Shown here: positions 1-33,611 of the stretch, piece after piece
Layout of the letters: each line of letters starts with the position of its first letter
Numbering within the stretch: position 1 is the first letter of the stretch
Virus record (IMG/VR): IMGVR_UViG_3300044729_001353
Span: 1 to 33,611 of that record
Reading direction: 5' to 3' (one strand)
Length of the DNA: 33,611 bases
Source: a virus
The notes under the pieces: model-generated
Seen by the model: the letters and a program-made list of their open reading frames with translations, nothing else
Told to the model about the DNA's origin: nothing
Databases searched by the model: none
Program-made: the position numbers and the translations under genes

Positions 1-230
1 GGCGCTTCGGGTAGCCCTTGTCGCTTGCGATATACCCTGTACTTTGGCGTGTACTCGTTGTCATAACGGTCATTACCAAACGCCTTGCCAGCCAACGTGT
101 TATCTTTCATGCGCTGCGCTATGTCTTCAGCGATGACAGGCGTAACCTTATCGTTGAGCTCCGCTATGCGTGAGCCTATGATTCTTTCGAGCTGTACCGT
201 AAGGCTATCGCCTTCTAGCGTTATCTTCAT
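1..230 (-). CDS. HK97-gp10-like head-tail/tail completion protein, N-terminal part (runs off left edge)
   Basis: The ATG is at 230, in a 4-base ATGA overlap with the connector gene upstream. 76 codons are visible, ending at a Tyr/Arg/Lys-rich stretch (YRVYRKRQGLPEA) at the window edge. The size, the place after a connector gene, and the YR.YRKR.GLP motif fit the HK97-gp10-like / virion morphogenesis family, which act where head meets tail. The 68-codon fragment at the other end of the window (33406-33611) looks like its C-terminal part, so the gene seems split by where the circle was opened. The family assignment rests on motif memory and gene order. Confidence 0.6.
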   Translation of the reverse strand, partial: MKITLEGDSLTVQLERIIGSRIAELNDKVTPVIAEDIAQRMKDNTLAGKAFGNDRYDNEYTPKYRVYRKRQGLPEA

Positions 231-859
231 AACACGTAACGGATAAACGGCGTTAATAGGTTACGCGCTTCAACGCTTAGACCGTTAATGATAACGCGTC
301 CCGGTGCGTTCGGATCTTGACGATTTTTGTACTGCAACATCAACTCTTGAATGATACCCATCCGTATCGATGCTGGGCAGTTGCCTGATGTGTATCCGCT
401 CTCGTATGTTACGATTAGATACGCGTCCAATCCGGATACTATCTCTAGCCATTTAAGCTCAGTGCCGTGAACGTAGTAATCGCTATTAGCTACAAGTGTC
501 GTGCTTTCATTATCGACCGTCTGCGATACAACGCTTGTCACAGCCCCGTGAATACCATAAGGTATATACACCATCGGCGCTGGTCGTGCATAGATAGATC
601 GCCGTGTACGTCGGTAAGTGTCTCTACCGATATATCGTTCTACTTGTTCGGTCGTCGCCTCAAGTAGCATCTGAATGTACGCATCGTGTGCGCTCGTATT
701 GACCGGTAGAATTTCTTTAGCCTGCTGCACCGTCACGGCATATTCACGAGGATCATCCGTGATCGTGGTCTCCATCGGCGTCGTATTAAGTGTATACGAT
801 CCCGTAATGCTTGTAAGACCTCGGCTTATAAATCCTTGTCGGCCATACGGATAATTCAT
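227..859 (-). CDS. Head-tail connector (gp6-like adaptor)
   Basis: This 210-residue protein lies between the capsid genes and the gp10-like gene, where phages place the adaptor that docks on the portal. Residues about 40-80 (VTVQQAKEIL...AYIQMLLEATTEQVERYIGR) are typical of gp6-type connectors: a helix that begins the fold, then a helix ending in a YxGR-like motif. A beta-rich middle follows, and a C-terminal helix with IRMGIIQELMLQYKNR. The first 28 residues are an unusual extension, and a second ATG at residue 29 could be the true start. The ATG at 859 overlaps the upstream stop by 4 bases (ATGA), which favours the longer form. Confidence 0.65.
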   Translation of the reverse strand: MNYPYGRQGFISRGLTSITGSYTLNTTPMETTITDDPREYAVTVQQAKEILPVNTSAHDAYIQMLLEATTEQVERYIGRDTYRRTRRSIYARPAPMVYIPYGIHGAVTSVVSQTVDNESTTLVANSDYYVHGTELKWLEIVSGLDAYLIVTYESGYTSGNCPASIRMGIIQELMLQYKNRQDPNAPGRVIINGLSVEARNLLTPFIRYVL

Positions 860-1077
860 TGACGTACTTTCTTTTCATTAGGCGTGTTTACTTTCATCTT
901 GTCAGGTATGGTCGCTGGTTTGTTAGTAAACACGGCTGATCCTTCTGTGACAAAGTTACGGAACGCTAGTCGCTCCTGTGCATGCGTCGCTTCGTACACG
1001 ATGTTAGGAAGGTAAACGCGGACATTCTTGCCATCGTAACTGGCCTTAGTAATCTGATAAAAAATGACTTTATTCAT
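856..1077 (-). CDS. Small unknown protein in head module
   Basis: A 73-residue basic protein with no family I recognise. It has a beta-like N-terminus (MNKVIFYQITKASY) and a Lys/Arg-rich tail. It sits between the capsid-decoration gene and the connector, is translationally coupled to the connector by an ATGA overlap, and is the first gene after the minus-strand terminator at about 1100. Its place suggests a head-completion or scaffold-like role, but this is only context. Confidence 0.6.
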   Translation of the reverse strand: MNKVIFYQITKASYDGKNVRVYLPNIVYEATHAQERLAFRNFVTEGSAVFTNKPATIPDKMKVNTPNEKKVRQ

Positions 1078-1092
1078 GTAGCCAAGATACGA

Positions 1093-1127
1093 AAGTTTAA
1101 ATAAAGGGATAGGCCGAAACCTATCCC
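1093..1127 (-). terminator. Intrinsic terminator between capsid-decoration gene and connector genes
   Basis: A perfect 8-bp stem GGGATAGG (1106-1113) / CCTATCCC (1120-1127) with a 6-base loop. Read on the minus strand it is followed by TTTATTTAAAC. It starts 9 bases beyond the stop of the decoration gene. It would lower transcription of connector and tail genes relative to the highly needed capsid proteins. Confidence 0.75.
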
Positions 1128-1136
1128 CTTAATTAT

Positions 1137-1562
1137 TTAGGTCGTTGGCGCTTCGTTAGGGAAGCCCAATACGCCCACTACACTTACATTGACATTCGAT
1201 GTAATCGATGTCGCATTAGTCTTGTACACCTCGGGGAATACATAGCGCTTAGTTGGGCGAATGCTAAAGTAAGCAACGCTATTGGTATCCGTAAGGTTCT
1301 CGCTCTTGATCAGGTTGGCTGCGCTGAGGCGCGTAGCGTTCTGAACGTTTGTGTCGTCGCCCTCGCGGAAGGCAAGCGTGAGCGCGTTGCCTACGTTGAT
1401 CGCTCCGGTTGCATCGCCTTTGAGGCCACCGATCAAAGCGACACCGATGCCGCTATATCCCTTGGTATCAATGGCTACGCCGTTAGCATTTGCGTTCGTT
1501 GTGCCCCCTGTGCCAAATAGGCTGAAGGACACATTACTTTGTTGGCCAAAATCAAATAACAT
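1137..1562 (-). CDS. Capsid decoration-like protein
   Basis: A 141-residue Ser/Thr/Gly/Asn-rich, probably beta-rich protein encoded 10 bases after the major capsid gene and before a terminator, so it is expressed at capsid-like levels. No Cys and no membrane segment are seen. Small proteins in this position are often head decoration or cement proteins (lambda gpD-like by position). I do not recognise a specific family, so the role is inferred from position and composition. Confidence 0.5.
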   Translation of the reverse strand: MLFDFGQQSNVSFSLFGTGGTTNANANGVAIDTKGYSGIGVALIGGLKGDATGAINVGNALTLAFREGDDTNVQNATRLSAANLIKSENLTDTNSVAYFSIRPTKRYVFPEVYKTNATSITSNVNVSVVGVLGFPNEAPTT

Positions 1563-1572
1563 AGTTAGCTCC

Positions 1573-2730
1573 TTAAGATGCAGTGATTGTTAATTGTGCA
1601 ATGGCCTCATCACGTACGACGGCTCCACCGAAGCGGGACATGACGTACAGATTGGTAACGAAGCTAGATGCCTCGCTAAATTGGTCACGGATTACGTAGA
1701 AGTCCGTATGTCGTGCAACGGTGTAGCCATAGGCAAAGTCACCGTAAAGGATAGGCACTTGACCAGCGGTAAATACACCAGTAACGCTACCTGCTAAATC
1801 AGGTGCTTCGTAAATCGGAGCGCCAAGCAGACGGCTAGGATATCCAGCCTGGAACGATGGCTCCCACAAATAAGCAAGTCCGTTGGTGCTAGATAGCACT
1901 AACTGACGGATGGCAGCGAACGTTAAACGGTTGGCCATCCATGCGCTATTTGCTTGATAGTAGTCTTTAAGCTGAGCTTGCAGACGGATAAGCATATCGC
2001 TTGTAAGCGTTAACGCTGTGCTGTTGTAGTTGGTTACGTTACCGACAAGGCCGGTAGGCTTCTTGACTCCATTACCGCTAATAAAAGCAGTACCAAGTGA
2101 TTTCTCAAACTGCTCGCGGATGCTGGAGTTGATCTCAGCTTCCAGATCGTAAGCAGCGTCTTGCTCTTGCTCGATCGTCCACGCTACACGTGCAGCGATC
2201 TTGTGAACAGGGATGTCTACGTATCCGAACGTGTCTTTAACTTTGCTAGACGCGGTGTCTTCGTCAAGCCAAGTAGCTGACAAGGAATCGTTACGCTGGG
2301 CTTGCTTATAGCTAGGTGCGGAAGTTTCGACCACTTTGGCTACCTGAAGCACAGGAGAGAACTCCACGATCTGCTTGTTGATATCAGTCGACATCTCGGC
2401 AGGTAATAAGAGCGCACCGGCAGCAGCTAAATCGAAGCGAACTAAGTTATCGCTTTTGATCTCACCGGCTACGCGACGGCCTACCTTTACATCACGCATT
2501 GACTCAACGCTACCAAGTCCACCCTTGGCAAATAAGCCGAAAGCTTTCTTGAAGTTAGCGCGGTCTTCGCTATTGGTCTTGGTCTCAGGCGCTTTAACGC
2601 TCTTAAGACCTAGCTCAATAGCGTCTAAACGCTCGTTAATCTTACGGCTTTGCTCTTGATTCTTGTTGATGACAGCGTCTTTGAGCTCGGCTGCAAGATT
2701 ACGAAACTCGCTTTTTGGGTCTAGTTTCAT
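1573..2730 (-). CDS. Major capsid protein, HK97 fold
   Basis: This 385-residue protein has the layout of HK97-type capsids. An N-terminal helical delta/scaffold region (about 1-60, charged, heptad-like) is followed by a linker. The shell domain begins near FDLAAAGALLLPAEMSTDI (about 98) and includes the E-loop region with SATWLDED, then IPVHKIAARVAWTIEQEQDA, SIREQFEKSLGTAFISGNG and a GAPIYEAPDLAG segment. The delta domain would be removed by the protease encoded just upstream, 2 bases away. Whether the subunits cross-link cannot be seen from the sequence. Confidence 0.92.
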   Translation of the reverse strand: MKLDPKSEFRNLAAELKDAVINKNQEQSRKINERLDAIELGLKSVKAPETKTNSEDRANFKKAFGLFAKGGLGSVESMRDVKVGRRVAGEIKSDNLVRFDLAAAGALLLPAEMSTDINKQIVEFSPVLQVAKVVETSAPSYKQAQRNDSLSATWLDEDTASSKVKDTFGYVDIPVHKIAARVAWTIEQEQDAAYDLEAEINSSIREQFEKSLGTAFISGNGVKKPTGLVGNVTNYNSTALTLTSDMLIRLQAQLKDYYQANSAWMANRLTFAAIRQLVLSSTNGLAYLWEPSFQAGYPSRLLGAPIYEAPDLAGSVTGVFTAGQVPILYGDFAYGYTVARHTDFYVIRDQFSEASSFVTNLYVMSRFGGAVVRDEAIAQLTITAS

Positions 2731-2732
2731 AA

Positions 2733-4151
2733 TTATAAGTTTTTAAATTCATTGATTAGGTTCTTTATATCGCCAAGCAGTGACGTATAGTCGTCTGCCG
2801 TGCGCTTAACTGGCCGAACTGGCCGCGTTATTGTCTTCTGCCATAGCGCTTGTTTAATCTTTGACTTGCTTTTTCGCGACTTAGCAGCCATGATTTGCGC
2901 CTCTGTGTTCATTGGGAACGGCGTAATACTTACTTCATGGAGCGCGACTTCCTTTAGTAAGCGTGTGCCATCCTCTCCCGGCATGCTCTTAATGGTATCG
3001 TAGCCAATGGATAAGCCCATCTTAGCGCCACGATCCAACATAAATTTAATTTTTTTGTAAGCTGCGTTGACCTCAGGATCATCCAAAGGCATTTCGGCTT
3101 TCATGTATAGGCCTTTTTCTTGATCTTCTAGCATAGCAACGCCAGCGACATCACGTGTATTATAGCCATGATCTAGCAGTAAAGGTACGATACCTTGCTT
3201 ATGGTTTAGCGTTTGCTTGAATGCGCCCTTCTCTACCACGTCGCCACCTAGATCGGTGTTGCCGTACGTGGATGCAAATCCTTCGATGATACCTACCTTG
3301 CCATCGTCGCTGACTTCCATATCCATCTTGACGGATTTCATCTTGGCAACGATGCGTGATTTAGGCAGCTCTGCTTCTTCTAATGGGTCAATCTTGCTCA
3401 GCGTGCTAAAGCGATGACCAACGACAACGCCACTTGAACGCCATCCACCTTCAACGCGCTCAAACACTTCGATCAGTGCAGCTGGGTCTTCGGCAGTAGC
3501 TTCAACCGTGAACTCACTATCGGGTACGTTTAATGATCCTTCGGTAGCGATCTGTATCACTTTGCCCTGCGCTTCACCGCCTGCCGATTCCCACTTGACA
3601 AAGTCGCCATCGGTAAGCTCACCGGGTGCAACTTTCATTTCGTCAGGCATATCTTCGGCATCGGTCTCTAGTTCGGTATCGATCTCTTCCTCAACTTCGC
3701 CTTCAAGGTAATCCTCAGCGTCGTGCAAATTTTCTAATGGTAAATTTAGCAGCTGATCAGTTGGTTCCATTTGATCGCCAGCGGTGGCATATACGCGAAC
3801 CGTATATACATTGGCTTCAGCGTCGAGGTTTTCGATGATGCCAAATCCGTCGCCATCGCCATCGATAAAGTGAACCATGTCACCTAGGCCGAACTCTTTT
3901 TGCTCTTCAATCGGCTCATCGTCAACCATTGTCTCAGGATCGTCGATCATTTCGGCCATCTGGTTGATGATATCATCAATCTGTTTGGCTTCATCTGCAG
4001 CTTCTATGGCTGCGATAGCAGCGTATGCCGATGCCTCGTCAGCGTGACAGGCAAAAGGTGTTCGCTGCTCGCCTTCTAACTTATACACCATGGCTTGACC
4101 GGTTTCACCGCTCTCCATGTTGCATTGTTCTTTAACTACTTCAAAAGGCAT
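2733..4151 (-). CDS. HK97-type prohead protease with long N-terminal Tudor/SH3-like extension
   Basis: The C-terminal part (about 265-425) is a prohead serine protease (U35/S78 family). It has EGFASTYGNTDLGGD, the catalytic His in LLLDHG (H328), the catalytic Ser in MGLSIGY (S381), and LHEVSITPFPMN after it. This enzyme matures the capsid by cutting scaffold/delta domains. The first 260 residues are extra: a FACHADEASAYAAIAAIE motif (about 33-50), an acidic helix, then two beta-rich modules that look like Tudor/SH3-like domains (about 88-145, GLGDMVHF; about 177-258, TDGDFVKW). Two acidic stretches separate them. A Lys/Arg-rich tail (about 424-460) may act as scaffold. Length 472 against roughly 200 for simple family members. 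Confidence 0.88.
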   Translation of the reverse strand: MPFEVVKEQCNMESGETGQAMVYKLEGEQRTPFACHADEASAYAAIAAIEAADEAKQIDDIINQMAEMIDDPETMVDDEPIEEQKEFGLGDMVHFIDGDGDGFGIIENLDAEANVYTVRVYATAGDQMEPTDQLLNLPLENLHDAEDYLEGEVEEEIDTELETDAEDMPDEMKVAPGELTDGDFVKWESAGGEAQGKVIQIATEGSLNVPDSEFTVEATAEDPAALIEVFERVEGGWRSSGVVVGHRFSTLSKIDPLEEAELPKSRIVAKMKSVKMDMEVSDDGKVGIIEGFASTYGNTDLGGDVVEKGAFKQTLNHKQGIVPLLLDHGYNTRDVAGVAMLEDQEKGLYMKAEMPLDDPEVNAAYKKIKFMLDRGAKMGLSIGYDTIKSMPGEDGTRLLKEVALHEVSITPFPMNTEAQIMAAKSRKSKSKIKQALWQKTITRPVRPVKRTADDYTSLLGDIKNLINEFKNL

Positions 4152-4171
4152 CGGATGTATTGTTAGGATTG

Positions 4172-5452
4172 TTATATGGTACTCGGGGGAGGTGCGTTTG
4201 GATTCATCGGCTTATCATACCCTGGCAATGATTCGTATCCTACCTTATCGCGCGCCTCATTAACTGAAATAATGCCAGCGTTTACAGTTGCTATATCTAC
4301 GTAAGTTAGTTGGCCTTTCTCTTCTAGGTTAGCGAATCCAAGCTCTTCACGTGCTTCGTTAACGGTCATAATACCAGCCTCAACCGCTTTCATTAAGCGA
4401 TCAATCTTGGCTGCTCGCTCTTCTTGTATAGCCTCAATGCTATCGTAGTCAATGCAGATCTTTGGATTGTCAGAGTAAAATGGCTGTAGCGCTCGGTTGA
4501 GTGCGCTATAAATCATCTTGCCTAGCGGTATTGCTGCTTCGCTGTAGAGCGCTTTACGTGCTTCTTGGAAGTTGCTGTAGGTCTTATTACTAGCATCATT
4601 GAGAAGCTCGCTTGATAGGCCTAAAGCCATCACTATCATACGCATTGATATCTGTATTGCCTCGCTCCATTCGGTCTCTTGTGGCTTATCGCTGAAGCGT
4701 TGAAGCGTTGCATTCTCGCTGATAATCTTTATACGATGCGCATTAGCTGCGCCCGACTGCGCTTGCCACTGATCCTTTAGCATGTTAGCCTGAGCCTGCG
4801 TAATGCCAGGCATGCTAGCTATGATCGGTGGTGTACCACCACCTAATGCAACGTTCTTGTTCCACGTTATAGCACTGTTATGCAAATCAATGATCTCGCC
4901 TAGCGGTACGCCTGGCGACATGCCGTGGAAGTATTCGCGCAGGTTAGGCATCTTAATGTATATGACCTCTTCTTTGCCAAAGTACACGTCACGGTTTTCG
5001 CGGTACACGTAGCCCGTGATCGGATTGATGTAATCGCCTTGGATTGGATCGGTGTACTGCGACGGCATCACGACCAATCCCAATGGCCGTTGATCGTAGT
5101 CGCTTTTAACAATGTTCAAATATCCTTCGCCAGTAGAAATGATGTAAAGGCATAGTAGCTGTATCATCTCTTCACGCGTCGTATCGCGCTCCATCATGCG
5201 AAGTATCGGATGGTCGGTCGTTGTCGTGGTACGTCCGCGTGTGCTGCTCTCGATGTAGATCGGCATGCTAGCTACCGTTCTAGATAGTAGCATAGCAGCA
5301 GCATAGAACGGAGCGTTACGCTCAAAGGCTTGCTCGATTAATTTGCGCTTATCCCAGCGCGTGTAGTCCTGCCAGCCATTGCCCCATAGAATACCTTGAT
5401 ATACACGGCTCGGTAAGCTTTTGCGATTAAATAGATTAGAATACCATGCCAT
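4172..5452 (-). CDS. Portal protein (HK97 family)
   Basis: A 426-residue portal that forms the DNA gate at one capsid vertex. HK97-portal features include SRTVASMPIYI, DHPILRMM, the TGEGYLNIV strand, KEEVIYIKMPN, GMSPGVPLGEIIDLHNSA and a long stem helix with LGLSSELLNDASNKTYSNFQEARKA. The C-terminal region has twin helix-turn units, GIMTVNEAREELGF and GIISVNEARDKVGYE, as seen in many portals. I chose the ATG at 5452, 2 bases past the terminase stop. An extension to 5467 would need a TTG start inside the terminase gene. Confidence 0.92.
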   Translation of the reverse strand: MAWYSNLFNRKSLPSRVYQGILWGNGWQDYTRWDKRKLIEQAFERNAPFYAAAMLLSRTVASMPIYIESSTRGRTTTTTDHPILRMMERDTTREEMIQLLCLYIISTGEGYLNIVKSDYDQRPLGLVVMPSQYTDPIQGDYINPITGYVYRENRDVYFGKEEVIYIKMPNLREYFHGMSPGVPLGEIIDLHNSAITWNKNVALGGGTPPIIASMPGITQAQANMLKDQWQAQSGAANAHRIKIISENATLQRFSDKPQETEWSEAIQISMRMIVMALGLSSELLNDASNKTYSNFQEARKALYSEAAIPLGKMIYSALNRALQPFYSDNPKICIDYDSIEAIQEERAAKIDRLMKAVEAGIMTVNEAREELGFANLEEKGQLTYVDIATVNAGIISVNEARDKVGYESLPGYDKPMNPNAPPPSTI

Positions 5453-5454
5453 GT

Positions 5455-6750
5455 TTAAACGATCCAATAGTTATTGCGGTTGCCTGGATACATACGTCCA
5501 TAGATCTCCCATAGTGCGTAGCGTGCCGTATCGGCATCGTGCGTTTTAACGCGCCCCTCTTTATAGTCGGACGATTTGTCAAGGTCGCCATACTTATCGG
5601 CTTTAGCTGCTTGAAGCGATTGATATACGTTGCGCTCAGCAGGATTGAACTTTACTAAGTCATTGCGTAGCGCCCAGTTAACGCATTGTATCGTATCCTT
5701 CACAGGTGGATTAGCAAGCGGTACTTTATATCGTAGCCTATCACCGAACGCATCATTAAACAATTCACGCACCGCTTTCCACATGCTGCCCGTTGCAAGT
5801 GCTGTACGGTTTTCACCCGACGCATCACCTAGTAATATAACGTTGCCCTTATGGTGCTTGTAATGCTCAATCAATTTTTGAGCGTCTTCAAATACCGTAG
5901 CCTCCTTCATTTGAAAGCTCTCAACGCATCCTGCTAATGGCTGTGCATTATCATTGCGACCGAACTCTTGCCATGCAGACACGGCTCGATATTCAACGTT
6001 GAAATCCCAACTAAGGTATAGATCGTGATTCGCAGTATAAACGCACTCTTGTCGGTGCTCGGGTAAGATGCTGAATAGCCCTAGGCCTGTTAGCGATACG
6101 CGACGCCCGTGAAGATAGCGGTCGAGCTGCGCTCCATCGTAGGTAGCGCGAAGTAACTTTTCATACCGCTCACGGAAAGCACGATCAGGATTGTCCTTTA
6201 AGCTAATCTCATAAAGCGTTCCGCCTTGATCTTCAATAAACTTGTATAGTGGAGCGTCTGGCTCATCGGGCATCGATGTTACACGTACACGCGCTTGACC
6301 CTTACGAATACGGCTGACAAACGTAGTGAGCGCATCGGTTGAAAAATAGCTGGCTTCGTCCGCCCATCCCCAACTGTAGGCAACCGATTCGATACGCTTA
6401 ATGACATCGGCTTCGGCAGATCGCAGGTGAATGATCGATCCCATAACATTGATGGTCATGGTTGACTGGTTGAAGCGATACGGTATAGCAAGCTGTTTAA
6501 ATAGCGGTTCAATGTCTTGGAAATAGATATCTCGTGCTTGCTGCAGCGTGTTCCACATCAAAAGCCCTTGGCTACTTGGCTGGCGGTCAAGTTCAGCAAT
6601 AACGAAGCGAGCACCGCACCAAGTCTTACTTGACCCCTTAGCGCCTACGATAGACACGAAGCGCGTATTACCAGCGACAAAGTCAGCTTGGTACGGACGC
6701 ATTGGCTGGATGATTTGCTCATTCGTTATATGTACTGCGAGTGCACTCAA
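5455..6750 (-). CDS. terL: Large terminase subunit (ATPase/nuclease)
   Basis: A DNA-packaging motor of 431 residues. Walker A is GAKGSSKT (36-43). The Walker B/catalytic acid pair is at WGWADEAS (D131, E132), followed by a coupling-like TSMPDEP. The C-terminal RNase H-like nuclease shows acidic residues at LSWDF (D249), LLGDASG (D309) and THDADTARYALW (D405/D407). Length and motif order match phage TerL. It overlaps the spike-base-like gene upstream by 4 bases. Unusually, the small terminase gene is about 3 kb away, beyond a glycan cassette and the plus-strand island. Confidence 0.95.
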   Translation of the reverse strand: MSALAVHITNEQIIQPMRPYQADFVAGNTRFVSIVGAKGSSKTWCGARFVIAELDRQPSSQGLLMWNTLQQARDIYFQDIEPLFKQLAIPYRFNQSTMTINVMGSIIHLRSAEADVIKRIESVAYSWGWADEASYFSTDALTTFVSRIRKGQARVRVTSMPDEPDAPLYKFIEDQGGTLYEISLKDNPDRAFRERYEKLLRATYDGAQLDRYLHGRRVSLTGLGLFSILPEHRQECVYTANHDLYLSWDFNVEYRAVSAWQEFGRNDNAQPLAGCVESFQMKEATVFEDAQKLIEHYKHHKGNVILLGDASGENRTALATGSMWKAVRELFNDAFGDRLRYKVPLANPPVKDTIQCVNWALRNDLVKFNPAERNVYQSLQAAKADKYGDLDKSSDYKEGRVKTHDADTARYALWEIYGRMYPGNRNNYWIV

Positions 6751-6989
6751 GTAAAAGCGATGATGTTACTAGCTGTCGTGTCGGTATTGCTTACCTTGCG
6801 CACGCTAAAATCGTGATACCCGACTGGCACGTTTTTAATGATGACGCTTGACGTGCCATCATAAGGTACAACGTTGAGATTGCCAGTCGTGCCTACGTAT
6901 AAATATCGTACTGAAATGCTAACGTTGTCGGTGTCGGAAGGTGTGACGGCTTGGAAATAGGTCGATGAACCGCGCTCCGCTCTTTGCAT
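6747..6989 (-). CDS. Small head-spike-base-like protein (RCAP_Rcc01079 family pattern)
   Basis: This 80-residue protein matches the pattern of the small beta-rich family known from gene transfer agent head spikes: AVTPSDT near the start, then R.LYVG..G.L.V, NVP.G, and a TDTTASNIIAF end. The family forms the base of head spikes in Rhodobacter GTA, and relatives occur in many phages. It is the first gene of the head operon, directly after the divergent promoter region, and its stop overlaps the terL start by 4 bases. The family link is from motif memory. A role as a virion surface base is inferred. Confidence 0.6.
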   Translation of the reverse strand: MQRAERGSSTYFQAVTPSDTDNVSISVRYLYVGTTGNLNVVPYDGTSSVIIKNVPVGYHDFSVRKVSNTDTTASNIIAFT

Positions 6990-6997
6990 ATAGATGA

Positions 6998-7015
6998 ATT
7001 AAGAATGTTCTTAAT
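6998..7015. promoter_or_regulatory. Perfect inverted repeat in leader of the head operon (candidate operator)
   Basis: ATTAAGAA (6998-7005) and TTCTTAAT (7008-7015) form a perfect 8-bp inverted repeat with a 2-base centre, only 9 bases upstream of the first codon of the head operon. It lies downstream of a candidate minus-strand promoter box at 7038-7045. Such a site could bind a dimeric regulator or fold in the transcript over the ribosome-binding region. Confidence 0.45.
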
Positions 7016-7037
7016 AAAGATATGCGAAAATTTAAAA

Positions 7038-7045
7038 CAAAAATA
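7038..7045 (-). promoter_or_regulatory. Candidate Bacteroidota -7 box for the head operon
   Basis: On the minus strand TATTTTTG matches the Bacteroidota sigma consensus TAnnTTTG. It is about 50 bases upstream of the first head gene, in an AT-rich region between divergent genes. I see no clear TTG element at the usual distance, so support is moderate. A similar but imperfect plus-strand box (TATATTTTG near 7059) could serve the plus-strand gene. Confidence 0.35.
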
Positions 7046-7130
7046 TCGTTTTTTTAAAATATATTTTGTAAGCGTGTGTTATATTATGAATACTCCAAAA
7101 GTCGTAGTGATTAAGATAAAAGGTGTAATA

Positions 7131-7340
7131 ATGGCAATAGATTGGATTCAAGTAGAAGACAACCCAATTCCAGATCACATGTATACTGATAGAGATAGTT
7201 TACTTCTTCAAGATGAAGATGGCTTCATTGGTATCGGATACTGGAACTCGTATGACTGGGTTTTAGAAATTCCTGGTTATTATTTTGCTAAGTATGATGC
7301 GCCTATATTTAATAAGATTAAAAGGTATGCATTTTTGTAA
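7131..7340 (+). CDS. Small Trp/Tyr-rich unknown protein, only plus-strand protein gene
   Basis: 69 residues, with ATG at 7131 preceded by AAAAGGTG about 5 bases upstream, a good Shine-Dalgarno. The open frame extends further upstream, but that part is AT-rich and unlikely to be translated. The sequence MAIDWIQVEDNPIPDHMYTD and WNSYDWVLEIPGYYFAKYDA recalls small DUF551-like proteins found in phages and hosts, whose role is unknown. It is the only protein gene I can support on this strand, and it leads into the tRNA-like gene 25 bases downstream. It may be a recently gained or host-takeover gene. Confidence 0.65.
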   Translation: MAIDWIQVEDNPIPDHMYTDRDSLLLQDEDGFIGIGYWNSYDWVLEIPGYYFAKYDAPIFNKIKRYAFL

Positions 7341-7365
7341 AAAACAAATAAACTGAATAATAATT

Positions 7366-7465
7366 AGTCAGGTGGCGGAATTGGTAGGCGCTATCTTATC
7401 CCAAGAGTAGCCGGTAGGGTCGGATAAACCACAAAGGCGTGCGGGTTCGAGTCCCGCCCTGACTA
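7366..7465 (+). tRNA. tRNA-like gene with tRNA-Leu-type D and T arms and oversized central region
   Basis: The ends are convincing. A perfect 7-bp acceptor stem pairs AGTCAGG (7366-7372) with CCTGACT (7458-7464), and A7465 is the discriminator. The D arm GCGGAATTGGTAGGCGC is the class II leucine type, and the T arm GCGGG-TTCGAGT-CCCGC is perfect. Between the D and T arms there are 49 bases where tRNA-Leu usually has about 33. No canonical 5-bp anticodon stem with a 7-base loop is clear. Options are a weak stem giving anticodon CCC, a 6-bp TTATCC/GGATAA stem with a 20-base loop, or a bulged CTATCTT/AAGAGTAG hairpin. CCA is not encoded. The isotype is undetermined, and a decayed or repurposed tRNA is possible. 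Confidence 0.6.
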
Positions 7466-7497
7466 CTAGGGTTCTCACACCTTCTAAAGTGATGACA

Positions 7498-7513
7498 CCT
7501 CGGAAAGACGAGG
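7498..7513 (+). other. Hairpin between tRNA-like gene and terminator
   Basis: A 5-bp stem CCTCG/CGAGG with loop GAAAGA, followed by ATTCTTTTA. It could be a weak terminator or part of a larger fold with the ACACCTT/AAGGTGT elements on either side (7477-7483, 7527-7533, 7551-7557). Confidence 0.4.
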
Positions 7514-7526
7514 ATTCTTTTATTGT

Positions 7527-7562
7527 AAGGTGTAAGGTATGATCTACTTTACACCTTTTTTT
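7527..7562 (+). terminator. Strong plus-strand intrinsic terminator of the gene/tRNA island
   Basis: A perfect 9-bp stem AAGGTGTAA (7527-7535) / TTACACCTT (7549-7557) followed by five T. It closes the plus-strand unit and overlaps the stop codon of the convergent minus-strand gene (7549). The upstream copy of ACACCTT at 7477-7483 can pair with the same left arm, an alternative that would prevent the terminator from forming. Confidence 0.85.
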
Positions 7563-8223
7563 GTGCCTTGATAATTGACGCACACTTGGCCAAAAAGTTC
7601 TCTACGTTACGTCCCATCCGTATCTGAAAAGCATGATACGACATTGAGCGCCTGCCTATGTTCGTATACGTGCCAAACGTCGTTCCACATCCATACACCG
7701 GCATATCATCGCGAAGTTTCCAGAACGGACATTCGGCCGGTGGATTCTCATACTGCAATGGCATGTAAAACTCAGTGAGTAAGTTGTTGCGCTCCCATGC
7801 GTAGGTAACTTCCTCAGCCACATCACCGCGTTTGGTCTCCACAAAGCTGGGCATATCGACAAGACCGTAATGATACAGGCTTATGCCCATGAATGATGGG
7901 GCAACGAATAAATGCTGATCGTTTTCAATGTGATTAGATCGTTGCACGTTGCCGATTAAAATACCCTTATGCGCTTGGCTTAATGTGTACTCAATCGCGT
8001 GCAGATCGTACGGCACGGCGTCAATGTCAAGCAGTAGCGCGGTATCAAAGCCTGATTGAATACACTTACGCAGCATGTAATCCACCGTGTCACCGTGACT
8101 GCTGTCCGTGCGCACCTGTAAGATAGGCATGTTAGGCGCGATCGCTGCAAGCGTGTCGGCCTGAGCTTTGACTACACGTGGTTCGATGTTTGCCATGTAA
8201 GGCGATAGGATGATAGGCTTCAT
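7549..8223 (-). CDS. Glycosyltransferase-like protein (GT-A fold)
   Basis: 224 residues. The ATG at 8223 overlaps the upstream epimerase stop as ATGA, so I reject the longer frame starting at 8265. It opens with MKPIILSPY and has a strand plus acid motif ALLLDIDAVPYD (DID at 66-68), the usual nucleotide-sugar/metal site of GT-A enzymes. A later segment (PVYGCGTTFGTYTNIG) is not one I can name. It ends a three-gene sugar cassette with an epimerase and a GT2 enzyme. The acceptor and sugar are unknown; a phage virion protein or host surface glycan are both possible. Confidence 0.55.
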   Translation of the reverse strand: MKPIILSPYMANIEPRVVKAQADTLAAIAPNMPILQVRTDSSHGDTVDYMLRKCIQSGFDTALLLDIDAVPYDLHAIEYTLSQAHKGILIGNVQRSNHIENDQHLFVAPSFMGISLYHYGLVDMPSFVETKRGDVAEEVTYAWERNNLLTEFYMPLQYENPPAECPFWKLRDDMPVYGCGTTFGTYTNIGRRSMSYHAFQIRMGRNVENFLAKCASIIKAQKKV

Positions 8224-9071
8224 AAGCTGGCGATATAGTCGGAAAGATTGCGGGTAGGTGCCCATTTTAGTTCATACTGCGCCTTGTGATAGTCGGCTTT
8301 GCAGAAGCTGTAGTTACCTAGCTGATCGTCAATGTAGTAACTTTTGATGTGATCGTATCGCTGCTTAAACATATCAAAGACTTCGTTGATCATATACGAC
8401 TGCCCGCGGCCAAGATCGAAGTCCATGCAGTCGCCCTTGTAGTCGGCCATGCGCACAAGTCCATCAACGATATCATCTACGTGCGTGAAGTCGCGTGACT
8501 GTCGGCCATCGCCTACGATCGGGAGCATTTCGTTGGTCTCAACTAAATGCCTCCACTTTCCAATGAGGGCGGCTTGTTCTCCTTTGGTTATTTCGTGCGG
8601 TCCGTACACGTTGTAAAAGCGAGCGATAAGAACGTCAACGCTGAGCGTGTTATGATACATCTCACATAGCTGCTCGCCTAGCCATTTAAAGTTTGCGTAT
8701 GGCGAATTGTGAACGCCACCGTACTTGGATGATGATCCAGCGTAGATCACCTTGTAATCATATTCTACGCTGCCTTGAAGTACCTGCTGCGTGAGTGCAA
8801 CGTTGCTATTGAAGTACGCTGTCGTATGCACGAACGAAGGCTGGATACGTGCCATGGCTGCCAAGTGATAGCACAGGTCGAACTCCTGCTCAGCAAGTAG
8901 GAACGGCAATGGATTGATCACACCGTTGACATACTGCGCCATAGGCTGGTGATTGTAAATACTGCCAGAGCTGTAGTTATCAAACGATATAACGTTGTGT
9001 CCGTCAGCGAGTAAGCGTTTGATTAAGTTAGTGCCAATGAATCCAGCGCCACCAGTTACGAGGATGTTCAT
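8220..9071 (-). CDS. NAD-dependent nucleotide-sugar epimerase/dehydratase (extended SDR)
   Basis: 283 residues with the extended SDR signature. GGAGFIG (7-13) binds NAD, D31 sits at the end of strand 2, and HLAAMA follows. The catalytic Ser region is AGSSSKYGG, and the Tyr/Lys pair lies in YANFK (Y125, K129). ARFYNVYGP and GDGRQSRDFTHVDD follow, as in UDP-glucose 4-epimerase and GDP-mannose dehydratase relatives. All catalytic residues seem intact. It would make or interconvert an activated sugar for the two glycosyltransferases that flank it, with which it is coupled by 4-base overlaps. The exact substrate cannot be told from sequence. Confidence 0.85.
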   Translation of the reverse strand: MNILVTGGAGFIGTNLIKRLLADGHNVISFDNYSSGSIYNHQPMAQYVNGVINPLPFLLAEQEFDLCYHLAAMARIQPSFVHTTAYFNSNVALTQQVLQGSVEYDYKVIYAGSSSKYGGVHNSPYANFKWLGEQLCEMYHNTLSVDVLIARFYNVYGPHEITKGEQAALIGKWRHLVETNEMLPIVGDGRQSRDFTHVDDIVDGLVRMADYKGDCMDFDLGRGQSYMINEVFDMFKQRYDHIKSYYIDDQLGNYSFCKADYHKAQYELKWAPTRNLSDYIASL

Positions 9072-9730
9072 GCGCGATCCTTAAAAAATTGTAGGGTATG
9101 CTTGTCTGCAAAGTAATTGAGTGTATAAAGTCCTGTGCATGCGTCGGTAAGCTTGCGATTCATTGCAAGGCTAATCTTATACATGACTTCGGTAAACGGT
9201 CGGTCGCCGATAAGTGGCACATCAAAATGTGCTAGATATTTAATATACTCACGCGACAGCATCCATGATGAAGTGTCCACAAGGATATATCCGTCACTGT
9301 TGTACTTGCCATTGCTTTCGAACGTGTCAAAACAGATGAACTGCCCTTGCTTGTCGTACACCTTACGCAAGCTAAACGCGTAGCCTAGCTTACTAGCCAC
9401 GTCGTAAAGCGATGCGACGTGATCAGGGTCAAAGGTATTGTCTTCATCAAGTAGACAAAGATAATCGGTGTCAAGTAGCTGAGCGAAATAGGCGTACACC
9501 TTGTGACCGTTGTACCCATTGCGTCCCGTGTTATCTGGCAGTGCGTAGATCTTAGGCGTTTGTTGCTCGCCCTTCCATCCACGCATAGCTTGCTTAGTGA
9601 CTTCGGCTAAGTACTTGCGACCGTCAGCGACGACAATGTGTCGAACGGGATGCGTCTGCTGTGAGACGCTGTAGACGGCTTCGGCTAATTCAGGCGTTCC
9701 TATCGATGGGGTGAGTACGGTAATGTTCAC
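9068..9730 (-). CDS. Family 2 glycosyltransferase
   Basis: 220 residues with a GT2 start (MNITVLTPSIGTPELAEAVYSVSQQTHPVRHIVVADG) and the metal/nucleotide-sugar motif YLCLLDEDNTFDPDHV (DED at 95-97). Translation starts at a GTG overlapping the small terminase stop (GTGA). It is the first gene of the epimerase cassette. There is no membrane segment, so it probably acts in the cytoplasm on a phage protein or a precursor glycan. Confidence 0.75.
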   Translation of the reverse strand: MNITVLTPSIGTPELAEAVYSVSQQTHPVRHIVVADGRKYLAEVTKQAMRGWKGEQQTPKIYALPDNTGRNGYNGHKVYAYFAQLLDTDYLCLLDEDNTFDPDHVASLYDVASKLGYAFSLRKVYDKQGQFICFDTFESNGKYNSDGYILVDTSSWMLSREYIKYLAHFDVPLIGDRPFTEVMYKISLAMNRKLTDACTGLYTLNYFADKHTLQFFKDRA

Positions 9731-10140
9731 GTGTTAATATCCTTGTCTGTTGTCACGATCACTAATTGCTTAGGCGTTTGTGTTATGTCTTCGATGTGTT
9801 GGATGTTGCCGTACTTTTTAGGCAGTAGTTTGGCTGCAATCCATTGACGCGTTTCAATCTTCATCTTATCGTGTGCAAGTTTAAGCTGATCAGGCTTAGT
9901 ATCGTCGGCAATTTCAAGCAGTTCGTCGGCCATTACTTCCGCTTGTATTTCCCGCGCGCGCGCGTACTTGGAACGGAAATAAATCTTATCATCATCATTA
10001 AGCCAGTCAAGGACTGTTTGAAATCCGGGATTGCCTTCAATGCGACAGAATGAACGTAGGGACTTGCCTTCACTGATCCATTCGCAGATACGATCTACTA
10101 ATTCATCCGAGTATAAGCTTGGCCTTCCAACGTTACTCAT
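9727..10140 (-). CDS. terS: Small terminase subunit (Sf6 gp1-like)
   Basis: 137 residues. The N-terminus GRPSLYSDELVDRICEWISEGKSLRSFCR is the helix-turn-helix DNA-binding part of Sf6-type small terminases. The pattern continues with VLDWLN, YARAREIQAEVMADELLEIADD and RQWIAAKLLPKKYG, all hallmarks of this family, which recognises the packaging site and feeds DNA to TerL. It overlaps the upstream gene by 8 bases. Its distance from terL is odd: three sugar genes and the divergent plus-strand island lie between them. Confidence 0.88.
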   Translation of the reverse strand: MSNVGRPSLYSDELVDRICEWISEGKSLRSFCRIEGNPGFQTVLDWLNDDDKIYFRSKYARAREIQAEVMADELLEIADDTKPDQLKLAHDKMKIETRQWIAAKLLPKKYGNIQHIEDITQTPKQLVIVTTDKDINT

Positions 10141-10624
10141 AATACCTGGCCTTTAATTTGTTTACGTAGTGCATGAAGTTGTTGCTATCGGTGACGCGTT
10201 GCATATCGTTATGATACAATTTAGCGATAAGATTTAAAAGTTCCTTCGCCTTATCGCGTGTAATCGATTCGGGCAGTGGCTCATCAGGATCGTATACCCA
10301 TGTATCAGGCTTTTCGCTGCGAACTTCGTTGCTGGATCCTTTGTTCTTGTATCGATCATTAAGGTAGATGTTTAGTAAACGGGTATGCGCGCTGATGGTG
10401 AAGTTGCGTAGTTCAAGGCTGCCGTAGTGGATAGCTTTAAAAAAAGCATCTAACGTATCTTCGATGTCGTAATCGCTGTGAAAGTTCGGATTGTTGCGAA
10501 CAAGCTGATCTAAGATGTGATAGATGGTCGTTGTATCGGCTGGCTTGCCTATCATGGATAGATGCCACTTGATGCTTTCGATAGCCTTGTCTGGATAGAT
10601 GGCTTGTAGATGAATGCGTTTCAT
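10133..10624 (-). CDS. Unknown protein downstream of the replication gene
   Basis: A mostly helical protein of 163 residues with no family I recognise. It starts in an ATGA overlap with the stop of the DUF4373 replication gene and overlaps terS, so it is made together with them. Its place suggests a partner of the replication protein (for example a loader) or a packaging factor, but no ATPase motif is present. The role is unknown. Confidence 0.6.
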   Translation of the reverse strand: MKRIHLQAIYPDKAIESIKWHLSMIGKPADTTTIYHILDQLVRNNPNFHSDYDIEDTLDAFFKAIHYGSLELRNFTISAHTRLLNIYLNDRYKNKGSSNEVRSEKPDTWVYDPDEPLPESITRDKAKELLNLIAKLYHNDMQRVTDSNNFMHYVNKLKARYYE

Positions 10625-11358
10625 AAGTTGTACCCCGACATTATTTCACCGATTGATTTAGGCTTTGACTTGTACGTCGATCCGCCGAAGTTGTCGCGGT
10701 CAATCCACTTACGCGCCATAGCCTTCCAGTTAGTGACGGCCATGCCGTTACTCTTTACCCAATTCTGGCTGTGATAGTGATTGAAGAACATGGATGCTTG
10801 TTGTGCATTGCCTCCAGCATCAGTAAAGAATTGTATCAGTTCCGGATCATTATCCGCTTTAGGCAAGACTAAATAATCGCGCGTGTGTGTTAATGTATTA
10901 TCTACTCTCATATTATCTTCTCTTATCTTATCTTCTCTTATCTTATCTGTTGCAGGTACCCTTGAAGGTTCATCCAAGGTAACCTTCATATCGCTTGGAT
11001 TCGCCGTTTTTTGTCTTCTAATTTCAGCACTCTTTTTGCCAGCAATCGATCCTTCTTGTCGTCTTTGATTGATAAGGTCAATATGTTGGCGTATTCGTTG
11101 ATTATAAATTATATCACCTTCAAGGTAAAATAAACCTACCTCCAAGGTATATTCAAGGTATCCTTCAAGGTAACCTTGATCTGTATTTAGCATCATACGC
11201 AATGCACCAATCCTTTTTCTATCTATGCCCTTTTCTGTCTTGCACATGTACTCAAGTATTGCATAGAATAGCCCATATCCTTCCCATCCGTACTTAGATC
11301 TTAGCTCTAATATCTTGTCATCTTCTGATGCTGTATAGTCATGTTTGAACCAATTCAT
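10621..11358 (-). CDS. DUF4373 (Lin1244/Lin1753-like) replication initiator/organizer
   Basis: 245 residues. The N-terminal domain (about 1-110: MNWFKHDYTASEDDKILELRSKYGWEGYGLFYAILEYM...LFYLEGDIIYNQRI) is the winged-helix-like DUF4373 domain of phage replisome organizers. A linker with two KIRED repeats follows, encoded by a perfect 15-bp tandem repeat (10916-10945). The C-terminal domain ends with a NWKAMARKWIDRD-type motif common to DnaD-like/replication proteins. Its gene holds clustered CAAGGTA repeats, a candidate origin. The ATG at 11358 follows directly on a terminator-like hairpin with no Shine-Dalgarno, suggesting control by attenuation. Confidence 0.75.
   Translation of the reverse strand: MNWFKHDYTASEDDKILELRSKYGWEGYGLFYAILEYMCKTEKGIDRKRIGALRMMLNTDQGYLEGYLEYTLEVGLFYLEGDIIYNQRIRQHIDLINQRRQEGSIAGKKSAEIRRQKTANPSDMKVTLDEPSRVPATDKIREDKIREDNMRVDNTLTHTRDYLVLPKADNDPELIQFFTDAGGNAQQASMFFNHYHSQNWVKSNGMAVTNWKAMARKWIDRDNFGGSTYKSKPKSIGEIMSGYNL
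10916..10945. repeat. Perfect 15-bp tandem repeat, two copies
   Basis: TCTTCTCTTATCTTA is repeated at 10916-10930 and 10931-10945. On the minus strand it encodes two KIRED units in the flexible linker of the replication protein. Such linkers tend to vary in copy number by slippage. Confidence 0.85.
11121..11172. repeat. Iteron-like CAAGGTA cluster inside the replication gene (candidate origin)
   Basis: CAAGGTA occurs at 11121, 11143, 11154 and 11166, with spacings of 22, 11 and 12 bases, near whole helical turns, so the copies face the same side of the DNA. Another copy is at 10975-10981. Two copies (10975 and 11166) extend to the palindrome AAGGTAACCTT. The motif is read in different codon frames (Tyr-Leu-Glu in some copies, Thr-Leu in others), which argues that more than a peptide repeat is conserved. 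Lambda-type phages carry their iterons inside the initiator gene, so an origin here is plausible. Confidence 0.5.
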
Positions 11359-11363
11359 TGTGT

Positions 11364-11420
11364 ATAAAATAAAAAACCCACGTTATGGGTGCGCTAGGAG
11401 TCGCATTGCCATAACATGGG
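11364..11420 (-). terminator. Terminator-like hairpin just before the replication gene
   Basis: On the minus strand a 12-bp stem with one G-T pair joins 11409-11420 (CCCATGTTATGG when read on that strand) to 11377-11388 across a 20-base loop, and is followed by TTTTTTATTTT. The T-run ends about 5 bases before the replication gene ATG. This would end transcripts from the early unit, or act as an attenuator controlling the replication gene. Confidence 0.75.
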
Positions 11421-11513
11421 TCGGATTGGTGCTTTTATCGAGCAATCGGTTAAGTCTCCTAGTTCTTAAACGATTTAGTTCAATATACGGATAATAACGG
11501 ACAGTTTAAAGTA
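11389..11513 (-). promoter_or_regulatory. Structured non-coding leader upstream of the replication gene
   Basis: The gap after the VRR-NUC gene holds no gene but several pairings. A GATTG/CAATC hairpin lies at about 11424-11447. CTCCTAG (11455-11461) can pair with CTAGGAG (11394-11400), which lies inside the loop of the terminator hairpin. Loop-to-upstream pairing of this kind is how attenuators and riboswitch-like leaders work. I recognise no known riboswitch class. Confidence 0.35.
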
Positions 11514-11861
11514 TTATTGTAACCTCATATAACTATCGACGCATCCCATAAATTCATCGATGCTGCGGGCGATGCGATACCCGTAGCCATGTAGTATGCA
11601 CAAGTTCTCAAAGTGTTGCTGTGATTCCTGCACGCGACCTTTGGGTAACTTTATCTCGACAAACAGTCCGTGGTACTCGGCGCGCGCTGCCATAATGAAT
11701 AGATCAGCTACGCCAGCCATCACGCCCTCACGCTTCAGTATTGCCCCTGTAACGGACGATCTATTGCCACCGTTAGGAATAGCAAAGATAACCTCATTCG
11801 GATAGCGCACGCGGAAGTAATTCACGCATGCCGTTTGGAGCTGTGACTCAATATGTTTCAC
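11514..11861 (-). CDS. VRR-NUC domain endonuclease
   Basis: 115 residues forming a stand-alone VRR-NUC (PD-(D/E)xK) nuclease: an N-terminal helix with ESQLQTACVNYF, then IPNGGNR, GVMAGVADLFI (D53), and the core LFVEIKLPKGRVQESQQHF (E69, K71). These are the metal-binding and catalytic positions. Phage members of the family are thought to resolve branched DNA during recombination and replication, which fits the neighbouring ERF and replication genes. It starts at a GTG 3 bases after the stop of the small membrane protein gene. Confidence 0.85.
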   Translation of the reverse strand: MKHIESQLQTACVNYFRVRYPNEVIFAIPNGGNRSSVTGAILKREGVMAGVADLFIMAARAEYHGLFVEIKLPKGRVQESQQHFENLCILHGYGYRIARSIDEFMGCVDSYMRLQ

Positions 11862-11864
11862 GTG

Positions 11865-12074
11865 TTACACGTTAGTCCAAAAGACCAAATTGATGAAGAG
11901 CGTTATGGCAAGGAATAGACTCACAAAGCCAAGTATCAATACCAATGTAAATATGCCTTCGTTAAATTGACCGTTGCTTTTTCGCTCGTGATACGCGTAT
12001 AGCAAGGCCAGTATCGGCAGGAATAGGAACAAGCCTATAATCACTATCATTTGTATTAAAGGATCTAATAGCAT
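11865..12074 (-). CDS. Small two-helix membrane protein, candidate holin
   Basis: 69 residues with two clear membrane segments (about 7-27, MIVIIGLFLFLPILALLYAY; about 42-66) joined by a short charged loop (HERKSNGQFNEG). Its gene begins inside the last 113 bases of the glucosaminidase gene in another frame. A small two-helix membrane protein next to a lysin suggests a holin, though no holin family is recognised. The ATG at 12074 has no clear Shine-Dalgarno, so translation may depend on the upstream gene. Confidence 0.55.
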   Translation of the reverse strand: MLLDPLIQMIVIIGLFLFLPILALLYAYHERKSNGQFNEGIFTLVLILGFVSLFLAITLFINLVFWTNV

Positions 12075-12666
12075 AATCGTGTCTTATGGGTTGATGTTGA
12101 AGTGTTATGTATCGTATTAAGGATTGTTGCAGGTCGGTGTACTGCTCCATGCGTATCTGTTCCATAAGCATATCATCGTACTTGGTAAGGTCGTACGCGT
12201 CAATTATACCCTTGATCACTTGCGCATAGTTGCGCGCCTCAGCGTATCCAGCTGCAGCTATCGCATCAACTTGCTCGTAAGGATTCATCGTTTCCGTTAC
12301 CTTCTTGTATCGCTTGACCTTGCTCAGTAGTCTGAAGCGGTCGCGAATAGATTCGCCGCCTGACTTGTACTTACGGAACGCGCCTTCTTTGCTGCTCCAG
12401 ATGCTACCACCTTTGTGGTCGCGTGTGTACTTGATGCCGTATAGATTGCGTCCTTGCTTGTATAGGTAGGACGTACCGTAGCCGGTCTCTAATGCTGCCT
12501 GTGCTAATGCAACGCTTGGAAGTAGCCCCGGCGTGTCTTTACTAGCCTGAATGATGTCATCGGCATAACGTTCAAAGAAAGCGTACTGTTTGCTGTATGC
12601 CTTCTTGTCAGCAGGTGCTCCGATAGCACTTGAAGCGGTGAGTAAAAGTATGATAATGTATAGCAT
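11962..12666 (-). CDS. Secreted glucosaminidase-type endolysin (FlgJ/GH73-like)
   Basis: 234 residues with an N-terminal signal or signal-anchor (MLYIIILLLTASSAIGAPA). The peptidoglycan-hydrolase domain (about 25-155) follows, with SVALAQAALETGYGTSYL, where E60 is the likely catalytic acid, then NLYGIK, a GGSIWSSKEGAFRKYKS segment and an AAAGYAEARNYAQVI end. This is the pattern of FlgJ-type beta-N-acetylglucosaminidases. The last 45 or so residues are unrelated and overlap the membrane-protein gene. It would cut cell-wall glycan strands for lysis after export. Confidence 0.8.
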   Translation of the reverse strand: MLYIIILLLTASSAIGAPADKKAYSKQYAFFERYADDIIQASKDTPGLLPSVALAQAALETGYGTSYLYKQGRNLYGIKYTRDHKGGSIWSSKEGAFRKYKSGGESIRDRFRLLSKVKRYKKVTETMNPYEQVDAIAAAGYAEARNYAQVIKGIIDAYDLTKYDDMLMEQIRMEQYTDLQQSLIRYITLQHQPIRHDYAIRSFNTNDSDYRLVPIPADTGLAIRVSRAKKQRSI

Positions 12667-12710
12667 GATGCATATATGTTTAGTTATGTGTTGTTTATAA
12701 GGGGCGAATA

Positions 12711-12736
12711 GATGCTAGACTTTCACACCTAGCATC
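12711..12736 (-). terminator. Hairpin between a small gene and the endolysin
   Basis: An 8-bp perfect stem GATGCTAG (12711-12718) / CTAGCATC (12729-12736) with a 10-base loop. On the minus strand only a short TATT follows, so it is a weak terminator or an RNA-stabilising/processing hairpin. The rest of the gap 12667-12750 shows nothing clear; no Shine-Dalgarno precedes the endolysin ATG. Confidence 0.45.
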
Positions 12737-12750
12737 AATCATGATTCAAC

Positions 12751-12912
12751 CTATTTGCTTTTTCTGATCGGTACATCTTCGTATGTGTACAGCTTCGGAT
12801 AATAACGCTCGTCAAAGCTGCGTCTCTCTCGTATCCTAACAATCCGACCATTTGACATCCGAACATCGCGAATGTCTAAATGGTGTAGCTTCCTGTTTTT
12901 AATTGCTTGCAT
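12751..12912 (-). CDS. 53-residue very basic unknown protein
   Basis: A short gene with strong translation signals: ATG at 12912 preceded by AAAGGAGAACGATAAAGT, a clear GGAG Shine-Dalgarno. The start lies inside the last 37 bases of the upstream gene. The product is Arg/Lys-rich (NGRIVRIRERRSFDERYYPK), ends YEDVPIRKSK and has no membrane segment. A small nucleic-acid-binding or host-targeting protein is possible, but I know no relatives. Confidence 0.65.
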   Translation of the reverse strand: MQAIKNRKLHHLDIRDVRMSNGRIVRIRERRSFDERYYPKLYTYEDVPIRKSK

Positions 12913-13250
12913 ACTTTATCGTTCTCCTTTATGTGACTGGCATAAGTTGCGATTGACATTGGATGATGTACGCTATTGTATTCGGCTTGTTGTTTGATAA
13001 ATAATCCCGTTAAATCTACGTCAATTTCCTTTACAAGGCAAACACTCATCCTAGGCTCCATCAATTTGCCTTTATAAAACAACTGTACATCACGCTGTTT
13101 AAAGGCCACTATGTTCTTCATAGTGCTAGGAATGTAGAAACAATTAACATAATCGTTCGGCTGAATCTTATAATTGATTCGCTTTAAATAATACCTTAAC
13201 GATGTTTCTACTTGCAAGATATCGTAAATGGTTACATTACCGCATTTCAT
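12876..13250 (-). CDS. Unknown early protein, 124 residues
   Basis: Follows the ERF gene with a 4-base ATGA overlap and is read in the same unit. It has several Cys (four scattered) and mixed alpha/beta character (DVQLFYKGKLMEPRMSVCLVKEIDVDLTGLFI). No motif I can assign. Its position among recombination genes suggests, weakly, DNA metabolism. Confidence 0.6.
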   Translation of the reverse strand: MKCGNVTIYDILQVETSLRYYLKRINYKIQPNDYVNCFYIPSTMKNIVAFKQRDVQLFYKGKLMEPRMSVCLVKEIDVDLTGLFIKQQAEYNSVHHPMSIATYASHIKENDKVCKQLKTGSYTI

Positions 13251-13882
13251 GGTGTTAGCTCAAATTGTTGATTGGTTCGTAATTTGTCTACCACTTCTTT
13301 TAATGCCGTACGCGTGGCACTGCTCATCCGATACTTGGCTTCCAGCGCCATCCATGCCTCTCCGTCTTCGGCTAGACGCAAAGCGACCTTAGTACCTTTG
13401 TCCGTCAGCTTGCCATCACGATCCAATACATTGAGCCATTCGCGCGTATCGCCTTCATATTTGCCCTGTGACGCGCGATCGTTATTCGGTGCGCTTGCTG
13501 CATTGCCATCGTCGTCATCGTCGGTCACAATGCCAAGTATAGCAGCGTAAGCATAGCGGCGGGCATAGGTCGCAGCCGATCCAAGCCCTTGCGGGTCAGG
13601 CTTAGTTGGTCGCATCGTTATCGTACCGCTGATCCATTCGCCCGATTCATGTACAAGCGTTGTCGTTAATTCGATGTACGTGCCATCAGTCTGGCTAAAT
13701 GTTTGCACGACGGCTAGGCCGTGACGGTGCAACACATCACGCGTTGACTCGACAATGTTTTGAAGCGTTGCGTAGGTGCTTTTAAAGTGGGGATTCTTGC
13801 CGTCTTTGCTGACGGCGTTGAGCTCGCCCTGTGCTTTCACAAGGGCGACACTCAACTTGGTTATGCTTGCTGAAGTATTCAT
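13247..13882 (-). CDS. erf: ERF-family single-strand DNA annealing protein
   Basis: 211 residues. The ERF core is clear: LSVALVKAQGELNAVSKDGKNPHFKS at the start, YATLQNIVESTRDVLHRHGLAVVQ, and the family motif around DPQGLGSAATYARRYAYAAILGI (about 95-120), followed by an acidic DDDDDG stretch. The C-terminal part (about 140-205) is a separate helical region. ERF proteins of the P22 type anneal complementary strands for phage recombination and circularisation. It would work with the VRR-NUC nuclease and host proteins. Confidence 0.92.
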   Translation of the reverse strand: MNTSASITKLSVALVKAQGELNAVSKDGKNPHFKSTYATLQNIVESTRDVLHRHGLAVVQTFSQTDGTYIELTTTLVHESGEWISGTITMRPTKPDPQGLGSAATYARRYAYAAILGIVTDDDDDGNAASAPNNDRASQGKYEGDTREWLNVLDRDGKLTDKGTKVALRLAEDGEAWMALEAKYRMSSATRTALKEVVDKLRTNQQFELTP

Positions 13883-14059
13883 TTAATCACGTTTGATAAG
13901 TTCCATAAGTCTATTTTGGTCGCGTTCATTTAGCTGATCCAATAGCAACTCACAAAGGTAAGACCAATGCTTATACGCGTTAGGCGCTGACAGTTCACTA
14001 AAGGCGCGGTCAATAAATGCACGCAATTCAATGTAATCATCTAGGTTTAACTTGTCCAT
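13883..14059 (-). CDS. Small helical protein, 58 residues (paralogue of the next gene upstream)
   Basis: ATG at 14059 with AGAGGTG upstream, a good Shine-Dalgarno. The stop is immediately before the ERF start. The sequence (MDKLNLDDYIELRAFIDRAF...LCELLLDQLNERDQNRLMELI) follows the same pattern as the 66-residue protein encoded directly upstream (SDYLRIRQYIIQAI...LDILLQLLSDEDLKKVVEI). The pair therefore looks like a tandem duplication with strong divergence. Function unknown; all-helical. Confidence 0.65.
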   Translation of the reverse strand: MDKLNLDDYIELRAFIDRAFSELSAPNAYKHWSYLCELLLDQLNERDQNRLMELIKRD

Positions 14060-14061
14060 AG

Positions 14062-14262
14062 CTACACCTCTACGGATGGATTTATATACTCGTTATATGT
14101 AATTTCTACAACTTTTTTTAAGTCTTCATCACTTAGTAATTGCAGTAGTATATCAAGAGTTTGATATCCAGTCTCGCGCTCTTCAAACGGTAACGCGCAG
14201 ATGGCTTGTATTATATACTGACGAATGCGTAAGTAGTCGGAGGCGGTTAGTTGCTTATTCAT
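14062..14262 (-). CDS. Small helical protein, 66 residues
   Basis: A helical protein related in pattern to the 58-residue product just downstream: DYxxLRxxI, a helix with LLxxL, a D at the start of the last helix, then EI. Coupled to the upstream gene by a 4-base overlap and separated from its paralogue by 2 bases. Unknown function in the early module. Confidence 0.65.
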   Translation of the reverse strand: MNKQLTASDYLRIRQYIIQAICALPFEERETGYQTLDILLQLLSDEDLKKVVEITYNEYINPSVEV

Positions 14263-14705
14263 TTGATCTCCTCAGGTCGTCGATAGTTAAGGGTTTCGGG
14301 TTTCTTAAAGGTAAAGCGTAGCGATTCAGCGCTGTAGCTAACTTGCGCAGGCTCAATCATTTCGCCAGTTTCGGTGTTGGCTACAGGTACATTGCTGGCA
14401 GCCATAGCCATCAGCTGCTCATGTTCTTTCAGCTTGCGATTAAGCTCTTGCCATGTCTCGTTGTGCTTATAGCTAAGCATCTTACGACCCGGAACGTGAT
14501 CAATGACATAGTCATTAATCAGTACCTCTTCCTTGCCGTACTTCATGCGCTCAGCGATCGCGCTGGCTTTGTGCTTATCCATAATGGATGCACATAGGTC
14601 GGCTAATAGCTTACACTCGGCATAGCCTTTGAGCGGATTAAGGTGGCCTTGCTCTATTTCGTAGTCAAGGTTGCTTATGATTTGGTAAACGTCACTTAGT
14701 ATCAT
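14259..14705 (-). CDS. Unknown early protein with coiled-coil-like helix
   Basis: 148 residues. Helical N-terminus (LADLCASIMDKHKASAIAER), a middle segment with VPGRKMLSYKHNETWQELNRKL, then a charged helix (KLKEHEQLMAMA) and a loop with TGEMIEPA. The pattern resembles small phage proteins found next to single-strand annealing genes, but I cannot name the family. It lies two genes upstream of erf in the same unit. Confidence 0.55.
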   Translation of the reverse strand: MILSDVYQIISNLDYEIEQGHLNPLKGYAECKLLADLCASIMDKHKASAIAERMKYGKEEVLINDYVIDHVPGRKMLSYKHNETWQELNRKLKEHEQLMAMAASNVPVANTETGEMIEPAQVSYSAESLRFTFKKPETLNYRRPEEIK

Positions 14706-14743
14706 ATCTTTGCGTCGATTAGTTATGTGATTGCATTAAGGTT

Positions 14744-14778
14744 AAGTGCCATGCCCTGAACCGTATGGCACTTTTATT
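14744..14778 (+). other. 9-bp inverted repeat (hairpin) in an early intergenic stretch
   Basis: AAGTGCCAT (14744-14752) and ATGGCACTT (14765-14773) form a perfect 9-bp stem with a 12-base loop. On the plus strand TTATT follows; on the minus strand the tail is TTAACCTTAA. It could be a bidirectional weak terminator or an RNA processing hairpin within the early minus-strand unit. Confidence 0.5.
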
Positions 14779-14839
14779 CGAACTCGCCATTTAAAATAAG
14801 TAGTCCAGCTACAAAGGCGAAAAATAAAACTTCAATCAT
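14774..14839 (-). CDS. Possible 21-residue membrane micro-protein
   Basis: MIEVLFFAFVAGLLILNGEFE: almost entirely a single membrane helix with acidic ends. The ATG at 14839 overlaps the stop of the 65-residue gene by a few bases, and AAGG lies 8 bases upstream. It could be a real micro-protein, but so short a frame can arise by chance. Confidence 0.3.
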   Translation of the reverse strand: MIEVLFFAFVAGLLILNGEFE

Positions 14840-15029
14840 TGGCCTTGTCCTTGTAATAGGTTCGGTGATGAATCGCTACCGATAGCTTACGCAGTTCAAT
14901 ATTCCAGCGCAGCCATGCGCTATCATCGCTGGCGTATAGTGCCATCAGTGCCATAAACTGCGCTTCGCCGTGCATAAATTGCAAGTCCTTCATGTGAAAG
15001 ATTGCGTCTAGGTATTCGTTGTTATCCAT
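14832..15029 (-). CDS. Small unknown protein, 65 residues
   Basis: A helical protein (MDNNEYLDAIFHMKDLQFMHGEAQFMALMALYA) with four His and a Lys-rich end. No family recognised. Its start overlaps the stop of the 47-residue ribbon-helix-helix-like gene by 8 bases, so the two are coupled. Confidence 0.55.
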   Translation of the reverse strand: MDNNEYLDAIFHMKDLQFMHGEAQFMALMALYASDDSAWLRWNIELRKLSVAIHHRTYYKDKAND

Positions 15030-15165
15030 TGTTGTCCTTGTGGTATGCTTCAGCTATGATCGCCTTGATGCCAAGTCCAACTGATCCGTACTTGCTGATC
15101 AGCCATTTGCACCAGGTAATTGGTAACTGAATATGAATATTGCGTTTAGTTTGTGTTGTTTCCAT
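15022..15165 (-). CDS. Small ribbon-helix-helix-like protein, 47 residues
   Basis: ATG at 15165. After six residues a beta strand (RNIHIQLP) leads into helix 1 (ITWCKWLISKYG), a turn with GSVGLG, and helix 2 (IKAIIAEAYHK). This is the layout of Arc/CopG-type ribbon-helix-helix DNA-binding proteins, which act as dimers. It could be the regulator that binds the nearby inverted repeat at 15617-15643, a guess from position. There is no Shine-Dalgarno but an A-rich leader, common in Bacteroidota. Confidence 0.5.
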   Translation of the reverse strand: METTQTKRNIHIQLPITWCKWLISKYGSVGLGIKAIIAEAYHKDNNG

Positions 15166-15185
15166 TTTTTTGTATTAAGAATTAA

Positions 15186-15587
15186 TTACACTTCGCAATT
15201 TATTATTGCTGCATTAATGGTATTAATTCGACTTTTGAAATTGTTAACAATTAAATTGTTAAAGTAAGCTTTAACATTTGATGGGCTTTCAATCCAATAG
15301 TCTTCCTGCAGACTTTCCTTGAGCGTAAATGTGTCATCTTCGCCAAACGAATCTGGATCAAAGCAAGCCATATCTGTAATGCGAACCGTCCCTAATGTTT
15401 CAAATTGCTCAAAGTGGTAATCGTCATGTAGGCTGAATCTAATTTTATACTGATGATTTCCATCAGTTAAATAGCAATAAGCGCTTTCTGACTGAAAAGA
15501 CTTGTCCCACTTAACAAAAGTTAAATCAAGCGCATTAGCAATTATGCTGGCGTTGTTATCGGTAAAGAAAGCGTCGTAAAAATTCAT
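15186..15587 (-). CDS. First early gene, acidic unknown protein
   Basis: 133 residues from the ATG at 15587, supported by GAGGTTACAACA just upstream. The longer frame needs a TTG and lies across the promoter, so I reject it. The protein is acidic and aromatic-rich (MNFYDAFFTDNNASIIANAL, a beta-like middle, FDPDSFGEDDTF, then helix YFNNLIVNNFKSRI). As the first gene behind the early promoter/operator it is a candidate host-takeover or anti-defence protein, but no family is recognised. Confidence 0.6.
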   Translation of the reverse strand: MNFYDAFFTDNNASIIANALDLTFVKWDKSFQSESAYCYLTDGNHQYKIRFSLHDDYHFEQFETLGTVRITDMACFDPDSFGEDDTFTLKESLQEDYWIESPSNVKAYFNNLIVNNFKSRINTINAAIINCEV

Positions 15588-15616
15588 TGTTGTAACCTCA
15601 TTTGTTGTTTTGTGTA

Positions 15617-15643
15617 TGTACAAATATACTACAATTTTGTACA
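15617..15643 (-). promoter_or_regulatory. Early promoter -7 box inside a perfect inverted repeat (operator)
   Basis: On the minus strand TATATTTG (15628-15621) exactly matches TAnnTTTG, about 35 bases upstream of the first early gene's ATG. A TTG lies 24 bases upstream, slightly long. The box is overlapped by a perfect 8-bp inverted repeat TGTACAAA (15617-15624) / TTTGTACA (15636-15643) with 11 bases between, centre-to-centre 19. A dimeric repressor bound here would block the promoter. Confidence 0.55.
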
Positions 15644-15683
15644 ATAAAGTTACAAAAAACAACAAGTGTTTTAATATTCTAAC

Positions 15684-15718
15684 ATAAAAAAAGCCCTTGC
15701 TGGTCAGAGCAAAGGCTT
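15684..15718 (-). terminator. Strong minus-strand terminator before the early promoter
   Basis: AAGCCCTTGCT (15691-15701) pairs with AGCAAAGGCTT (15708-15718), 10 of 11 pairs, with a 6-base loop. On the minus strand a run of seven T follows. It isolates the early promoter from late transcription. Confidence 0.88.
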
Positions 15719-15832
15719 TATGAGGTTTCTACTGTCAAACGTGATAACTTGCGACGATGCCTAGGCTATCAAGCGCTAGACAAACTAACTCTAGTGATTT
15801 GATTATGCATGTCCCTTTTCCTTAACAATTTA
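15719..15832 (-). promoter_or_regulatory. Non-coding stretch between tandem terminators, with a 13-codon ORF
   Basis: There is no ordinary gene here. One short frame, 15769-15810, encodes MHNQITRVSLSSA and is preceded by GGAAAAGGGAC, a strong Shine-Dalgarno-like tract. A GCCTAGGC palindrome and CTAG repeats follow it. It could be a leader peptide for attenuation at the terminator beyond, or a small RNA. Nothing is certain. Confidence 0.3.
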
Positions 15833-15868
15833 AGATAAAAGAAAATGCCGAATGATCAAATCCGGCAT
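15831..15868 (-). terminator. Terminator at the end of the late unit
   Basis: ATGCCG (15845-15850) and CGGCAT (15863-15868) form a 6-bp stem with a 12-base loop. On the minus strand TTTCTTTTATC follows. It lies 15 bases past the last late gene's stop and is backed up by the stronger terminator at about 15690. Confidence 0.75.
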
Positions 15869-15883
15869 CTTGTTCCCTTAAGT

Positions 15884-16189
15884 CTATAGGAGTCGTGCTA
15901 TGATCGTATTCATGATACCGCCACCAAGGGCGCCGGATCCTACGGCTATGCCGATGCTGATCCATTTAAAACGATTGTTTTGCTCGGTAACCTGATCTAG
16001 TTCACGTTCAATCTGTTGAAGGCGATACATAAGGCCAGTTTTCTTGTCCAGCTCGTTGCCAACGATGACCGTATAGATCAGATTGATCTTGCCTTCAATG
16101 TTGTCTAGACGCGTCTCAATATTATCTATGCGCTTATCGATCGTGTCCATTCGTTTAATCGTTGAATTTGTTGGCTTATTTGATGTCAT
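15884..16189 (-). CDS. Coiled-coil protein with C-terminal membrane helix, candidate lysis accessory
   Basis: 101 residues from the ATG at 16189, overlapping the lysin-like gene by 14 bases. The N-terminus is soluble. A heptad coiled coil (about 14-70: MDTIDKRIDNIETRLDNIEG..., IERELDQVTEQ) is followed by one membrane helix with a glycine-rich face (ISIGIAVGSGALGGGIM). This layout resembles XhlA-type membrane proteins and other lysis accessories. Being next to a cell-wall enzyme supports a holin or spanin-like role, but no family match is certain. Confidence 0.5.
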   Translation of the reverse strand: MTSNKPTNSTIKRMDTIDKRIDNIETRLDNIEGKINLIYTVIVGNELDKKTGLMYRLQQIERELDQVTEQNNRFKWISIGIAVGSGALGGGIMNTIIARLL

Positions 16190-16763
16190 CGCTTTCAAGT
16201 AATGTATAGGTGAAAGAGTTTCCGTATATAGATCGCGCCATTTCACAGAGCGCAATAAATTGATTATAGTCCGTCCAACGCTTAAAAACCTGGCAGCCAT
16301 GCGACCAGTCGTCAACGGCTACGCTATTACGTCCTGCCTTGTGAATATTGATGCCAAACATACCCGTTTGTGTTGCCACTTCGTCAAACTTAGTGTCCTT
16401 GTTTGCGTCACGCCATACGGTAACGGGCTTACGTTGTACTAATGCCTTATATCTGCCACGGTGCAGACCGATCTGATACGCGCCACGGTACTGCCCTGCT
16501 TTAAGTCTAGCCACGCCATTCTTGGCTTGGAATGCTATCACGCCTTTAATACCCGGATCGGTCGTTATAGGCCAAATATGGAAGCGCTGTGACCCGTCTG
16601 CGCTATAGGTAAGCGTGATATGATCATCAAACCAGTTGGTCACGACGTCGCCCGTAAAGGCGTTACGGATGCCTACAATGTTTAAATTGTAATTGCCACC
16701 CGTAAACCATGCGTAGCATTTGGCTTTTACAGCGCGCTCTATTTGATCAGGCGTGTATGTCAT
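16176..16763 (-). CDS. L,D-transpeptidase (YkuD)-like cell-wall protein
   Basis: 195 residues. The C-terminal half holds GMFGINIHKAG (H141) and, 13 residues on, WSHGCQVF (S154, H155, G156, C157), the His...S-x-GC signature of YkuD-type enzymes, whose Cys attacks peptidoglycan peptides. Before it lie strand patterns YRGAYQIGLHRGRYKAL and VTVWRDANKD. No signal peptide is seen. At the end of the late unit next to a coiled-coil membrane protein, it may work as a second endolysin cutting cross-bridges, or as a virion-linked wall enzyme. The motif is seen; activity is inferred. Confidence 0.6.
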   Translation of the reverse strand: MTYTPDQIERAVKAKCYAWFTGGNYNLNIVGIRNAFTGDVVTNWFDDHITLTYSADGSQRFHIWPITTDPGIKGVIAFQAKNGVARLKAGQYRGAYQIGLHRGRYKALVQRKPVTVWRDANKDTKFDEVATQTGMFGINIHKAGRNSVAVDDWSHGCQVFKRWTDYNQFIALCEMARSIYGNSFTYTLLESDDIK

Positions 16764-17134
16764 GGCGTTTCAATTAGTACCCATTGCTGCGTAGCTTCGT
16801 CCCAATAATAACGATTGCCATCGTTAGGATAAGGGACAGGTGCATACCAGTTGCATGTATTAGTATCTAATATCCATGATGGATATGGCTTAGGCGGTAT
16901 AAAAGCGTCTAGCGTTTCGTCGTATGTATATCCGATACCTGCATAATGCTTGCGAAAATTAGCATTATAACTAGTTTGTTTCCACGTGCCAGCAAAGCCT
17001 AGCGTATTGGCAATAAATGATTGCCCTAATGGCTCGGTATTTGGGAATTGCAACGCTGGCTCATCAAGTATATCATTACTAATTTTGATGACTTGTTGTA
17101 CAATATTGTTTTCAATTTGCGCAAAGTATGCCAT
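16760..17134 (-). CDS. Tail-fibre-linked small protein of aquatic phage type
   Basis: 124 residues from the ATG at 17134, 2 bases past the adhesin stop; the longer frame needs a TTG. The pattern MAYFAQIENNIVQQVIKISN, LGQSFIANTLGF.GTWKQTSYNANFRKHYAGIGYTYD, then PYPSW and a WDE...W end recurs in proteins of many marine and freshwater phages, where the role is unknown. Coupling to the adhesin gene suggests part of the host-contact apparatus or its assembly. Confidence 0.6.
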   Translation of the reverse strand: MAYFAQIENNIVQQVIKISNDILDEPALQFPNTEPLGQSFIANTLGFAGTWKQTSYNANFRKHYAGIGYTYDETLDAFIPPKPYPSWILDTNTCNWYAPVPYPNDGNRYYWDEATQQWVLIETP

Positions 17135-17136
17135 AG

Positions 17137-18096
17137 TTATACCCAAGTTATAGTGCCTGATGCACCAAATTGATATATACGGTATCCGCCACTGTTAACA
17201 ACATTAGGCGATCCTGTTACTGTTGCCATTGGAACTGATTCTGATGTTCTTATTACAATAAATCCAGAACCACCATTGCCTCCGCCGCCAGCTATTGATG
17301 ATGCATATCCACCACCACCACCACCACCGCCAGTATTAGTAGTTCCATTATCGCCTTTCTGTGCATTGTTTTTACCTGCACCTCCTCCTTGTGTCGCTGT
17401 TCCTGCCGTTGCAGTTCCTACTATTCCTCCGCCACCACCACCAGCTCTACCTGTTAGCGTTAGTGTTATATTTGACGATAACCCTGTACCGCCATTACCA
17501 CCTACACTACCCGTGCCACTTGTGCCAGCAGTATTTGAACCACCACCACCACCACCACCATAGTTTGTTCCACCACCACCATTACCTCCTGTTGTGCCTT
17601 GATTTGTTGTTCCTGCCGCACCCGTTGTATTTGAATTAGGTGCATTTCCATCACCTACTCCTCCGCCACCGCTACCTCCTGTTTTTGATGATTGATCAGA
17701 TGTATAACCAGCACCACCGCCGCCTCCAACAGTATTAATATTAGTAGATCCACCAGAAATAAATGATGGCGAACCATTAGATCCAGCATTAGCACCAGCT
17801 GGAAAAGTGCCATTTGATGCACCATTACCACCAGCGCCAACGGTAACTGTATATTCTTGGCCATATAATAAATTAATGGTGCTTTCTGCGGCTACATTAG
17901 ATCCTGATCTCTCACCAATAACGCTGCATCTATATCCACCAGCTCCACCGCCACCAGCAAAACCACCACCACCACCACCACCACCAGCAATAACTAAATA
18001 TTCTACAGTTATACTTGGTGCTGCCGTTGATACATCATCAATTTTGCCTAAACCATATCGAACTCTAGTTCTTTGCGCTTGTCCAAATATGCTCAT
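17137..18096 (-). CDS. Polyglycine-rich adhesin (tail-fibre tip-like)
   Basis: 319 residues. After a short N-terminus, VEYLVIAGGGGGGGGFAGGG opens a long polyglycine-rich domain (about 35-285) with many GGGG runs separated by Asn/Ser/Thr loops, as in the glycine sandwich of T4-type gp38 adhesins and similar phage receptor-binding tips. It closes with GGSGFIVIRTSE and a small C-terminal unit ending YQFGASGTITWV. The loops between Gly runs would contact the receptor and are expected to vary. It starts by an ATGA overlap with the preceding small virion protein. Confidence 0.7.
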   Translation of the reverse strand: MSIFGQAQRTRVRYGLGKIDDVSTAAPSITVEYLVIAGGGGGGGGFAGGGGAGGYRCSVIGERSGSNVAAESTINLLYGQEYTVTVGAGGNGASNGTFPAGANAGSNGSPSFISGGSTNINTVGGGGGAGYTSDQSSKTGGSGGGGVGDGNAPNSNTTGAAGTTNQGTTGGNGGGGTNYGGGGGGGSNTAGTSGTGSVGGNGGTGLSSNITLTLTGRAGGGGGGIVGTATAGTATQGGGAGKNNAQKGDNGTTNTGGGGGGGGYASSIAGGGGNGGSGFIVIRTSESVPMATVTGSPNVVNSGGYRIYQFGASGTITWV

Positions 18097-18452
18097 GGTA
18101 TAATTCTATTAACCCATCCAGATAATGAGATAGTATTTACCGTTCCTGTATAAGCTCTTACCATAGGAGGCGTGCTATTACCTTGTAATGGTATTCCAGG
18201 AACTATTAAATATAATCCGCTTTGAGTTGGTATTGTAGCTCGCATTAAATCTGCATTTGTGTTGCTTCCAAACTCAACTGTTAAAGTGACATTAGCTGTA
18301 TGATTATTCATTGCATACAACCATACCTCATCATATCGTGATGCGTTAGTAGTCACTATATGCACATTCGTCCCTGGCGATGCCGTGGCGGTCACTAGCA
18401 CAGGCCTATTGTTCGTGCTATTGGTAAAATGTACTTTTTCGATTGTTGCCAT
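18093..18452 (-). CDS. Small beta-rich tail/fibre accessory protein
   Basis: 119 residues, beta-rich: RPVLVTATASPGTNVHIVTT, RYDEVWLYAMNNHTANVTLTVEFG, YLIVPGIPLQGN, ISLSGWVNRI. This pattern occurs in small phage structural proteins next to fibres; I cannot name the family. Located 2 bases after the large fibre gene and coupled to the adhesin. Confidence 0.55.
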   Translation of the reverse strand: MATIEKVHFTNSTNNRPVLVTATASPGTNVHIVTTNASRYDEVWLYAMNNHTANVTLTVEFGSNTNADLMRATIPTQSGLYLIVPGIPLQGNSTPPMVRAYTGTVNTISLSGWVNRIIP

Positions 18453-18454
18453 AT

Positions 18455-21271
18455 TTAGCTAAATACTTGACTGTTTAAAATGACTTGACCCATGTCTACC
18501 GTGGCCGTTCCACCTTGTGCCGCTTCCGCTTTCCACGCCGTTGCCGTGCCGTTATACGTTAGCACATATCCGCTCGTAGGCGTTGGCGCATCAACGTCCG
18601 TTAAGTTATCCAAGGCAAGCGATACGATACCGCTCTGACCGTTGACGTTAATAACATTCGCATAGCTTACAACCTGTGATACATTTTGGTATCCGTTCGG
18701 GTTTGTGTTAGCATACGCACCGATGTCGTTAACATCTAGCACTACAACGCCTGACTTACCGTTAACGCTCACTACGTTGGCATAAGCTACTACTTGCGAA
18801 ACGTTCTGGTATCCAGCTGGATTAGTATTTGCGTATGCGCCTATCTGATCAACTGTTGGGAACGTAAGCGACGGGAAACGTGGATCTGTATTATTAACAC
18901 CGTCACCCGATAGCCCTAGCACTACGTTACGCGCATTCCATACGTTGGATGTGCTATTCCATACAATGCTTTGACCATTCGTTACACTTAGTACGTTGAC
19001 ATCATGCAGATCTTTTAGATCATCACTTAACCAAGGCCGAACATGTACGTTGACATTGTTGCCATCTATGCTAACGATTGCACACGTTGATAGCTTTAGA
19101 TTAGGCGCTATAGGCTCAACCTTTGTTAATCCACCCGCAACGGACGGGTCACAGTATAGTATATCACCCTCTGCCCAGGTTTCACCACCAGGCTGCTTTG
19201 CACTTAAACTTATGTTACGGAGTAATCCGAACCACGTTACAAATCCATCTGCACCAGCTGCTATGCTTTCAGTAACTAATCCTACAATTAACTTAGCTGG
19301 CAATGTTCCATCTGCTACCATACGCTTTATACGCAACTTGTTACCTTGCGCTGGCTGCGATGGGTCGACCATCACTACCGTACCACGCGTAAGCGTAATA
19401 GTATCAGCATTATAAACTAACGGATATAAGGTCTCCTGACCTATTTGTAATACCGTATCTGCTGTCTTGCCAAACTCTAGAGTTTTCTCTTCAAAGTTCC
19501 ATGATAGCTTAGCAATTCCAGGCGTTGCATTTACTGTCGTGCTAAACGTTGCCGTATCAATATTGATGTTTGATGTCCAGCTTGCATCTCCGTTGGTACT
19601 GCTATTCTTGGCAAGGATTTGATTAGTCGTACCACCTGGGTATACGTTAACAACACCTGATTGACCATTGACATTGATAACGTTAGCATAGCTTACGACC
19701 TGAGTAACATTCTGATACCCATTCGGATTCGTGTTCGAGTATGCACCGACGTCATCTGCATCTAATACTACTACGCCACTATATCCATTTACGCTCACTA
19801 CGTTAGCGTATGCTACAACTTGACTTACGTTTTGATAGCCTGCCGGGTTTGTGTTGCTGTAAGCACCTACATCGTCTGCATCTAAAACAACTATACCACT
19901 TTGACCATTGACGCTAACTACGTTGGCATAGGCTACAACCTGTGATACGTTCTGATAACCATTCGGATTCGTGTTCGAGTATGCCCCAATTTCGTCAAGC
20001 GTCGGGAAGCTAATGACAGGATTTTGCGGGTCGGTGTTATCTACCCCGTCACCACTTACGCTCTGTACGCCTCCAGCGCTTACGCTTTTGGCCTGCCACG
20101 CGCTTGCAGTTGCGTTGTAGATTAGGTACTGCCCTTCGGTTGCGTTCGTGGCTTGTACATCGTTTATGTCATCCATATTCAAGATGACAACGCCAGTCTG
20201 CCCGTTGACGCTATCGACGGCGCCACCGCCTACGCCTGCGCTCCAGGTGTTAGTCGTCGCATTGTACTTAAGCACGTCTCCTGTATTTGCAACACTTACA
20301 TTGACATTGCTTAGATCGTCTAGTCCTAATACGGCTATACCAGATTGTCCATTGACGCTAATAACATTAGCATAGGCTTGTACTTGGCTTATGTTTTGAT
20401 AGCCAGCTGGGTTTGTGTTTGCATAAGCTCCTATATCATCCGCATCCAGAACAACAATACCAGATTGACCATTGACAGATACAACATTGGCATAGCTTAC
20501 AACTTGACTAACATTTTGATACCCTGCTGGGTTCGTGTTACTATATGCCCCAACTTGTTCTAGTGTTGGGATGTTAATAACAGGATCGGCGCTTGTGCCT
20601 GATACCAACGTACCCGTGACGCTTTGCACGGGTGCTGCTGATGCTGCACCAGATGCATTTACAAAATTACTTGGATTTGTGTTCGAGTAAGCTCCTACAT
20701 CGTCAGCATCTAAAACAACGATACCAGATTGGCCGTTGACGGATACCACATTACCAACAGTACTAACTTGACTTATATTTATATATCCATTCGGATTTGT
20801 ATTTGAATAAGCGCCGACATCGTCCGCATCTAATACGACTACACCACTATATCCATTAACGCTTATTACGTTGGCGTACGATACAACTTGTGATACGTTT
20901 TGGTATCCATTCGGATTTGTATTAGCGTAAGCGCCAATGTCATCAGCGTCAAGTACCACAACACCAGTCTGCCCATTAACAGATACAACATTAGCCACAG
21001 CTTGCACCTGGCTTATGTTAGTGTATCCCTTGGGGTTTGTATTGCTATACGCCCCAACGTCGTCAGCATCTAAAACTATAATGCCTACTTTTCCATTAAC
21101 GCTATCAACAGCGCCTGCACCGTTACTCCAATACGTATCGTAACTTGCATTACTGTTCTTCTTAAGTACCTGTTCAGCTGTTCCGCCCGCAGGTACGCCT
21201 TGACCTGCTTGCCCTTGCTCGCCTACAGGTACAATTTCAACAATGTAATTGACGACATTTATGGTACTCAT
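18455..21271 (-). CDS. Repeat-built tail fibre with embedded globular domain
   Basis: 938 residues. The shaft is made of a roughly 40-residue unit with VSVNG..G.VVLDADDVGAY.NTNP.GYQN.SQV. I count 12 VNG motifs and 11 GAY(S/A)NTNP motifs in two blocks, about 55-560 and 780-900. Between them, about 570-760, lies a different domain (AKLSWNFEEKTLEFGK, LQIGQETLYPLVYN, GTVVMVDPS, GLVTESIAAGADGFVTWFGL, WAEGDILYCDP), a beta-rich type also seen in other phage fibres and decoration proteins. VNG.TG.V.L..DVGA repeats are known as trimeric fibre shafts. The N-terminus (about 1-25) should attach to the tail. Confidence 0.82.
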   Translation of the reverse strand: MSTINVVNYIVEIVPVGEQGQAGQGVPAGGTAEQVLKKNSNASYDTYWSNGAGAVDSVNGKVGIIVLDADDVGAYSNTNPKGYTNISQVQAVANVVSVNGQTGVVVLDADDIGAYANTNPNGYQNVSQVVSYANVISVNGYSGVVVLDADDVGAYSNTNPNGYINISQVSTVGNVVSVNGQSGIVVLDADDVGAYSNTNPSNFVNASGAASAAPVQSVTGTLVSGTSADPVINIPTLEQVGAYSNTNPAGYQNVSQVVSYANVVSVNGQSGIVVLDADDIGAYANTNPAGYQNISQVQAYANVISVNGQSGIAVLGLDDLSNVNVSVANTGDVLKYNATTNTWSAGVGGGAVDSVNGQTGVVILNMDDINDVQATNATEGQYLIYNATASAWQAKSVSAGGVQSVSGDGVDNTDPQNPVISFPTLDEIGAYSNTNPNGYQNVSQVVAYANVVSVNGQSGIVVLDADDVGAYSNTNPAGYQNVSQVVAYANVVSVNGYSGVVVLDADDVGAYSNTNPNGYQNVTQVVSYANVINVNGQSGVVNVYPGGTTNQILAKNSSTNGDASWTSNINIDTATFSTTVNATPGIAKLSWNFEEKTLEFGKTADTVLQIGQETLYPLVYNADTITLTRGTVVMVDPSQPAQGNKLRIKRMVADGTLPAKLIVGLVTESIAAGADGFVTWFGLLRNISLSAKQPGGETWAEGDILYCDPSVAGGLTKVEPIAPNLKLSTCAIVSIDGNNVNVHVRPWLSDDLKDLHDVNVLSVTNGQSIVWNSTSNVWNARNVVLGLSGDGVNNTDPRFPSLTFPTVDQIGAYANTNPAGYQNVSQVVAYANVVSVNGKSGVVVLDVNDIGAYANTNPNGYQNVSQVVSYANVINVNGQSGIVSLALDNLTDVDAPTPTSGYVLTYNGTATAWKAEAAQGGTATVDMGQVILNSQVFS
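18640..21150. repeat. Tandem degenerate about 120-bp repeats of the tail-fibre shaft
   Basis: Each protein unit of about 40 residues equals roughly 120 bp. Copies differ mostly at third codon positions, while short blocks are almost identical (for example the bases for GAYSNTNP). The embedded non-repeat domain interrupts them at about 18990-19560. Recombination between copies could change fibre length. Confidence 0.75.
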
Positions 21272-21648
21272 GTTGTGACCTCCGCAGTTACGGTAAATTG
21301 ACCTGTCATATAGCGCGCTTCGGATGTGCCGTTGCTCACGCGGAAATCGTATACAAGGCTAGCCACGGGAAAAGTAGCCATATTTGTGCTGCTAATTGTC
21401 CACGTTACGTAATCGCTGTTAGTATTGCTAACAACGATATCACCGTTATTGGTGCTGCTAGTATAGATAACGGTCACATTCTGACCGCGTAGGCGCTTGA
21501 TTTGCGCCTTAAGCTCTAAGCCAGATAGATCAAGGGGCGCAACGTTGCCATTAACATTAGTCTGGAACTTCCATTGCCGTTGGAATGTGTCGCCCTGATA
21601 TACATTTAAGTTCTGGAGGCCTGGATAATTGACCAGTCGTAAGGCCAT
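21268..21648 (-). CDS. Baseplate/fibre-linker-like small protein (BppU-type pattern)
   Basis: 126 residues with pattern VYQGDTFQRQWKFQ, PLDLSGLELKAQIKR, NTNSDYVTWTISSTNMATFPVASLVYDFRVSNG and a TGQFTVTAEVT end. This matches the N-terminal beta domain found in BppU and many short fibre-attachment proteins (GDTF..., DLSG...IR, YDF.V..G, G.F.V...VT). Its stop overlaps the fibre start (ATGA), so it probably helps attach the fibre to the tail tip. The assignment is by pattern only. Confidence 0.55.
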   Translation of the reverse strand: MALRLVNYPGLQNLNVYQGDTFQRQWKFQTNVNGNVAPLDLSGLELKAQIKRLRGQNVTVIYTSSTNNGDIVVSNTNSDYVTWTISSTNMATFPVASLVYDFRVSNGTSEARYMTGQFTVTAEVTT

Positions 21649-21681
21649 TTATCGAAAGATTAAGAAGATTCGCTTTAACAC

Positions 21682-21723
21682 TTTAAAAACCCACGGCTCT
21701 CTCGGGTTAGGATCGAACCGTGG
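21682..21723 (-). terminator. Minus-strand hairpin terminator before the fibre genes
   Basis: CCACGG (21691-21696) and CCGTGG (21718-21723) form a 6-bp stem; on the minus strand GTTTTTAAAG follows. It sits between the proline-rich membrane protein gene and the fibre cluster, splitting the late unit. The loop contains GGTTCGATCC, tRNA T-loop-like, but nothing else of a tRNA is present. Confidence 0.6.
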
Positions 21724-21743
21724 ATCGGCATCTATCGGATAAC

Positions 21744-22172
21744 TCACAACCCTAACGCTCCGCTAACTCTGGCAATCCACTCCGATAGGGGAAGGCCAAG
21801 TATTTCTACTGTGCCGTATAGCACTGTGATTAAAGATAACACTCTAGCCAATACGGTTATAGGCCAATCTGTTACCGGCTTACCTTTTCTATCCTTTACA
21901 ATGTTTCCATCTTCACGCTTGTATACGGGATACGGAAAAACCCATTGTAATAGCATTGGCAATATCTTGCCAGCTAATGACTTCAATAGTTTTTCAAACA
22001 TAGTCGATTTAATTTTGACTGGTTTACTTTCCTGCTCACGCTGTTGATATAGTTCCGGTGGCATTGTTGTTGGTGCTGCCGGCATTGCCGTATCAACTTT
22101 AGGCGTTGGCTTTTTGCCGATCCTTTTCGGCATCTCTACCTTAACAGGCTCTATATAGTTTTTTTCACTCAT
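21744..22172 (-). CDS. Proline-rich membrane-associated protein
   Basis: 142 residues. A proline/lysine-rich N-terminal half (MPKRIGKKPTPK..., AAPTTMPPEL) is followed by a helical LLKSLAGKILPMLLQWVFPYP segment, a charged loop (KREDGNIVKDRKGKP) and one likely membrane helix (WPITVLARVLSLITVLYGTVEILGL). No family recognised. A role in lysis or DNA entry is possible; a small membrane protein at this place in a late unit is often a holin. Coupled to the upstream glycosyltransferase by ATGA. Confidence 0.5.
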   Translation of the reverse strand: MSEKNYIEPVKVEMPKRIGKKPTPKVDTAMPAAPTTMPPELYQQREQESKPVKIKSTMFEKLLKSLAGKILPMLLQWVFPYPVYKREDGNIVKDRKGKPVTDWPITVLARVLSLITVLYGTVEILGLPLSEWIARVSGALGL

Positions 22173-23008
22173 GGCGCTACCGTTTTAAATTCATAATTAA
22201 CTGGCTCGGGTAACGTCCAGTCGGTGCTATCCGTTGGTACTACTTTTAACTGTCCATTGCTACGCGCGTCGATCTGTTTTTGTACGCCATCCTTGAGCTT
22301 GTTAAATAGCTCTAGATCCATCTCGGCATCAGTGCGTAATCGTTCCATAAGTAGCGTTGCGCCTTCAATAAAGGTTTTATCGTTCATCGGAAAGCTGATG
22401 CTGCCGTAATGCATTACCAAGATCTCTGGGTCTAAATAGGTCTTGTAACCAAGCTCGGCTGCAAGCTGGCAGAAGTAATAGTCCTCGCTTAGGTATCGCC
22501 CGTTACGTACGCCAATTCTAAACCAGTCATGATAGTCGCCACCTGCCTCATCATCATCCGGCTTGTAGTTATGCTCAGGCCACATGGTCTTCATTGCACC
22601 GAACACGTCACGACGAATCATCATAAAGCCCGTACCAATCTCGCGCATAATGACCAAATTATCCTCGCGTTCAATCGCGTGATTCATGACGGGCGTATAT
22701 GGTATCGTCTTTTTAAGGTAGATACCGCCGATAATACCTTTATTATAACTGCGTAACTTGTTCAACATGTAGCGATCAAATTTGATATCGCTATCGATAA
22801 ACATCAAATACTCAGAGTCCGACTCTAAAAACATTTTAACGATCTTATTTCGACCGCGTGGGATTAGACTGTCTCCGTTATAATATTGAATACCGGCAAC
22901 GACACACTCTGGATCGTTCACGGCAGCTAAACACTCCTGTAAAATGTCGACATACGACCTGTTGTCGTAGCACGGGAACCCTATAATGACATCCTTTTTG
23001 ACTGGCAT
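22169..23008 (-). CDS. Glycosyltransferase, GT2-like
   Basis: 279 residues. Opens with VIIGFPCYDNRSYVDILQECL, followed by RGRNKIVKMFLESDSEYLMFIDSDIKFDRY (DSD at 72-74), the GT-A metal site. GIIGGIYLKK, a GTGFMMIRRDVF acceptor-type segment and SEDYYFCQLAAELGYKTYLDPEILVMHYG follow, typical of GT2-like proteins widespread in phages. The C-terminal 60 residues are helical and charged. It ends the tail-linked glycan cassette; a weak promoter-like stretch lies in the 79-base gap upstream. Confidence 0.75.
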   Translation of the reverse strand: MPVKKDVIIGFPCYDNRSYVDILQECLAAVNDPECVVAGIQYYNGDSLIPRGRNKIVKMFLESDSEYLMFIDSDIKFDRYMLNKLRSYNKGIIGGIYLKKTIPYTPVMNHAIEREDNLVIMREIGTGFMMIRRDVFGAMKTMWPEHNYKPDDDEAGGDYHDWFRIGVRNGRYLSEDYYFCQLAAELGYKTYLDPEILVMHYGSISFPMNDKTFIEGATLLMERLRTDAEMDLELFNKLKDGVQKQIDARSNGQLKVVPTDSTDWTLPEPVNYEFKTVAP

Positions 23009-23087
23009 AAGATTAGGTAGGTTAAAGTTTAGTATAAATTAAACAAATTTTTTGTTGATTTTTGCAACTTTATTTGTTAGGCGACAA
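23009..23087 (-). promoter_or_regulatory. AT-rich gap with possible promoter
   Basis: On the minus strand a TTG, 23 bases, then TAATTTAT (close to TAnnTTTG), about 30-35 bases upstream of the glycosyltransferase ATG. A GTTG/CAAC mini-hairpin overlaps the TTG. Support is weak; this is one of the few true gaps in the late genes. Confidence 0.3.
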
Positions 23088-23966
23088 CTATACATCTAAT
23101 AAATGTGCATACTTGCTGTGATCACCCCAATATGGATGATCTAGGTATGTATTTTCTTTACTATAAACGTTGTAATGACTTGTAAAATGATGGCCATGAT
23201 TGATGTGTATAGCCTCATTTTCGCACTGCCATTGTTCTCGCTTAAGATTTTGAGGCTCAATAAGTCCGCTATTAGTAAGCAAAGCGTTTTCAAGTATCGT
23301 ATTACAATGTTCTAACGCATCCTCAAAATGCATGGTCATTTGATGAAATGGTTCGTCATCTTGTGATCGTCTTTGCCAACCATTTCTATTTATGCCGCCA
23401 TAGTTCATATTTGTAAGTATCGATCCTTGATTAAAATCAGGGTATCTAAAATATCCCTCTGGGTATAATACATCGTGTTCTAAAAAAGATACATACTTAT
23501 ATTTACCTGCCGACTTAGCTAGATAAAGTAGCTGCATTATTTGCAAGAGCTGATTGAGGTGCGAGCTTGTTCGCGTCCATGCATTGCATTGATAAAAGGG
23601 ATTATTAGGCACGCTATCCCACACGCATGTATATATATCAGCGATAGATTGACTAGCTACCTTAATTGAATTAAGGCTTGCTGTTACTGATGGAACTAGT
23701 TTACTGTTGGTATTATTGCTGTAAAATATGCCAAGTCTATTATTTGTTGATGCTGGCATTACAAGTAAATCGCCTTCTTTAGTTATGCTATTGACTTGTA
23801 TGCCTTCAATTATGGCATCAATTATAAGGTTTTTTACATGCCCTGGCTTTGTGTCACCGCAAATATCATTATTAGCTCTTATGATTAGCTTATTGTTTAT
23901 TATTTTTGATATTAGTATATCTTTACAATCGACATCACCATAGGTCGCATTAAGTATTTTAATCAT
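23088..23966 (-). CDS. Glycosyltransferase-like protein with DUF3395-like N-terminal domain
   Basis: 292 residues. The first 60 residues (IKILNATYGDVDCKDIL..., LIIRANNDICGDTKPGHVKNLIIDAIIEG) resemble the small domain seen in DnaJC11-type DUF3395 proteins and attached to sugar-modifying enzymes. The rest has a GT-A-like core with YVSFLEHDVLYPEGYF (EHD as the metal site) and later His-rich INHGHHFTSHYNVYS. A cytoplasmic sugar-transfer role is likely; the sugar and target are unknown. It is in the middle of a glycosyltransferase/methyltransferase cassette. AT content is higher than in neighbours, suggesting separate acquisition. Confidence 0.6.
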   Translation of the reverse strand: MIKILNATYGDVDCKDILISKIINNKLIIRANNDICGDTKPGHVKNLIIDAIIEGIQVNSITKEGDLLVMPASTNNRLGIFYSNNTNSKLVPSVTASLNSIKVASQSIADIYTCVWDSVPNNPFYQCNAWTRTSSHLNQLLQIMQLLYLAKSAGKYKYVSFLEHDVLYPEGYFRYPDFNQGSILTNMNYGGINRNGWQRRSQDDEPFHQMTMHFEDALEHCNTILENALLTNSGLIEPQNLKREQWQCENEAIHINHGHHFTSHYNVYSKENTYLDHPYWGDHSKYAHLLDV

Positions 23967-24477
23967 GTCGCCTCGCGTGAATGATACCCATTTGCTCTAT
24001 ATCAGTTACATACCATCCAAATTGATTAATATTTGTTATCAAAAATCCTAATTCTGGAAGCTTACTGCATAATACCTGTTTACACTCATTATTATGATAC
24101 TCAATAGCTACTTGCTTCACCGACTTAAATTGATCTTGAGTGATATCTTTGAGCAGTATTTCATAACCTTCAATATCCATTTTAATTATATCAGGCTGAT
24201 ACATATTAATGAGATCAATTACATCATTTGCTTCATTTATTTCTTTGCAAATAAAAACATGATCAGGATAAGTTTCATTTAACTTAGCAATTTCGCCACC
24301 CGCGCAATCAACGCCAATTACTTTAGATGCTTTGTTATTAATAAAAAATTCAGGTGTTGATTCAAACGGCTGAAATAACCATCCACATCCTAAGTCTAAT
24401 ATTGTAGCATTTTCAATATTTGTTATGTCATTCCAATGCTCTTTAGGATCTTCGCTATTAACTACTTTTGTCTTCAT
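23959..24477 (-). CDS. FkbM-family methyltransferase
   Basis: 172 residues. The SAM-binding motif ILDLGCGW is followed by KVIGVDCAGGE, then the FkbM hallmark IIKMDIEGYEILLKDI and a VAIEYHNNE strand. FkbM enzymes often O-methylate sugars. Next to a second SAM methyltransferase and several glycosyltransferases, it probably methylates a phage-made glycan. It lies 2 bases after the upstream methyltransferase gene and is AT-rich, as its downstream neighbour is. Confidence 0.8.
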   Translation of the reverse strand: MKTKVVNSEDPKEHWNDITNIENATILDLGCGWLFQPFESTPEFFINNKASKVIGVDCAGGEIAKLNETYPDHVFICKEINEANDVIDLINMYQPDIIKMDIEGYEILLKDITQDQFKSVKQVAIEYHNNECKQVLCSKLPELGFLITNINQFGWYVTDIEQMGIIHARRHD

Positions 24478-24479
24478 AA

Positions 24480-25022
24480 CTAGAACGTATATATAACTAG
24501 TACATCGTCATACCTGCCCTGTAACGAACGATTGTCAATGAACCGGAATGATGGATGGAGTGCAGATAATACATAACCCTGAACGTCGAATTGCTGCACG
24601 TCTTCGATGATATAGATACCACCCTTGTTCATGCGATCTTTTATCAACTCAAAGGATGCAACCATATCAAATATGTTATGACTACCATCATCGATAACAA
24701 TGTCTAATTTGACATCACCTAAATGATCTAGTAATACTGGATGAGTTGCATTGGCCTTTATTAAAGTAACTTTGTTTTTGCAATCAGCAATCTCAAATTC
24801 TGGATCATTAATGTCTACGCCGATTATATGTGAGTCAGTAAAGTAGTCATCCCACATCAAAATAGATCCGCCTTGATATACACCTATTTCAAGTATCGTA
24901 CATCCATTGCGAAACGGCTTAAATAATAGCTCATATTCCTGAATATAGGTATGCACCGTACCCTTATCGCCATAGTTAGGCGCGCGTTTGTGCGCATCGT
25001 AAATGCTTTGTAATGTATCCAT
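24480..25022 (-). CDS. Class I SAM-dependent methyltransferase (sugar O-methyltransferase-like)
   Basis: 180 residues with the start DTLQSIYDAHKRAPNYGDKGTVHTYIQEYELLFKPFR seen in sugar O-methyltransferase relatives (macrocin/rhamnosyl O-methyltransferase, CmcI-like). SAM motif ILEIGVYQGGSILMW, VDIN acid, LDIVIDDGSHN (probable metal-binding DDGSH) and GGIYIIEDVQ are present. Coupled to the upstream GT2 gene by TAATG. It should add methyl groups to sugars transferred by its neighbours. Confidence 0.82.
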   Translation of the reverse strand: MDTLQSIYDAHKRAPNYGDKGTVHTYIQEYELLFKPFRNGCTILEIGVYQGGSILMWDDYFTDSHIIGVDINDPEFEIADCKNKVTLIKANATHPVLLDHLGDVKLDIVIDDGSHNIFDMVASFELIKDRMNKGGIYIIEDVQQFDVQGYVLSALHPSFRFIDNRSLQGRYDDVLVIYTF

Positions 25023-25597
25023 TAGTTGTGTACGTAAAGTGTGTTGTTAATTTTTAATACAGTGCTTGGGTCTTGGCAAAACTTACTGATAAATTCCTCG
25101 CACATCCACCCATCGGCCATGTGTGCCTTCACGTCTAGTCGAAGTTGTTTAGCAAATTCGGTACGCATCACCATGTTACCTATATCTATGTGCTGGAATT
25201 TTGGATGGCATTCCTGAGGCTTATACGCGCTATAGTTGTGTATCATATTGCAGTACATAAATCGCGTATCATCGCGTGCTTCCTTGGTAAACACTTCAAC
25301 AAAGGTAGGCACATAATAATTGTCATCGCTCGTTAAAATGACAAAGTCGCCCGTTGCTTGCTCAAGTCCATAGTTGCGAGGCGTGTGGCCATAGTCGTTA
25401 TTTGGCCCATCTATATAAGTAAATCGTATGCGATCATCACTAGCGTACATATCTCTTACACGCTGGTATGCGTCATTATGACCATCAATTACAACGTGTG
25501 CTTTCCAATCTTTTGATGTTTGCACACGAAGGCACTGCAACATTAATATTAGGGCTTCGGTATTTATGTATGTTGCAATGACAAATTCGATTGTCAT
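25022..25597 (-). CDS. Family 2 glycosyltransferase
   Basis: 191 residues from the ATG at 25597, which overlaps the upstream stop as ATGA; the longer frame to 25633 lies inside the upstream gene. EFVIATYINTEALILMLQCLRVQTSKDWKAHVVIDG is a GT2 start. HTPRNYGLEQATGDFVILTSDDNYYVPTF carries the metal site (SDDN at 90-93). MADGWMCEEFISKF follows as the catalytic-base region. One of four sugar transferases encoded just after the mucin-like tail protein. Confidence 0.82.
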   Translation of the reverse strand: MTIEFVIATYINTEALILMLQCLRVQTSKDWKAHVVIDGHNDAYQRVRDMYASDDRIRFTYIDGPNNDYGHTPRNYGLEQATGDFVILTSDDNYYVPTFVEVFTKEARDDTRFMYCNMIHNYSAYKPQECHPKFQHIDIGNMVMRTEFAKQLRLDVKAHMADGWMCEEFISKFCQDPSTVLKINNTLYVHN

Positions 25598-26541
25598 ATT
25601 AAGATTGTGTTCGTTTCCGTTCGTTTTACCCACTCATAATAGTAAGCCGTTGCCGACGATGTTGGCACTTGAAGATCTAGCTTGTATGGTGGAGTGTTAA
25701 TGTACTGCGCCTTGTGAAATAGGCCGTTAGCGTTGGTCGTAATGCCTGCATTATGATAGATATTAAAGTTATCTAACTCATGATACGCCGACGTACCCCA
25801 TGCGAAATTGAACGCTGTATCAATCTTCGTTGTTATGCCACGCTTCCACGCTGACCATAGTAGCGCCCACATGTCGGCGCACCATATTTGAAGCTCATGG
25901 TACTTCTCGATCTCTTGCTTTTTTTTATTGGATAGTTCGTTGATGTCCTTGAATAGTCGCTCGCTAAAGTACTCGACGCTATACCAGAATGGCGCGTCAA
26001 CGTTTTTCATAAGGTACTGTGCGCCAATGTCTTGATTGTCTTCGCTCTTGGCTTTGATCAGGTCTTGTCTGATGCCCATAATATCCATCATCGCATCAAG
26101 GACGTCTTGTCCTTTGCTTAAGATGTAATCATGCCCAATATACCAGCGTACATCCGATCCGTACCACTCATCACCGTCTAATAGGTCATCCGTTAGCCAC
26201 TCGTGCGGTGGCTTCGTGAATAACATATCACAGTCATGGTAAAAAATAATATCATCTTGAAGGTATGGATGTGCTTCCCAGTGTTGCCTTAAAATATTAG
26301 GCCGTATGCTGCTGATATAATTGCGATTCTTGCGCGTGTCGCAGTAGAAAAAGAATCGAGATGGATACGTCTCAGCCATGCGCTCCCAGATCGGTGGCAC
26401 AACGCACCCTTCTTTGTGACATACAATGTCAATGTGATTGGGATTGATGCCCATCGCGTAGAAGTTGGTGAGCATCGTTTCGATTTGCCATGCGTAATAG
26501 TCTGTAGCTGGCTGGGCGCACATGTATCTAAGCTGTTGCAT
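25594..26541 (-). CDS. Glycosyltransferase-like protein with DCD motif
   Basis: 315 residues with a GT-A-like layout: an N-terminal strand and helix region, DIVCHKEGC, RFFFYCDTRKNRNYISSIRP, then DDIIFYHDCDMLFTKPPHEW (DCD at 103-105 as metal/nucleotide-sugar site). A region with QDIGAQYLMKN, WCADMWALLWSAWKRG and a His-ended IYHNAGIT (possible last metal ligand) follow. I cannot place it in a known family with certainty. Its ATG overlaps the last base of the mucin-like tail protein gene by 1 base, so both are made together. Confidence 0.6.
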   Translation of the reverse strand: MQQLRYMCAQPATDYYAWQIETMLTNFYAMGINPNHIDIVCHKEGCVVPPIWERMAETYPSRFFFYCDTRKNRNYISSIRPNILRQHWEAHPYLQDDIIFYHDCDMLFTKPPHEWLTDDLLDGDEWYGSDVRWYIGHDYILSKGQDVLDAMMDIMGIRQDLIKAKSEDNQDIGAQYLMKNVDAPFWYSVEYFSERLFKDINELSNKKKQEIEKYHELQIWCADMWALLWSAWKRGITTKIDTAFNFAWGTSAYHELDNFNIYHNAGITTNANGLFHKAQYINTPPYKLDLQVPTSSATAYYYEWVKRTETNTILI

Positions 26542-29411
26542 TAACAGTCTCCTATATTATTAGGATCATTATTTACAATTTGCCCATTATTAGCAATTCT
26601 AGCAAATTGTTGGCTAGTATTGTCTGCATACCAGTTACCACCACCAGGATATACTGTGCCGATAGTATTTTGATAGAATTGTGTACATAGTTTAAATACA
26701 GCATTATCCCCATAAATAGTCTTAGGTCCATCACCAATACCAGCACATGCATTAGCTTTAGATGTTGCACTTTCATAAACATTAGTAAACGCTGTTAATC
26801 CAGCCAGCGTTGTGGTTGTCGTTGTACTTGTTGTTGTCGTTGTACTAGTAGTACTTGTACTAGTTGTACTTGTTGACGTCGTGCTTGTTGTTGTAGCTGG
26901 ACAATCTGCTGCATCATTATTTACTATTGTACCTGAATTAGATATACGTGCATATTGATTGCTTGGCCTATGCGCATACCAATCACTTCCGCCAATTGTT
27001 GGATTAATTCCTCCAGCGTCGTCATAAAATTGAGTACATAATTTGTATGTTGAATTATTACCCCATATAGTAAATGGTCCTGATGCGCCACCACCTGAGC
27101 AAGCATCTGCTGCTGATGTAGAACTTATATATACATTATCAAATTGAGTCAATCCTGCTTGGGTTGTAGTAGATGTAGTTGTCGTTGTCGGGAATGTATA
27201 TGACTGCGATGCCGTCCATGCTGATTGTTCATTAGGTGTCGTACACTGTTGTGCAATGCGTATGTATACCGTCCCTGATGTAAGTCCCGTACTTAAATTA
27301 GCAGGTGACGTACATCCAATTTGCTCTCCAAATGCAGGCGACCATGTAGCGTTGTCGCTTGAATATTGAGCTAATATACCATCACAATTGCCTGATCCTG
27401 ATGGTGTGAATGTAATGCTAAATGTACCACCTGATGTGTGGCTGATGCTTGTCAGCGTAGGCTCTGGACATGGTGGCTCCGTAGTCGTTGATGTTGTGCT
27501 TGTTGTTGACGTAGTCGAAGTTGTACTTGTAGTACTTGTTGTTGAAGTACTTGTACTTGTCGATGTTGTACTTGTCGATGTGCTTGTTGTTGTACCACAA
27601 GTACCCTGTGTTACTATCGCGCCACTGTTATTGATCTGACGCCAACATGTGCCGTCGCTGTAGTAATTATTATTACCCTGGAATGGGTCGCCTGTGCTGT
27701 TGCTAGCATAGAATAATGTTGCATTACAAAACACAGGATTGTTAGCCCATATCGTGACTGTTCCAGGCGTTTCCGTACATGCTGCAACTCCACTTACGCT
27801 AGACTGACGAAGCGTATTAAATTCCGTTAATGCTTGCGTTGTTGTTGACGTCGTGGATGTTGTGCTAGTAGTACTTGTTGTACTTGTCGTCGATGTTGTA
27901 CTTGTAGACGTTGTTGAAGTCGTACTTGTAGTAGTTGTCGTAGTTGGCGAAGTTCCAGCACCTAACTGATACGCACGTACCGTGACCTTATCGCTCATAA
28001 AGTCATAGCTTAGCGACGATGGTCGAAAGATCTTATCTTGATAGCGTGTAGGCACGCTTTGATCAAATACGAACGGCTGATGAGGCTTAAGCTTTTCGGC
28101 TCCGATCATCTCAAATTCGATCGTGTATATGTTACGTTCGGCATATGTTATACCTAATGGCGGTGCATACGCATTAGTAGCCGTGCGCGCCAGATCTTGA
28201 ACGTATGGATCAAGGTAATCTTGTCTAGTGATATCGCTAGAGAATGCAGTGCTATTTGATATGTACGTATACTGCGCATTCGATTCAAGACCGCCAATAA
28301 CAAAGAATGGCGTATAGCCAGTGTACGTTATATCAAGTGCCTGTGGTGCGTCCTGCCACGCTCTAAATAAAACAACGTTTGCATCTTTAGGTCTAAACGG
28401 TGCCATAATTGAATCACCAAAAGCACCTACATCGTAGGTATATTGCAGTGAATTTATGTACCTACCTACACGCTGAAACGATATATCAACTAGATCATTA
28501 TTCGTTAGCGTTACTTGGTTATCTTTATCCTGCCTATTTACATAAAAATTGATGTTGAATGCGCTGCCAAAGATTGCGCCTTCCATAGCTGCAAATATAC
28601 GTACCTTGTCAAATGCTAAATCGGTATTAAAAAAGTTAGTTTTTGGCGGATCAAAGTTAAAGTTAGGCACGTAGGTACCTGCGCCATAATTAATGATCTC
28701 ATCTCGCCTTGGGAATGCGCCATAGTTAACGTTAGTATATGACTGCCCACCAAAGTTAATTGTTTCCCACTTACCTATATTTGACTTTGACTTATATATA
28801 TTTTGATTGCCTGCGCCTTTGTATTGTAAGCTAACAACGTCATAAATGAAATCGCCAGTTAGCACTATAGATGAGCTTGTATAAACGCCTAATAAGCTTG
28901 GATTCGTCCCAGCCGTGTAATCGGCTTGCGGTATAGTGTTTGCTGAATATATCGAGGCACGCGTTGCACGCCATTGATCAATCGTCAAGTTGCTATATTG
29001 AGGATTAAGTTTGATCGATATATGACTAGATCGTTCATCATATTGAAGATCGTTATACTGGATCTTAAACGGGAAACGGTAAACCGTGCCTGGATTTGTC
29101 CTTGAGTGTAGCACTAAGTTGACATTGCATGTAGGAACAAGGTACCAATCAAGTACGCTATAAACACCAAGCGTTGTTTCGAGCACCTGAAACATGCTGC
29201 CCATATTAGACAGCTTATCCACCGCCTTGATTGTCATGCTGCCTGGAATGGCTGCTACGTATGTAAGCTGATCTTCGCTTGTGACTAGATCAAAATCATA
29301 ATCAAGCGATGACATATCAATGATGTCAAAGTTGGTATCGCTACCCGGAACGTCTATATCAAACGATATAACGCCTGCTCTTGATTGAATATTTGTAGCT
29401 ATTAAGCTCAC
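26541..29411 (-). CDS. Large tail protein with mucin-like Thr/Ser tracts and three repeated Cys-containing domains
   Basis: 956 residues. The first 490 or so are a tail-structural region: N-terminal beta domain, ...VYRFPFKIQYNDLQYDERSSHISIKLNPQYS, and a segment with EFEMIGAEKLKPHQPFVFDQ. Four Thr/Ser tracts follow (DNA about 27835-27960, 27478-27600, 27170-27195, 26808-26905). Three related Cys-containing domains sit near residues 527-604, 753-835 and 869-956 (patterns LT.F..VY..., TIW..N, CTQFY, WYA...Q.ARI.N.G.IVNND). A fibronectin-like domain is at about 645-740. The start is a GTG with GTGA overlap. Probably a tail-tip, host-contact protein. Confidence 0.75.
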   Translation of the reverse strand: MSLIATNIQSRAGVISFDIDVPGSDTNFDIIDMSSLDYDFDLVTSEDQLTYVAAIPGSMTIKAVDKLSNMGSMFQVLETTLGVYSVLDWYLVPTCNVNLVLHSRTNPGTVYRFPFKIQYNDLQYDERSSHISIKLNPQYSNLTIDQWRATRASIYSANTIPQADYTAGTNPSLLGVYTSSSIVLTGDFIYDVVSLQYKGAGNQNIYKSKSNIGKWETINFGGQSYTNVNYGAFPRRDEIINYGAGTYVPNFNFDPPKTNFFNTDLAFDKVRIFAAMEGAIFGSAFNINFYVNRQDKDNQVTLTNNDLVDISFQRVGRYINSLQYTYDVGAFGDSIMAPFRPKDANVVLFRAWQDAPQALDITYTGYTPFFVIGGLESNAQYTYISNSTAFSSDITRQDYLDPYVQDLARTATNAYAPPLGITYAERNIYTIEFEMIGAEKLKPHQPFVFDQSVPTRYQDKIFRPSSLSYDFMSDKVTVRAYQLGAGTSPTTTTTTSTTSTTSTSTTSTTSTTSTTSTTSTTSTTTQALTEFNTLRQSSVSGVAACTETPGTVTIWANNPVFCNATLFYASNSTGDPFQGNNNYYSDGTCWRQINNSGAIVTQGTCGTTTSTSTSTTSTSTSTSTTSTTSTTSTTSTTSTTSTTTEPPCPEPTLTSISHTSGGTFSITFTPSGSGNCDGILAQYSSDNATWSPAFGEQIGCTSPANLSTGLTSGTVYIRIAQQCTTPNEQSAWTASQSYTFPTTTTTSTTTQAGLTQFDNVYISSTSAADACSGGGASGPFTIWGNNSTYKLCTQFYDDAGGINPTIGGSDWYAHRPSNQYARISNSGTIVNNDAADCPATTTSTTSTSTTSTSTTSTTTTTSTTTTTTLAGLTAFTNVYESATSKANACAGIGDGPKTIYGDNAVFKLCTQFYQNTIGTVYPGGGNWYADNTSQQFARIANNGQIVNNDPNNIGDC
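26808..26905. repeat. Thr/Ser-coding trinucleotide tract 4
   Basis: A run of GTN/GAC-type triplets, mostly GTT, GTA and GTC on the plus strand, encodes an almost pure Thr/Ser stretch of about 30 residues between the second and third Cys-containing domains. It is a slippage-prone microsatellite. Confidence 0.8.
27478..27600. repeat. Thr/Ser-coding trinucleotide tract 2
   Basis: The longest tract, about 40 residues of Thr and Ser, between the first Cys-containing domain and the fibronectin-like domain. Synonymous codons vary (GTT, GTA, GTC, GAC, GAT on the plus strand), so the peptide composition rather than the DNA repeat seems selected. Confidence 0.8.
27835..27960. repeat. Thr/Ser-coding trinucleotide tract 1
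   Basis: A run of about 40 Thr/Ser codons linking the N-terminal tail-structural part to the first Cys-containing domain. Same triplet style as the other tracts. Confidence 0.8.
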
Positions 29412-29872
29412 GGGGTCTTATAGTAGTCAGGGATTGCCGTTTTTATGTCGCGTCCAGTAAGGGTCACCACTACAGGATTATTTACAATCGTGCTATCGAT
29501 ACGCGCTTCCCAGTTGCTGGCTTCAAGCACAACATCTTGATACTCAGCGTTGTCCTTGTCGGGATATAGGTGTATCCGTATCTCGCTTGAATTGGTCAGG
29601 AACGATTTGTTCAGCACATTAAACACATTCGTGTTATCGCTAGTCAACATCCGATCCCAGCTAAGTGTTGCCTGAAATCGGAACCCGCCCATCTGCGAAT
29701 GTAGTCTTCCCGATAACGCTTGATCGTAGGCCTGACCTGTAAAAAAGTATGGCACCCAATTGCATGACCCGCTGGACAGTTTAACGTTGACGGGGAAACC
29801 TGAAAGCGATGTGACGCTTGTTCCGTTATCGACCTTGACATCTATCTTGCACTCACGTATCTGGCGGTTCAT
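29408..29872 (-). CDS. Distal tail-type protein
   Basis: 154 residues, beta-rich, encoded right after the tape measure where phages place the distal tail (Dit)-like or minor tail protein. Segments: RECKIDVKVDNGTSVTSLSGFPVNVKLS, FRFQATLSWDRML, LNKSFLTNSSEIRIHLYPDKD, WEARIDSTIVNNPVVVTLTGRDI. No specific family recognised, so the call is by position and fold impression. TAATG coupling to the tape-measure gene. Confidence 0.5.
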   Translation of the reverse strand: MNRQIRECKIDVKVDNGTSVTSLSGFPVNVKLSSGSCNWVPYFFTGQAYDQALSGRLHSQMGGFRFQATLSWDRMLTSDNTNVFNVLNKSFLTNSSEIRIHLYPDKDNAEYQDVVLEASNWEARIDSTIVNNPVVVTLTGRDIKTAIPDYYKTP

Positions 29873-31977
29873 TATGCGAATGTAAATTGTTGTGTTTTAA
29901 TTTCGCGTTCACCCTCGCGAACGGCAATGGCTAAGCCCTTACGATCAACCTTAGCATTGACAGTTATGCCCATGTCACGCGATCCCATAGCACCTGCCAT
30001 ACCTGCACTTAGGTTAGCGTTGCCCATCGTTATCGGTGCGCCAGGATTGAACGCGTTACCGACCATTGGCATACGCCCTGCGCTTGCTGTAGTTGTTGGA
30101 ATAGGAGCTCCCGTAGTGCTAGAACTACCGATATTAGTAGCAAGAATCTTTTTAACGTTAGCATATCCGGCAGTTAGCACTGATGCCATAGCTGCAAACC
30201 TTGCAATAGTGCCACCACGCGTTGTTGCTAACACGCTTACTGACGCTGCTAATGTATCAATAATAGCTTGTGCCACGGCTATCGCCTTGGTATCGCCAAA
30301 CAAGTTACGGCCTACGGCTACCGAATCGTTTGCTATCTGTAATAAATTAGCCAATTTATCATCACGATCTTTTTTATTAAGTGCTTGCATCGCAGCACTA
30401 TACTCTTTATCAGCCTTAAGTTTAGCCATGTTAGCTGCTTCATGGCTCTGAATATTCTTGCTTTCGTAGTATTGACGTAGTTCAAATATCCTTTGCTGAT
30501 GCTGCGCCTCAAGTGCTTGCTTTGCAGTAAGCTGTCGATCGATCATTGACAGCTCAAACTCAAGCCTGGTCGCGTCGGCAGTCTCTTCTCTTTTACGTTT
30601 GTCAGCTCGATACTTCTGCTCCGCCTTGTCCGCTGCTTCGCGCCTCCTTGCTTCGCTATCCAAGAAGTTGGCAAGCAGCGTCTGGCTTAGCTCATCCATT
30701 TCTAGGTTAACTCTTTGAATCAATTCTAACTCTTGCTGTAGCGCCTCTTTTCTTTTTTGCGCTGCTTCTTGCGCTTTCTGCGCTGCCTCTTGAGCTTTTT
30801 GCGCTTGCTTCTCTGCTTCTTGAGCTATCTCCTGTTCTATGCGATATCTAATCTTATCAACGCTACTTAGCTTATCTTGCAGTTCTGCGCGTTTATTTAT
30901 CGCTTCAGCTATCTTATTTTCGATCTCTAGTTTATCAGCATCAGCTGCCGTGTTTTTACTTACTAAATCTAATTGCTTTTGAAGGTTTTTAATATTTTGA
31001 TTATTGCGAGCTTGCTGTTCTTTAAATTGCTTTTGAATTAGTTTATCAGCTCGATCTGCTGCAGCTAATCTATCCGCATCAGATTTGCTTTTATCTTTAG
31101 CTAGTCTTATCTCTTTTGATATCTCTTCATTATACTGTGCTTGTGTAATGTTAAACTTACCTTGACTATCTTCAAACGCATCAATTGCAGCGGTTAACTC
31201 GTACTGTGCTTTAATCGTTGCACCTAATGATCGTTGTGCTTGCTCTTGGCCTGTTACAAAATTATATATTGCATCAGTTACCCATCTAAACGCAGCGCCT
31301 ACGGCTGAGGTTATTTTCTCAACCTCTTCCATAATCGGGTTAAGTTTCATTAACCCGTTAATAAGTAGTCCAATAGCAGTCACAACTAATCCAATAGGGT
31401 TAGCTAACAACATACGTCCAAACGATGCAAAGGCATTACTTGCCCCACCTATAGGACCAGGCAACGCTTGAAAGGCATCACCTATACCATTTAATATCTT
31501 GGGATAGTTACCTACATTGCGTTGATGGTTGCCCATCGTCGCATCAAACTGCTTTAGCCTATCATTATTTTGATTGTATTGTTGCTGTAGCTTTTGCAGC
31601 TTGCCCGTAGTATCATCAAGTGGCAACTGTCGCATCGCTATCGACAGCGCTTTGTTTTGCGCAACTAGTTCGTTGTAAGATTGACCCGATGCCTTCTGCG
31701 CATTCGTAAGCGCATTAAGATCCTTCTGCTGGTTCTGATAATTCGTACGCGCTTGCTTAAGCTCAGCGTTAAGCTTCTCCATCTCCTGCTGTTGTTCAGC
31801 AGTAAGCTGACCTTGTTCCTTCTCCGCTGCTTTGAGCTTATTGATCTCGTCAGTTAGTCGCTTGACTTCTTGATTTGCCTCGACAAGATTAGCTAATGCC
31901 TTTGGCTCAATGATCTCAATTTGAGCCGTATCCCCCGCTTCAATGTTAACTTTAAATGTTAGCTCTTCACCATTCAT
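29872..31977 (-). CDS. Tape measure protein
   Basis: 701 residues. N-terminal coiled coil (about 30-150: VKRLTDEINKLKAAEKEQ..., QQYNQNNDRLKQFD), then GNHQRNVGNYPKI, a hydrophobic region (MLLANPIGLVVTAIGLLINGLMKL), a second coiled coil (about 270-490, rich in Ala/Gln/Glu: AQKAQEAAQKAQEAAQKRKE), and an Ala/Gly-rich C-terminus with a hydrophobic AQAIIDTLAASVSVLATT. This is the typical Bacteroidota phage tape measure. At about 1.5 angstrom per residue it predicts a tail near 105 nm (rule of thumb). Confidence 0.9.
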   Translation of the reverse strand: MNGEELTFKVNIEAGDTAQIEIIEPKALANLVEANQEVKRLTDEINKLKAAEKEQGQLTAEQQQEMEKLNAELKQARTNYQNQQKDLNALTNAQKASGQSYNELVAQNKALSIAMRQLPLDDTTGKLQKLQQQYNQNNDRLKQFDATMGNHQRNVGNYPKILNGIGDAFQALPGPIGGASNAFASFGRMLLANPIGLVVTAIGLLINGLMKLNPIMEEVEKITSAVGAAFRWVTDAIYNFVTGQEQAQRSLGATIKAQYELTAAIDAFEDSQGKFNITQAQYNEEISKEIRLAKDKSKSDADRLAAADRADKLIQKQFKEQQARNNQNIKNLQKQLDLVSKNTAADADKLEIENKIAEAINKRAELQDKLSSVDKIRYRIEQEIAQEAEKQAQKAQEAAQKAQEAAQKRKEALQQELELIQRVNLEMDELSQTLLANFLDSEARRREAADKAEQKYRADKRKREETADATRLEFELSMIDRQLTAKQALEAQHQQRIFELRQYYESKNIQSHEAANMAKLKADKEYSAAMQALNKKDRDDKLANLLQIANDSVAVGRNLFGDTKAIAVAQAIIDTLAASVSVLATTRGGTIARFAAMASVLTAGYANVKKILATNIGSSSTTGAPIPTTTASAGRMPMVGNAFNPGAPITMGNANLSAGMAGAMGSRDMGITVNAKVDRKGLAIAVREGEREIKTQQFTFA

Positions 31978-32228
31978 TTCGGGGGCTCCACATATTCATA
32001 ACAAACCTTTGATACATACGCTTCGGCTATCTCATGCGCTGGCAAGTTCCAGATATCCTTCGCTCTAAGCGGATCAAATCCCGACAAGATATAAGCGAAG
32101 TACTTGTAACTCCCTACGCGATTGCTCCAGATGATCCTGAAACCATTGACGATGCCCTGCTTTGCGTTGAAGTTCTGGGCAAACATCATGATTTCTTCGG
32201 CTTTCGTCAAAGATAAAGCCGCGTCATT
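31974..32228 (-). CDS. Tail assembly chaperone T extension (GT), reached by -1 frameshift
   Basis: The frame downstream of G has no good start of its own: the best candidate at 32210 is a TTG inside G. Read continuously from the slippery site in the -1 frame it adds 84 residues (NDAALSLTKAEEIMMFAQNF...) to the first 95 of G, giving a 179-residue GT protein. In lambda, GT binds the tape measure and recruits the major tail protein. The position between the major tail protein and the tape measure is exactly that of G/GT. Confidence 0.8.
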   Translation of the reverse strand, partial: NDAALSLTKAEEIMMFAQNFNAKQGIVNGFRIIWSNRVGSYKYFAYILSGFDPLRAKDIWNLPAHEIAEAYVSKVCYEYVEPPK

Positions 32229-32234
32229 AAAAAA
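32198..32234 (-). promoter_or_regulatory. Programmed -1 ribosomal frameshift signal (T TTT TTA plus hairpin)
   Basis: On the minus strand a run of nine T includes the heptamer T TTT TTA (32234-32228), in the correct zero-frame phase for the chaperone G gene. Six bases further a perfect 7-bp hairpin CGGCTTT (32221-32215) / AAAGCCG (32204-32198) with a 10-base loop follows. Both parts of a classic signal are present. The T-run might also allow RNA polymerase slippage. Confidence 0.85.
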
Positions 32235-32512
32235 AAATCCTCGGTATCCTTGAGGATCGTATACTCAAACTCTTCCGACTTAAAAAAGTTAAGGTCTAAA
32301 GGCGTTTCGGCATCCCATAATATATCCGCTTTTGCCTTCCAGAACTCAGCCTTTTTATCCAATGGCATGGTTTCCCACGACATATCGGAATGTTTTGCAG
32401 CATACTCACGGATATCATTATTAACCTGATCTAAAAGTGAACGACGCTTCTCGGTATATGGCACGAGCCTAACGATAACCCCGTTCACCTTTGTTCTTTT
32501 TTCAAACATCAT
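32207..32512 (-). CDS. Tail assembly chaperone G
   Basis: 101 residues: mixed N-terminus (KVNGVIVRLVPYTEKRRSLLDQVNNDIREYAAKH), helical middle (LDKKAEFWKAKADILWD) and an acidic end. Located between the major tail protein and the tape measure, as lambda G. Most ribosomes would stop at 32207; a fraction should shift to the -1 frame at 32228 to make GT. Confidence 0.78.
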   Translation of the reverse strand: MMFEKRTKVNGVIVRLVPYTEKRRSLLDQVNNDIREYAAKHSDMSWETMPLDKKAEFWKAKADILWDAETPLDLNFFKSEEFEYTILKDTEDFFLMTRLYL

Positions 32513-32528
32513 AGTGTCTTACCCTTTG

Positions 32529-32936
32529 TTAAGACACGGTTGTAATTAAGTCGGCCGAGGTTGCACGCTTGCTAGCCATTAGCTTAATGCCAGTACGGTT
32601 GCCATCGAACACGCGATGCGCTGTAATGTACACGTTGTTGATGTTAATGTTTTGCGAACCCGTTGCGCCAACGAAGCACAAACGTGCAGCGCTAGGCGTA
32701 GTCGTGGTATCGGTATAAACTTTGGCATCAGTTAAAAGCGTGCTGTTAAAGCTGATGATCTCTGCCGTCACATCGAACGCGCTAGGCAGTGTTTGGTTAT
32801 CTTCGAGCGTGTCGGTCACAGGAGTGATCGTTACCTGAGCGCTGTCGGTAACGGTAAGCGGATACTGAACGTATGCGCCACCCGTTGAATTAGCGACGCC
32901 TACGGCTTGGAAAATAAGCGGTTTAGTTATGCTCAT
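32529..32936 (-). CDS. Major tail protein
   Basis: 135 residues, beta-rich and Thr/Ser-rich (MSITKPLIFQAVGVANSTGGAYVQYPLTVTDSAQVTITPV..., FDVTAEIISFNSTLLTDAKVYTD, NNVYITAHRVFDGN). Encoded between the tail terminator-like gene and the chaperones, the conserved place of the tube protein. Short for a tube protein but within the range of small siphovirus tubes. No accessory domain. Confidence 0.65.
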   Translation of the reverse strand: MSITKPLIFQAVGVANSTGGAYVQYPLTVTDSAQVTITPVTDTLEDNQTLPSAFDVTAEIISFNSTLLTDAKVYTDTTTTPSAARLCFVGATGSQNININNVYITAHRVFDGNRTGIKLMASKRATSADLITTVS

Positions 32937-32942
32937 TTATAT

Positions 32943-33419
32943 CTATCTAGGAAGGTTGGTGTTTTGAATTTTACTATAGTCTCTTTGTGCGATGATCGAC
33001 AGGGTCATAGTTACAAACTTAGTATTGCGCGTGATGCCCGTCTGGGCATTGTAGCTGAAATAATATAGGTAGCTATTAGTCAGCGTTGCAATGTTAAGTT
33101 GATTGATCCAATCGATAATTTTGTCTTTGAGGTCAAGCAGACGAAGCTCAGCGTCCTGCGCATTGTTATTCATATACGCTTTGATGACGCTAATATCAAT
33201 GCCGTAACCTGCCTGCATAAGATCATTTCGATATTGATCGACACGCGTCTGAGGCGACTCTGTGATTTCGTATATGGCAATGCGCGCATCCCGTATATCA
33301 GCACGCGACTCAATATCTTGAACGTTTTGCCGATACACTTCGTACGTCACGTATGGTTCGTACAGGTACTCTTCCATACTAGTGCGAAGTTTGTTTAGGA
33401 TGTCTCTACTTATTGCCAC
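32943..33419 (-). CDS. Tail terminator-like protein
   Basis: 158 residues. Start is a GTG at 33419 with GAGGTG about 6 bases upstream; it overlaps the end of the gp10-like gene by 14 bases. Helix ISRDILNKLRTSMEEYL, strands around ARIAIYEITESPQT, DLMQAGYGIDISVIKAYM (helix and strand) and a strand-rich end (KFVTMTLSIIAQRDY) fit the tail terminator fold, and the place between gp10-like and major tail genes is standard. Family by position and pattern. Confidence 0.6.
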   Translation of the reverse strand: MAISRDILNKLRTSMEEYLYEPYVTYEVYRQNVQDIESRADIRDARIAIYEITESPQTRVDQYRNDLMQAGYGIDISVIKAYMNNNAQDAELRLLDLKDKIIDWINQLNIATLTNSYLYYFSYNAQTGITRNTKFVTMTLSIIAQRDYSKIQNTNLPR

Positions 33420-33611
33420 TTAGCACCTCGGCAATCATGCGATTCATTTTATCCATTATGTCTGCAGGTACCGACTCGACTCCCTTAGGGAAAATCGATC
33501 GCATACGCAGGCCTGCTTTGCTATACTCAATACCGTCATGATGGTACTTAAATACTTTGCCCATATCAGGATCTTCAAAGCGTATGGTTGAGCCTTCACC
33601 TGAGGTAACTT
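33406..33611 (-). CDS. HK97-gp10-like protein, C-terminal part (begins beyond right edge)
   Basis: 68 codons readable to the window edge: VTSGEGSTIRFEDPDMGKVF..., HHDGIEYSKAGLRMRSIFP..., a Met-rich helix, and a stop at 33406. The HHDG...KAGLRMRSIFP stretch is the typical end of gp10-like head-tail proteins. It complements the N-terminal part at 1-230. The codon phases require the missing piece to be 3k+2 bases long, so the ends cannot be joined directly. Confidence 0.65.
   Translation of the reverse strand, partial: VTSGEGSTIRFEDPDMGKVFKYHHDGIEYSKAGLRMRSIFPKGVESVPADIMDKMNRMIAEVLSGNK

Follow-up and report, generated by a model that had tools for sequence, protein, structure and literature searches.

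The window, that is, the whole stretch of DNA that was analysed (33,611 bases), is a phage record in IMG/VR, and its minus strand carries genes for the terminase, portal, protease and capsid. The best-listed named relatives of the terminase are Salinibacter phages, with 27% identity, and relatives of the stretch that holds the element described below were looked for in named phages and none was found. Two large minus-strand open reading frames (18455-21271 and 26541-29411) have many internal repeats that are nearly identical to one another (VSVNGQSGIVVLDADD...), as well as long stretches of Thr/Ser. On the plus strand, a tRNA-like element (7366-7465) sits in a small unit that is closed by a terminator-like hairpin of 13 pairs with a T run (7527-7557). 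Directly upstream of the element lies an open reading frame of 69 amino acids (7131-7340, plus strand), which is possibly co-transcribed with it and has no match in Pfam or PHROGs at an E value of 0.001. Further upstream on the same strand, the stretch at 7036-7085 may contain a promoter; the sigma-70-like matches at 7031-7060 are weak.

The acceptor, D and T arms of the element are intact, as the preliminary description had held. The 5' strand of the acceptor stem, AGTCAGG (7366-7372), forms seven of seven pairs with CCTGACT (7458-7464), which is followed by the discriminator A73 (7465) and then by C74, as seen from the sequence and from the alignment to the Rfam tRNA model. From the same two sources, positions 8-9 (TG) and a tRNA-Leu-type D arm, GCGGAATTGGTAGGCGC, are assigned to 7373-7391, the D arm itself being GCG-GAATTGGTAGG-CGC (7375-7391) with a three-pair stem and a tRNA-Leu-type loop. 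The T arm, GCGGG-TTCGAGT-CCCGC (7441-7457), has five of five pairs. The 49 nucleotides between the D and T arms (7392-7440), referred to here as the payload, end with the T of position 48 and replace the anticodon arm and the ordinary variable arm; the excess length noticed earlier is genuine, given that canonical-arm tRNA-Leu genes have 23-37 bases by the same measure. The element thus has the three arms and the conserved elbow of a tRNA and lacks its anticodon arm (5 bp, 7-nt loop, U33). The covariance check that had been proposed gave 34.6 bits (E 7.2e-6 on a 261-base stretch) with the Rfam tRNA model, whose gathering score is 29, while a fast-filter Rfam scan of the whole window reported nothing, and the proposed ARAGORN run returned neither a tRNA nor a tmRNA in the window (0 matches). 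The fold energy of the whole element stretch is ordinary (z -0.23).

Competing stems are indeed present in the middle, none of them canonical. TTATCC (7396-7401) can pair with GGATAA (7422-7427) to give stem S1 of a possible pseudoknot, and GCC (7410-7412) can pair with GGC (7436-7438) to give a possible variable-arm stem, whose 3' strand stops 2 nt short of the T stem, in the register with the strongest enrichment across the class. It is plausible that S1 and the variable-arm stem could coexist as an H-type pseudoknot in the family of the window, for which the assessment, made on the sibling L004 as representative, gave p 0.12, not significant when taken alone. The proposed reading of U33-CCC as an anticodon finds no support, given that the relatives L004 and L024, which have the same middle as the window and show two substitutions in the element, also fail the test for a canonical arm described below.

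The DNA upstream in L004 and L024 matches the window as far as 7104, with 7036-7085 identical in the three loci and similar in L358. These two siblings carry two elements where the window has the 69-residue open reading frame, absent from both, and one element, and from 7440 on the window can be aligned to the last element in L004/L024 and the DNA behind it, including the terminator-like hairpin. The T arm is also the junction between the window and the sibling loci. In L358, both sides are present and 40 bp without an element replace 7118-7554 of the window. By eye, this 40-bp stretch contains another hairpin and then a T run, so that the island may encode a further small RNA there. The comparison establishes, at the level of sequence, that the element has been gained, lost or doubled at this locus. 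Since the siblings double or lack it, with a junction at the T arm, the element is to be regarded as accessory, with the T arm as the apparent junction point at the locus of the window. Among relatives of the terminase, 26 of 29 were examined, several of which extend little upstream, and elements were found only in two records, both of them the siblings L004/L024.

The element is a member of a large class, whose common scaffold in IMG/VR combines the AGTCAGG acceptor, the T arm ACAGG-TTCGAAT-CCTGT and A73. A first scan, with the exact pattern of the D arm, 40-60 free bases and the T arm, gave 33 stretches in IMG/VR; a five-pair anticodon stem is missing from 31 of them, and U33 from the remaining two. 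The same pattern gave 37 matches in 84,980 bacterial and archaeal genomes, 34 of them with an ordinary five-pair arm. The one non-canonical element among these cellular matches, L070 from Hallella bergensis, has the acceptor GCTTTGG and is the same element as L007 of IMG/VR. Three further scans were made, two yielding minimum counts and the third 74 stretches; because the third pattern allows gaps from 40 bases, ordinary tRNAs with AGTCAGG should have been caught. Altogether, at least 535 elements, at least 461 of them unique, were collected from at least 280 viral loci, some of which are parts of one contig. Among the matches listed, 132 of 280 loci have at least two elements and 29 at least four, up to a maximum of 10. 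The counts based on 461 elements exclude the cellular loci L035-L071 as well as L034 and L179-L189, and they describe the AGTCAGG scaffold only, because the detector accepted an element only if its arms paired and the 3' strand of its acceptor could pair with AGTCAGG. A second T-arm-like stretch is found in 12 of the 461, which may span two genes, and the sequences are mostly metagenomic, in which repeated arms could produce chimeric joins.

The canonical-arm test (5-bp stem, 7-nt loop, U33 and purine 37) is passed by 5 of the 461 unique elements, with 2.7 expected from shuffled inserts. As a positive control, 567 of 733 ARAGORN tRNAs that do not overlap elements in 279 loci pass the same test, compared with 6 of the 114 ARAGORN calls that do overlap them; without this split, 573 of 847 ARAGORN genes in these loci have the canonical arm. 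The AGTCAGG acceptor occurs in 4 of the 573 canonical-arm tRNA genes, and ARAGORN genes with this acceptor lack the canonical arm in 98 of 102 cases, with 4 passing. There are also short members, with only 35-38 nt between the acceptor and the T stem (6 of 461), the shortest element that passes the test having 39. Had the copy in the window been just damaged or misassembled, homologues with an ordinary tRNA-Leu anticodon arm would be expected; both same-middle homologues and 456 of the 461 scaffold relatives are without one. L084/L163 have a correctly placed 5-bp stem and 7-nt loop without U33.

With regard to the tRNA body, the acceptor AGTCAGG is found in 433 of 461 unique elements, a proportion that the search patterns and the detector favoured, together with A73 in 414, G73 in 32, C74 in 453 and T at position -1 in 411. 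T at position 48, which usually partners A15, ends 123 of 127 unique non-canonical middles (three of the 127 come from the chromosomal loci L180-L182); T48 with A15 is a tRNA-Leu-like feature. Alternative acceptors are changed on both strands (GAACGGG/CCCGTTC, AACAAGG/CCTTGTT and TACCAGG/CCTGGTA). The D arm is altered or absent in some members, and for this reason the constant unit is taken to be the half made of the acceptor and the T arm. Queries with the scaffold gave partial matches in 308 records (best 60 of 308 listed) and in 33 records, five of which were inspected. Non-canonical elements on related scaffolds were found in MW202828.1 (60.9 kb, Manatee Spring) and in the 735-kb LR756501.1, and none in the crAss-like cr4_1. 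The gene found in MT835839.1 is a tRNA-Leu, and the fifth record, Tenacibaculum phage pT24, is taken up below. The payload of MW202828.1 is identical to that of L230 at 56 of 58 bases, on a different, fully paired acceptor (AGTGCAG/CTGCACT), and the single blastn match of this record to each of five relatives covers the element and up to about 12 nt more.

On one scaffold, the 459 unique inner sequences fall into 334 sequence clusters, 257 of which are singletons. The inserts are not random. Of 140 representatives whose D arm is of the standard kind, 73 have a stem of -6 kcal/mol or below with its end precisely two bases short of the T stem, which is also where class II tRNAs end their variable arm; shuffling gives 20. 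The neighbouring offsets of 0, 1, 3, 4, 5 and 6 bases give 32, 37, 56, 47, 32 and 25, against 18-22 when shuffled (21 for offset 3 and 20 for offset 4), and at another threshold the two-base register gives 61 of 104 against 25. The inserts therefore look structured, with a putative variable-arm stem in the class II register. Complementarity between the loop of the variable arm and the segment standing in for the anticodon arm exceeds expectation, with p <= 0.05 in 10 of 60 cases and in 3 when the loops are swapped. Tests of the pseudoknot, which was first noticed by eye, gave Fisher p 8e-7 (n=49) and 5e-6 (n=60), the loop-swapped control of the latter being mildly non-uniform (KS p 0.04), which indicates that some members of the class tend statistically towards a predicted H-type pseudoknot. 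The family L222/L150/L259/L159 retains both stems, with one pair altered on both sides. Covariation was examined in the 22 families of at least three members, where RNAalifold found 23 covarying pairs against 6.4 in column-shuffled alignments. These pairs fall in 11 families, with zero in the other 11, and the aligned part takes in the D arm. In the largest family, with 11 of its 12 members aligned, there are two pairs changed on both sides and no broken cells.

The same inserts recur in different phages. Pairs with the same payload were compared in 13 of the 18 multi-member clusters (21 pairs; the clusters outside the comparison are L018/L118, L022/L154, L150/L074, L128/L098 and L180/L181), and 5 of the 21 pairs turned out to be the same or sibling phages. 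For all 16 pairs from different contexts, the best blastn match consists of the element and up to about 26 nt, with 79-97% identity. The flanks of these 16 pairs, taken up to 3 kb, give weaker scattered matches of 27-128 nt among the first six matches per pair, and most of these look like arms of other elements. Other ARAGORN tRNAs are present in 124 of 279 element-bearing loci and absent from the other 155.

Complementarity of the payloads to several candidate targets was also measured. Exact antisense matches of 358 payloads to their own locus show no overall excess (mean z 0.12, s.e. 0.08), and those of at least 14 nt occur for 3 of the 358, the longest being 23 nt (L234). No antisense excess was found either for 296 payloads against the 16S/23S loci of Hallella or against 733 phage tRNAs. 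In the sense direction, 40 of the 296 payloads match tRNAs over at least 12 nt, against 18 when shuffled, and because this similarity is raised, some payloads may derive from tRNA sequence.

As far as sequence comparison can establish them, the scaffold, the absence of a canonical anticodon arm and the conservation of some inserts across contexts, with covarying stems in half of the families examined, are firm. We consider it rather probable that the element is a phage non-coding RNA gene in which a natural tRNA scaffold carries a variable insert as the effector. The acceptor stem, the T arm and mostly the D arm are retained, and the insert would replace the anticodon arm and remodel the variable arm. 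The elbow and the acceptor would let the transcript mature like a tRNA, through RNase P, RNase Z and CCA addition, and the tRNA top half would protect or stabilise it; aminoacylation and EF-Tu binding might also take place, and the tRNA-like RNA would be incapable of decoding. The insert, differing widely between elements, would then be the effector. Because the inserts look structured, recur across contexts and show no antisense excess, each of them most likely binds a protein, a reading that leans on the negative antisense tests. The insert could, for example, act as a decoy or an inhibitor of a host factor that differs from one host to another, a defence or toxin RNase being one candidate.

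The roles of the two parts could also be reversed, with the tRNA part active, titrating LeuRS, EF-Tu, RNase P or a tRNA-modifying enzyme, or supplying Leu-tRNA outside translation, and the middle serving as a free spacer. It is the acceptor and the T arm that form the constant part, A73 and T48 are usually retained and LeuRS is not known to read the anticodon, all of which would agree with a decoy or an amino-acid carrier. Nonetheless, this is unlikely, given that covarying stems in half of the 22 families, the stem register and the identity across contexts make the middles look constrained, that some members have a changed or missing D arm and 32 of 461 have G73, and that such a variety of inserts would be needless for a decoy. 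If the insert is the active part, it could instead be an antisense guide, in which a loop or linker displayed on the tRNA scaffold pairs with RNA of the host or of a rival phage. Hypervariable inserts, the enlarged loops and single-stranded linker of many members, and the three payloads that match their own locus over at least 14 nt would be expected from such guides, and yet we hold this to be quite unlikely in view of the lack of an overall excess against the own locus, the 16S/23S of one host and the 733 phage tRNAs.

That the element is a decaying tRNA had been suggested from the outset, and more generally the class could be decaying or recombinant tRNA genes, the debris of phage tRNA arrays kept through recombination at the arms. 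The other tRNAs in nearly half of the loci, the T-arm junction at the locus of the window and the sense similarity of some payloads to tRNAs are what such debris would leave behind. This fits badly with the intact arms, which are partly a matter of selection by a detector that demands pairing arms, with the covariation in part of the families and with the same middle being conserved where the flanks fail to align; furthermore, some members have an acceptor with both of its strands altered, and ordinary AGTCAGG tRNAs, the expected source, are rare (4 of 573). The debris reading is thus improbable. The least probable of the readings, which we regard as highly doubtful, is that these are functional tRNAs in which a small intron or another unusual maturation restores the anticodon arm. 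The middles are often longer than normal, and L084/L163 have the right-placed stem and loop mentioned above; against this, the short members leave only 35-38 nt, the would-be intron is used by the variable-arm stem, and informal inspection brought up neither an anticodon nor a splice signal common to the members. As regards the preliminary description as a whole, its tRNA mimic fits and is extended to a large class, its decaying tRNA fits badly, and its tRNA with an insertion agrees with the geometry of the element and disagrees with a class that includes the short members.

Returning to the effector reading, a broader form of it can be put forward only tentatively. Phages might hold a large and largely virus-specific repertoire of 'tRNA-displayed' RNA effectors, in which a private tRNA top half would be a tag for maturation and stability and exchangeable, structured and often pseudoknotted inserts would inhibit host proteins, for example defence or toxin RNases. 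The arrays would then correspond, at the level of RNA, to the anti-defence islands known for proteins, and recombination at the T arm that the elements have in common would reshuffle them.

Mimicry of tRNAs is in itself a familiar phenomenon, and several systems resemble the elements in part. In tmRNA (SsrA), the upper half of a tRNA likewise carries another RNA domain, and a tag reading frame sets it apart from the phage elements. Rfam reported no tmRNA family in the window or in 12 array loci. A tag-like mini-ORF reading of the middles was set aside by eye. YrlA, in which a tRNA-like module is joined to another domain, works with Ro60/Rsr; the phage elements have a comparable two-part layout, and TROVE proteins, looked for in 40 records with elements, many of which are fragmentary, turned up in 1, although the host could encode one. 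On the element of the window, the bacterial Y RNA (YrlA) model gave 12.7 bits, over the T arm only, against a cut-off of 69. The RNA antitoxins of type III toxin-antitoxin systems (ToxI) are small protein-inhibiting pseudoknots encoded as tandem repeats beside the toxin gene; they are without a tRNA scaffold, and their resemblance to the phage elements is speculative. tRNA-Sec, tRNA-Pyl and mitochondrial tRNAs are decoding tRNAs. These natural non-canonical tRNAs also depart from the standard cloverleaf, as covered in the review PMC7609411, from whose text the words 'phage' and 'virus' are absent. According to PMC3985003, tmRNA is processed by RNase P and charged with alanine. The engineered tRNA scaffold keeps the acceptor, T and D arms and has the anticodon stem-loop swapped for an RNA of interest, which leads to stable expression (PMC3753655). 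Its layout is that of the phage elements, where the tRNA arms are likewise constant and the insert changes freely, with the difference that it is man-made, whereas the elements are natural and viral and have hundreds of inserts. GOLLD and ROOL are phage non-coding RNAs often found near tRNA islands that, unlike the elements, are much longer, have their own covariance models and form cages (PMC12286853). The GOLLD covariance model has no match in the window, the elements were matched by the tRNA family only in the stretches searched with Rfam, and the 12 array loci gave, besides tRNA, one GOLLD (L259) and nothing else. This GOLLD RNA (1293-1710 of L259) lies in a tRNA-rich, element-bearing locus, and a tRNA match starts 8 bases after its end.

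tRNA, tmRNA and Y RNA each differ from the class in a defining feature, and no description of such a class was found in the open-access literature, with subscription journals and bioRxiv lying outside the search. Together, these results point to a class of viral non-coding RNA that has so far gone undescribed. If this is true, many RNAs in some phage 'tRNA arrays' serve purposes other than translation, and current tools either miss such RNAs or call them tRNAs with doubtful anticodons, as in the set where 4 of 102 pass the arm test. It would also mean that the laboratory stabilisation trick has a natural version, that a catalogue of hundreds of RNA inserts exchanged by phages is at hand, and that questions about the function of tRNAs in phages, about tRNA-gene counts and about counter-defence by RNA can be put directly to the test.

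Other departures from the standard tRNA were seen along the way. Two of the 37 cellular matches are tRNA-Leu(CAG) genes with a tandemly duplicated anticodon arm (L042 95-179, Xanthomonas populi; L052 2627-2709, a Hydrogenophilales MAG), and a proteobacterial MAG has the anticodon TGG on tRNA-Leu-type arms (L050 5122-5194). A search of 395 genomes from the phylum of Hallella gave 4 with a match, Hallella itself among them. In 3 of the 395, tRNA-Leu-like stretches (L180 1491-1600, L181 150-258 and L182 1495-1606) have the anticodon arm apparently replaced by a long hairpin and an ordinary-looking variable arm; ARAGORN calls none of them, and the neighbours of L180 are chromosomal-type genes. In Tenacibaculum phage pT24 (L184 1778-2735), a cluster on other scaffolds is annotated as tRNA-Sup, tRNA-Undet, tRNA-Pro and tRNA-Undet, and both tRNA-Undet copies have identical unusual anticodon regions, which makes this cluster no more than a lead.
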